DNA of 64,000 nt from Lacibacter sp. H407 (GTDB taxonomy: Bacteria > Bacteroidota > Bacteroidia > Chitinophagales > Chitinophagaceae): NCBI RefSeq assembly GCF_037892605.1, contig NZ_JBBKTU010000001.1, positions 992,001 through 1,056,000 of the forward strand, written 5' to 3'. The notes below the pieces were generated by a model that saw only the letters and a list, made by a program, of their open reading frames with translations, had not been told where the DNA came from and searched no databases. Shown piece by piece: positions 1 through 64,000 of this stretch; positions within the stretch are counted from its first letter, which is position 1; every line of letters begins with the position of its first letter. The position numbers were made by a program, and so were the translations under genes.

Positions 1-410
1 TTGGGCAACAGGTTAGCACTTGCCATAAACAAAACAGCACCAGCCAGTCCGCCATAAACATAAAGTGGAACGATATGTTTGTTACCCACCATATCCTGCA
101 ATAAAAATCCAAAGGCCCAGAGAAAAAGCATATTGCCCAGCAATTGCCAAAGGCTGTACTGCGCAATCATGTGTGTAAGCAATACCCATGGGCGGGTGAT
201 AAAGGTGGACAGATTTCCCGGCAAGCCTACCCAATCCAAAACGTTCGTTTTGTATAGACTTACATCAACATTCGGTGTAAGCTGAAATACGATCTCAACA
301 AATTTGAGGATCACAAATATGATTACGTTAAGGGCAATGAGCCGCATAACTGCATCGCCATCTTCTCCAAAGAGAACTCTCCGTTTCCGTTCTGCCTGCA
401 TATAACTCAT
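1..410 (-). CDS. rhomboid family intramembrane protease, 3' part outside window
   Basis: The reading frame starts at an ATG at 410 (MSYMQAERKRRVLFGEDG...) and runs off the left edge without a stop, so only about 136 N-terminal residues are visible. A basic cytoplasmic start is followed by a hydrophobic helix (LIALNVIIFVILKFVEIVF), then the segment WVLLTHMIAQYSLWQLLGNM and LFLWAFGFLLQDMVG. This matches the H-x-x-x(8)-N-M spacing of rhomboid helix 2. The GxSG serine motif would lie beyond the window, so activity cannot be judged. It starts 14 bases after the stop of a complete rhomboid gene on the same strand and begins with the same MSY tripeptide, so the two form a tandem pair and are probably cotranscribed. 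In the family, such proteins cut membrane substrates inside the bilayer. Confidence 0.75.
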   Translation of the reverse strand, partial: MSYMQAERKRRVLFGEDGDAVMRLIALNVIIFVILKFVEIVFQLTPNVDVSLYKTNVLDWVGLPGNLSTFITRPWVLLTHMIAQYSLWQLLGNMLFLWAFGFLLQDMVGNKHIVPLYVYGGLAGAVLFMASANLLP

Positions 411-424
411 AGATCAACCATTTA

Positions 425-1264
425 TTAATAAAACGTCTTTCGGTTCCGTTTGTTCCAATACCACACTAATAAAAATCCGATCAAAGCCCCGCCAAGGTGT
501 GCAAAGTGTGCCACACTGCCGCCACTGTTTCGTACGCCCATCCAAAGTTCGGCAGCAGCATACAAAATCACAAACCATTTTGCTTTTATCGGGAAGAAAA
601 AATAAATATAAATGAGTGTGTTGGGGAAGAGGTAACCAAATGCTGCCAGGCAACCAAATACAGCGCCCGATGCACCAACGGTTGGTCGGCTCAAAATCGA
701 TTGCGAACCTTCTTTTACATATACGATACTGTCGTTGATATAGGCAGGATTGCTCAGATCAGTTGACCAGCGATTGGCCAGTGTGTTGAGTTGTTCAACA
801 TTCATTTCTCTTCCTACGCCATGTTCCTGAAAAAAAGCAATGAACTTACCGGGCGAAGGTGACAATTGAAATGCAGCCACATCACTCAACATCGGTTGCA
901 TTTCGTACGATAGCCAACCGAGATGTATCGCTGCCGCACCTAATCCACACAATACATAAAACGTAAGAAAACGTTTGGAGCCCCAGAAATTTTCCAGCAT
1001 ATTTCCAAACATCCACAAGGCAAACATGTTGAAGAAGAAGTGAAAGAAATCGCCATGCATAAACATGTGCGTTACCAGCTGGTGCGGCTTAAACAAATCG
1101 GACTGCACATTATGCAATGCAAATAAATCAATGATCGCCTGCTCATTACCCCATGCACCACTGGTGTATTGCGCCAGCAATACAAGGCCGTTGATAATGA
1201 TGAGATTTTTAATTACTGGAGGCAGTACATTAAAACCACCCGGACGTACTTGCTGATAACTCAC
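425..1264 (-). CDS. rhomboid family intramembrane serine protease
   Basis: 279 residues with about six hydrophobic helices. Seen directly: a helix-2 region with H66, H70, H75 and N79, the nucleophile motif GASG at 197-200 (Ser199), and a C-terminal helix with the catalytic-type histidine His256 in AHLGG. The dyad Ser/His therefore appears intact. Between the helix ending near residue 120 and the GASG helix lies an extra polar stretch of roughly 70 residues (130-195), longer than in minimal bacterial rhomboids. Rhomboids cleave transmembrane substrates in the cytoplasmic membrane; the substrate here is unknown. The gene is first in a two-gene tandem array with a second rhomboid 14 bases downstream. 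The start MSYQQVRPGG is the only plausible one before the first helix. Confidence 0.9.
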   Translation of the reverse strand: MSYQQVRPGGFNVLPPVIKNLIIINGLVLLAQYTSGAWGNEQAIIDLFALHNVQSDLFKPHQLVTHMFMHGDFFHFFFNMFALWMFGNMLENFWGSKRFLTFYVLCGLGAAAIHLGWLSYEMQPMLSDVAAFQLSPSPGKFIAFFQEHGVGREMNVEQLNTLANRWSTDLSNPAYINDSIVYVKEGSQSILSRPTVGASGAVFGCLAAFGYLFPNTLIYIYFFFPIKAKWFVILYAAAELWMGVRNSGGSVAHFAHLGGALIGFLLVWYWNKRNRKTFY

Positions 1265-1364
1265 TATAAACTTATTTGAGAGGTTAACTGCGAATTTCGG
1301 AATAGATCATGAAACCCACCTGAAAACATTTTGACGGAAACGTTAAATCAAGTTTCGTTTACGA

Positions 1365-2831
1365 CTAACGCAACACCAACGCCGCCACATTTTCAATATG
1401 GTGCGTATGCGGAAACATATCAACCGGTTGCAACTGTTCCACCACATATTTTTCGTTGAGCAGCTGCAAGTCTCTTGCCTGTGTAGCAGGGTTACAACTT
1501 ACATACACAATACGTGGCGCTTCGATCTCCAGCAGTTTACGCACCAACTTTTCGTGCATGCCTACCCGTGGCGGATCGGTAATGATCACATCAGGGCGAC
1601 CATGCTCCGCAAAAAACTCATCATTGCAGATATCAATTACATCACCTGCATAAAACGAAGTGTTGGATAAACCGTTCGCCTGTGCATTCAATTTTGCATC
1701 TTCAATTGCTTCGGTTACTGCTTCTACGCCGATGATTTTTTTTGCTCCCTTGCTGCAAAAGATACCAATGCTGCCGGTACCACAATAGAGATCGTACAAG
1801 GTTTCGTTACCGGTTAGTTTTGCAAACTCCCTTGTGATCCTGTATAATTCTTCGCCCTGCTTGGTATTGGTTTGAAAAAAAGATTTCGGACCGATCTTGA
1901 ACACAAACTCTTCCAGCTTTTCATTTACATAACCACTGCCAAAATAGGTTTGCGGCTGCAGATCATAAATACTATCGTTCCATTTGGGGTTGATGGTATA
2001 GAGTAGTGTGGTGATCTCCGGAAATTCGCTGAGCATTGCATTGAACAGCAATTCACGGTTTTCGATATCATCATGCCCGAAGGTGATATTTACCATCACT
2101 TCGCCTGTTGTCGTCATGCGAAAGATCATAGTACGGAGCCAACCTTCGTGTGCACGGATATCATAAAACGAAAATCCATATCGCTTGGCAAACTCACGCA
2201 CAAAATTGCGGATGGCATTGTTGGGTTCCTGTTGCAGGTAACAGGTTTCGATATCGATCACCTTATCAAAAATGCGGGGAACATGAAAACCCAATGCCAC
2301 ATCAGGTGGCTCTGGAGCCGGCGTTGCGTTTTCATCGGCTCCTGCGTTTGCTTCCTGTACTTTCAACCGTACTTCATCCCGTTTCAGTAATTCTTCACGG
2401 GTTAAATAACGTTTATTGCTGAAGGTATATTCCAGCTTGTTGCGATAGTATTTTGTTTGCTTGGCTCCCACAATAGGTAACAGCTCGGGCAGTTCAATAC
2501 GGCCAATGCGTTTGAGATTTTGTTCCACCTCCCTTTGCTTGAACTCCAGTTGCTTTTCGTACGGCAGCATTTGCCACTTACAACCGCCGCATAACCCAAA
2601 ATGGTCGCAGAACGGTTGGGTACGATCGGCCGAGTATTCGTGAAAATGAACAGCTTTTCCTTCGGCCCAGTCTTTTTTACTTTTTCCGAGTTGAATGTTC
2701 ACCACATCGCCGGGTACGGCACCTTCGATAAAGATCACTTTACCATCTACACGGGCTATCGATTTACCCTCGGCGGCATAATCTTCCACCTTCACCTGCT
2801 CCAGTATCCTGATTTTTTGTTTTTTTCTCAC
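1365..2831 (-). CDS. rlmD: 23S rRNA (uracil-5-)-methyltransferase RlmD
   Basis: RumA/RlmD-type class I methyltransferase that converts a specific uridine of 23S rRNA to 5-methyluridine using S-adenosylmethionine. An N-terminal TRAM domain (EQVKVEDYAAEGKSIARVDG) is followed by the iron-sulfur ligand cluster CDHFGLCGGC, with a further cysteine in ETCYLQ. The SAM loop is LYDLYCGTGSIG, then TDPPRVGM and the nucleophilic cysteine in VYVSCNPATQ. The frame stays open upstream to a TTG at 2876 and an ATG at 2864, but homologues start just before RKKQKIRILEQ. I therefore prefer the GTG at 2831, giving 488 residues. A TAnnTTTG-type promoter element (2835-2843) sits only three bases upstream of that GTG, which argues against the longer starts and would make the mRNA nearly leaderless. 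Divergent from the gene at 2914. Confidence 0.9.
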   Translation of the reverse strand: MRKKQKIRILEQVKVEDYAAEGKSIARVDGKVIFIEGAVPGDVVNIQLGKSKKDWAEGKAVHFHEYSADRTQPFCDHFGLCGGCKWQMLPYEKQLEFKQREVEQNLKRIGRIELPELLPIVGAKQTKYYRNKLEYTFSNKRYLTREELLKRDEVRLKVQEANAGADENATPAPEPPDVALGFHVPRIFDKVIDIETCYLQQEPNNAIRNFVREFAKRYGFSFYDIRAHEGWLRTMIFRMTTTGEVMVNITFGHDDIENRELLFNAMLSEFPEITTLLYTINPKWNDSIYDLQPQTYFGSGYVNEKLEEFVFKIGPKSFFQTNTKQGEELYRITREFAKLTGNETLYDLYCGTGSIGIFCSKGAKKIIGVEAVTEAIEDAKLNAQANGLSNTSFYAGDVIDICNDEFFAEHGRPDVIITDPPRVGMHEKLVRKLLEIEAPRIVYVSCNPATQARDLQLLNEKYVVEQLQPVDMFPHTHHIENVAALVLR

Positions 2832-2834
2832 GGC

Positions 2835-2843
2835 GCAAAGGTA
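2835..2843 (-). promoter_or_regulatory. putative -7 element (TACCTTTGC) for rlmD
   Basis: Reading on the minus strand, TACCTTTGC fits the Bacteroidota sigma factor -7 consensus TAnnTTTG. A TTTG lies about 16 bases further upstream as a possible -33 element. The transcription start would fall at or within a few bases of the GTG I take as the rlmD start. Confidence 0.4.
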
Positions 2844-2913
2844 ACAATCATGCACTTTGCAAATCATTAACAGCAACAGAAAGCTTTTGAATTAACTTTA
2901 CGCCTGTTCCGCT

Positions 2914-4377
2914 ATGAAGAAGACAAGCTTATTTCTGATCATTATATTCTTTTGTGCTTTCGTCAAAGCGCAGGGTTTTCGTATCACCGTCAACTATAAA
3001 CCTGTTGAGAAAGGCTACCTCTATCTTGGTTACTATTTCGGTAATCAAAAATATGTGCAGGATTCGGCTATTCTTCAACCAAACGGCCAGGCAGTATTCA
3101 GCGGTACAGAAAAACTCACCGGCGGATTGTATCTGATCGTTGACCCACAGAAAAAAACCTTCTTCGATATTCTGATTGATAAGGAACAGGAGTTCAGCAT
3201 CAAGATCGATACGTCCAATTTCACCATTGCATCACTGAACGGTTCAAAAGAAAACGAATATCTTATTGCATATAAAACGGCATCCGCTTATTACTACCGC
3301 AATTTTCAGCAATTGCAAACAAGTTTAGCAGCAGCCAAAACAAAACAAGACAGCACCACCATTCAAACAACCATGAATGAAGCCAATATTTCTGCGCAGC
3401 AATGGCGGGATAGTTTTGTAGCTGTGCAACCCGAAAGTTATCTGGCATTGTTGTTTCGGTTATTGAAAGAGCCGGTGTACAACTCACCAAAAACCAGAGT
3501 ACGGCAAGACAGTATCAATGCTTTTTATCAATACAAGCAACAGTTCTGGCCGTCTGTTTCTTTTGCAGATGAGCGCCTGTTGCGCACGCCCATGTTTGAA
3601 CAACGGCTCAACCGTTATTTGGAAACGGCGGTGATTCGCCATCCGGACAGTATTAAACTGGAGTTGGATAAGTTCATCTTGTTCAGTCGCACCAACAAAA
3701 CCATGTTCCGGTATTTCATTAACCGGTTTACCAACGAGTACATGAATCCGAAATACATGGGGCTGGATGTAGTGTTTCTTCATTTGTTTGAAAAATACTA
3801 CGTCACTGATCAGGTAGATTGGCTGGAGAAAAAAGACCGTGATCTTGTTTTTAACCGTGCTTACAGTTTGTACGGAAATATTATTGGTGAACCTGCAGCC
3901 GAATTGAATTTGCTGGATACACTCGACCGGAAAGTAAATTTATATTCCATTAAAAGTCCTTACACATTAATTGTATTTTGGGATCCGGATTGCGGGCATT
4001 GCAGAGAGCAGGTACCGAAAGTAGATAGCCTGTATCGTTTGCGATGGAAACAACAAGGAGTAAAAATTGTGGGCGTATTATCTGATGTATCTGCTACTGA
4101 TGAAACAAAATCAAAAGAAGCAAAAACAAAGTGGGTTGATTATATCCGCCAGCAACAGTTGAAAGATTGGGTGCATTTGTATCAAACAGTGCAAATGAGA
4201 GTAGCAGAACAAACAAACAAGGTGCCCGGCTTTAAGCAGGCATACGATGTATTTCAAACACCCACTATATATTTGCTGGACGAACAGAAACGCATTGTTG
4301 CCAAAAAGATCAATCCTGAACAGGTAGATGAGTTTCTGCAATTCAAACAAACCAATCAAACATCCAAACATCCATAA
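2914..4377 (+). CDS. periplasmic thioredoxin-fold (TlpA-like) protein with DUF4369/DUF5106-type N-terminal half
   Basis: 487 residues with a signal peptide ending near VKA-QGF. The N-terminal 100 residues (GFRITVNYKPVEKGYLYLG...) are a beta-rich domain of the DUF4369 type. A helical middle region of about 200 residues follows, as in DUF5106 proteins. The C-terminal 160 residues form an AhpC/TlpA-type thioredoxin domain with the redox motif FWDPDCGHC (Cys360 and Cys363) and the cis-proline region VFQTPTIYLLDEQ. Such proteins reduce or exchange disulfides of exported proteins; the substrate is not evident. The gene lies 9 bases upstream of a parvulin-type foldase in the same direction, so the two are likely an envelope-protein-folding operon. 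Confidence 0.85.
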   Translation: MKKTSLFLIIIFFCAFVKAQGFRITVNYKPVEKGYLYLGYYFGNQKYVQDSAILQPNGQAVFSGTEKLTGGLYLIVDPQKKTFFDILIDKEQEFSIKIDTSNFTIASLNGSKENEYLIAYKTASAYYYRNFQQLQTSLAAAKTKQDSTTIQTTMNEANISAQQWRDSFVAVQPESYLALLFRLLKEPVYNSPKTRVRQDSINAFYQYKQQFWPSVSFADERLLRTPMFEQRLNRYLETAVIRHPDSIKLELDKFILFSRTNKTMFRYFINRFTNEYMNPKYMGLDVVFLHLFEKYYVTDQVDWLEKKDRDLVFNRAYSLYGNIIGEPAAELNLLDTLDRKVNLYSIKSPYTLIVFWDPDCGHCREQVPKVDSLYRLRWKQQGVKIVGVLSDVSATDETKSKEAKTKWVDYIRQQQLKDWVHLYQTVQMRVAEQTNKVPGFKQAYDVFQTPTIYLLDEQKRIVAKKINPEQVDEFLQFKQTNQTSKHP

Positions 4378-4386
4378 CCAAAGCTT

Positions 4387-6303
4387 ATGCGTAACATTCT
4401 ATTTTTTGTAATGATGGCTGCCAGCCTCAGCAGCCAGGCACAAACACTATTTACTTACGGCACCAAAAAAGTTGACAAACAGGAATTCTGGCGTGCGTTT
4501 TCAAAAAACAACAACGGCGCTACCGATGAAAAATCGATCCGTGAATACCTCGATCTGTTTGTCCGTTTTAAACTGAAAGTGCAGGCAGCCAGAGATGCAA
4601 AACTGGATACGTTGCCAAACATCCAGAACGATATTGCTGCTTTTCGTGCACAAATGATCGAACAGTTTATGCGTAACCAGGGCAGCAGTAAAGAACTGGT
4701 AACGGAAGCGATTGAACGAAGTGCTACTGAAATTGAACTCGCACATATATTTATTGGATACGATGCTGATAGTGCAAAAGCCAAAGCTGCTATTGACAAA
4801 ACATACGGTCAATTACAAACAGGAGCTGATTTTTCTACTTCTGCACGTACCCTTTCGACCAACGATTATGTAAAGGCCACCGCTGGATATATTGGTTTTG
4901 TGTCGGCCTTCTCATTGCCTTATACCTCTGAGAATGTTGTGTATAACACAAGTGTTGGCGCTTATTCGAAACCGGTAGCAGGCAAAAACGGCTATCACAT
5001 TTTCAAAGTGATCAGCAAGCGGCCATCACCCGGTAAACTGAAAGCTGCACAAATTCTTATTGCACTACCAGCCAATGCAACACAGGAAGAAATTGCAATC
5101 GCACGTACCAAAGCTGAAATGGTGCATGGACTTTTACTGAAAGGAGAAAAATTTGAAACGCTGGCCTCTACTTACAGCGAGGATAAGCTTACCTATATGA
5201 ACGGAGGCGAGATGCCTGAATTCACTTATACAAAATATGATGCCGGGTTCAGCAAAGCTGCGTTTGGTTTGCAGAAAGATGGAGACATCAGTACGCCTGT
5301 TCAAACAACATCCGGGTTTCACATCATTAAGCGAATAGCATTGGTTACACCGGCATCTGATAAAAATGATCCGCAGCTTGTACAGGAAATGACTGAAAAA
5401 GTAACAGCCGACCCACGTATCAACGTAGCAATTGCCAAGCAGAAAGAAGAAATTCTGAAAAGCAGTAACTATAAGCCGCTTCCGTATAATGAACAACAAC
5501 TATGGATCGTTACCGATACCATGCTCAAAGCAAAAAATTATGCGGCCATCTTTACGGCGAATAGTAAAAAGCCGTTGTTTCAGCTTGGCAGCAAAACGGT
5601 ATATGCAGCAGACTGGCTGAAACATGTAAAAAGCCTGCAAACATCTACCTACACACCACAGCAGCGGGAATACAAATTGTTTATGAAACAATTTGTTGAT
5701 GGCATTGCTGAGCAATATTATAAGGACCGGCTCGAACAAACCAATGAAGAAGTAGGCTACCAGATACAGGAGTTTCGTGAAGGAAGTTTGTTGTTTGAAA
5801 TTATGGAGCGGAAGATCTGGAGCGTAGCCCCAACAGATAGCGTTGGCCTTCTCAACTATTACAACAACAACAAAACAAAGTATAAATGGCAACCGAGTGT
5901 GAATGCAATTATTTTTAATTGTGCCGATACAGCTGTTGCCAATGAAGCATTGAAGCTGATGAAAAAAGATCCGCTGAAATGGAAAGAACACATGGACCTG
6001 CTGGGCGGAACAGCATTGGCCGACAGCAGTCGATTTGAGTTCAATCAACTGCCTGTTGCAGATCAAACCAATTTCAAAGCCGGAACATTTACACCCATTA
6101 CCACCAATCCGAATGATGGTTCTTCTTCGTTTTGCTATATCATTAACGTATACAACACAACTGAGCCACGTAGTTTTGATGAATCAAAAGGTTTGGTGAT
6201 CAACGATTATCAACTACAGCTGGAAGAAAAATGGATCAGCCAGTTAAAAAAGAAATATCCGGTAAAGGTGAACGAAGCAGTGGTGAAGAGTATGGTAAAG
6301 TAA
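4387..6303 (+). CDS. periplasmic peptidyl-prolyl isomerase with two parvulin domains (SurA/PpiC-like)
   Basis: 638 residues with a signal peptide (MRNILFFVMMAASLSSQAQ). The N-terminal helical region (30-115) resembles the SurA chaperone part. Two rotamase/PpiC domains follow, at about 118-210 (ELAHIFIGYDADSAKA ... GYHIFKVISKR) and 218-320 (LKAAQILIALPANATQEE ... GFHIIKRIAL). A long C-terminal region of about 300 residues has no recognisable motif. Proteins of this family assist folding of outer-membrane proteins in the periplasm. The gene follows the TlpA-like gene by 9 bases and ends at a strong hairpin terminator, so this two-gene operon is complete. Confidence 0.88.
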   Translation: MRNILFFVMMAASLSSQAQTLFTYGTKKVDKQEFWRAFSKNNNGATDEKSIREYLDLFVRFKLKVQAARDAKLDTLPNIQNDIAAFRAQMIEQFMRNQGSSKELVTEAIERSATEIELAHIFIGYDADSAKAKAAIDKTYGQLQTGADFSTSARTLSTNDYVKATAGYIGFVSAFSLPYTSENVVYNTSVGAYSKPVAGKNGYHIFKVISKRPSPGKLKAAQILIALPANATQEEIAIARTKAEMVHGLLLKGEKFETLASTYSEDKLTYMNGGEMPEFTYTKYDAGFSKAAFGLQKDGDISTPVQTTSGFHIIKRIALVTPASDKNDPQLVQEMTEKVTADPRINVAIAKQKEEILKSSNYKPLPYNEQQLWIVTDTMLKAKNYAAIFTANSKKPLFQLGSKTVYAADWLKHVKSLQTSTYTPQQREYKLFMKQFVDGIAEQYYKDRLEQTNEEVGYQIQEFREGSLLFEIMERKIWSVAPTDSVGLLNYYNNNKTKYKWQPSVNAIIFNCADTAVANEALKLMKKDPLKWKEHMDLLGGTALADSSRFEFNQLPVADQTNFKAGTFTPITTNPNDGSSSFCYIINVYNTTEPRSFDESKGLVINDYQLQLEEKWISQLKKKYPVKVNEAVVKSMVK

Positions 6304-6330
6304 ATCCAACACATAAAACGTTCGCATAAC

Positions 6331-6362
6331 AAAATGCCCCTGAAATTCAGGGGCATTTTTAA
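6331..6362. terminator. bidirectional rho-independent terminator
   Basis: Perfect hairpin AATGCCCCTGAA / TTCAGGGGCATT with A-tract on the left and T-tract on the right. It lies between the convergent parvulin gene and the RRM gene, so it can serve both. Confidence 0.85.
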
Positions 6363-6381
6363 TTTCTTGTGTGAAACAAGA

Positions 6382-6687
6382 TTAGTAACGGTTACCGTAG
6401 CTTTTGTTGCCAAAAGAAGGGCGGCGATCGCTGTTGCTACGCTCTTCACGTGGCTTTGCTTCTGTTACTTTAATGGCACGGCCTTCAACCATTCCACCAT
6501 CCAGTTCACTGATCGCTGTTTTAGCAGCTGCATCATCGCTCATTTCAACAAATCCAAAACCACGGCTTTTACCGGTGAATTTGTCATTAATAACTTTTGC
6601 GCTGGTTACTTCACCATAGCTTTCAAAAAAACCTCTTAAGTCATCATCGTTTACGTTGAAGCTCAAGTTTGAAACATAAATGTTCAT
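6382..6687 (-). CDS. RNA-binding protein with a single RRM domain
   Basis: 101 residues. One RNA-recognition motif fills residues 1-80: RNP2 is IYVSNL (3-8) and RNP1 is KSRGFGFVEM (40-49), both with the aromatic residues that stack on RNA bases. A short basic, Gly/Ser/Asn-rich tail (EERSNSDRRPSFGNKSYG) follows. This is the layout of the small bacterial Rbp proteins that are often cold-induced; they bind single-stranded RNA in the cytoplasm. A promoter-like TATATTTGC is found about 137 bases upstream, implying an unusually long leader of roughly 130 bases, typical of cold-shock mRNAs. The gene ends at a bidirectional terminator. Confidence 0.92.
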   Translation of the reverse strand: MNIYVSNLSFNVNDDDLRGFFESYGEVTSAKVINDKFTGKSRGFGFVEMSDDAAAKTAISELDGGMVEGRAIKVTEAKPREERSNSDRRPSFGNKSYGNRY

Positions 6688-6823
6688 GTTTGTTAATTAA
6701 ACATTTGATTAATAATGATCTGAGAAAATACGAGGCGTAAAAAATGACTAACTATTAGCAGTGTGTGCGTAGCAGATAAGACGATTTCAATTACATATCA
6801 CTGTATAACTCAAAAATAACGGT

Positions 6824-6832
6824 GCAAATATA
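6824..6832 (-). promoter_or_regulatory. putative -7 element (TATATTTGC) for the RRM gene
   Basis: Exact match to TAnnTTTG on the minus strand. If used, it predicts a leader of about 130 bases before the RRM start codon at 6687. Confidence 0.45.
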
Positions 6833-7051
6833 GTCCAATCATGCTTCAGGATTTGCGCTTTGTTGAACATTCAGCTCCTTTTTCAACCCCGTTTGAAAAT
6901 TTTTTTTGTCTTTTTTACGGTTTCGAGGCAATTACTTAACGTATTAAATCACAATTGCTTACTTGCAGTTAATACGAACCCTGAATCGTAGATTAACGAT
7001 ACCCTCTAAGAAAAATACTGAAAAAGATTAGGATAATATAAAACTACACTA

Positions 7052-7060
7052 TACTTTTGC
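7052..7060 (+). promoter_or_regulatory. putative -7 element (TACTTTTGC) for the T9SS-protein gene
   Basis: Matches TAnnTTTG. It places the transcription start near 7066, just before the first ACCCCTA motif of the leader. Confidence 0.45.
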
Positions 7061-7069
7061 TAAGCATTT

Positions 7070-7171
7070 ACCCCTAGAGAACGATACATACTTATCTAAA
7101 TAGCTAATTATCAGCTGTTTTTTTACCATCGCTAATTAGGGGTTTATACTAGAAAACTAAACGTACCCCTA
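7070..7171 (+). promoter_or_regulatory. leader with three mutually complementary ACCCCTA/TAGGGGT motifs
   Basis: ACCCCTA occurs at 7070-7076 and again at 7165-7171, two bases before the ATG. Its reverse complement TAGGGGT lies between them at 7137-7143. The central motif can pair with either outer copy but not both, so two exclusive hairpins are possible, one of which ends at the start codon. An octamer GCTAATTA is also repeated (7103-7110 and 7131-7138). Either an RNA switch or a protein-binding repeat is possible; function is inference. Confidence 0.4.
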
Positions 7172-7173
7172 CA

Positions 7174-8346
7174 ATGAAACAGAAATTTACTCCCGTAATT
7201 TGTGCAATCGTAATTGCCCTTACCTTCCTCTCAAACACAGTTATCGCTCAATCTTTGCTAATTGGACAATATCCAGGCGTTTCAGAATCGCTTTTGGGTG
7301 TTCGTTATCGTAAAATGAGTAACCCAAGTAATCAAAGCGGTGCTGTATTCTCAGGTATTCCTGACCTGAACAATAATAACAAAGCTTCAGGCGATTTTGG
7401 TTACGGGAACTCTGGTTCGTTTTCTTTCACTATTACTTTTAACAGTAGCAACAATACCTTCACAACCGTAACAACAATTAACGATAACCCTGTAAGTACA
7501 TCATTTGCAAACGTTTCAGGAAACTTATCAAATGCTGGTAAGATCGCTTCCGCAAACAGTATCAATATGATGAATCTGGCAGTTACTACACCAAACAACG
7601 CAACACTTACTGTATCAAATCTTACGATTGATGGTATGCCAATAAGTGGTAGCTACAGCCGTAACTCAAATGGCACATCAAACTGGCATATTGCTTCATC
7701 AAACTTAACCGGCGGTTTTGTGGTGACTGGCACTGTAACAATGTCTGGCACAATGGGCAACGGTAACGAAGCACAAATGGTAGAATTCGGTTTTGCTAAT
7801 TCATCATCTGCTCCCGGTCCTCTTCCAGTAGTTTGGGGTGGTTTTGCAGGTAAGCGTGTAAATAATTCAACGGTTGCTTTACAGTGGAGAACAATGCAGG
7901 AGCAAAATGCATCACACTACAATGTACAACGTTCTGAAGACGGTATCCGTTTCCGCACCATTGCAATTGTTGCAGCGCAGGGAACTACATCATCTGTAAG
8001 TGATTACAATTTCGATGACAAAAACGCAACTGCTGCAACTCATTTCTATCGCTTAGAGCAGGTTGACCTCGATGGCAGCATCAACTACTCTTCAATTATC
8101 AAACAAGGTAATGGCGGACAAAAAACATTAGTTGGCGGATTGGGCAGTAACAAGATCATGGTTCAATTCTTCAGCAACGATAACCGTCAGTTCCGAATCG
8201 TGAACAACAGCGGTATCATTGTAAAACAAATGAACAGCACTACACAACAACAGGTTTTAGATGTAAACAATCTTTCTACCGGTGTGTATGCTTTACAAAT
8301 CATCAACAGCGACGGTACTTCAGAAGTACACCGCTTTGTAAAATAA
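7174..8346 (+). CDS. secreted protein with type IX secretion (type A) C-terminal sorting domain
   Basis: 390 residues with a signal peptide (MKQKFTPVICAIVIALTFLSNTVIA-Q). The middle (30-210) is Ser/Asn/Thr-rich and beta-like, with no family I recognise. From about 220, LPVVWGGFAGKRVNNSTVAL and LQWRTMQEQNASHYNVQRS resemble the Ig-like module common before T9SS signals. The last 75 residues carry the T9SS type A features: IMVQFFSNDNRQFRIVNNSG, LDVNNLSTGVYALQI and a terminal basic VHRFVK. The product is therefore exported through the T9SS to the cell surface or medium; its role is unknown. It is monocistronic: a long leader lies before it and a terminator after it. Confidence 0.82.
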   Translation: MKQKFTPVICAIVIALTFLSNTVIAQSLLIGQYPGVSESLLGVRYRKMSNPSNQSGAVFSGIPDLNNNNKASGDFGYGNSGSFSFTITFNSSNNTFTTVTTINDNPVSTSFANVSGNLSNAGKIASANSINMMNLAVTTPNNATLTVSNLTIDGMPISGSYSRNSNGTSNWHIASSNLTGGFVVTGTVTMSGTMGNGNEAQMVEFGFANSSSAPGPLPVVWGGFAGKRVNNSTVALQWRTMQEQNASHYNVQRSEDGIRFRTIAIVAAQGTTSSVSDYNFDDKNATAATHFYRLEQVDLDGSINYSSIIKQGNGGQKTLVGGLGSNKIMVQFFSNDNRQFRIVNNSGIIVKQMNSTTQQQVLDVNNLSTGVYALQIINSDGTSEVHRFVK

Positions 8347-8370
8347 TTCTGGTTCCCTTGGTACGGACAC

Positions 8371-8401
8371 GGGCAATAGCTTAGGCTGTTGCCCTTTTTT
8401 A
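8371..8401 (+). terminator. rho-independent terminator of the T9SS-protein gene
   Basis: Stem GGGCAATAGC / GCTGTTGCCC (one G-U pair) followed by TTTTTT, 25 bases after the stop codon. Confidence 0.85.
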
Positions 8402-8406
8402 TTGCA

Positions 8407-8438
8407 TAAAAAAACCCGTGGATGGATCCATGGGTTTT
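8407..8438 (-). terminator. rho-independent terminator of the ABC-F gene
   Basis: Near-perfect hairpin AAAACCCGTGGAT / ATCCATGGGTTTT; on the minus strand it is followed by a T run. It lies 21 bases beyond the ABC-F stop codon. Confidence 0.8.
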
Positions 8439-8459
8439 GAAATTTATAGAAGAATAGGT

Positions 8460-10100
8460 TTAAGCCATTACAGCTGCACCATACATTTCCAACTGCAATT
8501 GTTTTACTCTCGGATCTTCAAGGTACTCATCGAATGTTGTTAAGCGATCAATAATTCCGGAAGGCGTTAGCTCAATAATACGGTTAGCTGTTGTATGCAT
8601 GAATGTATGATCATGTGAGGTCATCAACACGATTCCGTTGTAAGCAATACATTGTTCGTTGAATGCCTGGATACTTTCAAGATCTAGGTGATTGGTGGGT
8701 TGATCCAACACAATGACGTTCGGATTCTGCATCATCATCTTGCTCACCATACAACGTACTTTTTCACCACCACTCAATACGTTTGTCTTCTTCATAATAT
8801 CATCACCACTAAACAGCATCTTTCCTAAAAATCCACGGAGAAAAGGTTCATCGGCATCGGTTACATGGCTGGGCACATATTGACGCAACCATTCCATCAA
8901 ATTCAATCCGTCCGTAAAAAAACTGTTATGTTCAACCGGCAAATAAGCTTTTGTAATTGTGGTTCCCCACTCGTAGCTACCCTGATCCGGAATTTCTTCT
9001 GCATTGATGATATCAAAGAAATGCGTTACCGCCAATGGATCTTTACTAATGAAAGCGATCTTATCGTTCTTATTTACTGTAAAGTTTACTTTATCGAACA
9101 ACACACGGCCATCAATCGATTTCTTTAATTTTTCAACATGCAGAATTTGGTTACCCACCTCACGCAATGGTTGAAAAATGATACCTGGATATTTTCTGTT
9201 CGATGGTTCAATTTCATCCAGCGTCAGTTTCTCTAAAGCTTTCTTTCTTGAAGTTGCCTGTTTACTTTTTGATGCGTTGGCAGAGAAACGTGCAATAAAG
9301 TCCATTAATGCCTGGCGTTTTTCTTCTGTCTTCTTATTCTTATCGCCCATCTGCTTCGCCATCAACTGACTACTCTCGTACCAGAAGCTATAGTTACCTG
9401 TAAAGGTTTTGATCTTTTGGCGATCCACATCGGCCACATGCGTACAAACAGAATCTAAAAAGTGACGATCGTGGCTCACTACCAATACAATATTTTCATA
9501 ATCGGCTAAGAAATTCTCTAACCATCCGATAGTTTCAATATCCAATCCGTTGGTCGGCTCATCCAATAACAGAATATCCGGATTACCAAACAAAGCTTGC
9601 GCCAACAACACCCGCACTTTCAAGTTACTGGGGATGTCTTTCATCAAACTCTGAAGATATTCTTCTTTAATGCCGAGTCCGCTTAGGAAAGTAGCGGCAT
9701 CGCTTTCGGCGGTATAGCCTCCCATTTCACCGAACTCCGCTTCCAGTTCACCCGCTTTCATGTAATCATCTTCGGTTGCTTCCGGATCAGCATAAATGGC
9801 GTCTTTTTTATGCATCACATCCCACATTTTTTTGTGCCCCATCAACACCGTATTCAACACCGTTTGCTCATCAAATTCAAAGTGGTTTTGTTTCAATACC
9901 GCCAATCGTTCGCCTGGGCTGATTTCCACTGTTCCTTTGTTGGGCTCAATTTCGCCGCTCAGGATCTTTAAAAATGTACTTTTCCCTGCACCGTTGGCGC
10001 CAATCACTCCATAACAGTTGCCCTTGACGAAATTGATATTCACTTCATCGAACAACACCCGCTTGCCGTAGGAGAGGGTAATATTTCTTGCACTGATCAT
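8460..10100 (-). CDS. ABC-F family ATPase (YbiT/YkpA-type)
   Basis: 546 residues, two nucleotide-binding domains and no membrane segment: a cytoplasmic ABC-F protein of the kind that acts on ribosomes. NBD1 has an intact Walker A (GANGAGKS, 34-41) and Walker B (ILLLDEPTNGLD), but its signature motif is degenerate (DIPSNLKVRVLLAQ), as in YbiT/YkpA. NBD2 has an intact signature (LSGGEKVRC). Its P-loop reads ISKDPLAVTHFF, with no Gly-Lys-Ser/Thr, and its Walker B reads VIVLDQPTNHLD, with Gln replacing the catalytic Glu. One composite ATP site is thus complete and the other lost. A linker typical of ABC-F lies between the domains (about 240-310, KKTEEKRQALMDF). Monocistronic, with a promoter-like TACCTTTGC 22 bases upstream and its own terminator. 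Confidence 0.9.
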   Translation of the reverse strand: MISARNITLSYGKRVLFDEVNINFVKGNCYGVIGANGAGKSTFLKILSGEIEPNKGTVEISPGERLAVLKQNHFEFDEQTVLNTVLMGHKKMWDVMHKKDAIYADPEATEDDYMKAGELEAEFGEMGGYTAESDAATFLSGLGIKEEYLQSLMKDIPSNLKVRVLLAQALFGNPDILLLDEPTNGLDIETIGWLENFLADYENIVLVVSHDRHFLDSVCTHVADVDRQKIKTFTGNYSFWYESSQLMAKQMGDKNKKTEEKRQALMDFIARFSANASKSKQATSRKKALEKLTLDEIEPSNRKYPGIIFQPLREVGNQILHVEKLKKSIDGRVLFDKVNFTVNKNDKIAFISKDPLAVTHFFDIINAEEIPDQGSYEWGTTITKAYLPVEHNSFFTDGLNLMEWLRQYVPSHVTDADEPFLRGFLGKMLFSGDDIMKKTNVLSGGEKVRCMVSKMMMQNPNVIVLDQPTNHLDLESIQAFNEQCIAYNGIVLMTSHDHTFMHTTANRIIELTPSGIIDRLTTFDEYLEDPRVKQLQLEMYGAAVMA

Positions 10101-10121
10101 AATTTCCGAAAATTTGAAGCC

Positions 10122-10130
10122 GCAAAGGTA
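10122..10130 (-). promoter_or_regulatory. putative -7 element (TACCTTTGC) for the ABC-F gene
   Basis: Exact TAnnTTTG match 21 bases upstream of the start codon at 10100; no clear -33 element. Confidence 0.45.
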
Positions 10131-10319
10131 CGGGAAAACAGGCAGGGAAAGGGTTTGGAGGAAGAGAGGAATTCATTGTTGCCGGCTTTAGTGCCAAGGG
10201 CAGCTGCTGTTGCGTCGCACTCGTTGGGGGTCAGGTACTTGAATCACCAACTAAACATTTCGTGCGGATAGTTAGAAACAAAATGAAGTTTTACTACTTT
10301 CGATGAGTTACTTATCTAA

Positions 10320-10982
10320 ATGAAATTTATTTTCTTTCTTTCAATATTACTTATTTCAAATTGTGTCTTTTGCCAGAACTTAAAGCACTACAAATATTGG
10401 AATGGTAGTTTTTGTTCAAATCATATTTATTTAAACGAATCCACCGGAATATTCTACTATCAAGAAGGTTGCGAAGGAACTGTGTCAATAGCAAAAGGAA
10501 AGTTTATCCGGAAGAAAAGGAACGTCATTTTCAATCTTGATACAGGTGCTAACGTGGAATTAAATGCAATCATTACTTCAAATAAAGGGGGAAAAAGTGA
10601 TTCCGTTTATATACAAGCAATTGATTTTAACGAAATTCCACTTCGTGATTTTGGAATTGCATTACTGCCATTTCCAACAGGAACCCAATTCATGACTGAA
10701 ATGATTAGCACAAATGACAGCGGCTTTGTTATTGTTGATCGTAAAAAGTCCTCACATTTTATTTATCAAAATGTCATTGAATTAAATGCAAATACAAACA
10801 GAGAAATACCATGGATAGAGTTGGATAAAGAGAATATGTATTTCACTGTTATGTTTAATTATCCATTTTATTGTCTGAATTATCCGCACATTACAATTAG
10901 CAGGAATTCTACAGCTATTCTAAAAATAAAAAAGAGTAAGCTTATTGATAAAAAGAGGCGAGTAACATATAGCTTAGAATAA
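10320..10982 (+). CDS. hypothetical secreted protein
   Basis: 220 residues. A signal peptide is evident (MKFIFFLSILLISNCVFC-QN), so the product is periplasmic or surface-exposed. The body is mixed polar/hydrophobic with short beta-like segments and four cysteines outside the signal; I recognise no family. The gene is noticeably more AT-rich than its neighbours, has no partner gene in the same direction, and is followed 14 bases later by a convergent gene without an obvious terminator. It may be a recently acquired orphan. Function unknown. Confidence 0.6.
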   Translation: MKFIFFLSILLISNCVFCQNLKHYKYWNGSFCSNHIYLNESTGIFYYQEGCEGTVSIAKGKFIRKKRNVIFNLDTGANVELNAIITSNKGGKSDSVYIQAIDFNEIPLRDFGIALLPFPTGTQFMTEMISTNDSGFVIVDRKKSSHFIYQNVIELNANTNREIPWIELDKENMYFTVMFNYPFYCLNYPHITISRNSTAILKIKKSKLIDKKRRVTYSLE

Positions 10983-10996
10983 ACGATTACAGTCAG

Positions 10997-11341
10997 CTAT
11001 TCTTCTCTCTTCACCTCCTTCTTAAATAAATAGACATAATCTGTATTATCTGTATTGCTACTAACTACATGCACCATCTTCCATCCTTGCTTGCCCATAT
11101 AATTCAATGCATCTACCCGTGATTTGAATTTGATGATGCGGTTGCTGCTATCACGTAACCGTTGACTGAATATTGTCATCGCTTCTTCTTTCGTGCCATC
11201 ATCAATGGCAATGCTCGCTTCGCCGGCAAACGCATTCCAAAAAATTCTCGCCATGCTGTATTGCTCAATGGTTGCAGCTTCCTGCGCCGGTAAAAAATGA
11301 AAGAAGCCGAGCAGAAAAACAGTTGTAAAAAATTGTTTCAT
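10997..11341 (-). CDS. hypothetical small secreted protein
   Basis: 114 residues with a signal peptide (MKQFFTTVFLLGFFHFLPA-QEA). The mature part is about 95 residues with a helix-rich start (IEQYSMARIFWNAFAGEAS) and the phrase YMGKQGWKMVHVVSS. That resembles the core of the small DUF4177-like proteins of Bacteroidota (sheet with KQGWxxV), but I would not assign it firmly. It ends in a charged tail (FKKEVKREE). Convergent with the AT-rich gene at 10320. Function unknown. Confidence 0.65.
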   Translation of the reverse strand: MKQFFTTVFLLGFFHFLPAQEAATIEQYSMARIFWNAFAGEASIAIDDGTKEEAMTIFSQRLRDSSNRIIKFKSRVDALNYMGKQGWKMVHVVSSNTDNTDYVYLFKKEVKREE

Positions 11342-11389
11342 CTTTTTTTCAGCAATCTACTCATGCAAATGAAAACATCCCGTTAAAGC

Positions 11390-11421
11390 AAAAGCTGTTA
11401 CGCATTTGCATAACAGCTTTT
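11390..11421 (-). terminator. rho-independent terminator at the end of the glycoside-oxidation operon
   Basis: Perfect 11-base stem AAAAGCTGTTA / TAACAGCTTTT with a 10-base loop, followed on the minus strand by a T-rich stretch. It closes the operon that ends with the DUF1080 gene at 11457. Confidence 0.8.
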
Positions 11422-11456
11422 ACAGTTTGTTAACGGACTCAAACAATCAGTTCCAC

Positions 11457-12227
11457 CTACAATTTCTTGATCTTAATATTTTTAAACCACACATTGTTAC
11501 CATGATCCTGCAACCCGATGCGTCCTTTTTTATAAGTACCAAAATCTTTCATGTCTTTAAACTTGCTTCCCGCAATCATCTTCTTCCATCCATCATCCCA
11601 CATGGTTGTCGTTACCACTTTAGCTCCGTTGAGATAAAATTCCAATGTGCCATTTTGTGATTTGATCTCAGCTGTGTTCCATTCCAATGCCGGCTTCACA
11701 GTTTCAGGAGCTGATGTGATGAGATCGTAGAGATCACCAGCACGATGCTTTACAATTTTAGCATCGGGATGGCAGCTATTATCCAGTATCTGCATTTCAG
11801 GACCCGTCATCCAGGGCCATTGGTATTTGGCAGAATCCTCATGAATGTTAAACACAACCCCGCTGTTACCACAGGTATCTATTTTCCAGTCCAGTTTAAA
11901 ATGAAAGTTTTCAAACTCTTCATCGCTCACAATATCTCCGCCATCTTTTATTTGCCAGTTTTCCTGTTGTGATGCATCGAGGCGCAACATACCATCTTCT
12001 ACTTTCCACGCACTGCCTACAGGTGCACCGCCATACTTATGCCAACCTTTTGTGGTTTGTCCATCAAACAACGATACCCAACCATCTTTTACTTCTTCCG
12101 GCGTTAATAACACCGGTACAGTGGGAATTTCTGCAGTTGAAGTATCGCTTGTATCTACTGCTTCGCCTTCATTATTACAAGATGAAAAAATCCCAATTGC
12201 TGCGATCATTAAAATAGAACGGATCAT
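11457..12227 (-). CDS. DUF1080 / 3-keto-disaccharide hydrolase domain lipoprotein
   Basis: 256 residues. The signal MIRSILMIAAIGIFSSC ends in a lipobox (Cys17), so the protein is membrane-anchored in the envelope. Residues 45-255 form one DUF1080 (concanavalin-like jelly roll) domain: GWVSLFDGQTTKGWHKYGG, EFENFHFKLDWKIDTCGNSG, GPEMQILDN, then RIGLQDHGNNVWFKNIKIKKL. The family is now named for hydrolysis of 3-keto-glycosides formed by C3-oxidising dehydrogenases. It is the last gene of a seven-gene operon and starts 2 bases after the cytochrome c gene stops. With the GMC dehydrogenase and isomerase-like genes upstream, it is a good candidate for the cleavage step. The exact substrate cannot be read from the sequence. 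Confidence 0.88.
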   Translation of the reverse strand: MIRSILMIAAIGIFSSCNNEGEAVDTSDTSTAEIPTVPVLLTPEEVKDGWVSLFDGQTTKGWHKYGGAPVGSAWKVEDGMLRLDASQQENWQIKDGGDIVSDEEFENFHFKLDWKIDTCGNSGVVFNIHEDSAKYQWPWMTGPEMQILDNSCHPDAKIVKHRAGDLYDLITSAPETVKPALEWNTAEIKSQNGTLEFYLNGAKVVTTTMWDDGWKKMIAGSKFKDMKDFGTYKKGRIGLQDHGNNVWFKNIKIKKL

Positions 12228-12229
12228 GC

Positions 12230-12631
12230 TTAGTTATTTTTCAGTAAGAGAATATATTTTACCATTTGTTCTGCATCAGCTTGTGATACGGTTGGATGCG
12301 GCGTCATTGCAACATCGCCCCATACACCAGCTCCTCCTTTGATCACTTTCTCCGCCAGCATTTTTACATTTGCTTCTGTGTTCTCATATTTATTGGCAAC
12401 ATCTCTGTACGTTGGCCCAATAATTTTTTCATCTACTTTATGGCAGGTCAAACAATCACTTGCTGCAATCAATGCCAATCCTTTTTCATAATCGGGATTG
12501 TCTGATAAAACAGGTGCTGCCGGCGTTTCCTGCTTTGCTTCTTCTTTTGGTTGCTCTTTATTTTCGGTACCGGAACCGCCACAGGCAATCAGGACCAATG
12601 CAACTGCTGATGTCAATAAAATCTTTTTCAT
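12230..12631 (-). CDS. lipoprotein cytochrome c, class I (c551/c552-like)
   Basis: 133 residues from the ATG at 12631; a longer frame to 12685 would put 18 non-signal residues before the signal peptide, so I reject it. The signal MKKILLTSAVALVLIAC ends in a lipobox (Cys17). An acidic/Pro-rich linker follows, then a single haem-c site CLTCH (60-64) and a distal-ligand candidate Met109 in AMTPH. Spacing fits small class I cytochromes. It lies in an operon with a GMC dehydrogenase and its subunit-3 partner, so it probably takes electrons from the FAD enzyme, as the cytochrome subunit does in gluconate-2-dehydrogenase and glucoside-3-dehydrogenase complexes. Only 2 bases separate it from the DUF1080 gene. 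Confidence 0.88.
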   Translation of the reverse strand: MKKILLTSAVALVLIACGGSGTENKEQPKEEAKQETPAAPVLSDNPDYEKGLALIAASDCLTCHKVDEKIIGPTYRDVANKYENTEANVKMLAEKVIKGGAGVWGDVAMTPHPTVSQADAEQMVKYILLLKNN

Positions 12632-12677
12632 GTTATCTGATTTTTGGTTGTTGTATAAATTAAAAAGTAAAACTGTT

Positions 12678-13733
12678 TTAATCAAGTCCTAATATTTTAC
12701 GATTGGTTGCTGTATCACTTGCGGCACCTGCAAAATCATCAAAGGCTTTTTCTGTTACACGAATGATATGGTTTTTGATAAACTCGGAACCTTCTCTTGC
12801 ACCATCTTCGGGATGCTTAATGCAACATTCCCATTCCATTACTGCCCAGCCATCGTAACCGTATTGGGTGAGTTTACTGAAGATGGTTTTAAAATCAACC
12901 TGTCCATCTCCTGGTGAACGATAACGACCTGCACGGTTCAACCAACTTTGATAACCACCAAAGGTTCCTTGTCGCCCGCTTGGATTAAACTCCGAATCTT
13001 TTACATGAAATGCTTTGATGCGTTCATGATACAGATCGATGTATTCAATATAATCAAGTTGCTGCAATACAAAATGTGATGGATCATAAAGCAAACAAGC
13101 ACGCTTGTGATTATTTACCTTCTCTAAAAACATTTCATAGGTAATGCCATCAAACAGATCTTCGCCGGGATGAATTTCATAACAAACATCAACACCGCAT
13201 TCATCAAAGTAATTCAGAATAGGTAACCAGCGTTTTGCTAATTCTTTAAAGCCTTCATCTACCAAACCATCCGGACGTTGCGGCCACGGATGAAAGGTAT
13301 GCCACAACAACGAACCACTGAATGTTGCATGTGCTGTTAAACCTAAATTCTGCGATGCCTTTGCACCATACGTCAATTGCTGCACCGCCCACTCCTGTCT
13401 TGCTTTGGGATTGTTCTTTACTTCATCGGCAGCAAATGCATCGAACATGGTATCGTATGCCGGGTGCACTGCAACAAGCTGACCTTGTAAATGTGTACTG
13501 AGTTCAGAAATTTCTAAACCATAACTGTTGATCTTTCCTTTTAGCTCATCAGCATAGGTTTTACTTTCTGCTGCAAGTTTCAAGTCGATCAGTCGTTTTT
13601 CCCATGTTGGAATTTGTACTGCTTTAAAACCAAGTGATGCTGCCCATTCACAAATAGTTTCCAAACTGTTGAATGGAGCTTTATCGCCCATGAACTGAGC
13701 TAAGAATATGGCTGGTCCTTTTATCGTTCTCAT
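12678..13733 (-). CDS. sugar phosphate isomerase/epimerase-family TIM barrel (cytoplasmic)
   Basis: 351 residues from the ATG at 13733 (MRTIKGPAIFLAQFMGD); a TTG three codons earlier lies inside an intergenic repeat and is unlikely. The xylose-isomerase-like (AP endonuclease 2) fold is shown by FKAVQIPTWE, CYEIHPGEDLF, LLYDPSHFVLQQ, IKAFHVKDSEF and WAVMEWECCI, which give the metal-binding Glu, Asp, His and Glu positions of the family. No signal peptide. The family includes isomerases but also lyases that cleave 3-keto-glycosides (for example in levoglucosan and C-glycoside breakdown). Its operon, with Gfo/Idh oxidoreductases, a GMC dehydrogenase and a DUF1080 hydrolase, favours such a role; that is inference. 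Confidence 0.85.
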   Translation of the reverse strand: MRTIKGPAIFLAQFMGDKAPFNSLETICEWAASLGFKAVQIPTWEKRLIDLKLAAESKTYADELKGKINSYGLEISELSTHLQGQLVAVHPAYDTMFDAFAADEVKNNPKARQEWAVQQLTYGAKASQNLGLTAHATFSGSLLWHTFHPWPQRPDGLVDEGFKELAKRWLPILNYFDECGVDVCYEIHPGEDLFDGITYEMFLEKVNNHKRACLLYDPSHFVLQQLDYIEYIDLYHERIKAFHVKDSEFNPSGRQGTFGGYQSWLNRAGRYRSPGDGQVDFKTIFSKLTQYGYDGWAVMEWECCIKHPEDGAREGSEFIKNHIIRVTEKAFDDFAGAASDTATNRKILGLD

Positions 13734-13864
13734 AAACCCCAACCCCTAAAGGGGCTATTTAGTTTTAGTTATGTAATGATCAACTGAATATTTTTTAACA
13801 GTTGAGTTTCAATTTAAAGATCATCAGAGATTTGCTGTAACAAGTCTCCCTTTAGGGAGATTTA
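13734..13864 (-). repeat. paired-palindrome intergenic repeat, family 1, copy A
   Basis: Relative to the minus-strand genes it starts at the stop codon of the Gfo/Idh gene (CTCTAAATCTCCCTAAAGGG, with the hairpin TCTCCCT-AA-AGGGAGA). After about 85 AT-rich bases it ends with AGCCCCTTTAGGGGTTGGGG, three bases before the next ATG. The same arrangement occurs at 35402-35520 and, more degenerate, at 22988-23176. Confidence 0.7.
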
Positions 13865-15019
13865 GAGGGTAAACTCCTTCCACTTCTCATCACTCTGTCC
13901 GCTCTCGATCACATTATTTACAAACGCCATTCCACGCACACCTTCTTTTACACTTGGAAAATCGAGCCACTCATCTTTTGGTTGCTCCCCATTTATTTTT
14001 GCACGAACAGTTAATACAAAGTTGCGATAAAGATTACCAAATGCTTCTAAGTAACCCTCCGGATGACCCGCAGGTACTCTGGTGTTATGAGCAGCAAACG
14101 AACTATTGTAACCGCCACCCGTTCTGTAGATCTCAGTTGGCTTATCGAGCCATTTTACTAATAATGTATTGGCATCTTCCTGTTTCCATTCAATGCCTCC
14201 CTTCTCGCCATACACACGGATCTTTACATTGTTCTCTTCACCTGCTGCAATTTGTGTAGCCATCAACACACCCGTTGCACCATTGTTGAATTTTAAAAAT
14301 GCCGCACCATCATCATCCAGCATTCTTCCTTCAACTACAATATTTGTATTGGAACAAAGATGTGTTACTTCTAACCCGGTAACATACTCAGCAAGATTAA
14401 ATGCATGTGTACCAATATCGCCCATTGCTCCTGCTTTACCACTTTTCTTCGGATCGGTACGCCAACTGGCTTGCGCATTTCCCGCTGCTTCCAGTAAGGT
14501 ACTTAACCAACCTTGCGGATACTCTACATAAACTTTTCTGATCTTACCCAATGCTCCACTTTTCAAAAACTGTTTTGCTTGCTTTATCATCGGGTAACCA
14601 GTGTAGGTATGACAAAGCAATAAGCTCAATCCTGTTTCTTCAACTTTTGCTTTCAGTTGCATGGCTTCTTCCAATGTAAAGGTGATCGGTTTTTCAACCA
14701 CTACATTAAATCCTTTTTCAAGCGCCATCATTGCAGGGTCGAAATGCACAAAGTTTGGTGTAACGATGCTTACAAAATCAATCCGTTTATCAGCAGGCAT
14801 TGCTGCTTCTTTTTCCAGCAAAGTTTTATAATCGGTATAAATGCGGTCTTCATCAAGAAACAATAGTTTACCTGATTCAACTGCAACTTCAGGGTTCACA
14901 CTTAATGCGCCGGCAACAAGTTCGGCCTGTCCGTCCATATTCATGGCAAGGCGATGTACTGCACCAATAAAGGCATCTTTACCGCCACCGATCATTGCCA
15001 TTCTTAATTTTCTGTTCAT
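13862..15019 (-). CDS. Gfo/Idh/MocA family NAD(P)-dependent sugar oxidoreductase (cytoplasmic)
   Basis: 385 residues. Rossmann start RMAMIGGGKDAFIGAVHR, the pattern FVSIVTPNFVHFDPAMMAL and the catalytic-type lysine in VVVEKPITF, followed by the C-terminal alpha/beta domain with GAMGDIGTHAFNLAEYVTG (Asp and His of the active-site DxxxH). No signal peptide. Related enzymes oxidise or reduce sugar hydroxyls, including C3 of glucosides. In this operon it may reduce an imported 3-keto sugar or interconvert keto-glycosides. The last codons and stop overlap an intergenic repeat. The gene lies between a Tat-exported relative upstream and a TIM-barrel gene downstream. Confidence 0.87.
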   Translation of the reverse strand: MNRKLRMAMIGGGKDAFIGAVHRLAMNMDGQAELVAGALSVNPEVAVESGKLLFLDEDRIYTDYKTLLEKEAAMPADKRIDFVSIVTPNFVHFDPAMMALEKGFNVVVEKPITFTLEEAMQLKAKVEETGLSLLLCHTYTGYPMIKQAKQFLKSGALGKIRKVYVEYPQGWLSTLLEAAGNAQASWRTDPKKSGKAGAMGDIGTHAFNLAEYVTGLEVTHLCSNTNIVVEGRMLDDDGAAFLKFNNGATGVLMATQIAAGEENNVKIRVYGEKGGIEWKQEDANTLLVKWLDKPTEIYRTGGGYNSSFAAHNTRVPAGHPEGYLEAFGNLYRNFVLTVRAKINGEQPKDEWLDFPSVKEGVRGMAFVNNVIESGQSDEKWKEFTL

Positions 15020-15064
15020 AGTATCAATCGTTCATTAATAAAAAAATCAAATTATCTGTCTTAA

Positions 15065-15134
15065 ATGGTGAATTGTGTAATAATGCTGAGTCGGCTTATT
15101 GCGCATTCACTAATGACAATTTGGTATTCACCAT
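15065..15134. repeat. 70-base inverted-repeat element between the two Gfo/Idh genes
   Basis: Outer arms ATGGTGAAT (15065-15073) and ATTCACCAT (15126-15134) are perfect complements, with shorter inner arms (AATAA/TTATT). The right arm begins one base after the stop codon of the gene at 15136. It contains GTGAAT-type words reminiscent of small dispersed repeats. It could act as a transcript-stabilising or processing hairpin inside the operon. Confidence 0.55.
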
Positions 15135-15135
15135 C

Positions 15136-16554
15136 TTACCATCCCGTTCTATACTCCCTCTTCACAAACTGATTGGCTTCATCAAAGTTGGTGATCTTCA
15201 TATTTGCCGCATCCCACAATAATTTCTTACGACCAAGATATTTATCGCCCCAACCTGTAAGCTTCGGATTCTTGATCATCCATGATCGTATTGCAAGATT
15301 ACCCATTAATATACTCTCAGTAAACGGACCTGCATATTCAAACGGCGAACTTGTTTCTCCATTACCATAACCGGCCATGCATGCATTTACCCATTGTACA
15401 TAATGACCTTCGGGTACACGCTTCAATGTTTGTTTTGGCAAGCGGTCTTCTTTCATTCGTTTGGTTGGTAATAAGGTCGGCTTTTCACCATAGCAACCAC
15501 TCATCATCTTGCCTTTTGTTCCTTCAAAAATTACTCCACCATCCCAGTTACCCATTTCTTCATCAGGTAATAGTTCATCGGGACGTTTTGGTAACAAACC
15601 TCCATCCATCCAGGTAACTTTTATTTCACCCTTACCATCAATGCGTGGATAGTTGAGATGGATCATTGAAGCTGGGGGACAGCTATCAATATATCCTGCT
15701 TCTGTCCATGCTGCAGTAAATTGATTGGGCAAACTGCACTCTACTTCGTTTGGATAAAGAATCGGCAAGATTCGATAAATAGGATCCATGATATGACAAG
15801 CCATATCGCCCAACGCACCAGTACCAAACGACCACCAACCTCTCCAGTTAAACGGATGATAAGCCGGGTTATAATCTTCATATTTCGAAGGACCGATCCA
15901 CAGATTCCATTTGAAATTTGCAGGTACGTTATGTGCACCGGTTGGTTTTGCTAAACCTTGCGGCCATACAGGTCGGTTAGTCCACGCATACACATTGGTT
16001 ACTTTACCGATCAGTTTTGCATCGTACCATTCTTTCATTAATCGAACACCATCGCCACTGCCACCCTGGTTACCCATTTGCGTAACCACTTTGTATTTCT
16101 TGGCTGCTTCGGTAAGCATACGTGCTTCATAAATATCATGCGTCAACGGCTTTTGTACATATACATGCTTGCCCATTTCCATGGCAGCTAATGTTGCAAT
16201 AGCATGCGTATGATCAGGTGTTGATACTGATACTGCATCAATATTATTCTTTTCCTTTTCGAGCATTTCACGGAAATCGTAATAGAATTTCGCTTTGGGG
16301 AAACGCTTGACCGAACCTGCAGCCTGTGCTTCATCTACATCGCAAAACGATACAATATTTACTTTCGGGCTTTTTGCAAATTCAGAAAGGTCGCTGGCAC
16401 CTTTTCCTCCTGCACCAATACCGGCAATGTTCAACCGGTCACTCGGTGCAATGTAGCCGGGGCCTCCGAGTACATGTCGTGGTACAATAAAAAAACCAGC
16501 TGTGGCAACTGCACCGGTGCGGATAAAATCTCTTCTGGATTTGTGATTACTCAT
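15136..16554 (-). CDS. Tat-exported Gfo/Idh/MocA family oxidoreductase
   Basis: 472 residues. The N-terminus MSNHKSRRDFIRTGAVATAG carries a twin-arginine motif followed by a hydrophobic run, so export with bound cofactor is likely. The Rossmann motif is IAGIGAGGKGASDL; then VSVSTPDHTHAIATLAAM, HVYVQKPLTHDIYEAR (catalytic-type Lys) and GTGALGDMACHIMDPIYRIL (the Asp-x3-His pair). It is larger than cytoplasmic members because of a C-terminal extension (TGWGDKYLGRKKLLWDAANM), usual in the exported group of Bacteroidota and Planctomycetes. Such enzymes act on glycosides with a tightly held nucleotide cofactor in the periplasm. Second gene from the operon's dehydrogenase pair, 29 bases after the subunit-3 gene. 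Confidence 0.87.
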   Translation of the reverse strand: MSNHKSRRDFIRTGAVATAGFFIVPRHVLGGPGYIAPSDRLNIAGIGAGGKGASDLSEFAKSPKVNIVSFCDVDEAQAAGSVKRFPKAKFYYDFREMLEKEKNNIDAVSVSTPDHTHAIATLAAMEMGKHVYVQKPLTHDIYEARMLTEAAKKYKVVTQMGNQGGSGDGVRLMKEWYDAKLIGKVTNVYAWTNRPVWPQGLAKPTGAHNVPANFKWNLWIGPSKYEDYNPAYHPFNWRGWWSFGTGALGDMACHIMDPIYRILPILYPNEVECSLPNQFTAAWTEAGYIDSCPPASMIHLNYPRIDGKGEIKVTWMDGGLLPKRPDELLPDEEMGNWDGGVIFEGTKGKMMSGCYGEKPTLLPTKRMKEDRLPKQTLKRVPEGHYVQWVNACMAGYGNGETSSPFEYAGPFTESILMGNLAIRSWMIKNPKLTGWGDKYLGRKKLLWDAANMKITNFDEANQFVKREYRTGW

Positions 16555-16583
16555 GTAGCTAATTTATAGATCAGGCAAAATCG

Positions 16584-17255
16584 TTAAGCAGTCTTTTCGA
16601 ATGAAATACATTCTTTCAATTCTTTTTCGGAATAAGCAATTCCGTATTGTTTTAACACATCATCTGGTACACCATTCCATTGATTGGGCTTGTTACCTTC
16701 ATAGCCAATATCTTTCACACCAATTTCTGATGTATAAAAACCTGTTGCTGTTAAATTCCGCATGAGATTGAAAAAGGCAACACCTTGTTTCATTTCAGGT
16801 TTTGCTTTTTCCGGATAAGCAATATCATCAACAATAGCGATCTGTTGTTTACTGTCGCAATCAACAAATGCTTTTTCAAAACGTTTGCTGCTTTCCAGAT
16901 CGAGCCAACGCAATCCGCCCCGCATAGGAGTTTGATGTTGTGGCATATCTTTTACAATAAACTCAATAAAATCGGGCACCCCTGCATCGGTTGCACTACC
17001 ACTCATATCATCTTTCGGAATAATAATATCACTCAACACCGCAATGGTTGCCATTTCGTGTTTTGTAAAAAATGTTTCAGCCATCAGCTTTGCTTCCAGC
17101 GCTGCTTCTTCTTTTGTGCGGTCAATAGTACTGGCACCTGCTGAGGAAACGCCGGATGCATTTGCTTTTTCATCAGCTGTTTTACATGCATCAACCAATA
17201 CTGATGATGCAACGGTGCCAACTAAGATGGCTTTAATGGAATCTCTTCTTTTCAT
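16584..17255 (-). CDS. gluconate 2-dehydrogenase subunit 3 family protein, Tat/lipoprotein-type signal
   Basis: 223 residues from the ATG at 17255; an upstream in-frame GTG at 17270 would add only five residues before the signal and is less likely. The start MKRRDSIKAILVGTVASSVL has a twin-arginine-like RRD and a cysteine in VDACK that could be lipidated. The body (ATIAVLSDIIIPKDDMSGSA, GVPDFIEFIVKDMP, FFNLMRNLTATGFYTSEIG) is the subunit-3 domain of membrane FAD dehydrogenases. In these complexes the small subunit carries the Tat signal and takes the signal-less GMC subunit across the membrane. The GMC gene lies 43 bases upstream, consistent with that partnership. Confidence 0.85.
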   Translation of the reverse strand: MKRRDSIKAILVGTVASSVLVDACKTADEKANASGVSSAGASTIDRTKEEAALEAKLMAETFFTKHEMATIAVLSDIIIPKDDMSGSATDAGVPDFIEFIVKDMPQHQTPMRGGLRWLDLESSKRFEKAFVDCDSKQQIAIVDDIAYPEKAKPEMKQGVAFFNLMRNLTATGFYTSEIGVKDIGYEGNKPNQWNGVPDDVLKQYGIAYSEKELKECISFEKTA

Positions 17256-17298
17256 AAAACAAAATTTCACGCAACGGCACAGAGTCCGCTGAGTTGGT

Positions 17299-19047
17299 TT
17301 ACAAATTCCCCTTCTTCAATTCACTAACAATGTATTCACTCGCCCGCATGCTCAATGCCAATATCGTCCACGTAATATTCTTATCAGCTTGTGAAACAAA
17401 AGCAGCACCATCCACTACAAACAAATTTTTACAGTCGTGTGCCTGGTTGTATTTATTCAATGCACTTTTCTTTGGATCGTTACCCATGCGTGCTGTTCCT
17501 GCTTCATGAATAATTTTACCGGGTGCTTCCAATCCGTAATTGTTTTCCGGGCCATCATCGGCTCCCCATGTAATAATCGCACCCATATTGTGCATTACTT
17601 CTTTGAACGTTTCCTTCATGTGTTTGGCCTGTTTGATCTCGTGCTCACTCCACTTTACATTAAACTTCAACACAGGAATACCGTATTGATCAACCACATC
17701 GGGATCAATTGCACAATAGTTACTTTCTAACGGAATTGCTTCGCCACGACCGGCCATACCCACATTAGCACCGTAGAAATAACGCTGGTCTTCTTTCAAT
17801 GATGCACCATAACCTCCCGCCTCTTTTTGTTTACCTGCTACTGCATATTTCCCGTTCATCATTTGAATATTCATACCAAAGCCATAAGCTGGTTGACCCA
17901 TACCACCCCAGTATTCAATATGATAACCACGAGGGAAATCAAGTTTCTTATTATCCAACCACCACGGCGAATAAATATGCATACCGCCAACACCATCTTC
18001 GTTATATCTTTTACGGCCAAAGAGTTTAGGCAACACGCCACCTAACGCAGCACCTGTACTATCGTGCAAATATTTTCCTACAACATCGCTGCTGTTGGCT
18101 AATCCGTTTGGATGACGTTGCGATTTCGAGTTGAGTAATAATCTTGAACTTTCGCAGGCACTTGCAGCGAGGATCACCACTTTGCCCATCACCTGGTATT
18201 CGTTGAGGTCTTCTTTATTTACATAACTAACGCCGGTTGCCAATCCTTCTTTGTTGGTGAGCACTTCCCGTGCCATAGCATTGGCAATTACATCCACATT
18301 TCCTGTTTTGAGCGCAGGATAGATCAATACATTGGTCGATGAAAAATCGGCTTTGGCCACACTGCAGTTACGCCCACATTGTGCACAATAAATACATGCA
18401 CCTCTGTCAGTGGTGCTTTCTATTTTCTTTGTAAGAATTGATAAGCGTGATGGAATTACTTTTACACCAGCCGTTGTTGCTGCTTCTTTAATAAACAGTT
18501 CGTGCAAACGGGGCTTGGGCGGTGGAAGGAAATATCCATCGGGGTCATTTTCCAACCCTTCGTTGGTTCCAAAAATGCCGATGAGCTGATCAACCCGATC
18601 GTAATACGGTTTGATATCGTCATAACCGATCGGCCAATCATCACCTAACCCGTCAATACTTCTACGTTTAAAATCTTTGGGTCCAAAGCGGAGAGAGATG
18701 CGGCCCCAATGGTTGGTTCGTCCGCCAAGCATACGTGCACGCCACCAATCCCATTGCGTTCCTTTTTCTTTTGTATAAGGCTCGCCATCTAATTGCCAGC
18801 CACCATAGCAAGCATCGAAATCGCCAAAAGGCCTGTACTTTGTACTGGCGCCGCGGCGTTTACTTTCCCATGGATTTTTAAACTGTGTAACGTTCTTTTG
18901 TGGATCATACATAGTGCCAGCTTCGAGCAAACACACTTTTAATCCGGCTTTACTTAATTCATACGCAGCCATACCACCGCCGGCACCTGATCCTACAATC
19001 ACTACATCATAACTTTTTGGCTGAACTTTTACCTGAAAATCTCCCAT
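17299..19047 (-). CDS. GMC-family FAD dehydrogenase, putative glucoside 3-dehydrogenase catalytic subunit
   Basis: 582 residues from the ATG at 19047 (MGDFQVKVQPKSYDVVIVG); a TTG three codons upstream is unlikely. The FAD-binding GSGAGG lies at 19-24. A cysteine cluster C218-x2-C221-x2-C224-x3-C228 (CIYCAQCGRNC) recalls the iron-sulfur loop of bacterial FAD glucose dehydrogenases. The C-terminal GMC part has HEAGTARMGND (catalytic His), then FVVDGAAF and the second active-site residue in NITWTIL. No signal peptide, so it is probably co-exported with the Tat-bearing subunit 3. Reaction by family: FAD-dependent oxidation of a sugar hydroxyl, with electrons passed to the operon's cytochrome c. 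First gene of the seven-gene minus-strand operon. Confidence 0.87.
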   Translation of the reverse strand: MGDFQVKVQPKSYDVVIVGSGAGGGMAAYELSKAGLKVCLLEAGTMYDPQKNVTQFKNPWESKRRGASTKYRPFGDFDACYGGWQLDGEPYTKEKGTQWDWWRARMLGGRTNHWGRISLRFGPKDFKRRSIDGLGDDWPIGYDDIKPYYDRVDQLIGIFGTNEGLENDPDGYFLPPPKPRLHELFIKEAATTAGVKVIPSRLSILTKKIESTTDRGACIYCAQCGRNCSVAKADFSSTNVLIYPALKTGNVDVIANAMAREVLTNKEGLATGVSYVNKEDLNEYQVMGKVVILAASACESSRLLLNSKSQRHPNGLANSSDVVGKYLHDSTGAALGGVLPKLFGRKRYNEDGVGGMHIYSPWWLDNKKLDFPRGYHIEYWGGMGQPAYGFGMNIQMMNGKYAVAGKQKEAGGYGASLKEDQRYFYGANVGMAGRGEAIPLESNYCAIDPDVVDQYGIPVLKFNVKWSEHEIKQAKHMKETFKEVMHNMGAIITWGADDGPENNYGLEAPGKIIHEAGTARMGNDPKKSALNKYNQAHDCKNLFVVDGAAFVSQADKNITWTILALSMRASEYIVSELKKGNL

Positions 19048-19350
19048 GACATGCAATTGGTTTGAAGGTTCTAAAGGTAATGACTAAATCAAAATGAAAA
19101 ACTGAAATAAATCTGAAATCAGTTGAATATTCAATGTAACATATCGATTATTTATGAAAGGTTTCTGTAACCATTGGTAATACTATTTTCGCATTCACTG
19201 ATATTATTTTGTTCAACTGGCTGCATGGATATAAACAGTTGGTAGTTTCAGGCGTTTGCCATTCTTCGTTAAAAATTTCGGGTTTATCAATTAGGAAATA
19301 GCCTAAATTTATTTTTCCTTCGACCAACCTAAACTTTAAACGATTGTAGA
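19048..19350. promoter_or_regulatory. divergent promoter region of the two glycoside-oxidation operons
   Basis: 303 bases with no coding sequence. Facing left, TACCTTTA at 19072-19079 (minus strand) fits TAnnTTTG with one end variant, 25 bases before the GMC start. Facing right, TAAATTTA at 19304-19311 is a weaker match. No regulator gene and no clear operator palindrome is seen here. Confidence 0.45.
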
Positions 19351-20622
19351 ATGAATTCCATCAACCGTAATCAACTATTTATTGGCAGTTGCCTTGCATT
19401 ATTAGTTACTTCTTTATCTTTTGGTATCAGGGCCGGTATTCTCGGTAAACTTGGAACTGATTTTAATTTAAACGCTACACAATTAGGTACAATAGCTGCA
19501 ACGGCTTTTTGGGGTTTCCCACTTGCTGTAATTATTGGCGGGATGGTTGTTGATCTTATTGGTATGAAGCGTTTGTTAGAACTTGCTTTCTTCTTTCACC
19601 TTGCAGGTATTTTACTCACCATATTTGCCGGTGGCTTCTGGAGTTTATTCTTCTCTACTTTACTTGTGGGTATTGCTAATGGTACAGTGGAAGCAGCCTG
19701 CAACCCGTTAGTAACAACACTATATCCCGATAAAAAAACGACAAAACTAAATCACTTCCATTTATGGTTCCCGGGTGGTATTGTAATTGGAACTTTGATC
19801 AGTTATTATTTCTCAAAATTTGGTATCAGCTGGCAGGTTCAGGTTGGTACTATGCTGATACCTACTGTTATTTATGGGTTCCTTTTCTTAAAGCTCAAAT
19901 TCCCGGTTACAGAACGTGTAGCGGCAGGTGTAAGTACCGGTGAAATGTATAAATCATTGGGTAATCCATTATTCCTGTTCATGATCATCTGCATGTTTGG
20001 CACAGCAATTACGGAGTTGTTTACAGGCCAGTGGATCGATGTATTGTTACGTAACGTAACCGACAACGCTCTTCTTATTCTTACGGTAACAACATTGGTT
20101 ATGGTAATTGGGCGTGCTTTTGCTGAACCAATTGTTCATCGGCTTTCGCCAACAGGTGTGTTGGTTATTTCCGCTATTTTATCTGCTGCAGGTTTATATT
20201 TATTAGGACACAGCAGTGGTAATACTTTATTTGTTGGGGCTGTTGTGTTTGGTATGGGTGTATGCTTTTTCTGGCCAACCATGCTGGGATTTGTAGCAGA
20301 ATATTTACCAAAGACAGGAGCTGTTGGATTAAACTTCATGGGCGGTGCAGGCATGTTTGCCGTTTCGGTGTATATGATGTTTATGGGTAAGTTTTACGAT
20401 GAAAAACTTATAGCTAAACTTCCTGCAAATTCAAGTTTAGCTGATTACAGCGCTGCTGCTGCAGACTCTGAAATGGGCAAAGCATTAGCACAGGCAAAAG
20501 TTACTGCCGGTCCTGAAATCATCAATGCTACGCTTATTATACCTATTATATTAACTGTTGCGTTTATCGGTTTATATATTTATATGCGTGGCAAAAGCAA
20601 ACAAATTTTAACAACTGCATAA
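19351..20622 (+). CDS. MFS transporter, probable sugar porter
   Basis: 423 residues with about 12 hydrophobic helices. The N-terminus NRNQLFIGSCLALLVTSLSF and the loop DLIGMKRLLELAFFFHLAG (MFS loop 2-3) are clear. Charged residues in helices (PLVTTLYPDKKTTKLNHFHL, FAEPIVHRLSP) suggest a polar sugar-like substrate. A long loop near 340-370 contains KLPANSSLADYSAAAADSE. First gene of the plus-strand operon, divergent from the GMC operon, so it probably imports the glycoside or its keto-product across the inner membrane. Substrate unknown. The next gene begins 218 bases later, so an internal promoter is possible. Confidence 0.82.
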   Translation: MNSINRNQLFIGSCLALLVTSLSFGIRAGILGKLGTDFNLNATQLGTIAATAFWGFPLAVIIGGMVVDLIGMKRLLELAFFFHLAGILLTIFAGGFWSLFFSTLLVGIANGTVEAACNPLVTTLYPDKKTTKLNHFHLWFPGGIVIGTLISYYFSKFGISWQVQVGTMLIPTVIYGFLFLKLKFPVTERVAAGVSTGEMYKSLGNPLFLFMIICMFGTAITELFTGQWIDVLLRNVTDNALLILTVTTLVMVIGRAFAEPIVHRLSPTGVLVISAILSAAGLYLLGHSSGNTLFVGAVVFGMGVCFFWPTMLGFVAEYLPKTGAVGLNFMGGAGMFAVSVYMMFMGKFYDEKLIAKLPANSSLADYSAAAADSEMGKALAQAKVTAGPEIINATLIIPIILTVAFIGLYIYMRGKSKQILTTA

Positions 20623-20840
20623 ACTTATTATTCAAATAATGTATCAATAAGAAATGAATGATTAGAACCATAGGTTTACTATTCATTAAAATTTCAAACG
20701 ATTGCGTTGACAACTCTAAAAAAATCGGTTCTCACAATGCAGAAATACCCTAAATTTAAGACCTCGTACAAAGCTGTGGTTGAGCCAATATTCAGCCATT
20801 GTATTTTTGAACTTTAACCAACCACTTAAATCGATTGCGC

Positions 20841-22067
20841 ATGTCCTCTACCACCCGTGTACAGCTTTCCCTAATGATGTTTCTTGAGTTCTTTATCTGG
20901 GGAGGATGGTTTGTAACATTGGGTACATTTTTAAATAACAACTTATCTGCATCGGGCGCTGAATCGGGACAGGTTTTCTCTACGCAATCTTGGGGCGCTA
21001 TTATTGCTCCGTTTATTATCGGGTTAATTGCCGATCGTTTTGTGAATGCAGAAAAGATCCTTGGTGTGCTGCATATCATAGGAGCCGTGTTGATGTACCA
21101 GATGTACAGTGCCGATAATATTGCTGTTTTCTACCCTTACGTATTAATATATATGATTTGCTACATGCCTACACTGGCATTGGTGAACTCAGTATCATTC
21201 AACCAAATGAAAAATCCGGAAAAAGAATTTTCGGTGATCCGCTTGTTTGGTACACTTGGTTGGATCGCTGCAGGTTTATTGATCAGCTATCTGTTTCATT
21301 GGGACTCAGCAGAAGGAACAAAAGAAGGTTTATTAAAAAATACATTCTTACTATCAGGTGTTGCATCATTGATACTCGGTTTGTTCAGTTTCACTTTGCC
21401 AAAAACTCCTCCGAAAGGGAAAGGCACAAAAGTAACTGTTAACGATATTCTTGGTTTAGATGCGTTAAAATTACTGAAGGATAAAAACTTCCTTATCTTC
21501 TTTATCTCTTCTATCCTTATCTGTATCCCACTCGCATTCTACTATCAGAATACAAACTCATTTCTTTCAAGCATTGGCGTTGACAACCCTACCGGTAAAA
21601 TGACGATTGGCCAGGGATCGGAAGTATTGTTCCTGTTGTTATTACCTGTATTCTTTAACCGCTTTGGTTTTAAGAAAACAATTTTAGTAGGCATGCTTGC
21701 ATGGGCCGTGCGTTATGTGTTGTTTGCATACGGCAATGCCGGCGACCTCACATTTATGTTAATAATAGGTATTGCCCTGCACGGTATTTGCTACGATTTC
21801 TTCTTTGTATCCGGACAAATCTATACCGACTCAAAAGCAGGCGAACAACACAAAAGTGCAGCACAGGGGTTAATTACATTGGCTACTTATGGATTGGGTA
21901 TGTTGATCGGTTTTGCAGTGGCAGGAAAAATTACCGATAGTTACAAATTAGCAGACGGAACATTGGATTACAAAATGGTTTGGCTCATTCCGGCGGGTAT
22001 TGCGTTTGCAGTATTCCTGATTTTTGCACTGCTGTTTAAAAATGAACAAACAAACAAATCCGTTTAA
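20841..22067 (+). CDS. nucleoside:H+ symporter (NupG/XapB)-like MFS permease
   Basis: 408 residues from the ATG at 20841; the TTG two codons upstream is less likely. About 12 helices. The start VQLSLMMFLEFFIWGGWFVTL and the phrases YMPTLALVNSVSFNQM and FSVIRLFGTLGWIAAGLLI are typical of the NHS family (NupG, XapB). The C-terminal half has GICYDFFFVSGQIYTDSKAG. The family imports nucleosides in Enterobacteria, but in Bacteroidota members often stand beside sugar-isomerase and oxidoreductase genes. Here, 20 bases upstream of an isomerase-type gene, a glycoside or ketosugar substrate is plausible; that is inference. Confidence 0.85.
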   Translation: MSSTTRVQLSLMMFLEFFIWGGWFVTLGTFLNNNLSASGAESGQVFSTQSWGAIIAPFIIGLIADRFVNAEKILGVLHIIGAVLMYQMYSADNIAVFYPYVLIYMICYMPTLALVNSVSFNQMKNPEKEFSVIRLFGTLGWIAAGLLISYLFHWDSAEGTKEGLLKNTFLLSGVASLILGLFSFTLPKTPPKGKGTKVTVNDILGLDALKLLKDKNFLIFFISSILICIPLAFYYQNTNSFLSSIGVDNPTGKMTIGQGSEVLFLLLLPVFFNRFGFKKTILVGMLAWAVRYVLFAYGNAGDLTFMLIIGIALHGICYDFFFVSGQIYTDSKAGEQHKSAAQGLITLATYGLGMLIGFAVAGKITDSYKLADGTLDYKMVWLIPAGIAFAVFLIFALLFKNEQTNKSV

Positions 22068-22087
22068 TATTAAAGCACACAGTATTC

Positions 22088-22990
22088 ATGTCAAAACAAT
22101 CGACCAGAAGAGAAGCCCTTAAAAAATTTGCAGCTGCAACAGTTGCTGTAACTGCCGGCAATGCAGTAAGTGCCGGTACAATGGAACGAATTATGGGAGA
22201 AGATAAGTACACATTAAAAGGCAACATCAACCATTCTGTTTGTAAATGGACCTACAGTAATTTATCACTTGATGAATTATGTATTGCCGTAAAGAAGATT
22301 GGCTTTAGCGCTATTGATCTGCTTACACCTGATGAATTTCCCATCGCCAAAAAACATGGTATTCATTGTTCCATGTGCTATACAAAAGGTAAGATCAGTT
22401 TAACAGAAGGATGGAACGATAAGAAAAATCATGCACAATTGATTGCTGCTTTCACAGAAGCAATTCCTTTGGTGGCGGAAGCGGGTTATCAAAACCTGAT
22501 TTGCTTTAGTGGTAACCGCAATGGCATGGATGAAGAAACGGGTTTGCAGAATTGTGTAGAAGGTTTGAAACAGATCATGCCGTTGGCGGAGAAACATAAG
22601 GTCATCATCCAGATCGAAGTATTTAACAGCAAGGTGAACCATCCGGATTATATGGCCGACAATACCAAATGGACAATTGAATTGTGCAAGCGGCTTGGTT
22701 CTCCGAATTTTAAAATTCTGTATGATATCTATCACATGCAGATAAGCGAAGGCGACATTATCAACACCATTAATAAATATCATCAGTACTTTGGTCATTA
22801 TCATACGGCTGGCGTACCCGGCCGTCATGAGATCAATGAAACACAGGAGTTGCATTATCCCGCCATTATGAAAGCAATTGTAGCTACCGGTTATAAAGGA
22901 TATGTGGCGCAGGAGTTTTTACCAACGGGAAAAACAAATGAAGAAAAGATGGCAGCTTTGCAGGATGCCGTGAAGAAATGTGATGTGTAG
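22088..22990 (+). CDS. Tat-exported sugar isomerase-type TIM barrel (hydroxypyruvate isomerase-like)
   Basis: 300 residues. The N-terminus MSKQSTRREALKKFAAATVA has a twin-arginine motif and hydrophobic core ending near AVSAG. The barrel shows FSAIDLLTPDEFPIAKKHG, NLICFSGNRNGMD, VIIQIEVFNSKVNHPDYM (metal Glu), FKILYDIYHMQISEGDI (Asp/His), FGHYHTAGVPGRHE and YVAQEFLPTG (Glu). This is the Hyi-like branch of the AP-endonuclease-2 superfamily. Relatives isomerise hydroxypyruvate or carry out eliminations on 3-keto-glycosides. Export and position between porters and GMC dehydrogenases point to a periplasmic step on oxidised glycosides. A family 1 repeat starts at its stop codon. Confidence 0.85.
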   Translation: MSKQSTRREALKKFAAATVAVTAGNAVSAGTMERIMGEDKYTLKGNINHSVCKWTYSNLSLDELCIAVKKIGFSAIDLLTPDEFPIAKKHGIHCSMCYTKGKISLTEGWNDKKNHAQLIAAFTEAIPLVAEAGYQNLICFSGNRNGMDEETGLQNCVEGLKQIMPLAEKHKVIIQIEVFNSKVNHPDYMADNTKWTIELCKRLGSPNFKILYDIYHMQISEGDIINTINKYHQYFGHYHTAGVPGRHEINETQELHYPAIMKAIVATGYKGYVAQEFLPTGKTNEEKMAALQDAVKKCDV

Positions 22991-23176
22991 CCCCTTAATC
23001 CCCCAAAGGGGGACTTACCAGGCACAGCCCTTTCTAATATACAAAACTGAATTAATTGATACAGAAAGAAAGATGACTAGGAAACAAAAGATGAGGTGAA
23101 AGATTTGATGTTTGGAAGTATACAGAAAGCACCGCTCTTTCTTTAAAGGAGAAAGTGAAGGAGATAGAGGTCAGAA
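22988..23176 (+). repeat. paired-palindrome intergenic repeat, family 1, degenerate copy B
   Basis: The left part begins at the TAG stop (CCCCTTAATCCCCCAAAGGG, with palindrome TCCCCCAAAGGGGGA). The right part (23129-23176, CTCTTTCTTTAAAGGAGAAA with GAAGGAGATAGAGG after it) is a degraded form of the CTCCCCTTTAGGGG arm. Spacer about 105 bases. It sits between the isomerase gene and the first tandem GMC gene. Confidence 0.5.
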
Positions 23177-23223
23177 TAAAGAAGTTTAATTCATATAAAC
23201 AATAACCACTCAAATACGATAAC

Positions 23224-24906
23224 ATGCCGGATAATTATGAGTTTGATGCCATTGTAATTGGCTCAGGAATCAGCGGAGGTTGGGCCGCTAAAGAATTGAC
23301 CGAAAAAGGTTTGAAAACGATCATGCTGGAGCGTGGCCGGAATATTGAACACATCAAAGATTATGTGAACGCTACAAAAGAGCCGTGGGATCTTCCACAT
23401 CGTGGCAACCGAACGCAGCAGATGATCAAAGATTATCCTGTGTTGAAGCGTGATTACCCACTCAATGAAATGGTGCTGGATTATTGGGTGAAGGATAAAG
23501 AGTGCCCCTACGTTGAAGAGAAACGGTTCGATTGGTTTCGTGGATATCATGTAGGTGGCCGTTCCATTATGTGGGGCCGCCAGAGTTACCGTTTCAATAA
23601 ATGGGATTTCGAAGCCAATGCAAAAGAAGGCATTGCTGTTGACTGGCCTATCCGTTACGATGACGTAGCACCCTGGTACAGCTATGCAGAACGTTTTGCT
23701 GGTATTCAGGGAAGCAAAGATGGTCTGGAAGTATTGCCCGATGGTGATTTTATGCCGGCCATGGAATTGAACTGTGTAGAAAAAGATGTAAAGAAGCGAC
23801 TTACAGAACATTATAAAGGCATGCGCCATTTGGTGATTGGCCGCAGTGCAAATATTACGCAGCCACATCATAACCGCACCAATTGCCAGTACCGTGACCG
23901 TTGCTGGAGAGGTTGTCCGTTTGGTGCTTACTTCAGCACACAATCGGCTACATTACCTGCGGCAATGGCAACAGGCAACCTTACGTTGCGTCCGTTCTCC
24001 ATTGTTACAAAAATTGTGTACAATAAGGATACAAAAAAAGCAACCGGTGTTGAAATACTGGATGCAGAAACAAATCAAACCTATGTGTACAAAGCGAAGA
24101 TCGTTTTCGTTTGTGCATCAGCGTTAAACTCTGCATGGGTATTGATGAACTCAGCAACCGATGTGTGGGAAGGCGGCTTGGGCAGCAGCAGTGGCGAGTT
24201 AGGTCATAATGTAATGGATCATCATTTTCGTGCAGGTGCCAACGGTGCTGTAGAAGGCTTTAGCGATAAGTATGAGTACGGACGGAGACCAACAGGTATT
24301 TACATTCCACGCTTCCGCAACATTTATGATGATAAGCGTGATTACCTGCGTGGCTTTGGTTACCAGGGAGGTGCAGGCCGTGGAAGAGGAATTGATGTGG
24401 CTGAGTTAACGATCGGTGCCGGCTTGAAAGAAGCATTAAGTGTACCAAGTGAAAACTGGAATATGGGTATTACCGGTTTTGGTGAAATGCTCCCTTACCA
24501 TGAGAATAAGATCACACTGGATAAAGATGTAAAAGATAAATGGGGATTGCCGGTATTGAAGTTTGATGTAGAAATTAAAGAGAATGAAAAGAAGATGCGG
24601 GTGGATATGATGAACGATGCGAAGGAAATGCTGGAAGCAGCAGGTGTAAAGAATGTACAAACCTACGATGCAGGATATGCACCGGGCATGGGTATTCATG
24701 AAATGGGTACTGCACGTATGGGTCGTGATCCAAAAACATCGGTATTGAATGGTAACAACCAGATCTGGGATGCAAAAAATGTGTTTGTAACCGATGGTGC
24801 ATGCATGACTTCGGCATCATGTGTAAATCCTTCGTTAACGTATATGGCGCTAACAGCACGTGCTGCTGATTTTGCTGTAAAAGAATTAAAGAAAGGAAAT
24901 CTGTAA
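23224..24906 (+). CDS. GMC-family FAD dehydrogenase (tandem copy 1)
   Basis: 560 residues without a signal peptide. FAD motif GSGISG at 13-18 and LERGRN after the second strand. Cysteine loop C221-x5-C227-x3-C231 (NCQYRDRCWRGCPFG), a candidate iron-sulfur ligand set as in FAD glucose dehydrogenases. C-terminal GMC motif HEMGTARMGRDP with His492, and Asn535 in VNPSLTY. The paralogue 21 bases downstream and the Tat-bearing subunit-3 gene after it suggest one or two heteromeric dehydrogenases that reach the periplasm by co-export. Probable role: FAD-dependent oxidation of glycoside hydroxyls. No cytochrome gene lies in this operon, so electrons may go to the cytochrome of the divergent operon. 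Confidence 0.87.
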   Translation: MPDNYEFDAIVIGSGISGGWAAKELTEKGLKTIMLERGRNIEHIKDYVNATKEPWDLPHRGNRTQQMIKDYPVLKRDYPLNEMVLDYWVKDKECPYVEEKRFDWFRGYHVGGRSIMWGRQSYRFNKWDFEANAKEGIAVDWPIRYDDVAPWYSYAERFAGIQGSKDGLEVLPDGDFMPAMELNCVEKDVKKRLTEHYKGMRHLVIGRSANITQPHHNRTNCQYRDRCWRGCPFGAYFSTQSATLPAAMATGNLTLRPFSIVTKIVYNKDTKKATGVEILDAETNQTYVYKAKIVFVCASALNSAWVLMNSATDVWEGGLGSSSGELGHNVMDHHFRAGANGAVEGFSDKYEYGRRPTGIYIPRFRNIYDDKRDYLRGFGYQGGAGRGRGIDVAELTIGAGLKEALSVPSENWNMGITGFGEMLPYHENKITLDKDVKDKWGLPVLKFDVEIKENEKKMRVDMMNDAKEMLEAAGVKNVQTYDAGYAPGMGIHEMGTARMGRDPKTSVLNGNNQIWDAKNVFVTDGACMTSASCVNPSLTYMALTARAADFAVKELKKGNL

Positions 24907-24927
24907 TCAACAAGTAAGCATTACCTC

Positions 24928-26613
24928 ATGGCAGAAAATACATTCGATGCAATTGTAATTGGCTCGGGGATCAGCGGTGGCTGGGCAGCAAAAGAACTTT
25001 GTGAAAAAGGTTTGAAGGTGCTGATGCTGGAACGTGGTGCCGAGCACAAGCACATTGAAGATTACAAAACTGCCAACAAAATGCCTTGGGAATTTGAACA
25101 CCGTGGTAAAACAACCCAACAACAAAAGGAAGATTATCCGGTGGTGCATCGTGGATGGGCAGCCAATGAGCGGGTAATGGATGCGTGGGCGAATGAAAAA
25201 GATTCACCCTATACAGAAGTTAAACCGTTTACGTGGTGGCGCAGTTACCGCATGGGTGGCCGTTCTGTTTTATGGGGCCGGCACAGTTACCGCTGGAGTG
25301 AATTGGATTTTGAAGCCAATGCAAAAGATGGGTTTGGTGTTGATTGGCCCATCCGTTATAAAGACATTGCTCCCTGGTACGATCATGTTGAACGGTTTGC
25401 AGGCATCAGCGGATCACTCGAAAGCTTGCCTTATTTACCCGATGGACAATTTCTTCCCCCTGTTCCATTGAATATTGTAGAGAAAGATGTAGCTGCAAAA
25501 CTCAAACAGTTTTATAAAGGTCAACGACATTTGATCAACAGTCGTGTTGCCAATATTACCGTACCGCACAATGAACGCACTAATTGCCAGTTTCGAAACC
25601 GTTGCTGGGAAGGTTGTCCGTTCGGTGGTTATTTCAGTACGCAATCTTCTACGTTGCCTGCTGCAATGAAAACGAATAATCTTACAGTTAGGCCATTATC
25701 GTACGCAACAAAAATTCTTTATAACAAAGACACAAAAAAAGCAACCGGTGTTGAAGTGCTCGATACAATGGATAACAAAACGTATGAGTACAAAGCAAAA
25801 ATTGTTTTCGTTTGTGCGTCGGCGTTAAACTCAACTTGGTTACTGTTCAATTCAGCAACAGATATATGGCCTGGTGGGTTAGGAAGCAGCAGCGGTGAGC
25901 TAGGTCATAACGTGATGGATCATCATTACAACCTCGGAGCTTCCGGTGATATAGATGGGTATGAAAACCTTACAGAATATGGTCGCCGTCCGGCAGGTTT
26001 TTATATCAGTCGATTTGCAAATATTCCCGGCGATAACAAGCAACGGAATTTTGTGAGAGGTTATGGTTACCAGGGTAGTGCCAGCCGGCAGGGATGGAGC
26101 AGAACAATTGCTGAAATGAATATCGGTGCCTCACTAAAAGAAGCGTTGAGCGAACCCGGTGGCTGGAGACTTGGTGCAACAGGTTTTGGTGAAGTGCTTC
26201 CCTATCATGAAAATAAAATTTCATTGGACAAAACTGTAAAAGATAAATGGGGGTTACCGGTTCTTTCCATGGATGCTGAAATGAAAGAGAATGAATTGAA
26301 CATGCGCAAGGATATTAAAGATGAAATGGTGGCTATGCTGGAAGCCGTGGGTGTAAAAAATATTACAACCTACGATTCCGGACATGCATTGGGGCATGGC
26401 ATTCATGAAATGGGAACTGCCCGTATGGGGCGTGATCCAAAGACATCGGTACTGAATGGTAACAATCAGGTATGGGATGCAACAAATGTGTTTGTTACAG
26501 ATGGTGCATGTATGACCAGTTCATCGTGTGTAAACCCATCGTTAACATATATGGCATTAACTGCAAGGGCCGCAGCATTTGCCGTAAGCGAATTGAAAAA
26601 AGGAAATCTTTAA
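24928..26613 (+). CDS. GMC-family FAD dehydrogenase (tandem copy 2)
   Basis: 561 residues, closely parallel to the preceding gene over its whole length, so a tandem duplication is clear. FAD motif GSGISGGWAAKELCEKGL, cysteine loop C220-x5-C226-x3-C230 (NCQFRNRCWEGCPFG), catalytic region GHGIHEMGTARMGRDP and VNPSLTYMAL. Differences from copy 1 cluster in surface segments such as the region after the FAD motif (AEHKHIEDYKTANKMPW) and GDIDGYENLTEYGRRPAG, which suggests divergent substrate choice. No signal peptide. It precedes the subunit-3 gene by 21 bases. Both copies end in the same ELKKGNL tail as the GMC protein of the opposite operon. Confidence 0.87.
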   Translation: MAENTFDAIVIGSGISGGWAAKELCEKGLKVLMLERGAEHKHIEDYKTANKMPWEFEHRGKTTQQQKEDYPVVHRGWAANERVMDAWANEKDSPYTEVKPFTWWRSYRMGGRSVLWGRHSYRWSELDFEANAKDGFGVDWPIRYKDIAPWYDHVERFAGISGSLESLPYLPDGQFLPPVPLNIVEKDVAAKLKQFYKGQRHLINSRVANITVPHNERTNCQFRNRCWEGCPFGGYFSTQSSTLPAAMKTNNLTVRPLSYATKILYNKDTKKATGVEVLDTMDNKTYEYKAKIVFVCASALNSTWLLFNSATDIWPGGLGSSSGELGHNVMDHHYNLGASGDIDGYENLTEYGRRPAGFYISRFANIPGDNKQRNFVRGYGYQGSASRQGWSRTIAEMNIGASLKEALSEPGGWRLGATGFGEVLPYHENKISLDKTVKDKWGLPVLSMDAEMKENELNMRKDIKDEMVAMLEAVGVKNITTYDSGHALGHGIHEMGTARMGRDPKTSVLNGNNQVWDATNVFVTDGACMTSSSCVNPSLTYMALTARAAAFAVSELKKGNL

Positions 26614-26634
26614 GCAACTTATAAATCAACAATT

Positions 26635-27273
26635 ATGGATCGCAGAGAGCTTTTAAAAAACATAGCACTCCTTACTGGTGCTGCAGTTATTGGTGGTGAA
26701 CTGTTTTTGAGCGGTTGCAAAACCGGACCAAAAGCAGCAGCAGAATTTTCGCCCACTACTATTTCACTGTTAGATGAAATTGGTGAAACCATCATTCCGG
26801 CTACCACAACTCCCGGTGCGAAAGCGGCACAGATCGGTGAGTTTATGAAAGTAATGGTAACCGATTGTTATACACAACGCCAGCAGGATGCATTTATGAG
26901 CGGCATCAACCAAGTAGATGAAGCTTGCAAAAAAATGCACAGCAAATCGTTCATGGAATGTACGCCTGAGCAACGCCACGCTTTATTGGTAAGTCTTGAA
27001 AAAGAAGCCAAAGAATTCAATCAAAAGCGGAACGAAACCGATAAGCCGCTGCGTGAAGAACATAAAAAGAAGAATGACGCATTGCCCTGGAAGGATCAAA
27101 CAGAATTTGAAGGATCACCGAGTCATTATTATACCATGATGAAGCAATTAACATTAACAGGCTTCTTTACTTCCAAAACAGGTATGACGGAAACATTACG
27201 TCATGTTCCTGTGCCGGGTAAATTTGATGGTGAGTTTCCTTATGCGAAGGGTGATAAAGCATGGGCGGAGTAA
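26635..27273 (+). CDS. gluconate 2-dehydrogenase subunit 3 family protein, Tat lipoprotein
   Basis: 212 residues. The N-terminus MDRRELLKNIALLTGAAVIG has the twin-arginine pattern and is followed by a lipobox-like LFLSGC. The domain (LDEIGETIIPATTTPGAKAA, FMKVMVTDCYTQ, YYTMMKQLTLTGFFTSKTG) is that of the small subunit of FAD dehydrogenases. It should carry the upstream GMC subunit(s) through the Tat pathway and anchor the complex. It contains a charged linker (KEFNQKRNETDKPLREEHKKK) not seen in the counterpart at 16584. Spacing of 21 bases from the second GMC gene supports cotranscription. Confidence 0.85.
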   Translation: MDRRELLKNIALLTGAAVIGGELFLSGCKTGPKAAAEFSPTTISLLDEIGETIIPATTTPGAKAAQIGEFMKVMVTDCYTQRQQDAFMSGINQVDEACKKMHSKSFMECTPEQRHALLVSLEKEAKEFNQKRNETDKPLREEHKKKNDALPWKDQTEFEGSPSHYYTMMKQLTLTGFFTSKTGMTETLRHVPVPGKFDGEFPYAKGDKAWAE

Positions 27274-27346
27274 CATGAGCACTTCACATCCCATACTCTC
27301 GTCTTATAAAAAATAAATCCGTTAGACGGAATAAAATTTAAATAAC

Positions 27347-28249
27347 ATGGCTTACAACCGCAGATCATTTTTAAAAACATCCGCTGCTGCCACAGCAGGT
27401 ATTTCATTAGCAGGTCTTCCTTTGTTTTCCTGCGCAGGTAAAGTAACAGCCGATACAAAAAAATATGGCCTCCAGCTATATACTGTACGTAACGATGTAG
27501 CAAAAAATCTTGCCGGCACATTGGATTATGTAGCAAAAGCAGGCTATTCGCAAATTGAATTATATGGTTTTGATGGGAACACATTCTTTGGAAAATCACC
27601 CAAAGAATTCAAAGCAATGTTTGATGGATTGAAACTCACATCGCCCAGTGGTCACTACAATTTCGGTGGGGTTTTACAGAGTGGCAATCTTGATTTCTGG
27701 AAAAAAGTATTGGAAGCTGCCAACATTATGGGTAATGAATATGCGACTGTTCCGTGGTTAGATGCCAATCAACGTGGTGCTGATACACTTCCCAAATTAG
27801 TGGAGCTGGTAAATAAAGCAGCTGAACTTACTAAAGCGGCAGGTATGAAGTTGGCCTACCACAATCATGATTTTGAATTTAAGAAAATGGATAGCGGTAA
27901 AACATTCCTGCAAACATTGCTGGATGGAACTGATCCATCGATGGTTGACTTCGAATTGGATATTTACTGGTCGAGTTTCATGAATGAAAATGCAGTGGAG
28001 TGGTTTAATAAATATCCCGGCCGTTTTACCATGTGGCATGTAAAAGATCTCACTACCAATAAAGAAGGCAAAAAAGAAAGTACACAAGTGGGTGATGGTG
28101 TGATTGACTTTGCCAGCATTTTTAAACATAAAAAACACGCCGGTTTAAAATATGCCTTTGTAGAACAGGAAGCCTACACAATGCCCGAGGAAGAATGTAT
28201 TAAGAAAAGCATTGCTTACATGAAAAAACAAAACTGGGGAAACGGTTAA
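27347..28249 (+). CDS. Tat-exported sugar phosphate isomerase/epimerase-family lipoprotein
   Basis: 300 residues. MAYNRRSFLKTSAAATAG is a twin-arginine signal and LPLFSC a lipobox, so the barrel is exported folded and probably membrane-anchored. The fold is shown by YGLQLYTVRNDVAKN, YSQIELYGFDG, KLAYHNHDFEFKKMD (metal ligands), MVDFELDIYWSSFM, FTMWHVKDLT and YAFVEQEAYT. Related proteins stand near Gfo/Idh and GMC genes in many Bacteroidota. By analogy with enzymes acting on oxidised glycosides it may cleave or epimerise a keto-glycoside in the periplasm. Last gene of the plus-strand operon; a strong terminator follows. Confidence 0.85.
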   Translation: MAYNRRSFLKTSAAATAGISLAGLPLFSCAGKVTADTKKYGLQLYTVRNDVAKNLAGTLDYVAKAGYSQIELYGFDGNTFFGKSPKEFKAMFDGLKLTSPSGHYNFGGVLQSGNLDFWKKVLEAANIMGNEYATVPWLDANQRGADTLPKLVELVNKAAELTKAAGMKLAYHNHDFEFKKMDSGKTFLQTLLDGTDPSMVDFELDIYWSSFMNENAVEWFNKYPGRFTMWHVKDLTTNKEGKKESTQVGDGVIDFASIFKHKKHAGLKYAFVEQEAYTMPEEECIKKSIAYMKKQNWGNG

Positions 28250-28269
28250 GTTTTTTCGATCAACAATAC

Positions 28270-28299
28270 AAAGCACAGGCCTTCCGCCTGTGCTTTTTT
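28270..28299 (+). terminator. rho-independent terminator of the plus-strand glycoside-oxidation operon
   Basis: Stem AAAGCACAGGC / GCCTGTGCTTT with loop CTTCC and a trailing T-run, 20 bases after the stop codon at 28249. Confidence 0.9.
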
Positions 28300-28362
28300 A
28301 TTGCGGTCTGATTCGTGAAAATTCGTACCCACCGTGGTTTCAATTTTAGTTACATTCAACCT

Positions 28363-28788
28363 ATGAAACAACTACTTCTACTTCCCCTGCTGCTGTTTGC
28401 ATTGACAGTGTTTGCACAAAAAACCGATGAGCAACAAATACATTCCATACTTGAAGCACAAACCAAACATTGGAACAATGGCGATCTGGAACAATTCATG
28501 AAAGGCTACTGGAACAACGATTCATTGATGTTCATTGGTAAAAGCGGTATTACGTATGGCTACAAGAATACACTGGAAAATTATAAGAAAGGCTATCCAA
28601 GCAAGGATGCAATGGGCACACTCACGTTTCCATTCTTTCAGCTAAAACGTATTTCTGCAGATGCGTATTTTGTGATCGGGCAATGGCACTTGGCAAGACC
28701 CAAAGAAGGAGATGTTGGCGGACATTATACCTTGCTGTTCCGAAAAATAAACGGGGAATGGGTAATTGTGGCCGACCACAGCAGTTAG
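28363..28788 (+). CDS. secreted NTF2/DUF4440-like protein
   Basis: 141 residues from the ATG at 28363; the frame is open upstream to 28315 but that would put 16 residues before a clean signal peptide (MKQLLLLPLLLFALTVFA-Q). The mature part starts with QQIHSILEAQTKHWNNGDLEQ and continues with a small alpha+beta cone fold (DSLMFIGKSG, ADAYFVIGQWHLAR, GHYTLLFRKINGEWVIVAD), the pattern of SnoaL/DUF4440 proteins. Some of these are enzymes, others only bind small molecules; no catalytic residue can be named here. It lies 51 bases before the SPFH gene and has no clear functional link to it. Confidence 0.8.
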   Translation: MKQLLLLPLLLFALTVFAQKTDEQQIHSILEAQTKHWNNGDLEQFMKGYWNNDSLMFIGKSGITYGYKNTLENYKKGYPSKDAMGTLTFPFFQLKRISADAYFVIGQWHLARPKEGDVGGHYTLLFRKINGEWVIVADHSS

Positions 28789-28839
28789 TTCCATCAATCC
28801 TGTTGTATCTTCAACAACAGTTCACAAAAAATAAATCAT

Positions 28840-29745
28840 ATGTTTCTCATCATTCTCGGAATCATCATTGTTGTTGTTGGTTTCTCTGTTGCAAAAGCCG
28901 ACAGCCCCGTTCAGCGATATGGTAAATTGATCCGTTCGCTTGGTTTTGTAGTGATTGTAATCGGAATGCTTACTGCCTGCGTTGTACAGATCGATGCTGG
29001 CCAGGTTGGCGTACAAAAACTGTTTGGTAAAGTACAGAACCGAACACTTCAGAGTGGGCTAAATGTCGTAAATCCGTTGGTAGAAGTTGTGAAAATGGAT
29101 ATCAAAACATTGAATTATACCATGAGTGGTATGCACGATGAAGGAACTGCTCGCAGCGACGATGCCATTCGTGTTCTAACTGCCGATGGATTGGAAGTAA
29201 CCATCGATCTTTCGGTTTTGTATCGTGTAATTCCTGCTGAAGCACCACGATTAATTGCCGAAACAGGTGAAGATTATGAAGATAAAATTGTTCGTCCGCT
29301 TACAAGAACACGTATTCGTGACAACGCTGTTTATTACGATGCCATTGCACTTTACTCAACCAAGCGGGACGAATTTCAACTACGCATTTTCAAAACCATT
29401 GAAGATGATTTTAAGAAACGTGGTTTATTTCTGGAGAATCTGCTTGTACGAAACATTACTTTACCTGCCAGTGTAAAAGCAACCATAGAACAAAAGATCA
29501 ATGCCGAACAGGATGCACAGAAAATGCAGTTTGTATTACAGAAAGAAAAACAGGAAGCTGAACGGAAACGTGTAGAAGCGCAAGGTATTGCTGATTACCA
29601 ACGCATCATCAGCGAAAGTTTAACCGACCGGCAATTGCAATATGAAAGTATTAAAGCTCAACTGGAATTAAGTAAATCACAAAACGCCAAGATCATTATT
29701 ATGGGCAAAGGAAATACACCGGTTATATTGAATGCGGATAAGTAA
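28840..29745 (+). CDS. SPFH/band-7 (prohibitin-like) membrane protein
   Basis: 301 residues. Two hydrophobic segments (residues 1-18 and 34-50) are followed by the SPFH domain (QVGVQKLFGKVQNRTLQSG, GLEVTIDLSVLYRVI, VRPLTRTRIRDNAVYYDAIA). From about 220 comes a charged helical, probably coiled-coil region rich in Gln, Lys and Glu (KMQFVLQKEKQEAERKRVEA), and then a short tail IIIMGKGNTPVIL. Such proteins form large ring or cage assemblies in membranes and often regulate membrane proteases. Its last 110 codons are repeated almost exactly at 31423-31752, with an AT-rich gene in between. The 3' end of the present gene may therefore have been renewed during an insertion. The protein itself appears intact. 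Confidence 0.88.
   Translation: MFLIILGIIIVVVGFSVAKADSPVQRYGKLIRSLGFVVIVIGMLTACVVQIDAGQVGVQKLFGKVQNRTLQSGLNVVNPLVEVVKMDIKTLNYTMSGMHDEGTARSDDAIRVLTADGLEVTIDLSVLYRVIPAEAPRLIAETGEDYEDKIVRPLTRTRIRDNAVYYDAIALYSTKRDEFQLRIFKTIEDDFKKRGLFLENLLVRNITLPASVKATIEQKINAEQDAQKMQFVLQKEKQEAERKRVEAQGIADYQRIISESLTDRQLQYESIKAQLELSKSQNAKIIIMGKGNTPVILNADK
29416..29745 (+). repeat. 330-base direct repeat, upstream copy (3' end of SPFH gene)
   Basis: Codons AAA CGT GGT to the TAA stop. It aligns without gaps to 31423-31752 with 13 base differences, every one synonymous; by my hand count that is about 96 percent identity. The homology ends at the stop codon on one side and fades before the AAA codon on the other. Confidence 0.95.
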
Positions 29746-29877
29746 AGGCCTCTTAGGAATTTTTCATCAATTTATTCAATATATCATTTAGTTTTCATAT
29801 AAGAATAGGACACCTAAGTAAACATTAATATACCTTAAGGAGAAGTTTATAAATGACCGGGAAAACTTCTATTAAAA

Positions 29878-31374
29878 ATGATACAAATCAACAAAATAAG
29901 GCTCAAAGAGTCTCCTTTCCATATTTTTCTTGTTCCTGTATTTTTTATTCTGAGTAAATATGTGCAATATCAAGGTCTATCGGGTACTGAAGTAGCAATA
30001 GTTGTTGGCTTACAACTTACTTTAGCAATAGTTTTTTCTTGGGGCCTACTTTATCTTGTCACCCGGAATGCCACAAAATCAGCGCTAATAATTTCTTTTT
30101 GTGCCCTATTGTTTCTTTTTTTTGGAGACATTCGTGTGTACTTAAAGGACTCCTTGATTCTAAACCTTTTCTCCAAATACAAATTTCTATTGCCAACATT
30201 AATATTTATCTTCTTTCTTTTTCTAAAGGCAATTAAGTCCGATAAAATGACAAGGCGTACTAATATTTTTTTCAGCTTCTTGTTGCTTGTTTTTACCAGT
30301 ATTGAAATAATAAAGGTCTTTCAATTAAGGTATCAGTTGAAACTAGAAAACCCCGCTACTGAACTCAAGTTTCATGACACCATAAAACAAGATCTTCCAG
30401 ATATATATTTCTTGGTGCCAGATTGTTATCCTTCATCGTCCTACCAAAAAGAAATTCTTGAAGTTGACAACAATTCTTTTGATGATTCACTTAGAAACTT
30501 AGGCTTTCTGGTTCTTAATCAAAGTAAAAGCAACTATAATCGGACAGCCTTTTCAATGTTATCAACATTTAACATGTCATACCCGAAGATCGCCGATACC
30601 TCTCGGGCTTCTGGCCCAAGAGAATATATGCTCGCACTTAAACAAATTAGCAAAGCACGATTATTACAATATTTAAAAAAAGCAAACTACGAGTTTATCA
30701 ACTTATCAATTTTTGATCTTGCGGATACAAAGGCATTACGAAAGCAAAAGTTTTTAAGTACTACGCCAAGAGAAATGTTTCTTAGCCATACATTCTGGAA
30801 TTATTTCAGTCGTGATATTTACTATGCCTGGTTTTTTAAAAAGGCAAACTATAAACAAAACTTGAATAGGCAAACCAATGAATCGTTAAAACAATACAAC
30901 CACAAAATTATTGATACACTTCTACATAATAATTTTTCGAGTAACAAGCACCCTGTTTTTACATATGCCCATTTAAACTTACCACACTTCCCCTACTTTT
31001 ATGACGAAAATGGAAAAGCCTATCCACCAGACAGTATCTATAACGAAGATATGATAGTTAACAAAAAAAGATTTGCAGGTTATATTAGATATACAAACAA
31101 GCAATTGTTACAAATAATCAATTCAATTAAAAGTAAGACAAATAATGAAGCTGTAATTATTTTGCAAAGTGATCATGGCTTATCTGATATAAATACCTCC
31201 AGAAAGCTTGATGCATTTCGAAATTATTCTGCTTTTTATTTCCCAGATGGAGATTATTCAATGCTATATGATAGCATGAGTAATGTAAATAGTTTCAGGA
31301 TTATAATTAATAAATATATGAATCAATCGCTCCCTTTGATTCCCGACCAAACATTTTACATTGGCATACGATGA
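29878..31374 (+). CDS. membrane-anchored sulfatase/phosphatase-fold protein (alkaline-phosphatase superfamily)
   Basis: 498 residues. About five membrane helices occupy residues 15-150 (FHIFLVPVFFILSKYV, EVAIVVGLQLTLAIVFSWGL, SALIISFCALLFLFFGDI and more). A periplasmic domain follows that starts with PDIYFLVPDCYPSSSYQ, has the family's candidate nucleophile region SNYNRTAFSMLSTFNMSY, AHLNLPHFPYFYDENG and the metal motif LQSDHGL. Proteins of this shape occur in surface-polysaccharide clusters and transfer or remove phosphate-type groups; the substrate here is unknown. The gene is much more AT-rich than its surroundings and lies exactly between two copies of the SPFH gene end, so it looks like a horizontally acquired cargo gene. 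Confidence 0.75.
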   Translation: MIQINKIRLKESPFHIFLVPVFFILSKYVQYQGLSGTEVAIVVGLQLTLAIVFSWGLLYLVTRNATKSALIISFCALLFLFFGDIRVYLKDSLILNLFSKYKFLLPTLIFIFFLFLKAIKSDKMTRRTNIFFSFLLLVFTSIEIIKVFQLRYQLKLENPATELKFHDTIKQDLPDIYFLVPDCYPSSSYQKEILEVDNNSFDDSLRNLGFLVLNQSKSNYNRTAFSMLSTFNMSYPKIADTSRASGPREYMLALKQISKARLLQYLKKANYEFINLSIFDLADTKALRKQKFLSTTPREMFLSHTFWNYFSRDIYYAWFFKKANYKQNLNRQTNESLKQYNHKIIDTLLHNNFSSNKHPVFTYAHLNLPHFPYFYDENGKAYPPDSIYNEDMIVNKKRFAGYIRYTNKQLLQIINSIKSKTNNEAVIILQSDHGLSDINTSRKLDAFRNYSAFYFPDGDYSMLYDSMSNVNSFRIIINKYMNQSLPLIPDQTFYIGIR

Positions 31375-31422
31375 AGTACTTAAATATAAATTACTATCCT
31401 TTAAAATTTTATTGATTCTGAA

Positions 31423-31752
31423 AAACGTGGTTTGTTTCTGGAGAATCTGCTTGTACGAAACATCACTTTACCGGCGAGCGTAAAAGCAACCATTGAACAA
31501 AAGATCAATGCCGAACAGGACGCACAGAAAATGCAGTTTGTATTGCAGAAAGAAAAACAGGAAGCTGAACGGAAGCGTGTAGAAGCGCAAGGTATTGCTG
31601 ATTACCAACGCATCATCAGCGAAAGTTTAACCGACCGGCAGTTGCAATATGAAAGTATTAAAGCCCAATTGGAATTAAGTAAATCACAAAACGCCAAGAT
31701 TATTATTATGGGCAAAGGAAATACACCGGTTATATTGAATGCGGATAAGTAA
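31423..31752 (+). pseudogene. 3' fragment of the SPFH gene (downstream repeat copy)
   Basis: Encodes the same C-terminal 109 residues as the SPFH protein (KRGLFLENLLVRNITLPASV onward) with 100 percent amino-acid identity but 13 synonymous base changes. It lacks the membrane and SPFH parts, and only a TTG at 31432 could start it, so it is not expected to be functional by itself. It ends 3 bases before the convergent gene at 31756, as an original SPFH 3' end would. This copy is therefore probably the displaced native end, and the upstream copy arrived with the AT-rich insert; that direction is inference. Confidence 0.85.
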
Positions 31753-31755
31753 ACA

Positions 31756-31983
31756 TTACAACTTCCCTTTCCACAACCGATAATAGAAATAGATCAACCC
31801 GGAAAGCGAAGCAAGAAAAACAATGTAATAAATAATATTACCAAGGCGGGGTGTTCCTTGAAAGAAGCCCCAGTTGAGATACAAACCAAAAGTCATGTGG
31901 AGCAGCATAAACAAAATACCCACCGAAACCGTTTGAACGATCCGTTTTAAAAACTCCTGGGCTTCCGGTTCCATACCACTCAT
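31756..31983 (-). CDS. small hypothetical membrane protein
   Basis: 75 residues with two hydrophobic helices (VSVGILFMLLHMTFGLYL and LGNIIYYIVFLASLSGLIYF), a polar acidic N-terminus (MSGMEPEAQEFLKRIVQ) and a basic end (RLWKGKL). No enzymatic motif. Proteins of this shape are common in Bacteroidota genomes with no known role. It converges on the SPFH fragment, with only three bases between the stop codons. No obvious partner gene. Confidence 0.7.
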   Translation of the reverse strand: MSGMEPEAQEFLKRIVQTVSVGILFMLLHMTFGLYLNWGFFQGTPRLGNIIYYIVFLASLSGLIYFYYRLWKGKL

Positions 31984-32015
31984 AGCAAGTAAATTTTAAG
32001 GAAAGTTACGAACAT

Positions 32016-32050
32016 AAAAAATGCTGTTGCACCAGTGTACAACAGCATTT
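32016..32050 (-). terminator. rho-independent terminator of the beta-barrel gene at 32067
   Basis: Stem AAATGCTGTTG / CAACAGCATTT with loop, T-run on the minus strand, 16 bases beyond the stop codon. Confidence 0.8.
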
Positions 32051-32066
32051 GTATGATTTTGTTTTA

Positions 32067-32537
32067 TTAAAGCGTAAAGCGGATAGCAAAACCTCCCCAG
32101 TTACCATTAAATCCATTGCGTGTACCGCTACCCAATTCAAAACTTGGCTGCCAGTCGAGAGCCAGGTTCAATGGAAGATTGTTGAATTTATAGTCGATAC
32201 CTACCACACCATCAATACCTACTGCTGTAATGCCTTTGTACAAACCAACGTGGGCACCCGGTCCAACATACCATTTCAACGAGCCTTCTGAACTGAGGTT
32301 GCCATGTATTTCATACAAACCGGTGATACGTGTTCCATAGCGATCGAAGAAACCGATAAATTCAAGTGCATTACGATCACTGATAAATGTTTTCAACGAC
32401 ACGCCGCCACCGGCCCACAACTTCACCCCAATTGCTGTTTTATACTCCGGACTGTTCGTGGTTCTGTTTTGTGCCATCAAAGAATTGAACGAAAAAACAA
32501 CGAACAATAACAATACTATTCTTTTCATCTGCTTCAT
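32067..32537 (-). CDS. small outer-membrane beta-barrel-like protein
   Basis: 156 residues with a signal peptide (MKQMKRIVLLLFVVFSFNSLMA-Q). The mature chain shows alternating beta strands with glycine and aromatic residues (KTAIGVKLWAGGGVSLKTF, FIGFFDRYGTRITGLYEI, WYVGPGAHVGLYKG, IDYKFNNLPLNLALDWQPS) and ends in GGFAIRFTL, with a terminal aromatic/Leu pattern typical of barrel proteins. About eight strands fit the length. Role unknown. A clear TACTTTTGC promoter element lies 52-60 bases upstream and a terminator follows, so it is monocistronic. Confidence 0.75.
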   Translation of the reverse strand: MKQMKRIVLLLFVVFSFNSLMAQNRTTNSPEYKTAIGVKLWAGGGVSLKTFISDRNALEFIGFFDRYGTRITGLYEIHGNLSSEGSLKWYVGPGAHVGLYKGITAVGIDGVVGIDYKFNNLPLNLALDWQPSFELGSGTRNGFNGNWGGFAIRFTL

Positions 32538-32588
32538 TTTAGTTTACTATCTGTAATTTATCAAGACGCAATTTGTATAGCCGATGTT

Positions 32589-32597
32589 GCAAAAGTA
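32589..32597 (-). promoter_or_regulatory. putative -7 element (TACTTTTGC) for the beta-barrel gene
   Basis: Exact TAnnTTTG on the minus strand, giving a leader of about 45 bases. It directly abuts the stop codon of the GH25 gene at 32599. Confidence 0.5.
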
Positions 32598-32598
32598 A

Positions 32599-33369
32599 TT
32601 ATTTCAGCAGCAGTTTTTCAAATTCGGTACTATCCCCGTTAAATACATTGAAATCAACTTTACCGGCAATCCCGTTTACCCGTCCGCTTTCACTATGTTG
32701 CCAGAAATGCCAGTTACGTTCAATACGTGGTGCCAGCGGTCGCAGGTAATGCGCCACCCATAGCGGATAGTCATCAAACTCTCCTTTGAGATTCTGTTTG
32801 TAAAAATCTGCATTGGTATAAATGATCGGCTTTACACCATACGCAAGTTCAGCAGCATACAAAAAAGCCTTTACTCGTTGCTGTAAGGTTGCTTTGTTGG
32901 TGCCGTTTTTTTGTTCCACATCCAACACAGGAGGCAGATCGCCGGGAGATAGTTTTACTGTAGAAATAAAATTCCGTGCCTGTTGTGTACCATCTTTTGA
33001 TGCAATGAAGAAATGATAGGCCCCTCTTGTCATACCTGCCTCTTTCGCCTTTCGCCAGTTACGTTTGAAATACTGATCGGTGTTATTCGTTCCCTCGGTT
33101 GCTTTCATAAATGCAAACTGTATCTGTACGCCTTCTACATTCATTGCCTTTACTGTATCCCAGTTGATCACCTGTTGGTACTTGCTTACATCAATTCCGT
33201 GCAAACTGTATCGGGTAGGAATGGCAATACCAAACTCACGGTAACGGATCATGCCTGCCTGCTTTTCAAGCCACCAGTTGCGGCCATATAGAAATGCACC
33301 GGTTGCAAACACAACAGCAAGGATGATAACAGGGAGATAGCGAACCGATTTCTTTTTACGACGGGCCAT
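32599..33369 (-). CDS. glycoside hydrolase family 25 lysozyme-like muramidase, membrane-anchored
   Basis: 256 residues from the ATG at 33369 (MARRKKKSVRYLPVIILAVV); the longer frame starts at a TTG and adds nine residues before the basic cap. One N-terminal membrane helix is followed by a GH25 barrel: HGIDVSKYQQVINWD (Asp60), FAFMKATEG, YHFFIASKDG, LPPVLDVEQ (Asp150 and Glu152, the catalytic pair region), IIYTNADFY, LWVAHYL and WHFWQHSESG. The enzyme class cleaves the beta-1,4 bond between N-acetylmuramic acid and N-acetylglucosamine in peptidoglycan. With the N-terminal anchor it would act in the periplasm. Divergent from the alpha/beta hydrolase gene. Confidence 0.88.
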   Translation of the reverse strand: MARRKKKSVRYLPVIILAVVFATGAFLYGRNWWLEKQAGMIRYREFGIAIPTRYSLHGIDVSKYQQVINWDTVKAMNVEGVQIQFAFMKATEGTNNTDQYFKRNWRKAKEAGMTRGAYHFFIASKDGTQQARNFISTVKLSPGDLPPVLDVEQKNGTNKATLQQRVKAFLYAAELAYGVKPIIYTNADFYKQNLKGEFDDYPLWVAHYLRPLAPRIERNWHFWQHSESGRVNGIAGKVDFNVFNGDSTEFEKLLLK

Positions 33370-33450
33370 AAACGGTTGCAAATCTAATTTCAGCAAGCGT
33401 GATTTACCTGAATGTGGACAGATTTAATTTTATTTTAGCTTACACAACTT

Positions 33451-34263
33451 ATGGAGCAACATTTCATCTCATGGCAGAATGCAACGATTTCTTATCTAAA
33501 AGGAGGGAAAGGGAAAAAGACATTACTGTGCCTTCATGGATTTGGTGAAGAAGCTGCTACATTTTCGTTTCTTGAAAAACATTTTACAGAAGATTTTACG
33601 ATCTATGCAATTGATCTCCCCTGGCATGGAAAAACGGATTGGAACAACCAACTCACTTTTCCGGTAAAAAATCTCATCGATCTTCTTTCAAATTTGATAC
33701 CTGATTATGAACATCAAAAGCTGCATTTACTTTGTTACAGCATGGGTGGACGAATTGGATTGAGTTTACTTCAGCACATTCCACATAAAATTGAAAAAAC
33801 AGTATTACTAGCTCCGGATGGACTACAAATGAACGGTTGGTATTGGCTGGCCACACAAACATCCCTTGGAAATAAACTTTTTCGTGTAACGATGAATAAC
33901 CCGAAATGGTTTGGTTCAATGACCGATTGGTTAAACCAACGTAAATGGATCAACAGCAGTGTGGCAAAATATGTACATCATTACATCGATGATCAAAAGG
34001 TAAGAGATGATCTGTACCGTATCTGGACAACCATGCGGAAGTTTCGTCCCAGTCTACATCAAATCAAAACATCTCTCCAGCAACATCATACTCCTGTTCA
34101 TCTTGTTTTTGGCGAATACGACCGTATCATTCTTGCCAAATATGGTTACCGGTTTCAACAGGGAGCAGTCGATCTCATTCACGTACATGTGGTCTCATCC
34201 GGTCATCAGCTACTTCGGGAAAAACATGCAGCATTGATTATTTCTTTACTGGCTGCTGAATGA
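33451..34263 (+). CDS. alpha/beta-fold hydrolase
   Basis: 270 residues without signal peptide. Family marks: KKTLLCLHGFGEEAATFS (oxyanion HG), IYAIDLPWHGKTDW, nucleophile elbow LLCYSMGGRIGLSLL (Ser in C-Y-S-M-G), acid in VFGEYDRII and histidine in VVSSGHQLLREKH. All triad residues are present. A helical cap lies at 120-200. It stands 13 bases before a glycosyltransferase gene in the same direction, so cotranscription is likely, but the substrate cannot be named. Esterase or thioesterase activity in lipid or pigment metabolism would be compatible. Confidence 0.85.
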   Translation: MEQHFISWQNATISYLKGGKGKKTLLCLHGFGEEAATFSFLEKHFTEDFTIYAIDLPWHGKTDWNNQLTFPVKNLIDLLSNLIPDYEHQKLHLLCYSMGGRIGLSLLQHIPHKIEKTVLLAPDGLQMNGWYWLATQTSLGNKLFRVTMNNPKWFGSMTDWLNQRKWINSSVAKYVHHYIDDQKVRDDLYRIWTTMRKFRPSLHQIKTSLQQHHTPVHLVFGEYDRIILAKYGYRFQQGAVDLIHVHVVSSGHQLLREKHAALIISLLAAE

Positions 34264-34276
34264 TTATTTTGCAGCC

Positions 34277-35404
34277 ATGCTCTGGTTGTTGCTTTCACTT
34301 CTATTACTTATCCCTTATGCAATGTTGCTCCTGCTTTACCGTTACTGGTGGAACAAACAAGCTCCGTTGCAGGTACCGGGAACATTTCAGCCAACTACCA
34401 GCTTCAGCATTTTGATCCCCGCAAGAAACGAAGAGCAAAATATCAACGCCTGTCTGAGATCAATACAGCAACTGAATTATCCAACTCAGTTATTTGAAGT
34501 AATTGTGATCGATGATTTTAGTGATGATGCTACTGTTGCAACTGTAAAACAATTTAGCAACGTAAAAGTGATTGAGTTAAAAGCAATCCTGAACGAAAAG
34601 ATCAATTCTTATAAAAAGAAAGCGATCGAAGTTGGGGTTAAACAGGCAACAGGTAATTACATTGTAACAACAGATGCTGATTGCACTGTGCCAAAAAACT
34701 GGCTGCATAACTTTGCATTCATTATTCAACAGCAACCAACAGTATTTGTAGCTGCACCGGTTGCCATGAAAGAAGAAAGCTCGGCTATCAAACTATTTCA
34801 ATCGCTTGACTTTTTAACATTGCAGGGAATAACTGCTGCTGCTGTTGGTGCGGGTTTTCACAGCATGTGTAATGGTGCCAATCTTTGTTACAGCAAGGCA
34901 GCATTTCATCAAGTGGATGGGTTTAAAAATGTTGATCATATTGCCAGCGGTGATGATATGCTGTTGATGCATAAACTATACAGCAGGTTCCCCACGCAAG
35001 TGCAGTATTGCAAAGCAGCAGACAGTATTGTTCTCACCAACCCTGTTGAAACAGTGGGGGAATTTTTCCGGCAGCGGATTCGCTGGGCCAGCAAAGCCGA
35101 TCAATATGATGATAACCGCATCTTTTGGGTATTGCTGCTTGTGTATCTGCTCAATGTATTTTTTGTTGTGCTGTTTGTTGCTGCATTTTTCAACAGTAGT
35201 TTGTGGATGTTATTTGCAGGAAGTTTATTTTTCAAAATATTGGTTGAATTAATTTTTCTATTGCCTGTGGCAACTTTTTTTCAAAAAGAAAAGCTGTTGC
35301 TTTGGTTTCCATTGGCCCAACCCTTTCATATTTTCTATACGGTGATTGCAGGATGGCTTGGTAAGTTTGGCAGTTATGAATGGAAGGGGAGAAAGGTAAA
35401 GTAA
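34277..35404 (+). CDS. membrane-bound family 2 glycosyltransferase
   Basis: 375 residues. An N-terminal membrane helix (MLWLLLSLLLLIPYAMLLLL) precedes a GT-A domain: FSILIPARNEEQNINACLRS, VIVIDDFSDD, ATGNYIVTTDADCTVPKNW (metal DxD), SGDDMLLMHKL (ED-like acceptor motif) and QRIRWASKADQY. The QxxRW-like element is usual in processive or lipid-acceptor GT2 enzymes. Two to three more helices end the protein (FWVLLLVYLLNVFFVVLFVA). The catalytic part faces the cytoplasm. Paired with the alpha/beta hydrolase upstream (13 bases). A family 1 repeat begins at its stop codon. Confidence 0.87.
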   Translation: MLWLLLSLLLLIPYAMLLLLYRYWWNKQAPLQVPGTFQPTTSFSILIPARNEEQNINACLRSIQQLNYPTQLFEVIVIDDFSDDATVATVKQFSNVKVIELKAILNEKINSYKKKAIEVGVKQATGNYIVTTDADCTVPKNWLHNFAFIIQQQPTVFVAAPVAMKEESSAIKLFQSLDFLTLQGITAAAVGAGFHSMCNGANLCYSKAAFHQVDGFKNVDHIASGDDMLLMHKLYSRFPTQVQYCKAADSIVLTNPVETVGEFFRQRIRWASKADQYDDNRIFWVLLLVYLLNVFFVVLFVAAFFNSSLWMLFAGSLFFKILVELIFLLPVATFFQKEKLLLWFPLAQPFHIFYTVIAGWLGKFGSYEWKGRKVK

Positions 35405-35520
35405 ACCCCTCCGCCTTTAAAAAAAGGACTCTTGGCAGAAAGAGTAAATGCTATATCGTTTTGATATTATTAGTTAGCTTCATTTTTTAAATATAATACT
35501 CCCCTTTAGGGGATGGGGGC
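35402..35520 (+). repeat. paired-palindrome intergenic repeat, family 1, copy C
   Basis: Fills the whole gap between two genes. The left arm starts at the TAA stop (TAAACCCCTCCGCCTTTAAA, then AAAAGGACTCTTGG). An approximately 60-base AT-rich spacer follows, then the right arm CTCCCCTTTAGGGGATGGGG, which ends right at the ATG of the OppC gene. The same order as copy A in the transcription direction. Confidence 0.7.
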
Positions 35521-36600
35521 ATGACAACAACTGATTACTCATTCACAAAAATTTTCTGGAAAAAACTCCGCCGCAACAAAGGCGCCGTGTTTGGTCTTTG
35601 TATTATTATCCTTGCTTTGCTAACGGCTGTGTTTGCCTATGTAATTGCCCCCGATGCAACACCTGATGCAAACCGTATTATTGTAGAGATCGCTGCAAAA
35701 AAACCCGGCTATCAGCAACAGTTCATCAAACTTGACAAAGAGCAACAAACAACTTCTTCTTTCTTCAACGAATTTCTTTTTGGGAAAGATGATCGCTATC
35801 AATACATCCCCATTACATCGTACAAACAAACAGGCAACCGGTACGATGTGGAGAAATTTGTAGATGAAGGCATAACAGAGCCGTTGAGTTTTACTTTCAA
35901 GAACAAACTTTCGAGCCGTATCGTTACAAAAACATTTTGGTTAGGTACCGATAAATTCGGCAGGGATATTCTCAGTCGTTTAATTGTTGGTGTACGCATC
36001 AGTTTAAGTGTCGGACTCATTGCAGTTGCCATCTCTCTTACAGTTGGAATTTTTCTCGGCGCTGTTGCCGGTTACTTTCGTGGCTGGATAGACGAAGCTA
36101 TTCTCTGGCTCATCAATGTGGTGTGGAGTATTCCAACCTTACTGTTGGTATTTGCTATTACACTTGCACTGGGCAAAGGTTTTTGGCAAGTGTTCCTTGC
36201 CGTTGGTTTAACGCTTTGGGTGAATGTTGCAAGGCTTGTTCGTGGACAGGTACTCAGCCTGCGTGAACTCAATTATATCGAAGCTACCAAAGCCATGGGT
36301 TTTTCAAATGCACGTACCATCTTCAAGCATATTCTTCCAAATGTAATGGGCCCCGTGATCGTTATTGCCGCCAGTAATTTCGCCAGTGCCATTGTCATTG
36401 AAGCCGGTTTGAGTTTTCTGGGCGTTGGAGTTCAACCGCCGCAACCGAGCTGGGGACTCATGATCAAAGAAAATTACAACTTCATCATCACCAATAATCC
36501 CATGTTGGCCATTGCGCCGGGTATTGCTATTATGCTGCTGGTACTTGCCTTTAATTTGCTGGGCAACGGATTGCGGGATGTGCTGGATGTAAGGAATTAA
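35521..36600 (+). CDS. ABC transporter permease, OppC/DppC-like
   Basis: 359 residues. The N-terminal helix (GAVFGLCIIILALLTAVFAYV) follows the OppC-type start TKIFWKKLRRNKG. A periplasmic stretch of about 100 residues comes next, longer than in enterobacterial OppC. The BPD_transp_1 domain contains FWLGTDKFGRDILSRLIVG, the cytoplasmic EAA loop (EATKAMGFSNARTIFKHILP) and GLSFLGVGVQPPQPSWGLM. These permeases import oligopeptides or similar solutes with an OppB partner, ATPases and a binding protein, none of which is adjacent; the partner genes must be elsewhere. Its start codon touches a repeat element. Confidence 0.9.
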   Translation: MTTTDYSFTKIFWKKLRRNKGAVFGLCIIILALLTAVFAYVIAPDATPDANRIIVEIAAKKPGYQQQFIKLDKEQQTTSSFFNEFLFGKDDRYQYIPITSYKQTGNRYDVEKFVDEGITEPLSFTFKNKLSSRIVTKTFWLGTDKFGRDILSRLIVGVRISLSVGLIAVAISLTVGIFLGAVAGYFRGWIDEAILWLINVVWSIPTLLLVFAITLALGKGFWQVFLAVGLTLWVNVARLVRGQVLSLRELNYIEATKAMGFSNARTIFKHILPNVMGPVIVIAASNFASAIVIEAGLSFLGVGVQPPQPSWGLMIKENYNFIITNNPMLAIAPGIAIMLLVLAFNLLGNGLRDVLDVRN

Positions 36601-36603
36601 ATT

Positions 36604-36674
36604 ATCATTCCGGGAAACGAGGAATCTGCCAGCGTTTATAAGTAGTTCAACAGATCTCTCTTCGTTAAGATGAC
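36604..36674. repeat. inverted-repeat intergenic element, family 2, copy A
   Basis: Left arm ATCATTCCGGGAAACGAGGA plus ATCTG (36604-36628). Right arm CAGATCTCTCTTCGTTAAGA plus TGAC (36651-36674) is its imperfect reverse complement. It begins three bases after the OppC stop codon. Shares layout and words (ACGA, ATCTC, GATGAC) with the element at 42827-42926. Confidence 0.6.
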
Positions 36675-36802
36675 AGCCATATCGCTTTTTCCCAACATCA
36701 ACCGTTTGCGAAAAACACCGATAAGAAACTTATTTTATCTTCATAACGATTGCTGCCGCCGTGCAGTTGTGTAATTGATCAACCAACCATTTCTACCACT
36801 GC

Positions 36803-38140
36803 ATGTCTATTCCCAAACCCCATTTAAGTTTTTGGCAGATCATCAATATGAATGTTGGTTTCTTCGGCATTCAATACAGTTTTGGTTTACAGCAAAGCGC
36901 TGTCAATCCTATTTATGACATGCTGGGTGCAAGTCCAGACGAAATTCCGTTTCTGAATTTAGCTGGACCTATGACGGGCTTGTTGGTACAGCCCATTATT
37001 GGAGCCTTAAGTGATAAAACATGGCATCCACGTTTCGGTCGTCGTAAACCTTACTTTTTTGTTGGTGCCTTGCTCTGCAGCATTGCCTTATTCTTTTATC
37101 CATTCAGCAGCAGCTTATGGATGGCGGCGGGTTTGTTATGGATATTAGATGCAGGAAACAATACCGCTATGGAACCGTACCGTGCATTTATTGCCGACAA
37201 ATTAAATCCATCGCAACAGCCAACCGGTTTTCAATCGCAAAGTTTTTTTACGGGGCTTGGACAAACACTGGCCAACGTTTCGCTCTTTATTTTTCCATTG
37301 ATCTTTATTGGTAAAACAGGGAAGCTTCCTACCTGGGTATTTGCATCGTTCTTTTTAGGTGCTGTTTGTTCCATTGGATCTATCTGGTGGAGTATGCGTA
37401 CCACTCCTGAAATTCCACCAACAGATGAAGAGTTGAAAAAAATGAAAGCAGAACCGTTGAGTATTTTTTCTCCGTTCATTGAAATTGCTCATGCCATTAA
37501 AGATATGCCGAAAGTTATGTGGCAATTGGCATTGGTGTATTTGTTTCAATGGTATGCGTTGTTTTGTTATTGGCAAAACTCATCGAAGAGTATTGCACAA
37601 TCAGTTTGGAAAACATCACCAGCTGAAAATCCTGATCTGTATGAAAAAGCAGTGAGCTGGACGGGCTTAGTGAATGGTTGGTATAATATCGTTACGTTCT
37701 TATGTGCCTTTGGATTGGTTTGGTTTGCCAAACGCTATTCACCAAAGCTTGTGCACTTTAGTTGTTTAGTATTAGCAGGCATTGGGTTTCTTGCATTCCC
37801 ACATATTGAAAACAAGTATTTGTTATTCCCCGCTATTACCGGCTTTGGTATTGGCTGGGCAAGCATGATGGGCATTCCGTATTTAATGGTGGTGAGTAAT
37901 ATTCCCAAAGAACGGTATGGTGTGTACATGGGTATTATTAATATGATGATCGTAATACCAATGATCATTCAGAATCTTTCCTTCGGCTATATTTTAAAAA
38001 ACTTTTTAAACAACGATCCCGGTAAAGCCATCACATTTGCAGGTGTTTTTTTATTGATCGCCGCTTCAGCAACGCTGTTGATCAAAACAAAAAAACCAGC
38101 CGATGAAGTAATGACCTTGGGTGGTGGAGGCGGACATTAA
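36803..38140 (+). CDS. SLC45/GPH-like MFS disaccharide transporter
   Basis: 445 residues, about 12 helices. Typical start for this group: [20 protein letters not shown], then [40 protein letters not shown] (loop 2-3 with RFGRRKP) and [17 protein letters not shown]. Relatives are the sucrose/maltose porters of the SLC45 and GPH groups. First gene of a tight four-gene operon (gaps of 10, 3 and 6 bases) that also encodes an exported GH13 enzyme, a PfkB kinase and an amylosucrase-type GH13, so a disaccharide such as sucrose, turanose or maltose is the likely cargo. A GTTTGCGAAAAAC sequence at about 36704-36716 may be a LacI-type operator half-match. Confidence 0.87.
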
Positions 38141-38150
38141 ATTGATTGAT

Positions 38151-39878
38151 ATGAAACGGTTCAGTTATTACATATTGTTCCTTTTACCAGCGTTTGGGTT
38201 TGTTTCGTGCAAATCAAAAACAACTACACAAACAGATGAGCAGGTCGATCGTAAGTGGTGGAAAGAAGCAGTGGTGTATCAGATCTATCCCCGCAGTTTT
38301 AAAGACAGTGATGGTGATGGCATTGGTGATCTTAAAGGAATTCTTTCAAAACTGGATTACATTAAAAGTCTTGGGGTAGATGCGGTATGGCTCAACCCGA
38401 TCTATACATCGCCGAATGACGATAACGGGTATGATGTAAGCGACTACCGCAACATCATGAAAGATTTTGGAACCATGGAAGATTTTGATGCATTGTTGAA
38501 AGGAATGCATGAGCGGAAGATCAAACTGGTGATGGATATTGTAGTGAACCACAGCAGCGATGAACATGAATGGTTCAAACAAAGCCGCAGCAGCAGAGAT
38601 AATCCGTATCGTAATTATTATCATTGGTGGAATGCAGAAAAAGGAAAACCTCCTTACCGTTACAGTTTGTTTGATGTAAATCATGACGCATGGAAATATG
38701 ATTCACTCACCAATGCGTATTACCTCCATTACTTTTCACAAAAGCAACCTGATCTGAAATGGGAAAACCCAAAACTCCGCCAGGAAATTTATGACATGAT
38801 GAAATTCTGGGCAGAGAAAGGGGTAGATGGTTTCAGGTTAGATGCATTTCAATTTGCTGCAAAAGACACAACATACCCTGCATTCCCTGATGGATTTGAA
38901 AAAAACTTTGTGCAGTATTATGCAATGGGTCCAAACCTGCATAGCTATTTAAAAGAGATGCATACAGAAGTGTTCAGCAAGTATGATGTAATGAGTGTGG
39001 CCGAAGGGGCCGGTAATACATTTGCAGATGCACATGATCTTGTTGATGCCGACCGTAACGAATTAAACATGGCATATGCATTCGAAGCTATTGATATTGC
39101 AAAGCCTGAAGGATACAGTGTGTTGCATTTGAAAAATGTTTTCAGCAAATGGGATAGCGCCTTTGCCGAAAAAGGATGGCTGTCCATTGTGCTGGCCAAT
39201 CACGACCAGGCAAGATTGGTAAGTCGCTTTGGAAACGATCAACCTGCATACAGAGAACTGTCTTCCAAAATGCTCACTACTTTTCTTTTAAGCATGCGTG
39301 GTACGCCTTACTATTATTATGGTGATGAATTAGGCATGACGAATGCAGGCTTCGATAAAATAGAAGACTACAAGGATATGCCAACGCTGAATGAATACCA
39401 GCATCAGATCAATATTGGTGGGGATTTAAAAAAGTATATGGAGCTGATCAAATTCAGTTGTCGTGATAATGGACGAACAGGGATGCAATGGGATACAACA
39501 GCCAATGCTGGTTTTACAACCGGAACACCGTGGTTGAAAACAAATAAAAATTATACAACGATCAATGTAGCAGCGCAGGAAAAAGATGAAAACAGTTGTT
39601 TGAACTATTTCAGAAAGATGGTGCAACTGCGAAAAGATAATGAAGTGCTGGTGTATGGAAAGTTTACATCAATCGATAAAAACAATCCCGATGTATTTGC
39701 TTATACAAGAGAATTAAACGGGAAGAAATTGCTCGTTTTGCTCAACTTCAGGAATAAAGATGCTTCTGTAAATACAGGTATTGATGTAAGCAAAGCCAAA
39801 CTGCTGATTGGTAATTACAACTCTGCACCGGTTTCAAATAGCCTTCGACCTTACGAAGCCCTCATTTATGAATTATAA
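38151..39878 (+). CDS. GH13 alpha-glucosidase-type lipoprotein
   Basis: 575 residues from the ATG at 38151; the longer open frame (from 38121) overlaps the transporter gene and is rejected. The signal MKRFSYYILFLLPAFGFVSC ends in a lipobox, so it is an envelope enzyme. GH13 (oligo-1,6-glucosidase/alpha-glucosidase subgroup) features: AVVYQIYPRSFKDSDGDGIG, VNHSSDEHEWF, GFRLDAF with nucleophile Asp231, acid/base Glu285 in VAEGAG, and NHDQ with Asp352. Domain B and a C-terminal beta domain are present. It hydrolyses alpha-glucosidic bonds in oligosaccharides outside the inner membrane and feeds the MFS porter 10 bases upstream. The family members are more often cytoplasmic, so the lipobox is notable. 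Confidence 0.88.
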   Translation: MKRFSYYILFLLPAFGFVSCKSKTTTQTDEQVDRKWWKEAVVYQIYPRSFKDSDGDGIGDLKGILSKLDYIKSLGVDAVWLNPIYTSPNDDNGYDVSDYRNIMKDFGTMEDFDALLKGMHERKIKLVMDIVVNHSSDEHEWFKQSRSSRDNPYRNYYHWWNAEKGKPPYRYSLFDVNHDAWKYDSLTNAYYLHYFSQKQPDLKWENPKLRQEIYDMMKFWAEKGVDGFRLDAFQFAAKDTTYPAFPDGFEKNFVQYYAMGPNLHSYLKEMHTEVFSKYDVMSVAEGAGNTFADAHDLVDADRNELNMAYAFEAIDIAKPEGYSVLHLKNVFSKWDSAFAEKGWLSIVLANHDQARLVSRFGNDQPAYRELSSKMLTTFLLSMRGTPYYYYGDELGMTNAGFDKIEDYKDMPTLNEYQHQINIGGDLKKYMELIKFSCRDNGRTGMQWDTTANAGFTTGTPWLKTNKNYTTINVAAQEKDENSCLNYFRKMVQLRKDNEVLVYGKFTSIDKNNPDVFAYTRELNGKKLLVLLNFRNKDASVNTGIDVSKAKLLIGNYNSAPVSNSLRPYEALIYEL

Positions 39879-39881
39879 ACT

Positions 39882-40835
39882 ATGCGTAAAATTCTTTGTA
39901 TAGGTGAAGCGTTGATCGATATGATCTGCTCAGACAAAGGGAAGCCTTTATCTGCAGGAGAGCATTTTCTAAAGAAGCCAGGGGGTGCCCCTACAAATGT
40001 AGCAGCAGCCATTGCTGCATTAGGTGGCGATGTTGATCTGGCAGCCAAAGTAGGCATTGATCCGTTCGGCACATTCCTGATCGATGAAATGAAAAGCTTT
40101 GTAGTGAATACAAAATATATGCTGCAGGATAAAAACAGCTTTACCACATTTGCTTTTGTATCGCTGATGGAAAATGGTGAACGTGATTTTTATTTTAATC
40201 GTGGTGCCGATGCAGTATTGACCAAAGAAGAAGTGGATGCCATTGATTTGTCGGTCTATTCCATTGTTCACTTTGGCTCGGCCACCGCTTTTTTACCGGG
40301 ACCATTGCAACAGGCATATATTAGTTTGTTAAGTCGTGCTTTGGATAACAACTGCATGGTAAGTTTTGATCCGAATTACCGGCAACTGTTGTTTGCTGAT
40401 AATATTCCATCGTTCAGTATTCAGTCCTGGCATTTTTTACGGAGCTGCCAATTCTTTAAAGTAAGCGATGAAGAAGCGTTCATGCTCACCAATACAACAA
40501 CTGTAAAGGAAGCGGCTGATTATTTCTTACAAAATACAACATCCGTATTTGCTATTACGCTTGGAAAAGAAGGAACATTACTTGGCCATAATGGAACAAC
40601 TCATCTGATCGAAAGTATTCCTGTTCAACCGGTAGATACTACTGGCGCAGGTGATGCATTTGTTGGAGCCGTGTTGTATCAGCTACGTAATTATTCAATG
40701 AGTGAGATCAATGAGCTTACCGTTGATCAATGGAAGCAGATCATTATCAATGGAAACAAAGCAGGTGCACGCACCTGTGAGTACATGGGTGCCATGGAAG
40801 CGTTCCGTCATTTAAGCAACGATATTTTTAAATAA
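39882..40835 (+). CDS. PfkB-family sugar kinase, probable fructokinase
   Basis: 317 residues. Start RKILCIGEALIDMICSDKG; signature 1 region LKKPGGAPTNVAAAIAALGG; FVSLMENGERDFYFNRGADA; signature 2 DTTGAGDAFVGAVL, with catalytic Asp258. This combination (GEALID at the start, GGAPxNVA) is that of bacterial fructokinases. It phosphorylates a ketose at the expense of ATP in the cytoplasm. Placed 3 bases after the GH13 lipoprotein gene and 6 bases before the amylosucrase-type gene, it fits capture of fructose released from sucrose. Confidence 0.88.
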   Translation: MRKILCIGEALIDMICSDKGKPLSAGEHFLKKPGGAPTNVAAAIAALGGDVDLAAKVGIDPFGTFLIDEMKSFVVNTKYMLQDKNSFTTFAFVSLMENGERDFYFNRGADAVLTKEEVDAIDLSVYSIVHFGSATAFLPGPLQQAYISLLSRALDNNCMVSFDPNYRQLLFADNIPSFSIQSWHFLRSCQFFKVSDEEAFMLTNTTTVKEAADYFLQNTTSVFAITLGKEGTLLGHNGTTHLIESIPVQPVDTTGAGDAFVGAVLYQLRNYSMSEINELTVDQWKQIIINGNKAGARTCEYMGAMEAFRHLSNDIFK

Positions 40836-40841
40836 GCACGT

Positions 40842-42785
40842 ATGTATCACTTCGGTTTACACGAACATATCAATGCAATTCTGAAAGAGTACAACATCGA
40901 TGTAGCTGTTGCAGATAATTCATTTTATACACGCTTTCTTGCAAATACCACTTCTCTTTTTGAATTATACATGCAGTTGTATGAACATCACCCTGCTGCA
41001 GAACAATTATTTGATGATGTAATAACAACCATCATCAAAGCATACAAGCAACGAAGTGCGGTATTAAAACAACGGGATATTACAAAGCTGGAACAGGAGT
41101 ATTGGTTTCTCAGTAATAAGATCAACGGCATGAGTTTGTATGTTGATCGTTTTTGCGGCAACCTGCAAAACATGCAAACCAAACTTGATTACTTTGAAGA
41201 GCTTGGTGTTAATTTTCTTCACCTGATGCCTGTATTTGAAAGCCCGGCTAATGAGAGCGACGGTGGTTATGCCGTTTCCAATTTCAGGAAAGTAGATCAA
41301 CGTTTTGGCTCACTTGAAGATCTGTTACACTTGCAGGAAGAAATGCGGAAACGCAATATGTACCTGATGATCGATATTGTGCTAAACCATACATCGCACA
41401 AACATGAATGGGCACTAAAAGCAAAAGCCGGAGAAAAAAAATACCAAGACTATTTTTATTTCTACCACGACAGAAGTTTACCCGACCAATACGATAAAAC
41501 GATGCCGGAGATCTTTCCTGAAAGTTCACCCGGCAGTTTCACCTATATTGAAGAATGTAACAAATGGGTAATGACGGTGTTTCATAACTACCAATGGGAT
41601 CTCAATTATACAAACCCCGTTGTGTTCATTGAAATGCTGGATACCATTTTCTTCTATGCAAACCTTGGTGTAGATATTCTGCGTATTGATGCGCCGGCTT
41701 TTATCTGGAAACAACTTGGTACAACCTGTCAGAATTTACCACAGGCACATACACTTTTACGATTGATCAAACAATGTGTACAGGTAGCAACACCGGGAAT
41801 GGCGTTGCTCGGTGAAGCGATCGTAGCTCCAAAAGAGATCATGAAATATTTTGGTACCGGACAATATACAGCACGTGAATGTGATTTTGCCTACAACGCC
41901 ACACATATGGCATTGCAATGGGATATGCTGGCAACAGGCGATACCAAAGTAATGCTGGCTGCACAACATGAACTGCTTCAAAAACCATACGGCACTTCCT
42001 GGATCACCTACACCCGTTGCCATGATGATATTGGTTTAGGTTATGATGACATGATGATCGAGCAGGCAGGATATAACTCCTATGCACATCGTAAATATCT
42101 GAAAGAATATTATGCAGGTGCTCATAAAAGTTCGCCTGCAATTGGTGCATTGTTTTCCAGCAATCCAAAAACCGGCGATGCCCGCATCAGTGGATCATTG
42201 GCTTCGCTTTGCGGATTGGAAAAAGCATTGAATGAAAATGATCAAACAGCTATTGATCTTTCCATCCAGAAAATTTTACTAATGCAGGCGCATAGTTTTT
42301 TCTTAGGTGGTGTGCCGATGTTGTTTTATGGAGATGAAGTTGGCTATACCAATGACTATTCCTATTTGCAGGACGAAGGAAAAAGCTATGATAACAGATG
42401 GATGCATCGGCCGTTGATCGACTGGAAGAAGAATAAACGTAAAGACAAAGAAGGGACTGTAGAACAACTGATTTTCAATTCTACCAAACGACTGCTTTCT
42501 ATTCGCAAACAACTGCCTGCTGTTGTTGATCACAGCAATCTTGTTTGGTTAACACCACACAATGTACATGTTGCCGGGTATTTGCGGCAGAAAGATGCAC
42601 AACGACTATTCTGTGTTTTCAATTTTAGTAATCAAACAGCGTTTCTTACCTGGTATGCATTTAAAGAAAAAGGAAATCCACCTGTTTCATTGTACGATCA
42701 TTGGAGTGAGACTACATTTGAAGTTGGAGCAGATCATGAATTTTTTGTGTTGCCGCCTTATGGGTTTGCGTTGCTGGAGGGGTGA
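40842..42785 (+). CDS. amylosucrase / sucrose hydrolase-type GH13 (subfamily 4)
   Basis: 647 residues, the length of amylosucrases, with their helical N-terminal domain (1-95). Then YVDRFCGNLQNMQTKLDYFE, ELGVNFLHLMPVFESPANES, DGGYAVSNFRKVD and DIVLNHTSHKHEWALKA. Catalytic residues: nucleophile Asp283 (VDILRIDA), acid/base Glu325 (LLGEAIVAP) and His394-Asp395 (TRCHDD). No signal peptide, so cytoplasmic. The enzymes transfer or release glucose from sucrose, forming alpha-glucan or glucose plus fructose; which one dominates cannot be told from the sequence. The adjoining PfkB kinase supports sucrose as the substrate. Last gene of the operon. Confidence 0.88.
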   Translation: MYHFGLHEHINAILKEYNIDVAVADNSFYTRFLANTTSLFELYMQLYEHHPAAEQLFDDVITTIIKAYKQRSAVLKQRDITKLEQEYWFLSNKINGMSLYVDRFCGNLQNMQTKLDYFEELGVNFLHLMPVFESPANESDGGYAVSNFRKVDQRFGSLEDLLHLQEEMRKRNMYLMIDIVLNHTSHKHEWALKAKAGEKKYQDYFYFYHDRSLPDQYDKTMPEIFPESSPGSFTYIEECNKWVMTVFHNYQWDLNYTNPVVFIEMLDTIFFYANLGVDILRIDAPAFIWKQLGTTCQNLPQAHTLLRLIKQCVQVATPGMALLGEAIVAPKEIMKYFGTGQYTARECDFAYNATHMALQWDMLATGDTKVMLAAQHELLQKPYGTSWITYTRCHDDIGLGYDDMMIEQAGYNSYAHRKYLKEYYAGAHKSSPAIGALFSSNPKTGDARISGSLASLCGLEKALNENDQTAIDLSIQKILLMQAHSFFLGGVPMLFYGDEVGYTNDYSYLQDEGKSYDNRWMHRPLIDWKKNKRKDKEGTVEQLIFNSTKRLLSIRKQLPAVVDHSNLVWLTPHNVHVAGYLRQKDAQRLFCVFNFSNQTAFLTWYAFKEKGNPPVSLYDHWSETTFEVGADHEFFVLPPYGFALLEG

Positions 42786-42826
42786 TGATTGGATTTTTTC
42801 CGCCTAAATATTTACAGTTAAATGTT

Positions 42827-42926
42827 TAGAGATCCCTCCTTCGTCGGGATGACGACACTCTGAGTTTTATACGGTTTTCATTTTATTAAACTCTCCAACG
42901 TCATGTCGAGGAACGAGACATCTCTA
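42827..42926. repeat. inverted-repeat intergenic element, family 2, copy B
   Basis: Left arm TAGAGATCCCTCCTTCGTCG + GGATGACG (42827-42854). Right arm CGTCATGTCGAGGAACGAGA + CATCTCTA (42899-42926), its imperfect reverse complement. A 44-base AT-rich centre separates them. It lies between the convergent amylosucrase and 93-residue genes, where it may end both transcripts. Confidence 0.65.
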
Positions 42927-42931
42927 CCAAA

Positions 42932-43213
42932 TCAAACTGCTGCTTTTTGAAGCATGCTTGTGAAATGATCCACACTTATAAAACCAATTGGATTACGCTT
43001 AACTTCTACATATATTTTACTATTCATCTTATACAGTTGTAATCTACCCTTAAAAATTCGTGCTTCATTCAATTTTAGAAATTGTTCTATCTTGTTTAGT
43101 GCTTCAATTCTGCAAACAAACTCACTCTTGTTGTCATAAACAATGAACCGCAGTTTACGTTTGTAAGGTTCAACTGCAAAAGAAAGTTTATTATCAAGCT
43201 GAAGTCTATCCAT
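42932..43213 (-). CDS. hypothetical protein coupled to trehalase
   Basis: 93 residues, basic, no signal or membrane helix. Sequence: RLQLDNKLSFAVEPYKRKLR, FIVYDNKSEFVCRIEALNKI, then RNPIGFISVDHFTSMLQK. I recognise no family. Its start overlaps the last 8 bases of the trehalase gene, so translation is probably coupled. The beta-alpha-beta look suggests a small globular protein. Function unknown; it could also be a chance frame, but the overlap, length and normal codon use favour a real gene. Confidence 0.55.
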   Translation of the reverse strand: MDRLQLDNKLSFAVEPYKRKLRFIVYDNKSEFVCRIEALNKIEQFLKLNEARIFKGRLQLYKMNSKIYVEVKRNPIGFISVDHFTSMLQKAAV

Positions 43214-44705
43214 ACTTTTTCATCAAAGCTAATAAAACTCCATTCGTCCAGCCAAAGCCATCTTGTCCTGTATATTCGCCACCGCCAGCTTCCAAATGTG
43301 TGTCAACCACATTGTATTTTTCCATGAGTTTGCCGGTACGTTTATACACATCTGTATTCAGTTGTATCCATCGCTTTGCAATTGTGGTTGCCAGTGTATG
43401 ATAACCATAATTTTCTAACCCGATAATACTCATCCATTGCAAGGGAGCCCAGCCATTGGGTGCATCCCATTGCTGACCTGTAACATAAGGCGTGGCAACG
43501 AGTCCGCCATCTTTTAAAAATTCAGCTTCCAGTACTGCAGCCATTGCATGGGCCTGTTCATCGGTTGCTATTTTGAAAAATAATGCGGCCGCTCCTGCGA
43601 GTGTTTTTTGTTGCTTTGGTTGTTGATTCATAAAATCATAATCTGTATAAAAATTCGCTGCAGCATTCCAGCAGTATTGATGGATAGCCTGCTTCCTGCT
43701 TACAGCAACCGCATCGTATTTTGCTGCAATTGCTTCGTTGCCTTTTATTCGCCACGCATCGGCTATTGTACATTCCAGATGGTATAACAAACAATTCAAA
43801 TCAACCGGAATAATTTCAGTGGTATGAATGGTTCCAAAATCAGTTTGGTCTTTGAACCAGCGACAGCTATAATCCCAACCCGATTCTGCACCTGCACGCA
43901 AATGTGCATAGAGTTGTGATGGTTGCTGCGAACTGTTATGCATCAGTTCCACATCTGCATGAAATGATTCAGGCCTTGCTGTTTCAAATGCATCACAGTA
44001 GCGGTTCAATATTGCGCCGTCATTCATACGTACCACATGCTTCGATGCAATTCTTGTTGCAGAAAGCAGATCAGCATCCTTCATCCAAAAATGATATTCC
44101 TGCTCCATTGCATCGAGATAGGTAACAAGCACTTCTTTTCCTTTCCAATCCATCATCAACTTTACCATCAACGAATAGAACGGAGGTTGTGAACGACCGA
44201 GATAGTACGTCCTGTTACCATTAGGTATAAAACCAATTGTTTGAATGAGATGTGTAAAATTATTGACCATGTGTTCCACCATCTCCTGCATCCCCGATTC
44301 TTTTAAACCAAGCATGGTAAAATAACTATCCCAGTAATACACTTCACCAAAACGCCCACCCGGTACAATGTATGGATTTGGTAATGGGATCAATGAACCT
44401 TTCTTTTCATCGGGCATACGGGTAAGTACCGGCCATAACGATTGAATATGTGCTGCCACATCCTGACTTTCATCTGTATGATAATCGCCGGCAAATACAT
44501 GGGGCAACTCAAAATGTGCAGTTACAAATTCTTTCAAATCAAAATTGGCTGTTGTCTTTTGTTCATTATACTGTTGAAGGATCAAGTCGATTGATTCTTT
44601 CGGAATACAATCAACAAATGTTTTTCCATCTGTAAAAATGCGTTGCATCTGTACATCTTCAAACAAAGGACTCAGTTCAAATAATTCTTTCTGCTTCACG
44701 ATCAA
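43206..44705 (-). CDS. trehalase, glycoside hydrolase family 37
   Basis: 499 residues if translation starts at the TTG at 44705 that overlaps the porter stop; a GTG two codons later (44699) is an alternative. No signal peptide, hence a cytoplasmic TreF-like enzyme. Trehalase signature 1 PGGRFGEVYYWDSY at 115-128 and signature 2 QWDAPNGWAPLQ are complete. AESGWDYSCRWF carries the Asp of the catalytic region, and HLEAGGGEYTGQDGFGWTNG closes the active site. Reaction: trehalose to two glucose. It follows an MFS porter and a LacI regulator, so it is an uptake-and-hydrolysis operon for trehalose or a related alpha-glucoside. Confidence 0.92.
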   Translation of the reverse strand: MIVKQKELFELSPLFEDVQMQRIFTDGKTFVDCIPKESIDLILQQYNEQKTTANFDLKEFVTAHFELPHVFAGDYHTDESQDVAAHIQSLWPVLTRMPDEKKGSLIPLPNPYIVPGGRFGEVYYWDSYFTMLGLKESGMQEMVEHMVNNFTHLIQTIGFIPNGNRTYYLGRSQPPFYSLMVKLMMDWKGKEVLVTYLDAMEQEYHFWMKDADLLSATRIASKHVVRMNDGAILNRYCDAFETARPESFHADVELMHNSSQQPSQLYAHLRAGAESGWDYSCRWFKDQTDFGTIHTTEIIPVDLNCLLYHLECTIADAWRIKGNEAIAAKYDAVAVSRKQAIHQYCWNAAANFYTDYDFMNQQPKQQKTLAGAAALFFKIATDEQAHAMAAVLEAEFLKDGGLVATPYVTGQQWDAPNGWAPLQWMSIIGLENYGYHTLATTIAKRWIQLNTDVYKRTGKLMEKYNVVDTHLEAGGGEYTGQDGFGWTNGVLLALMKKYG

Positions 44706-45967
44706 TGCCCTCCTGCAGTTTTAAGGTCAACAACAGTTCCTGCTTTTGGCTGCAGGCGCTTGAATACATACAACAGTGCGATCAGCATACAAATAGGTGC
44801 CAATGAAAAATAGAAAGCAGTTTGTCCGCCATATGCTTCAAAAATATTTCCGGTGATGATTGACCCGGTTGTACCACCCAATGCAGAAAACACAACAATT
44901 AACCCCGACATCGGACCATGCCTGTATGCCGGAAGATTACTAAGTATAACTGAATTGATCGCCGGATAGATCGGCGCCAGAAACAAACCGATCAACGGAA
45001 AAATAAATGCAACCAGAGGAACATCGGCTAAACTGTTCACTGTTATCCCCGTAATATTCTTTGTTAACGGCACAGCCAGTAACACCAATACGCCGGCCGC
45101 AAGCAGACAAACAGCTAATACTATAAACCAATCAGCTTTTCGTAATACTAACCCCGCCAAAAAACGACCCAATGCAATGGATGCTGAAAGGATACTGGCC
45201 ATTTGTATACTAAGACTTGTAGAAAGTTGCAACACGTCTTTATTAAACGTAGGCAACCAACTCATAATGCTCTGTTCGATCAATACATAAAAGAATGCAC
45301 TGAAAATAAACACCAGTACAAGTGGTAACAAAACAAGTTTCCACATTTCTACAAAATCATCCCCTGCTGATTTGGATTGTTCCGCTTCTTTGATACTTGA
45401 CTCATCAAGTTTGGTAGTGAGCAACAGTAGAAAGGCAACAACCGCAAGTGCGCCCAGAATATAATACGTATTGAACCATGTTGTCGATTTTGGATCATTG
45501 TTGTCAACCATTGATGCAAACAAGAAATAACCGGCTAATACACCAACCATAAAAAATGATTCGAGGAAATTCATAAAGCTCAGGTGTTCGTTCTTCGACT
45601 TTGTAACAAGCCCAATTGTTGCAAACACACTCACCTTGATCAATGCAAATCCGATACCTGCCACAGCAAATAACATTTTCGTCATAAAAAAACTACTGAC
45701 GGATGGGATGATGAGGCACATCACTGCAATCAAACCCAGTGAAATGAGCATTGTTTTTTTATACCCGATCTTATTGACGTAGGATGCAATGAGAAAAGAA
45801 GTGATAGCAATACTGAAATCTTTAAACGCTTCCAGTATACTGGCTGATCCTTTCGACACATCAAAATTATTCTGCACCTGCAGAATAACAGTGCCCACAC
45901 TGTTGAGCAGAATTGCAAAAACAAAATAGTTGAGGAAGAGTGAAAGTTTAATGCGAAAGCTGGTCAT
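44702..45967 (-). CDS. MFS transporter, probable trehalose/glucoside porter
   Basis: 421 residues, about 12 helices (start MTSFRIKLSLFLNYFVFAIL). The N-terminal loop ASYVNKIGYKKTMLISLGL and the matching loop RKADWFIVLAVCLLA show the two-fold MFS repeat. Substrate inferred from the trehalase gene, whose start overlaps its stop by a few bases. It is preceded by a LacI-type regulator gene 62 bases upstream. An inverted repeat ATTTGC-CAAA-GCAAAT lies in that gap (46011-46026). Confidence 0.83.
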   Translation of the reverse strand: MTSFRIKLSLFLNYFVFAILLNSVGTVILQVQNNFDVSKGSASILEAFKDFSIAITSFLIASYVNKIGYKKTMLISLGLIAVMCLIIPSVSSFFMTKMLFAVAGIGFALIKVSVFATIGLVTKSKNEHLSFMNFLESFFMVGVLAGYFLFASMVDNNDPKSTTWFNTYYILGALAVVAFLLLLTTKLDESSIKEAEQSKSAGDDFVEMWKLVLLPLVLVFIFSAFFYVLIEQSIMSWLPTFNKDVLQLSTSLSIQMASILSASIALGRFLAGLVLRKADWFIVLAVCLLAAGVLVLLAVPLTKNITGITVNSLADVPLVAFIFPLIGLFLAPIYPAINSVILSNLPAYRHGPMSGLIVVFSALGGTTGSIITGNIFEAYGGQTAFYFSLAPICMLIALLYVFKRLQPKAGTVVDLKTAGGH

Positions 45968-46010
45968 GGTAAGTTGATGAAATGAGCATTAAATATACCC
46001 GTTACCCATC

Positions 46011-46026
46011 ATTTGCCAAAGCAAAT
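46011..46026. promoter_or_regulatory. candidate LacI-type operator (inverted repeat ATTTGCCAAAGCAAAT)
   Basis: Perfect six-base arms separated by four bases, 44 bases upstream of the porter start and three bases after the regulator's stop codon. Its position suggests control of the porter-trehalase operon, but no footprint or second perfect copy is seen in the window. Confidence 0.35.
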
Positions 46027-46029
46027 TGC

Positions 46030-47022
46030 TTACAAAGAACCGCCTTTTACCAGCATTGATTCAACGCAAACGTTTTCGCTAATATCTTCTCCTTTTAAAC
46101 GACCCAGCATTTGTGCAAATGAAAGCTTTCCTAACTTATAACCGCTTGTTTCTACATAGGTAATTACAGGATTATACATGGTTGGAATAAAGCCGTTACT
46201 AATGCCAATCACTGCTACATCTTCGGGTACTTTCAAATTAAGTTCGTGAATGGCTTTCATTACACCAATTAAAATCAAATCGCCCATGCAAAAAATTACA
46301 TCCGGCGGTTCGCTGGATGTAAGTGCATTCAATGCAATTTCTTTGGATGGTGCTGATTGTTCGGGATAATGGATCGTAATTTTTGTATCGGGTGATTGTT
46401 CTTTAAATGTATCGACCAATGCCTGGCAACGTACTTTTGAAATACTCAAATGTGGATGACCAAACAACGCCAACAGATTTTTCTTTTTCTTTTCGATGAT
46501 GGCTTCCGCTGCAATTTTTGCGGCCAATGCATCGGGCAGACAAACTGTATAAAATCCTTTTTCTTCCGGAACCCGATCAAAGAATACAACCGGAATGTTT
46601 AAGTCTTCCAGTTTTTTAAAGGGCGCCATTTCCTCCGTTGCAACAGATACTGTTGCAAACACACCCATCACCATATTTTTCCGGAAAATATTCAAACTTG
46701 CTGTTTCAATTTCCACGTTATCTCTCGATTGCATAATGAGCACAGAGTATCCAACCTTACGTGCTTCGTCTTCAACTGCTGCAATAAACGAATCGTAAAA
46801 AAAGTTATCGATCGATGGTACCAGCAACCCTAGTACGTTACTTTGCCGTGTACGCAACTGTACTGCATAGCTGTTTGGCTCGTATTCCATCGCTTCTGCC
46901 AGCTCCTTTACCTTTCGCTTGGTGGCCGCTGAAATATCCGGATGATCTTTCAAGGCACGGGAAACGGTTGAAATACTGATACCAAGGGCTTCGGATAATT
47001 TTTTGAGTGTGCTTTGCTGCAT
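46030..47022 (-). CDS. LacI family transcriptional regulator
   Basis: 330 residues. The DNA-binding head TLKKLSEALGISISTVSRAL and the hinge EAMEYEPNSYAVQLRTRQSN are typical, followed by the periplasmic-binding-protein-like core (VLGLLVPSIDNFFYDSFIAA, VVFFDRVPEEKG, VIFCMGDLILIGVMKAI, VAVIGISNGFIP). It binds a palindromic operator and releases on a sugar or sugar phosphate. Being directly upstream of the porter and trehalase genes, it is the natural local regulator and may also control the facing four-gene sucrose-type operon. Confidence 0.92.
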   Translation of the reverse strand: MQQSTLKKLSEALGISISTVSRALKDHPDISAATKRKVKELAEAMEYEPNSYAVQLRTRQSNVLGLLVPSIDNFFYDSFIAAVEDEARKVGYSVLIMQSRDNVEIETASLNIFRKNMVMGVFATVSVATEEMAPFKKLEDLNIPVVFFDRVPEEKGFYTVCLPDALAAKIAAEAIIEKKKKNLLALFGHPHLSISKVRCQALVDTFKEQSPDTKITIHYPEQSAPSKEIALNALTSSEPPDVIFCMGDLILIGVMKAIHELNLKVPEDVAVIGISNGFIPTMYNPVITYVETSGYKLGKLSFAQMLGRLKGEDISENVCVESMLVKGGSL

Positions 47023-47159
47023 GCAATAATCTTTGGAATCGAATTATTTTTAATCGTTAGTAGGTTAAAGATAATTTTTTTCTACATCCAGCAATCAAAA
47101 AGAAAAACGACCACAGAAATCATAGATCACTGCAGCACTATAATTGTTATATGTACTTT

Positions 47160-48296
47160 TTATTTTTCCGTTTGTGGTTGAAACGTGCGCCAGCTATGCC
47201 AGAACTCCTGGTATGCTATAATTGGTTTTAAGTTGAGTGTTGTATCAATACCTGTTCCATTAACACGAAAATGATTATTGCCAAGTGCTATTGTATCATT
47301 GTTCAACAAAAACAAATCGTGGTATGAAGAGCGTTCGAATGCAAAAAAACTTTTATCATCTTTCGCAAGAAGCAGAAGAACAGCTGTTCTGTTAAATGTA
47401 TCATGAATGATCCGTTCCTTTTTTAAACGATTCCAATCATATGCTTTTGCTTTATTCCCGATTCTTATTCCAACAACCCATGATTTATCATTCCAGGAAA
47501 TACTATCTGTTCCTGTGAGTTTACTTTTACTTTTTCCACTTTCATACTTGTATGAAGTATCGTAATGTTTTGTGAAGGAAGGATCAGCTTGCAGAATACT
47601 TGTTTGCGGATGCAACTCTATCCATTTATCTAATGAAGTTTGCTTGCTCAGCAATTCTGTCAATTTCAATCCTTTTAGTTCACCTGCGATCGCTTCACCT
47701 GTTGCCTGTCGCCACCAGCTTTTAGTTGTTTTGTCTTCAAGCATGGCATTGAAATGATCCATACCTACTAATCGAAACTGTTCATGTTTGCCATTAACCA
47801 TTGGTTCAAACACACGGCCTGTTCTGCACACAGTACAATACGTTACTAATATTGGTTTGCCTCCAACAGTATCCTGCAGGTGATGATGATAACCCATGTA
47901 TTGTACAGGATAAGCTTTTGCTTCTCCATTAATTACAATTCCAATGATCAACCGGTTGCTGTCAACTTTATTATCAGCAGCATGTTTGAATATGATCTGT
48001 TTGGGTTGTTGAAACATCGCATCAGCCGCCATTTTAAAATTGGCCATGTAGATAACTGTAGTCAGCAGAATTAATGGTATTGCTGCTACCCATTTCTGTT
48101 TCCATGTTGATTTGAATAAACCAACAATGAGCAGCAAAGCAAACAATCCACGAAATACCCATCGCCATTTATGGAGGAAGTAAGCAAGATCAATACTGTT
48201 CATCCGTTGACTGCCGGGCATGGGCATAATGAAATACACATTGCATACTTCAAACAGGATCAAACCAATGACAGCGAACCAAAAAAGCAATTTCAT
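47160..48296 (-). CDS. DUF3179 domain membrane protein
   Basis: 378 residues. Three N-terminal hydrophobic helices (LLFWFAVIGLILFEVCNVYF; FRGLFALLLIVGLF; WVAAIPLILLTTVIYM) are followed by a DUF3179 domain: VDSNRLIIGIVINGEAKAYP, VQYMGYHHHLQDTVGGKPIL, VTYCTVCRTGRVFEP and NAMLEDKTTKSWWRQATGEA. The cysteine pair C-x2-C and clustered histidines suggest metal or haem binding, but the family has no settled function. The C-terminal part faces the periplasm. It stands alone between the regulator and a haloperoxidase-like gene, with a terminator upstream. Confidence 0.85.
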   Translation of the reverse strand: MKLLFWFAVIGLILFEVCNVYFIMPMPGSQRMNSIDLAYFLHKWRWVFRGLFALLLIVGLFKSTWKQKWVAAIPLILLTTVIYMANFKMAADAMFQQPKQIIFKHAADNKVDSNRLIIGIVINGEAKAYPVQYMGYHHHLQDTVGGKPILVTYCTVCRTGRVFEPMVNGKHEQFRLVGMDHFNAMLEDKTTKSWWRQATGEAIAGELKGLKLTELLSKQTSLDKWIELHPQTSILQADPSFTKHYDTSYKYESGKSKSKLTGTDSISWNDKSWVVGIRIGNKAKAYDWNRLKKERIIHDTFNRTAVLLLLAKDDKSFFAFERSSYHDLFLLNNDTIALGNNHFRVNGTGIDTTLNLKPIIAYQEFWHSWRTFQPQTEK

Positions 48297-48314
48297 ATGA
48301 TTGATTGTTGTTTT

Positions 48315-48347
48315 AAAAAACAGCCTCCCCTGTGAAAACAGGGGAGG
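48315..48347 (-). terminator. rho-independent terminator of the haloperoxidase/beta-barrel group
   Basis: On the minus strand the stem is CCTCCCCTGT / ACAGGGGAGG with a short loop, then CTGTTTTTT. It lies 39 bases beyond the stop codon at 48386. Confidence 0.88.
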
Positions 48348-48385
48348 GATAATTTATACTACTGATTAAAAATAAATACTCGTTG

Positions 48386-49936
48386 TCAATTCGCTCCATC
48401 AAGATTTGCTCTTGCAATGGCGTAACCACCAATTACATTTCCACATTTCAATCCTTCTTCACAATCACTTCTGTAGTGGATAGCACCATATAATCTTGAA
48501 AGCGATGCTTCTCTTGCCATATTTTCGTAAGCTGTTTTACGTGCCGGTATAATACGACCAAGAATTGTAGCAGCTGCTCCACTGAATGTAGAGTGACCAC
48601 TTGTATAACTTGGAAAATTCGGTAAGCCTGTCCATGTTTTTATTTCAGGATTTACCTGCGAAGGACGTGGATTGAAGTACGCAAACTTTGCATCCCAGCA
48701 AGCGATAGCAGCATCCATCATACTCATATTCAACAACGCCATGTTACGTGCCCAACGCACTTCACTGAAACGTTGCCCGACAAAATCATCAGCAGCAATT
48801 GCATTCCAGTGACCCGGAGGTGTATGCGTAGCCAAACCATCGGCCCAGTAGTGTACAATGGCCAACTCTGCTCGTGTTGCATTTTTGCTATAGTGTAATA
48901 CTTCTGCTACTTCCTGTTTAAATTTTTCTGATTTTGTTGATGGTGGCGGACCAGGTCGTACGGTTGTTACCAACGTAGCTGAATCGAATAACCATGTGCG
49001 CACACGACCGAACAGTGGCAACATAGCAGGGCGCTTTGGCGACTCCTGACTGATCCATGGCATTTCACCTGTTGCAGCAGTTTGTGTTTCCATTTGCTGC
49101 CAGATAGCTGGTGTGCCCACAGCTGCACCGGCTCTGTCACCTCTTGCACGTGTAACAAATTTTTGTGCAACCAATCTTCCTAACGCTTCACCTGCTTCAA
49201 TATCGCTTCGCACATTCATGCCCGCCATAATTCTTGCATTCTTATGTTCGGTTGCTAATTGTTGAATGGTAGCTTGTTCACCAGGGAAAAACAGTTTCAG
49301 CATTTCAATCATTACACCAACAACTACAGCATCTTCACTTGGGTAAGATGGAAGATCGCTTTGTGGCAACAACGTTGTAATAGTATTGTTGATCTTGTAT
49401 GGTGCTGAGCGGTTATATAATTTTTTATAATGCCATGCTGCTACCAATGCATCATATTGCGCAGCGCTTACATAAGCATATGCACGTGATGCATACGGTG
49501 GGTTGGCAAACGGAAATTGCGGATTATTAAATGGATTGTTTGCATCAGGAACAGGATAAGTGCCATCAGGATTTTGAAACGGTGGCAAGTTATATTTCGC
49601 CACCAGTCCACGCATAATTTCATTCCAACGGAAGACTGCACCTGCGCTCCAATAGTTCAATCGTTCTTTTTGTACACCCGTCATCGACTTCTGATAACCT
49701 TTGATCTCGTTGAGTTCAGCCGTATATCCGGGACCACTTGCAGCACCGGGTGCGGCCACTGCAAATTCATCGGGAGCTGAAAGCAATACAGGTTTCCACG
49801 TGCCTGCATTAAGATCAATGTTAGCAGGATTTAAGGCAGGTGTATTTTTTGTTCGTTCTGCAATTTCTTTACTGCATGATACAACAGTAACACAGATGAG
49901 TACTGCAGCAGTAATTTGTTTTATGTTGATGTACAT
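48386..49936 (-). CDS. vanadium haloperoxidase / PAP2-type lipoprotein
   Basis: 516 residues. The signal MYINIKQITAAVLICVTVVS ends in a lipobox Cys21 (SCSKE). The acid-phosphatase/haloperoxidase motifs are complete: Lys and Arg-Pro in WDAKFAYFNPRPSQ, PSYTSGHS and SRLYGAIHYRSD. They hold vanadate in haloperoxidases or phosphate in PAP2 phosphatases; which chemistry applies cannot be judged here. The protein is long, with an N-terminal helical half (70-290). It is the last gene of a same-strand group in which two outer-membrane barrels separate it from a second protein of this family. Confidence 0.86.
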   Translation of the reverse strand: MYINIKQITAAVLICVTVVSCSKEIAERTKNTPALNPANIDLNAGTWKPVLLSAPDEFAVAAPGAASGPGYTAELNEIKGYQKSMTGVQKERLNYWSAGAVFRWNEIMRGLVAKYNLPPFQNPDGTYPVPDANNPFNNPQFPFANPPYASRAYAYVSAAQYDALVAAWHYKKLYNRSAPYKINNTITTLLPQSDLPSYPSEDAVVVGVMIEMLKLFFPGEQATIQQLATEHKNARIMAGMNVRSDIEAGEALGRLVAQKFVTRARGDRAGAAVGTPAIWQQMETQTAATGEMPWISQESPKRPAMLPLFGRVRTWLFDSATLVTTVRPGPPPSTKSEKFKQEVAEVLHYSKNATRAELAIVHYWADGLATHTPPGHWNAIAADDFVGQRFSEVRWARNMALLNMSMMDAAIACWDAKFAYFNPRPSQVNPEIKTWTGLPNFPSYTSGHSTFSGAAATILGRIIPARKTAYENMAREASLSRLYGAIHYRSDCEEGLKCGNVIGGYAIARANLDGAN

Positions 49937-49960
49937 AATTTCGTTTTTTCTTGTGTTAGA

Positions 49961-50905
49961 TCAATTTGTGCCTTGCTTATCCTTTTTCTCCTTTTTATTG
50001 AGATCGAATACATAAAACACAGCTCCGTTTACATTGAAGCTTTGTCCCATGTTTCTCCCCGCAACTACATGGCTGGCTCCTCCTGTTAAGGAAAGCTGGG
50101 GAAGCTTGCGAAAAACAAATTTGAAATTGGCACCAAGCGAAGTGGCGTTCATTCGATTGCTGATAAAAGGCATATTATTTTGTGTGATGTCGAATCCACC
50201 TTTTGTTGTCCAGTTATTCAAAACCGCTTCGGCAATCAACCATTGTGTACGGTAGCCGGCCCGGATATTATAACTGGTTGCATTCGGCATTTTCACTTCA
50301 TTCGAAAGAATGAATTGATCAGTATAATACGAATCACGATCAAGTGTAACATTACTTCTGTACACATAGGTTGCAGACGCTGTTGCAAACCATTTATTAT
50401 CGTAATAATAATCCAGCATCAACCTGGCCATTGCTGTTTTACTTTGTAATCCGATAGAAAGTGGCAACAGATCAGCATTGTAATTACTCATCGGCAGAGA
50501 GCCGCCCAACAAACCAAACAAAGCGATCCGGCTGTTATTGATCTTTTGGTTGATGGCACGATACTTCAGCATTAAACTCAGATCCTGCAAGCCGCTTTGT
50601 CCTCTTAATGTTCCGGCACTTGCTTTTGTAACAACATACGGTACATTAAACAACACATTCAGTTTATTGGAAACGCCGTAGTTGCCCATTACGGCAAACA
50701 TTTGCGTAGATACAGTTCCAAGATTGAGGTTTTCTCTTTTCTTCGCTCCTTCCCAATAATTTTTCCAACTGCTGTATGAATAACCGGGGCCAACACAAAA
50801 CGCATTCTTCTCCATCATGATGGCATCAATATCTGTTTGGGCCGATGAGTATTTTGCTGTAATACACAGCAACAGTACCCACACTGTTTTAATAGTCAAT
50901 TTCAT
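49961..50905 (-). CDS. outer-membrane beta-barrel protein
   Basis: 314 residues with a signal peptide (MKLTIKTVWVLLLCITAKYSS-AQ). Repeated amphipathic strands with Tyr, Trp and Gly (GPGYSYSSWKNYWEGAKKRE, VMGNYGVSNKLNVLFNVPYV, GLQDLSLMLKYRAI, WFATASATYVYRSN, SYNIRAGYRTQWLIAE) indicate a barrel of 10-12 strands, similar in outline to the MetA-pathway/phenol-degradation outer-membrane proteins. It ends in a lysine-rich tail rather than an aromatic residue. Placed 24 bases upstream of a haloperoxidase-type gene; possibly a channel or sensor for the same substrate. Confidence 0.75.
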   Translation of the reverse strand: MKLTIKTVWVLLLCITAKYSSAQTDIDAIMMEKNAFCVGPGYSYSSWKNYWEGAKKRENLNLGTVSTQMFAVMGNYGVSNKLNVLFNVPYVVTKASAGTLRGQSGLQDLSLMLKYRAINQKINNSRIALFGLLGGSLPMSNYNADLLPLSIGLQSKTAMARLMLDYYYDNKWFATASATYVYRSNVTLDRDSYYTDQFILSNEVKMPNATSYNIRAGYRTQWLIAEAVLNNWTTKGGFDITQNNMPFISNRMNATSLGANFKFVFRKLPQLSLTGGASHVVAGRNMGQSFNVNGAVFYVFDLNKKEKKDKQGTN

Positions 50906-50945
50906 TTGATGATTGTTTTATACGAACTGTGCTTTTTCTTTACAA

Positions 50946-52052
50946 TTAGAATTTTACTGTACAGCCGATGTTAATAGAATAATCAGCGAACGCAGCATCG
51001 CCTTGTGCAAACACACCGGTTGCTTTTGTACGCATTTTATCAGCGTAACTCTGTGTGCGGTTTTTACTGAACCAATATGGAACAGTTGCAAACAGACTTA
51101 CTTTTTTAAATTGATAAGCAACACCTGGCTCTACACCAAAAATGCGACCGGGACGACGGAAACCGCTGCTGCCTCCAATAATATCTTCTGATGGAACTAC
51201 TTCTAAACGAACACCGGCAGATGCTGAGAATGCACCAGCCATCAGGTTCAATCCACCACGCAACATATATTGATCGGGCACACTCATAACACTGCTGCCA
51301 TACAAAATATTTGTAGCAGAAGTTGTTCCGCCTCTTGCAGTTGATACACCATTATGTTCACGTGGATTGCTCAAGTAATAGAAATTACCATAAGCACTCA
51401 ACGCTTTTGTGAATACATAATAACCATTCAACTCCAATGAAATACCTGTACCACCATCACCCAATTGGATCGATTGATCAACAGGGCCTAACACTTTTGT
51501 AGAATCATTTTTCCAGAAGAAATCGTTGTAGCGATAATCACCAGTTGGAAGTTTTAATCCTAATCCCACCTGTATATTTCCTTTTTTGCTTTTCATTGGA
51601 TCAAGCATCCAACGGTATGCAGTAATACGGATATCACCCATGCCGAACGTTGTTGTTTCTCTTCTTGCATTGGGATTTGTACTGCTGTTACCATAATGCT
51701 CATACATTGATGAACGACGATTGGAAATTAGCGGCATGTTTACAGCCAGCGACATGCGTTTGTTGAGTTTACGTACCAAGGTGAAATCAAGTGCATGCTG
51801 CCAGTTACGAACATCGGTTCCTTCTTCTACACGCTGTTTTTGTTCTTCAGTTCCAACAAAATGACGGAACGAATGAAAATAACGATAGCCCGTTGTTAAT
51901 TGCCATTTGTGATCGTCATCTCCATCAGCATGGCTCACTGTACACATTGCTCCATTGCTGCGTACAGCAACGCAACCTTGTGCAGCAACATCATTTATAG
52001 TAAAAGAAACGAATGCGGTAAGCATCAATTGTAATACAAATATTTTTTTCAT
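50946..52052 (-). CDS. outer-membrane beta-barrel protein
   Basis: 368 residues with a signal peptide (MKKIFVLQLMLTAFVSFTIN-DVAAQ). The mature N-terminus has a Cys pair and His-Asp-rich stretch (CAVRSNGAMCTVSHADGDDD). Strands such as WQLTTGYRYFHSFRHFVGTE, FTLVRKLNKRMSLAVNMPLI, GDIRITAYRWMLDP and NIQVGLGLKLPTGDYRYND follow, and the chain ends in SINIGCTVKF with a terminal Phe, typical of outer-membrane barrels. It is similar in layout to the neighbouring barrel at 49961. The Asp/His-rich N-terminus could bind metal. Cotranscribed group with haloperoxidase-like lipoproteins. Confidence 0.75.
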   Translation of the reverse strand: MKKIFVLQLMLTAFVSFTINDVAAQGCVAVRSNGAMCTVSHADGDDDHKWQLTTGYRYFHSFRHFVGTEEQKQRVEEGTDVRNWQHALDFTLVRKLNKRMSLAVNMPLISNRRSSMYEHYGNSSTNPNARRETTTFGMGDIRITAYRWMLDPMKSKKGNIQVGLGLKLPTGDYRYNDFFWKNDSTKVLGPVDQSIQLGDGGTGISLELNGYYVFTKALSAYGNFYYLSNPREHNGVSTARGGTTSATNILYGSSVMSVPDQYMLRGGLNLMAGAFSASAGVRLEVVPSEDIIGGSSGFRRPGRIFGVEPGVAYQFKKVSLFATVPYWFSKNRTQSYADKMRTKATGVFAQGDAAFADYSINIGCTVKF

Positions 52053-52097
52053 TTCAATAATAGTTTGGTTGTTGATTGTAATCGATCAGGTATTTTA

Positions 52098-53423
52098 TCA
52101 GTTAGCTCTTAATTTGATCCGTTGCACGATCAGTTCTCCCAATTGTCGACCTACTTTTAATCCTTCGTCATTATCAAATCGATAATGAATGCCGCCATAC
52201 AATCTCGACATGGCCGCTTCGGCGGCAGCTGCACGGAATGATTTGATCTCACGGTTTGCAATACCAAACTCCAGTAAAGAAGTATCGGTAAACGAAAGCT
52301 GATCACCAAACCACGACGTCATTGTTTCTGCTGCTGCAGAAGAGTTGGTTGCATGGCCGCTTACATACGAAGGAAAAGGAGGTGTTTGAATATAAGGACG
52401 CCATTCCTGATCTACATGTTTGTTAATAGCTGTTTCCGGACGAACGTAATTGCTTTTATACTTTTCTTCCCACCCACGAATAAAGGCATCAAAAAATGCG
52501 ATGGATGTGATGGCATATGCACCAACAGTTGAATTAAAATCGGCCTTTGCAGTTTTTGCTGCAATGCCTACAATATTCAACCAATGGCCGGGAGGAGAAA
52601 ATTTCTTGGTAGCAAACATTACATGTCCGCTTACATTCATCTTAAACGGATTGTCGTCCCAAAAATCAGCGATGTGTTTTTGTTCTTCCGTTAAACTATC
52701 GCCCACATTTTTTACTTCCATCAACGCCTTGTAGTAAGTGCTGTTTTTATTTGTAACATCAAATACTGGTGGTCGTGGAATTTCAAATTGTGATGAGCTG
52801 TCCAATACCATGGTTCTGATTTTGCCCCACTGTGGTTCAACTGCTGTTGCGTACATGGGTGGCGTTGGCATCCAACGTCCGGCTTCTTCCCGTACGGTAA
52901 AGCGTTCCGATCCACGTGTGGCAGCATAGTTATCGCCCTTACTCCATTTCATGATCGTTGCTACGATGGTATCAGAAAAAGCAATTGTATTCTCCAGTAT
53001 ATCCGATGGTATACCGGCTGAATCTGCTTTCTCTTTTAACTCGTTGTAATGATCCATCATACTTCCTTCCGGAAAGGTTACGGCGTTCCCCACTTTTGTG
53101 AACGACAATAAAGCAGCTAATGAATAATCAACTGGCCTTGATGTATCTGGTTTCGGCATTGGCGGCATGTGTTTGATTTGTCCGCTGAGTGTTTGATACT
53201 TCGCATCACCGGCCACAATACATTCATACGCTGCAATACTTGCATATACATAATTGCGGCTGCCGATCATGGGTGGAAAATTATTTCCCAATACCACATC
53301 ATTCAACTTCTTTACTGTTTTCGAATAAAGCAAGGGATCATTGGTAAACTTCTTATAATCACCGGCAGGTTTACAACCGATCAGAAACAGGCAAAGGCCT
53401 GCAACAGAAAAAAATAACTTCAT
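52098..53423 (-). CDS. vanadium haloperoxidase / PAP2-type lipoprotein (second copy)
   Basis: 441 residues from the ATG at 53423; the open frame continues to 53456 but would put 11 residues before the signal MKLFFSVAGLCLFLIGCK (lipobox Cys17). Motifs: Lys and Arg-Pro in EEKYKSNYVRPETA, PSYVSGHA, and SRLYGGIHYRFD near the end. The same family as the gene at 48386 but shorter and clearly diverged. The N-terminal part (VVLGNNFPPMIGSRNYVYAS, IAAYECIVAGD) is shared with the haloperoxidase-like group of Bacteroidota. Enzyme activity not determinable from sequence. Confidence 0.85.
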   Translation of the reverse strand: MKLFFSVAGLCLFLIGCKPAGDYKKFTNDPLLYSKTVKKLNDVVLGNNFPPMIGSRNYVYASIAAYECIVAGDAKYQTLSGQIKHMPPMPKPDTSRPVDYSLAALLSFTKVGNAVTFPEGSMMDHYNELKEKADSAGIPSDILENTIAFSDTIVATIMKWSKGDNYAATRGSERFTVREEAGRWMPTPPMYATAVEPQWGKIRTMVLDSSSQFEIPRPPVFDVTNKNSTYYKALMEVKNVGDSLTEEQKHIADFWDDNPFKMNVSGHVMFATKKFSPPGHWLNIVGIAAKTAKADFNSTVGAYAITSIAFFDAFIRGWEEKYKSNYVRPETAINKHVDQEWRPYIQTPPFPSYVSGHATNSSAAAETMTSWFGDQLSFTDTSLLEFGIANREIKSFRAAAAEAAMSRLYGGIHYRFDNDEGLKVGRQLGELIVQRIKLRAN

Positions 53424-53523
53424 GAATACAAATTCAAAATCGTGAAATGGAGACATCAGATGGATTGCAGTTGTTGCAATACAAATGAAGTTTGTGACTG
53501 ACGAATCGTTCTGGAAGAATTAA

Positions 53524-54084
53524 TTATGCATCCGGTGGCTGTACAGGTGCAGGGATCACCATTGTAAGCAACGGCCTGGTTGCGTGCATAAACCGACTTG
53601 TAGATTGGAGCTCCAATGCATGGAAATTCCAGTTGGTCAGTTTGTCGCAATAATCAAAGCTGAATGTTTTGTAAGAATGTGGGGACTGGTTATTCGATTT
53701 CTTATCAGGTTGTGTTTGTAAATCGTTCACCAGTTTAAAAAAGTTTTCACGTGCGTTGAGTAGTTTGGCTTTGTCTGTATCAGGAATACATTTGTAGATC
53801 ATTTCACCGGCTTCGAGTTTGCGTTCTACGTATTTGTAGTGCATGCCGTTGATATTGATCTCGCCGCTTACACGTTCGAATTCTTTCCAATCGGTTTGAT
53901 ACGGTAATGTAACCGGCACACGAATTTCAATCAATGCGGTTTCATCGTATTCTTTATTATCAAGCTTTATTTCAAAATGAGTATCGGCCTTGTGCTGTAC
54001 ATAATCCATAACCAACCGGTAGCCAAACCAGTTGAACAGAAGGATCGTGAGGAAAAATATGGAAGCAATGATTCGCAACAGCAA
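53524..54084 (-). CDS. hypothetical membrane-anchored protein
   Basis: 186 residues beginning at a TTG (54084; another TTG at 54078), since no ATG exists before the N-terminal helix LLRIIASIFFLTILLFNWFG. The remaining 160 residues are extracytoplasmic: HFEIKLDNKEYDETALIEIR, VPVTLPYQTDWKEFERVSGE, then a low-complexity linker (PDKKSNNQSPHS) and a Pro-rich end. I recognise no named family. It follows the HAD gene by 15 bases, so it may share the GH65/HAD transcript. Function unknown. Confidence 0.6.
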   Translation of the reverse strand: MLLRIIASIFFLTILLFNWFGYRLVMDYVQHKADTHFEIKLDNKEYDETALIEIRVPVTLPYQTDWKEFERVSGEININGMHYKYVERKLEAGEMIYKCIPDTDKAKLLNARENFFKLVNDLQTQPDKKSNNQSPHSYKTFSFDYCDKLTNWNFHALELQSTSRFMHATRPLLTMVIPAPVQPPDA

Positions 54085-54099
54085 TTCGTTTTTGGCTAA

Positions 54100-54762
54100 C
54101 TAAAGATAAAGGAAATCCCGTACCTGCAACGCATTTAACGACGGAACAATTTTCAAAACATTATCATATTCCCCGAAATCGTTTGCAGTATAATGACCCG
54201 TGATGGCAATAGCTTTCATGCCTGCTTTTTGGGCGGCTTCAACGCCTTTTGGTGCATCTTCAAACACAATGCATTGTTCAGGCGGGGTTTGCAATGCATC
54301 GGCCAATTTCAACCATGTTTCAGGATGTGGTTTACTGAGTTGCACATCATCTGCACCCACAATGGCGGATAGATAATGACGGAGATTCAGAAAGTCTATT
54401 GCAAAATCGATATTGGCCTGGTTGCTGGCGGTGCCAATGCCCATGGGTATTTGCATACTGAACGCCTCCTCCAAAAATTCCCTTGCTCCTTCCAGCACAG
54501 TGATTTGTTTACCGTAAAGTTGACGGTAGCGTTCTTCTTTTGCATCAACAATTGCTTTGGCTTCTTCTTCTGTGAATATTCGTCCGGGGATGAGGCGGTT
54601 CATGAGTTCAGCACCATTGCCATATAATTCTTTCATCAGTTCATCACCTTGCAACGGGCTTCCCATTTCAGTAACCACCAGTTGCCATGTTTTGAAATGC
54701 CAGGGCATAGTATCGATGAGTGTACCGTCAAGATCGAAGAGAAAGGCTTTGTTATTCATCAT
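54100..54762 (-). CDS. HAD-family phosphatase/beta-phosphoglucomutase-like
   Basis: 220 residues. HAD motif I FLFDLDGTLIDT (Asp10 nucleophile and Asp12), a four-helix cap (15-85), motif II GIGTASN, motif III lysine in QLSKPHPETW, and motif IV VFEDAPKGVEAAQKAGM. This is the beta-phosphoglucomutase/phosphatase branch. Known members turn beta-glucose-1-phosphate into glucose-6-phosphate and are classical partners of GH65 phosphorylases. A GH65 gene lies upstream on the same strand, but a toxin-antitoxin pair now separates them. The start overlaps the toxin stop by four bases. Confidence 0.85.
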   Translation of the reverse strand: MMNNKAFLFDLDGTLIDTMPWHFKTWQLVVTEMGSPLQGDELMKELYGNGAELMNRLIPGRIFTEEEAKAIVDAKEERYRQLYGKQITVLEGAREFLEEAFSMQIPMGIGTASNQANIDFAIDFLNLRHYLSAIVGADDVQLSKPHPETWLKLADALQTPPEQCIVFEDAPKGVEAAQKAGMKAIAITGHYTANDFGEYDNVLKIVPSLNALQVRDFLYL

Positions 54763-55025
54763 GGAAAAAAACGATAAATTTCTTTACGGTGCAGAATCCG
54801 AACAAGGATCAGGGTTTTACCCGAAACAATCAGGCCAACTCTGTAATCGCCTAAGCGGATGCGATAGTGAACATCGGAGCCTTTCAGCAGTTTGAGATTT
54901 CTTATTTCTGTGAGTGATTCTGCAGCAAGCAGGTCACGAATAAGTAAAGCCACTTTTTTATCAAGTGGCTTACTCTTTATTTTACGCAAATCCTTTTCGA
55001 ACGTTTCATCAATCCGGATGTTCAT
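54759..55025 (-). CDS. type II toxin, RelE/ParE superfamily
   Basis: 88 residues. Compact RelE/ParE fold: MNIRIDETFEKDLRKIKSKP, helices LDKKVALLIRDLLAAESLTE, then the strands NLKLLKGSDVHYRIRLGDYR, VGLIVSGKTLILVRILHRKE and IYRFFP. The Arg-rich third and fourth strands match mRNA-cleaving RelE-type toxins, though ParE-type gyrase inhibitors have the same outline. Its ATG overlaps the TGA of the antitoxin gene by four bases, and its own stop overlaps the start of the HAD gene, so three genes are translationally chained. Confidence 0.85.
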   Translation of the reverse strand: MNIRIDETFEKDLRKIKSKPLDKKVALLIRDLLAAESLTEIRNLKLLKGSDVHYRIRLGDYRVGLIVSGKTLILVRILHRKEIYRFFP

Positions 55026-55228
55026 TTCCGTTCAAGTTTTTTGAGGAATGCTGTTGTATCAATGTATTTCTTCGAATGACCTTTATTGATTGCATTCATC
55101 AAGGCGATGTTTTCTTTTTCAGTTTTTGAAAGTGTTGTTACACGTTCAATTCCCTTCATCTCCTTCAATAATTTTTTGAGGAGAGAGGAAGTTGCCCTGT
55201 TTTTTGATGTTACAACAAATGTATCCAT
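55022..55228 (-). CDS. antitoxin of the RelE/ParE pair
   Basis: 68 residues, basic and helical (TSSLLKKLLKEMKGIERVTT; KEYIALMNA-type region with KTEKENIALMNAINKGHSKK), ending in a flexible YIDTTAFLKKLERK that could wrap the toxin. No clear ribbon-helix-helix or HTH motif is seen, so the class of the DNA-binding part is uncertain. Stop and toxin start overlap (ATGA). It starts 24 bases after the GH65 gene ends. Confidence 0.75.
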   Translation of the reverse strand: MDTFVVTSKNRATSSLLKKLLKEMKGIERVTTLSKTEKENIALMNAINKGHSKKYIDTTAFLKKLERK

Positions 55229-55251
55229 ACCTCAAATTTAATCTTTTCTAT

Positions 55252-57294
55252 TTATTGTTTATTAGAATATGTTTTCTTCTGCACACCAACACCCGTGATT
55301 GTAACACTCTTCCAGTTCTTTGGCAATACCGTTTTGATTTGAGTAATACCTGTCGGCGTAATTTCTAATCCACCAAAACCCATCAGCACACTTTGTAAAA
55401 TTCCTCCCGCACCTGTTGCAAAATAAGGATTGGTTCCGCCTTTTGTTTCTGCAATTACACGGAACGGTGGATTGAGATTTGGAATAAATGCATCTTTAAA
55501 CCAATGATAAGCTTTCTCAGAATTGCCGAGCCTTGCATATAAGGTGGTGAACACTGCTTGTGTCATGGCAGGTGTGCCTTCGTTAGGTACACGTTGTTCG
55601 TAATATTCTAAATCTTTCTTTATTGATGCTACATCTTTTACTTCTTTTAACGGATAGGCCAATAAGTTTACATCGGCCTGTTTAATTCCTTCACCATTGT
55701 AGGTTGCATGTTCTCTTGTTACACCATCAGGAAATTTCAACACCGGAATATTATTCGCCACATTCATCCAATCAGCATTGGGAGTAATGCCCAACAGCTT
55801 TGCAGCTTCTGTTGCAAATTGTAAATTGGCTTTTGCTGCTGCATTGGTGAAGGCGTTGTTATCTACATTCTCCGCCCACTCATCAGCAGCCACTACATTT
55901 TTAATATCATATTTACCAACACCATTCCGTTCAACACGACTAGCCCAAAAATCAGCGGTTGCACTAATGATGGGATATCCTTTTTCCCGCAGCCATTGTT
56001 TATCCTGCGTTACACAATAATAATTCCACGCAGCAATTGCCACACATGCAGTGATGTGATGTTCAAACGGACCACTCAATGCCCACACCGGCGTTTCTTC
56101 AACACCTGTTTCTGCACTTTCCCACGGATACATGGCTCCTTTAAATCCTTTACTGAATGCATTTCGTTTCGCTGCTTCTAGTCTTTGATAACGATATTCC
56201 ATCATGCTTTTTGCCAACTCCGGTTTTAATACAAGCAATGCCGGATACATCCACAATTCTGTATCCCAAAACACATGACCATTATAACCTAAACCACTCA
56301 ATCCCATCGGCGAAGGTGAGAGTGCTGTACCTTCTCTTGTGAACGAATATAAATGATAAAGCATGCTGTTGATGTCTTGCTGATCCTGTGCTGCGGCAGC
56401 ATCGCCTTCAATTGTAATACGACTGCTCCATAACTCATCCCATGCTTTAGTATGAAACTGCAGCAAACGTTCTCTTCCTTCAAGCTTTGCGTAAATGGTC
56501 AAACGTTCTGCTTCATTCAACGGATCATCATGATGTGCGGATGTGATCGATGACCCCGCAATCGAATAACGATAGGTTTCACCTGCTTTTAATTGCTTGC
56601 TGAATTTTACGAGGTGCATATTATTATCCCACATTTCATGGATCACTCTTGGTTCGCTGCCGTGATGTTCAGAAAATAAAAATGTGTTGCTGGCACACAT
56701 CAGCAATTTACCTGTCGGGCTTTTTGCAGATGATGTCAATAAACTCATGGTTACATGCGGACGATCAATTTCATTGTAGTAATTCTGTACATCTTTCAAC
56801 GCATCCGGTGCTTCCATTACACTGGCGCCGGTGATGTTGATATTCTTTTTTGGTATGATTGTAATATCCATCAGCACCGTAAATGGCAACTGACGTAGAG
56901 AATAATAGGTATACGTTACTGTTGCTTTATCAGCATAATCAAATGAAGTAGTGAAGCTGGCATGTTGCATATCCAGTTCCTGTTTCATATTGGAAGCTGA
57001 TTTTGCATCGATGCGTTTGCCATCAATTTCAAGGTAACTGTTGAGTAAATTGAAACTCTTTAAAAAATTACTTACACGGCCCCGACCATACAGATCGTAT
57101 GCACCCGCCAACACTACTTCTTTCACTTTAAACGGTTCGGGTGATGATACCACGCCAATCATTCCGTTTGCAACGGTGATGCCATAGTAATTATTCGCAT
57201 CAATTTTATCAGCAGAAATTTTCCAGGGGTTGATGGTTTGTGCTGTTGCTGTAAATGCTGTAAAGAGCAATGCAAGTATTGTTAATCGTTTCAT
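55252..57294 (-). CDS. secreted glycoside hydrolase family 65 enzyme
   Basis: 680 residues with a signal peptide (MKRLTILALLFTAFTATAQ). GH65 features: N-terminal beta-sandwich, then HVFWDTELWMYPALLVLKPE, the helical (alpha/alpha)6 barrel, acid residue Glu472 in ADEWAENVDNNAFTNAA, and ETKGGTNPYFATGAGG-ILQS near the end. Most GH65 proteins are cytoplasmic phosphorylases for trehalose, maltose or kojibiose. Here export and a glutamate in the motif PNEGTPAMT (Glu572), where phosphorylases bind phosphate, suggest a hydrolase. This is the case for the Bacteroidota kojibiose hydrolase described in Flavobacterium johnsoniae. The substrate is an alpha-linked glucose disaccharide; the exact linkage is open. 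Confidence 0.85.
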   Translation of the reverse strand: MKRLTILALLFTAFTATAQTINPWKISADKIDANNYYGITVANGMIGVVSSPEPFKVKEVVLAGAYDLYGRGRVSNFLKSFNLLNSYLEIDGKRIDAKSASNMKQELDMQHASFTTSFDYADKATVTYTYYSLRQLPFTVLMDITIIPKKNINITGASVMEAPDALKDVQNYYNEIDRPHVTMSLLTSSAKSPTGKLLMCASNTFLFSEHHGSEPRVIHEMWDNNMHLVKFSKQLKAGETYRYSIAGSSITSAHHDDPLNEAERLTIYAKLEGRERLLQFHTKAWDELWSSRITIEGDAAAAQDQQDINSMLYHLYSFTREGTALSPSPMGLSGLGYNGHVFWDTELWMYPALLVLKPELAKSMMEYRYQRLEAAKRNAFSKGFKGAMYPWESAETGVEETPVWALSGPFEHHITACVAIAAWNYYCVTQDKQWLREKGYPIISATADFWASRVERNGVGKYDIKNVVAADEWAENVDNNAFTNAAAKANLQFATEAAKLLGITPNADWMNVANNIPVLKFPDGVTREHATYNGEGIKQADVNLLAYPLKEVKDVASIKKDLEYYEQRVPNEGTPAMTQAVFTTLYARLGNSEKAYHWFKDAFIPNLNPPFRVIAETKGGTNPYFATGAGGILQSVLMGFGGLEITPTGITQIKTVLPKNWKSVTITGVGVQKKTYSNKQ

Positions 57295-57499
57295 GGCAAT
57301 CTTCGTTATTGGCAGAAAGATAGATACTAATGCTGAATCAATCCAGCACTCTTATGGAAAACCGATGCTGCAAACGATTGCAATGAATAATTCAGTTTAA
57401 AACAATTGTGCAACTCACCAAAACCGAAACATTTCAGTACAGGAAATAAGAATTCGATTAAATTGCAACGCACGAATTGACGGCTGAAAAAATTCACAT

Positions 57500-58432
57500 A
57501 TGAAACGATTGCTTCTTATTTCTCTTTTACTGATTCTTGCAGCGGCTGCATTTTTCTATGCACGTATCCCTGCAACCGATCGTTACACATACGGCATCAA
57601 ATTTCATTGTACTGAAAACGGAGCTATCCGGCAATTGCATGATAGCTCGAAATGGAAACGCTGGTGGCCAGGCAACAAAGTAAGTGAGAACAGTTACAGT
57701 TTTGCAAACAGAACATTCAACATCCGCAATATTATTTTACCGGGTATAGCAACAAGTATCGATAACAACGGCGATACTGTTAATGCATTTTTTCAGGTAT
57801 CTGCACTTAAGCCCGATACAACCATTTTTCAATGGAGTTTTACCTATAACTATTCCTCAAATCCAATCACACGAATTCAACAATACATTGGTTTAAAGAA
57901 ACTGAAAACTGACTTGCAGCAGTTTCTCGTTACCGTAAAGCCTTATTTCGAAAAAGAAGAAAATATTTACGGAATGAAGGTGGAGCAACAAAAGGTAAAA
58001 GATTCATCGCTGATCTCATTGAAGCAAACCTTTGATCACTATCCTTCCACCAACGATATTTATCAAATGGTAAATGCATTAAAGAACTATGTACAACAGA
58101 AAAAGGGAGAGCAAACCAATCCGCCGTTGTTGAATATTTTTCCTGTTGCAAGTACCAGTTATGAAGTAATGGTTGCGCTACCTACCAAATGGGATTTACC
58201 GGAAGAGAGAAATTTTAAATTAAAAAAGATGGTGCTCGGTAATATTCTGGTTGGCGAAGTAAAAGGTGGTGTATCAACAGTGATGAATGCTGAAAAACAA
58301 ATGGCGAATTATGTATTTGATTATGGCAAATCGTCTCCGGCCATTCCATTTCAATCGCTTGTTACCGATCGGTCACTTGAACCTGACAGCAGCAAATGGA
58401 TCACCCGATTAAACTTTCCGATTTTTTATTGA
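57500..58432 (+). CDS. membrane-anchored SRPBCC/GyrI-like ligand-binding protein
   Basis: 310 residues. N-terminal helix MKRLLLISLLLILAAAAFFY, then a START/SRPBCC-like half (ATDRYTYGIKFHCTENGAIR, KRWWPGNKVSENSYSFANRT, IFQWSFTYNYSSNPITRIQQ). The C-terminal half resembles the GyrI/AraC effector-binding fold (KVKDSSLISLKQTFDHYPST, NDIYQMVNALKNYVQQKKGE). Without a DNA-binding part it is not a regulator by itself. Proteins of this composition recur in Bacteroidota; role unknown. Convergent with the VCBS gene, 3 bases between stop codons. Confidence 0.65.
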   Translation: MKRLLLISLLLILAAAAFFYARIPATDRYTYGIKFHCTENGAIRQLHDSSKWKRWWPGNKVSENSYSFANRTFNIRNIILPGIATSIDNNGDTVNAFFQVSALKPDTTIFQWSFTYNYSSNPITRIQQYIGLKKLKTDLQQFLVTVKPYFEKEENIYGMKVEQQKVKDSSLISLKQTFDHYPSTNDIYQMVNALKNYVQQKKGEQTNPPLLNIFPVASTSYEVMVALPTKWDLPEERNFKLKKMVLGNILVGEVKGGVSTVMNAEKQMANYVFDYGKSSPAIPFQSLVTDRSLEPDSSKWITRLNFPIFY

Positions 58433-58435
58433 CAC

Positions 58436-61400
58436 TTACCTGAACTGAACGATCATCAACTGATCATTGTTTCTTGCTAATACAAATGCCTGCCGTTGGT
58501 TAATTTGAATAGGCTTGATATGTCGCACCTGACCTTTGATCGCTAACCCATTCAACGATTCTGCTGCAAACTTTCCTTTGCCGTTGTTGATAAGCATAGT
58601 ACCGAAGTCTGCATCCTGTCTGCCGATTTCAACATTGTTATCAAAGTAGTTACCCATCAACAATAGATCAGGGAGGTTATCATTATTGGCATTTACAACT
58701 ACTGCATCTCTAAGCGTGCTTAACTGTGCTTCGTACGGTAATGCAACTGTTTCAAATTCAAAATTGCCGTTGTTGATCAATACGGCATTAGCAAAATAAT
58801 TAGCCGTTCGCTTTTGTGCATTTTGCAGTTTCGCTTCCCCAAACAACGTAACCAGTGTTGACTTGGCAAAGTCTGCTGCATACAAAAATTTCTTCTTTAA
58901 AACCGGCAGCTGTTTTTCCAGTTCCTGCTTGGTGGCAAACGGTATTTCCTTGCCTTGTATAAAATATGTGAGCACCTGTTCGCTGCGTCCGTTTTCATCA
59001 AAATCATTCACGTACATGGAAACGGGTTCTGCTGTTGATGCTTTGATGCGGCTGTTCAATCCAAAATTCCCCGCAACAAAATCAATATCACCATCAGCAT
59101 CTACATCCACTGGTAGCACAAAGTTCCACCAGCCACTTTTTGCAGTTATCGATTTCCTGGTAAAACTTTTTTTCTGATTGATGAATAAATCAATACCACC
59201 CCACTCGTAACAAAGCAACAGATCTTTCTCCCCATTCTTGTCTGCATCGATCCATTGTGCATCAGTAACCATTCCCGGTTGCAGCAAGTCTTTCGAATAA
59301 GTTTCAGTTATATCAATAAATTTTCCTGTGCCGTCATTCTTTAATAAATACGATCGTGGAATAGCACCGTAGTTCCAGGGCTCTGCTCTGCCGCCAATAA
59401 ACAGATCAACAAATCCATCACCGGTAAAATCATATGAAACGGCTTTACTTTGTGTTGTATAGATAGCTCTAAACGCATCCGGCTTCTTTGTCAAGTTTCC
59501 TTTTCCATCGTTGAGATATAACAACGGAAGCAGATGATAGTCTTCGCCATAGTATTCATTTCCACCACTTGCAATTACCAGATCGGGATGGGTATCATTG
59601 TTCACATCAACCCATTCTGCAGCTGCATTCTCCACCATGCTATCCTGCCACATGCCGGGTTGTTGCTTCTGTATAAATTTTCCATTTGCTGTTTGGATAA
59701 ACACTGCATTACGGAATGTTTTAGAGGATCCAACAAATACATCTTCCAACCCATCATGATTGATATCTGCAATTGCCAACGCAGGACCTTCCGTTGAATT
59801 CATGTGTGGAATAAGTGGCTCCCGATTGAATTCATTAAATGGATTTTCAAGATGCGTATAATTAATACCTGTAGCAACAGTAATATCTTCAAGCACAGGT
59901 CTGCTTGATTGATAAAACGAAGTGATGAGGTTGTAATTGAATTTCGGTAAACCTTCGGCATAGGAAAACGAAAGCTGCTGATCGGGTTTTATAGTAATTG
60001 ATTGATAGGTTTGATCAGGCCAAATCAGAAAAGCCGAATCAATTGTTGTGTTGAACAATCCAACATGAATCGGCAATTGCATACTCGATAAAAATCCATG
60101 CACGGGATTATTTTCATAGGTTCTGATGCCGCCATCTGCAAACAAAACCAGCTTTGCACCAATGGCATTACTATTATTTTTAGCTCCTTGCAGCTTAACT
60201 GATGCATAAGGTTTTTGTTTTGCATCATTTGATTTGTTCGCATAGATCAAAACCGGATCATTGATATTATTCACAACAATATCAAGATCGCCGTCATTAT
60301 CAAGATCTGCATAAACAGAACCATTTGAAAAAGTGGGCGTGTTATTTTCAATACTATCCGTTACATCTTTAAATTGCAACTCACCGTGGTTACTGAAAAA
60401 ACGATTAGGAATCTTGATCTCCGGAAATTTATTCACCAGCAGCATATCTTTCTCTTCCATACTGTTGTTCCGAAGCTTCTCCTGCATTTCTTCATTCGAT
60501 ACAAAATTGATGTAATCAATATCATTCATCCGCTTTGGAATGCCGTTTGATACAAACAGATCCTTCATTCCATCATTATCAAAATCCATCCACAAAGCAG
60601 CCCAACTCCAGTCGGTTGCATTGATACCGGCATACTGTCCTGCTTCACTAAACAAACCATTTCGTCGGTTCCATTGCAGATTATTCCGTGCATACTGATA
60701 GTTATACCCGTAGTTAATTTTATTTTGAAAGATATTGTAATCATCTTCTGCCAATGATCGACGCAGCATGTACGGATCGTACGGCAACATATCCATTGAA
60801 ATAATTTCAGGGAAACCATCATTTGTAACATCAGCCACATCAACACCCATGCTGAACTGACTGGTGTGCATCAATCTCGTTGTGGTTTCTTCTGTAAATG
60901 TTCCGTTCTGCTGATTGATGTAGAGATAATCATTTTCATGAAAATCATTTCCCACATAGAGATCGGGCCAGCCATCAAGATTGATATCGGCTACCGCAAC
61001 ACCTAACCCATAACCGATCTTGGTTCCGTTGATGCCGGCTTCTGCTGTTATGTTGGTAAAATAGGATTGTTGTTTCCCATCAACAGTTGTTGACAGATCG
61101 TTTCTGTAAAGTCTTTGACCTGCCAGTGAATCATACGTATTTAAAAAGTTTTTACGTGGCGCATAGTTTCCATCATGATTCACAGAATGATTGAGGAGAA
61201 ACATATCCAGATCTCCATCTCCATCATGATCAAAAAACGCAGCTTGTGTACTAAAGCCTGAAAAATCCAGGCCGTATGCAGCTGCTTCATCTGCATAAAC
61301 AGGTACACCTTGTTGATCTATTTTTTTACATACCAGAAGCTGATTCTTGCTCTTCAGCATTTTGAATTGGCCTACTCTGCACACATAAATATCCAGCAGT

Positions 61401-61804
61401 CCATCGTTATTAATATCTACAACCGAAACGCCGGTGCTCCATCCGCTATCCTGTGGAACAGCAGCTGCCTTTGTGACATCTTCAAACTTCAACCCGCCTT
61501 TGTTTATATATAATTTATTCTCTCCCTGGTTTGCAGCAAAGAACAGATCGATCAAACCATCGTTATTAAAATCACCTGCACCAACACCGGCACCGTTGTA
61601 ATAATACATGTAAGAGAAAAGATTAAACGCTGGTGTTGGTTTTAGTTGGTTTGTGAAATCTATACCAGTTTGCTTACTGCCGAGTGATTCAAAAAAAGGA
61701 GATTCGATCTTCTTATCCGAACAGGAAAACAGAAGTAACAGCAGCATCACTGCACCGCCATGATACAATTGCACAATTCTATTCCTGTTACGTTTCTGCT
61801 TCAT
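58436..61804 (-). CDS. giant VCBS/FG-GAP repeat lipoprotein with UnbV (ASPIC) domain
   Basis: 1122 residues. A signal with lipobox ends at FSC (residue 28 region), so it is an envelope or surface lipoprotein. Many Ca-binding-type repeats of the form DINNDGLLDIYV are seen, for example DHDGDGDLDMFL, DINLDGWPDLYVGNDF, DFDNDGMKDLFVSNGI, DLDNDGDLDIVVNNIN, and they form beta-propeller blades. Two propeller sections flank an ASPIC/UnbV domain (NAIGAKLVLFADGGIRTYEN, VGLFNTTIDSAFLIWPD). The family (CRTAC1-like) is thought to bind carbohydrate or protein ligands on the surface. It lies 36 bases after a paralogue in the same operon. Function unknown. Confidence 0.88.
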   Translation of the reverse strand: MKQKRNRNRIVQLYHGGAVMLLLLLFSCSDKKIESPFFESLGSKQTGIDFTNQLKPTPAFNLFSYMYYYNGAGVGAGDFNNDGLIDLFFAANQGENKLYINKGGLKFEDVTKAAAVPQDSGWSTGVSVVDINNDGLLDIYVCRVGQFKMLKSKNQLLVCKKIDQQGVPVYADEAAAYGLDFSGFSTQAAFFDHDGDGDLDMFLLNHSVNHDGNYAPRKNFLNTYDSLAGQRLYRNDLSTTVDGKQQSYFTNITAEAGINGTKIGYGLGVAVADINLDGWPDLYVGNDFHENDYLYINQQNGTFTEETTTRLMHTSQFSMGVDVADVTNDGFPEIISMDMLPYDPYMLRRSLAEDDYNIFQNKINYGYNYQYARNNLQWNRRNGLFSEAGQYAGINATDWSWAALWMDFDNDGMKDLFVSNGIPKRMNDIDYINFVSNEEMQEKLRNNSMEEKDMLLVNKFPEIKIPNRFFSNHGELQFKDVTDSIENNTPTFSNGSVYADLDNDGDLDIVVNNINDPVLIYANKSNDAKQKPYASVKLQGAKNNSNAIGAKLVLFADGGIRTYENNPVHGFLSSMQLPIHVGLFNTTIDSAFLIWPDQTYQSITIKPDQQLSFSYAEGLPKFNYNLITSFYQSSRPVLEDITVATGINYTHLENPFNEFNREPLIPHMNSTEGPALAIADINHDGLEDVFVGSSKTFRNAVFIQTANGKFIQKQQPGMWQDSMVENAAAEWVDVNNDTHPDLVIASGGNEYYGEDYHLLPLLYLNDGKGNLTKKPDAFRAIYTTQSKAVSYDFTGDGFVDLFIGGRAEPWNYGAIPRSYLLKNDGTGKFIDITETYSKDLLQPGMVTDAQWIDADKNGEKDLLLCYEWGGIDLFINQKKSFTRKSITAKSGWWNFVLPVDVDADGDIDFVAGNFGLNSRIKASTAEPVSMYVNDFDENGRSEQVLTYFIQGKEIPFATKQELEKQLPVLKKKFLYAADFAKSTLVTLFGEAKLQNAQKRTANYFANAVLINNGNFEFETVALPYEAQLSTLRDAVVVNANNDNLPDLLLMGNYFDNNVEIGRQDADFGTMLINNGKGKFAAESLNGLAIKGQVRHIKPIQINQRQAFVLARNNDQLMIVQFR

Positions 61805-61840
61805 CCTTTGTTACTATTCATCAGTGCTGTTGCGTGAACG

Positions 61841-64000
61841 TCACTGATTCGCATTTAATTTATATAATACAGGGAAATCATTGTTCTCGAGAAAAAGTAC
61901 ATGTGTTTCATTTTTGAATTTCAATGAAACAATATCTCTTGTTTGTCCGTACAAATTCAATCCCGACTTTGTGATGGGCATATAAATGAAACTGCCTTTC
62001 CTGTCGTTGATCAACACCTGCCCATAACTTGCATCGAGCCTGCAGAATTGCGGTAGCATACCAAAGAAATTACCTGCAGCAACAATATCCACAAAGCCAT
62101 CGTTGTTGATGTCAATCAATTGAATGGCGTTTACTGATGAGAGTTGTACTTCATACGGAAGTGTTTTTATCGTAAAGTTGCCTTTACCATCGTTATACGC
62201 AATGCACGACGCCGTATACTTCACTTGCTTTACCACAGCATCATTCAGTTCTTTGCCAAAAAGTTCCTGAATTGTTTTTGATGCAAAGTCCTGGTGTTTC
62301 AAATTGAGTTTTTTTAACGATGGTACCTGATCAGTTACTTCACGTTTCATAAACACCGGTACATCTTTTCCGTTGTAGGTTCGGGTAAGCATTTTGTCAG
62401 CAATGCCATTCTGATCAAAATCTTTCATCCATAATTTAACCGGGCTTTCTGTTGTTGCATTGAGATAAAAATTTTCACCGAGATTGCCGAGCACAAAATC
62501 AATATCTCCGTCTTTATCAACATCAGCAGCAGCCATTGCTTGCCACCAACCGGGCAATGCTTCCAATCCGGTTTTGAGTTCTGTGAATTGTTTCCCGTTA
62601 TATGTAAACACACGTGGGCTTATCCATTCACCTGTAATGATCAGTTCCTTTCGCTGATCGTTGTTAACATCTTCTACAACTGCTGCGGTGATCATACCTG
62701 CACCTGAAAAAACAGGAGCTACAGCATCTGTTACATCTGTAAAATTTCCCTGTCCGTCATTTCGCAACAAAAAACTATTAGGGCTCTCTCCATAATTCTG
62801 TGGTATGCTTCGGCTGCCAATAAAGAGGTCAATATGTCCGTCGCCATCATAATCAAATGGAACAGCGGCTCCGCAATTTGTATTGATGATAGGAAGTGCG
62901 CCACGTTTTAAACTGAAATTCCCTTTTCCATCATTTACAAATAACTGATTCTGATAACCACCTGCGGACGCAGCAGAGAAGTTTCCGCCACCACCTGTAA
63001 AGAGATCTGCATCTCCATCTTTATCGCAATCAAAAAAGAAGGCAACGGTTACATCATTGAAAGCAAATGTTTTAAAATCGGCAGTTTCCTTCTTTACAAG
63101 TCCGTTTGCTGTTTGCAGGTATAATTGTGCGGGTTGATTTCTTGCTCCACCGATATATACATCATCCAATCCATCACCATTTACATCGGCTGTGGCAGCT
63201 TTCGGACCTTGTGTTGAAAGCATGAACGGAATATTTCGTTCATAGAAAAAATCAACATGTTCATCTTCGGTATGTTTTTCAAAACGATGTTGCACTTGCT
63301 CAAAAAGATACTGGTGTGCAACATCAGCAGCCGGAACAAACTGTTTCGTTGCAGCAGCAGAGTAAGTAATGTTGTGAGATTGATTAATTGCCGGTTTGAT
63401 GATCGATGTAGTTGTTCGGTTGGGCCATGTAATTAAAATGGAATCGATCGTTGATTTACCCAAGCCGATGGTTTGCTTGTAATCGATCGATGATTGAAAG
63501 CCGCGGCTGGGAATTACTTCTCTTGTAATGATTTGATCGCCTTGAAAAATCCGGATCGTACTGCCTATACCAAATGTATTGGGTACTTCATAGTTTACTG
63601 AAACAGCTACATAGTTATTTTTATTTTTTTCCCGGCTGCCATTCCTGTAAACCATTGCTTCCTGATTTACATTGTTGATGATAAGATCAAGATCACCATC
63701 GTTATCCAGATCTGCATAAGCAGCTCCGTTAGAAAAGCTTGGTTTGGAAAACCCCCACTCTTCGCCTGCATCATTGAACCGAAGATTTCCTGTATTTCGG
63801 TATGCTTTATTCGGAATTGGATTCGATGGCATTTTACTGATGATGTTACTCACTTCTTCTTTCTTACCTGTCCGCACCATTTGTTGCGCCACTTCGTTTG
63901 CAAAGAAGTCGATAAAATCCTGATCGGTCACATCATAATAAATTCCGTTACAAACAAAAATATCTACCAATCCATCGTTGTCTGCATCAAACAGCAACGC
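61841..64000 (-). CDS. VCBS/FG-GAP repeat protein with UnbV domain, 5' part outside window
   Basis: 719 codons of the C-terminal part are visible; the reading frame is open through the right edge, so the start is missing. The repeats match the neighbouring gene (LFDADNDGLVDIFVCNGI, DLDNDGDLDLIINNVN, DVNGDGLDDVYIGGAR, DYDGDGHIDLFIGSRS, DVDKDGDIDFVLGNLGEN) and an ASPIC/UnbV domain lies at FGIGSTIRIFQGDQIITREV. A tandem paralogue of the gene at 58436. Both may belong to a larger operon upstream of the window, where outer-membrane SusC/D-type genes are often found; that is inference only. Confidence 0.85.
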   Translation of the reverse strand, partial: ALLFDADNDGLVDIFVCNGIYYDVTDQDFIDFFANEVAQQMVRTGKKEEVSNIISKMPSNPIPNKAYRNTGNLRFNDAGEEWGFSKPSFSNGAAYADLDNDGDLDLIINNVNQEAMVYRNGSREKNKNNYVAVSVNYEVPNTFGIGSTIRIFQGDQIITREVIPSRGFQSSIDYKQTIGLGKSTIDSILITWPNRTTTSIIKPAINQSHNITYSAAATKQFVPAADVAHQYLFEQVQHRFEKHTEDEHVDFFYERNIPFMLSTQGPKAATADVNGDGLDDVYIGGARNQPAQLYLQTANGLVKKETADFKTFAFNDVTVAFFFDCDKDGDADLFTGGGGNFSAASAGGYQNQLFVNDGKGNFSLKRGALPIINTNCGAAVPFDYDGDGHIDLFIGSRSIPQNYGESPNSFLLRNDGQGNFTDVTDAVAPVFSGAGMITAAVVEDVNNDQRKELIITGEWISPRVFTYNGKQFTELKTGLEALPGWWQAMAAADVDKDGDIDFVLGNLGENFYLNATTESPVKLWMKDFDQNGIADKMLTRTYNGKDVPVFMKREVTDQVPSLKKLNLKHQDFASKTIQELFGKELNDAVVKQVKYTASCIAYNDGKGNFTIKTLPYEVQLSSVNAIQLIDINNDGFVDIVAAGNFFGMLPQFCRLDASYGQVLINDRKGSFIYMPITKSGLNLYGQTRDIVSLKFKNETHVLFLENNDFPVLYKLNANQ

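What the first reader, a model, noticed from the sequence alone, without database searches (positions are those of the whole stretch)
29416..31752. SPFH gene 3' end duplicated around an AT-rich membrane-enzyme gene
The last 330 bases of the SPFH gene recur at 31423-31752, with an AT-rich sulfatase-fold gene in between. By hand alignment there are no gaps and 13 base differences, all synonymous. The downstream fragment is therefore not a freely decaying copy: both sequences were under coding selection until recently. The simplest reading is that a foreign segment carrying an allelic SPFH 3' end plus cargo recombined into the gene. It rebuilt an intact SPFH protein and left the displaced native end next to the convergent gene at 31756. 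Integration that restores the 3' end of a protein gene and tolerates different cargo could be a general way to exchange surface-modification genes.
Basis: partly seen in the sequence, partly recalled or inferred. Interest (0 to 1): 0.72.

Follow-up and report, generated by a model that had tools for sequence, protein, structure and literature searches.

The report
Recombination scar behind an SPFH gene
A membrane-enzyme gene sits between an intact gene and a leftover copy of that gene's tail, most likely because DNA from a close relative joined the chromosome by matching sequence at only one end; it is a clear but ordinary trace of gene exchange.

Summary
The copies differ at dS 0.223, dN 0, less than four neighbouring species pairs at dnaE and valS (0.47-1.04), about equal to the lowest two at rpoB. 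They are alleles of close lineages; the downstream copy is a stump, codon 193 to stop.
Related genomes show simpler states: two lack cargo, two carry a 42%-identical cargo in the same slot without duplication, four lack this SPFH gene. No second SPFH tail was found in 88 of 120 other loci that reach 2100 nt downstream. It looks like one event, not a system; no integrase or transposase domain appeared in 15 neighbouring proteins.
Best reading: SPFH'-cargo DNA from a near relative entered by homology in the SPFH 3' end, with a non-homologous joint on the other side (homology-facilitated illegitimate recombination, or single crossover of a ~2-kb circle). The reverse direction is not excluded. AT-richness proves nothing: the genome's own cargo paralogues are as AT-rich.

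The parts
28360..28788 (+). DUF4440 gene, left neighbour of the SPFH gene
   Evidence: Pfam PF14534 (scanned from the 28315 start); borders the slot in relatives with and without SPFH
28840..29745 (+). intact SPFH/Band_7 gene, 301 aa
   Evidence: Pfam PF01145 E 3.2e-30; full-length orthologues in 7 of 14 genus genomes, this one included
29416..29745 (+). copy 1 of the duplicated SPFH 3' end (codon 193 to stop)
29746..29877 (.). AT-rich spacer between SPFH and cargo, GC 0.265
   Evidence: no similarity above shuffled to the two G012 spacers
29878..31374 (+). cargo: membrane protein with sulfatase-superfamily domain, 498 aa, four hydrophobic segments within residues 34-150
   Evidence: Pfam Sulfatase PF00884 E 4e-7; hydropathy; conserved columns D182, T223, D432, H433; GC rank
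31375..31422 (.). 48-nt AT-rich spacer ending at the non-homologous joint (GC 0.167)
   Evidence: no similarity above shuffled to the 75-aa gene or to the G012 spacers
31413..31422 (.). imperfect patch (7 of 10 bases) just left of the joint; the exact joint lies somewhere in 31413-31433
31423..31752 (+). copy 2: SPFH stump (no membrane segment, most of Band_7 missing), open to the stop codon; no ATG near its start, a TTG at 31432 is possible
31756..31983 (-). convergent 75-aa membrane protein gene, right border of the slot
   Evidence: match in 14 of 14 genus genomes (for the set and the match); no Pfam family; two hydrophobic segments

Best explanation
A scar of one-sided homologous recombination. 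The resident locus was SPFH followed directly by the convergent 75-aa gene. A DNA piece from a close relative, carrying at least the last third of SPFH plus the membrane-enzyme gene, recombined by homology within the SPFH 3' part; its other end was joined without real homology inside the resident SPFH gene near codon 193. This rebuilt an intact SPFH gene with an incoming 3' end, placed the cargo behind it, and left the resident 3' end as a 330-nt stump beside the convergent gene. The piece may have been linear (homology-facilitated illegitimate recombination) or a roughly 2007-bp circle that integrated by a single crossover; sequence alone cannot tell these apart. Shown: two diverged alleles of one gene end, the stump, the empty site in relatives. 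Inferred: direction, linear or circular form, route of uptake.
For: Copies: 13 synonymous, 0 non-synonymous, no indel, dS 0.223, equidistant from G012/G013. The stump lies 3 nt from the convergent gene's stop, as at a cargo-free site. Cargo-free sites exist in G011 and G002 (28 and 21 bp from match to match), cargo without duplication in G012 and G013. No inverted match longer than 7 nt between the two 60-nt ends of the insert and no integrase or transposase domain in the 15 proteins scanned at 20.8-36.6 kb. The genus looks mosaic: rpoB, dnaE, valS and ileS trees disagree, as do trees of the flanking genes. In G012 against G013 SPFH, cargo, the convergent gene and the SUGISOM gene upstream are closer (dS 0.11-0.15) than dnaE and valS (0.47, 0.81) and somewhat closer than rpoB (0.21), which suggests that this region moves by homologous recombination. 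The anatomy has a laboratory precedent: 56 of 60 selected E. coli clones gave the PCR product diagnostic of a partial duplication of the homologous gene end, 14 sequenced ones measuring 109-950 bp (PMC3240628, one section read).
Against: No same-species strain was available, so neither donor nor unmodified recipient was seen. Direction is not fixed. The four HFIR clones of PMC3240628 had all lost 245-1385 bp of chromosome, so classical HFIR need not give a duplication; the authors assign the duplications to single crossover of a circle. The ComEC- and DprA-type genes found also ring in E. coli and in 10 and 11 of 14 control genomes and so prove nothing about uptake. The G012-G013 yardstick in the same 318 nt is dS 0.187, lower than the 0.223 between the copies, so the two alleles could come from two sister species rather than one.
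Confidence: 0.6

Rival explanations
1. Same kind of event in the opposite direction: the resident already had SPFH-cargo-convergent gene (as G012 and G013 have), and DNA from an empty-site relative (SPFH 3' end plus convergent gene) came in by homology on the right and a non-homologous joint behind the cargo. The stump is then the incoming piece.
For: G012/G013 carry a cargo homologue in this slot and group with the window cargo (SH-aLRT 99 in a quick tree of 47 rows), so a cargo-bearing ancestor is possible; the copies are equidistant from them.
Against: The two cargos are far too different for shared descent in place (path 1.65 against 0.04 between G012 and G013; SPFH 88% aa), and the 48-nt spacer shows no remnant of the convergent gene's end. 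Neither excludes that an unrelated earlier cargo was resident.
Confidence: 0.2
2. An old duplication whose short copy is still used (for example expressed as a C-terminal coiled-coil fragment), so that selection kept both copies synonymous.
For: The stump is open to its stop codon with 0 non-synonymous changes, and a TTG start is possible.
Against: No ATG near its start, upstream stops in frame; the first third of the protein with its membrane segments is missing; not seen in other genomes as far as checked.
Confidence: 0.07
3. Assembly chimera of two co-existing strains, one with and one without cargo.
For: Two alleles of one gene end on one contig is what a strain mixture would offer; no reads are available here.
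Against: The window lies inside a 4.47-Mb contig (for the method, for the length) of a four-contig genome rated 100% complete, 0.02% contaminated; a misjoin would need shared sequence, but left of the tail only 7 of 10 bases are alike.
Confidence: 0.08
4. A dedicated mobile cassette or island that targets the SPFH 3' end and restores it.
For: The slot holds different genes in different species.
Against: No recombinase in the scanned neighbours, no terminal repeats, no tail duplication in G012/G013 or in the other loci that reach far enough; cargo: no match in phages, three weak matches in plasmids.
Confidence: 0.05

Closest known systems
Single-crossover integration of a (re)circularised fragment, E. 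coli lacZ assay (PMC3240628)
   Same: Partial duplication of the homologous gene end (109-950 bp in 14 sequenced clones) beside the inserted DNA; no site-specific recombinase
   Different: Laboratory selection with a conjugated plasmid; here natural, with allelic copies at dS 0.223
Homology-facilitated illegitimate recombination (HFIR)
   Same: One homologous anchor, one joint without homology
   Different: The four HFIR clones in PMC3240628 deleted chromosome (245-1385 bp); here the joint lies inside the anchor and gives a duplication
Displacement of effector genes leaving orphan immunity genes in T6SS clusters (PMC5361080), and Rhs C-terminal displacement cited there
   Same: Incoming module anchored by homology on one side, a resident gene pushed downstream; the authors propose an HFIR-like event
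   Different: There the displaced part is a different immunity gene or gene end kept downstream; here it is a conserved gene end, protein-identical to the new one, and the cargo is not a toxin-immunity pair
Small variable segments / dimorphic loci (PMC2884548)
   Same: Short replaceable segment between conserved genes, for which HFIR is one proposed cause
   Different: Those are comparisons within species; I saw five passages, none of which mentions a gene-end stump
Membrane sulfatase-superfamily transferases (LTA synthase-like)
   Same: Hydrophobic N-terminal part plus Pfam Sulfatase domain; a 27%-identical plasmid match is annotated LTA synthase family protein
   Different: Substrate unknown; the 18 relatives aligned are 26-42% identical; no usable structure model

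Membership tests
Homology-facilitated illegitimate recombination product | One homologous anchor shared by donor and recipient | tested here: met
   330-nt allelic tails, 13 differences; that one is the donor's is inferred
Homology-facilitated illegitimate recombination product | Second joint with no or little homology | tested here: met
   similarity ends at 29406/31413; 7 of 10 bases alike at the edge, 2 of 10 before it
Homology-facilitated illegitimate recombination product | Linear donor taken up and joined | not testable with these tools
   a circle joined by single crossover gives the same sequence
Single-crossover (Campbell) integration | Direct repeat of the homologous part on both sides of the insert | tested here: met
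Single-crossover (Campbell) integration | Circular donor of the unit length (2007 bp) | not testable with these tools
   no donor held
Integrase-borne island or ICE at a gene 3' end | Integrase gene in or beside the insert | tested here: not met
   the insert holds one gene; 15 proteins scanned between 20.8 and 36.6 kb show none, two of them having no Pfam match at all; farther genes were not scanned
Insertion sequence or transposon | Transposase and terminal inverted repeats | tested here: not met
   no transposase domain; longest inverted match of the two 60-nt ends 7 nt
Rhs/T6SS-type displaced cassette | Variable toxin-immunity cargo | tested here: not met
   cargo is Pfam Sulfatase; the second gene end is protein-identical
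Sulfatase superfamily membrane transferase (cargo) | Sulfatase domain above Pfam cut-off | tested here: met
   30.1 bits against 25
Sulfatase superfamily membrane transferase (cargo) | Alkaline-phosphatase-like fold with metal site | tested here: inconclusive
   D182, T223, D432, H433 invariant in 19 sequences, their role is recalled; structure model mean pLDDT 37.8

The most novel reading that the evidence does not exclude
The gap between the SPFH gene and the convergent 75-aa gene is an exchange slot for membrane and surface-modifying enzymes in this genus: ancient, strongly diverged alleles of one cargo subfamily are swapped among species by recombination in the conserved flanks, usually cleanly and occasionally, as here, one-sidedly with a stump left behind.
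Probability: 0.25. Interest if true: 0.5.

Novelty: new member of a known kind. Interest (0 to 1): 0.3.

Why it matters
It is a readable example of how a single gene can be added to a bacterial chromosome without visible mobile-element machinery. Because the stump shows not one amino-acid change, the event is recent compared with the divergence of the two alleles, and the slot gives a small locus on which one-sided and two-sided exchange could be counted across strains.

Tried and rejected
Mobile element: no recombinase in the scanned neighbours, no end repeats, no phage match, three weak plasmid matches. General 3'-end-restoring integration: no second SPFH match in 120 other loci; two very short self-matches (24 and 17 nt) there were taken as chance. 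Reach matters: 119 of 120 loci have 1000 nt downstream, but only 88 reach 2100 nt, where a tail like the window's would lie; the same search does find the window's own tail. The 120 loci hold 109 distinct SPFH sequences and repeat some genomes (for example L033 and L076), so they are not 120 species. The family-wide search at E 1e-60 scored at most five candidates a genome, and the window's tail itself passes only narrowly (8.4e-63), so shorter or more diverged tails would be missed there. Direction of the event from states shared with relatives: mixed. Remnant of the convergent gene in the 48-nt spacer: not above shuffled. Vertical descent of the cargo since the split from G012/G013: rejected by distance. 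Species tree as a frame for gain and loss of SPFH: rpoB, dnaE, valS and ileS conflict, so no count of gains and losses is given. G012 against G013 as a plain species yardstick: weakened, because their slot region is closer than their dnaE and valS. Structure of the cargo: single-sequence model unusable, pLDDT 37.8, so no fold search was made. PDB search by sequence: three weak sulfatase matches to the DHG region. One search read only one strand of unoriented loci and its tree is discarded; one search stopped with an error after its tables, and the remaining trees were run.

Full report
What is there. The SPFH gene (28840-29745, Band_7) is intact. Its last 330 nt recur at 31423-31752 with 13 differences, all synonymous and without gaps. 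Between them lies one gene, 29878-31374, a 498-aa protein with hydrophobic segments in its first third and a Pfam Sulfatase domain. The second tail begins at codon 193, has stops in frame just upstream and no ATG near its start (a TTG at 31432 is listed), and its stop codon lies 3 nt from that of the convergent 75-aa gene.

The copies are alleles. Nei-Gojobori counts give dS 0.223 and dN 0 over 67.3 synonymous and 259.7 other sites; under random change 13 of 13 synonymous has a probability near 1e-9, and 0 of 20000 simulated sets reached it. In 318 nt comparable with relatives, copy 1 differs from G012 and G013 at 47 and 45 places and copy 2 at 47 and 48. For scale, four pairs of neighbouring species in the genus have dS 0.47-1.04 at dnaE, 0.69-1.00 at valS and 0.21-0.37 at rpoB, where two pairs (0.207, 0.218) fall just below the copies; in the tail region itself G012-G013 give 0.187 and G011-G002 0.667. 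The two tails thus come from one species or from two close sister species. By the rule of three (my arithmetic), no change in about 260 sites bounds free decay of the stump at about 1.2%, far below the divergence of the copies, so the joining is recent if the stump is unused.

States of the locus in the genus (14 genomes searched). Full-length SPFH orthologues: 7 of 14. G011 and G002: SPFH then the convergent gene, 28 and 21 bp from match to match. G012 and G013: SPFH, a 42%-identical cargo, convergent gene, no second tail. G008: 413 bp without an ORF of 60 aa or more. G009: SPFH and the convergent gene lie on different contigs, unresolved. G001, G003, G007, G010: this SPFH gene is absent and the DUF4440 gene is next to the convergent gene. 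G004 (800 contigs), G005 and G006 have the convergent gene but no close SPFH orthologue; G006 has a 31% relative elsewhere. In a family-wide search SPFH was found in 133 of 394 genomes; a separate second tail at E 1e-60 or better was listed only in G000, two other partial matches being at contig starts and one covering the front of the protein (its limits are given under Tried and rejected). Among 120 other loci none has a second SPFH match by tblastn; 88 of them reach at least 2100 nt downstream, far enough to show a tail placed like the window's, and the search recovers the window's own.

The slot elsewhere. Of the 120 loci, 35 have a match to the convergent gene, many at 20-45% identity; 15 of these lie within 100 bp of SPFH, 5 at 101-300, 8 at 301-700 and 7 beyond 700 bp, some being the same genome twice. 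The larger gaps hold different genes: the sulfatase-type cargo (G012, G013), a 285-aa outer-membrane-like protein, a 137-139-aa membrane protein, a 190-aa reductase-like protein (the last three names are my reading of the sequences, not database results). So the slot does accept different content, but no tail duplication was seen with it.

The cargo. Among the 47 rows of a quick tree it is the closest relative of the G012/G013 cargo (SH-aLRT 99), yet the path length is 1.65 changes per site against 0.04 between G012 and G013, while the neighbouring SPFH is 88% identical. Vertical descent in place is therefore unlikely, and at least one of the two was brought in. The family is common (120 of 394 family genomes at 1e-10) and often tandem. 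Its low GC (0.323; codon-usage z -1.98) is shared by three tandem paralogues in the same genome (0.313-0.339), so composition does not show a distant origin. Function: a membrane sulfatase-superfamily transferase or hydrolase acting outside the inner membrane is the likely reading; invariant D182, T223, D432, H433 in 19 aligned sequences fit a metal-dependent site, whose roles I recall and did not test. The structure model failed.

Mechanism. One side of the insert is homologous (the SPFH tail), the other is not: left of the stump 7 of 10 bases agree, then 2 of 10. That is the product of one homologous and one non-homologous joint. Two known routes give it: homology-facilitated illegitimate recombination of linear DNA, or single crossover of a circle. 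PMC3240628 (passages, one section) saw mostly the second: of 60 clones 56 gave the PCR product of a partial duplication of the homologous end, 14 sequenced ones 109-950 bp, and four were true HFIR, all with deletions, three without homology at the joint. PMC5361080 (passages) proposes an HFIR-like event for T6SS modules that push the resident gene downstream and notes that it is much rarer than plain homologous exchange; PMC2884548 (passages) invokes it for small variable segments. The same ranking may hold here: G012 and G013 differ at dS 0.11-0.15 over SPFH, cargo, convergent gene and the upstream SUGISOM gene, against 0.47 and 0.81 at dnaE and valS and 0.21 at rpoB, as a clean block exchange would give, while G000 carries the rarer one-sided product. 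ComEC-type and DprA-type genes are present but ring in 10 and 11 of 14 control genomes, E. coli among them.

Limits. No strain of the same species was available, so direction is inferred (about 0.6 for cargo gain, 0.2 for arrival of an empty-site allele). Gene trees across the genus conflict, so gain and loss of SPFH are not ordered. The DUF4440 gene of G000 groups with G001/G010 (support 0.998) although those lack SPFH, another sign of mosaic ancestry that I did not resolve. An assembly chimera cannot be excluded without reads. Literature: the listings showed no report of this SPFH slot; that library lacks most subscription journals.

Noticed in passing
L031/L032 (G012, G013), SUGISOM to convergent gene: Four genes around the slot are closer between these two genomes (dS 0.11-0.15) than their dnaE and valS (0.47, 0.81) and a little closer than rpoB (0.21), suggesting a recent clean exchange of the block.
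   Followed up: partly
G001, G003, G007, G010 (L181-L184): The SPFH gene is missing and the DUF4440 gene abuts the convergent gene; in G007 the two stop codons look adjacent (my reading).
   Followed up: partly
window 28360-28788: The DUF4440 gene groups with G001/G010 (0.998) unlike neighbouring genes: a separate mosaic patch.
   Followed up: partly
L189:6491-11209 (G000:C1 about 2304490-2309208): Three tandem AT-rich paralogues of the cargo; the search counted one TAA inside one of its matches here.
   Followed up: no
L218 (G000:C1:1150001-1170000): Six direct repeat pairs of 141-356 nt at spacings of 561-1925 nt, 81-94% identical.
   Followed up: no
L259 and its genus counterparts (valS-like): This synthetase gene of G000 groups with G002/G011 (support 1.0) against the other markers: probable replacement. 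The name valS is my label for the best PF00133 match.
   Followed up: no
window 23224-27273: Two tandem GMC oxidoreductase genes followed by a gluconate 2-dehydrogenase subunit 3-like gene.
   Followed up: no
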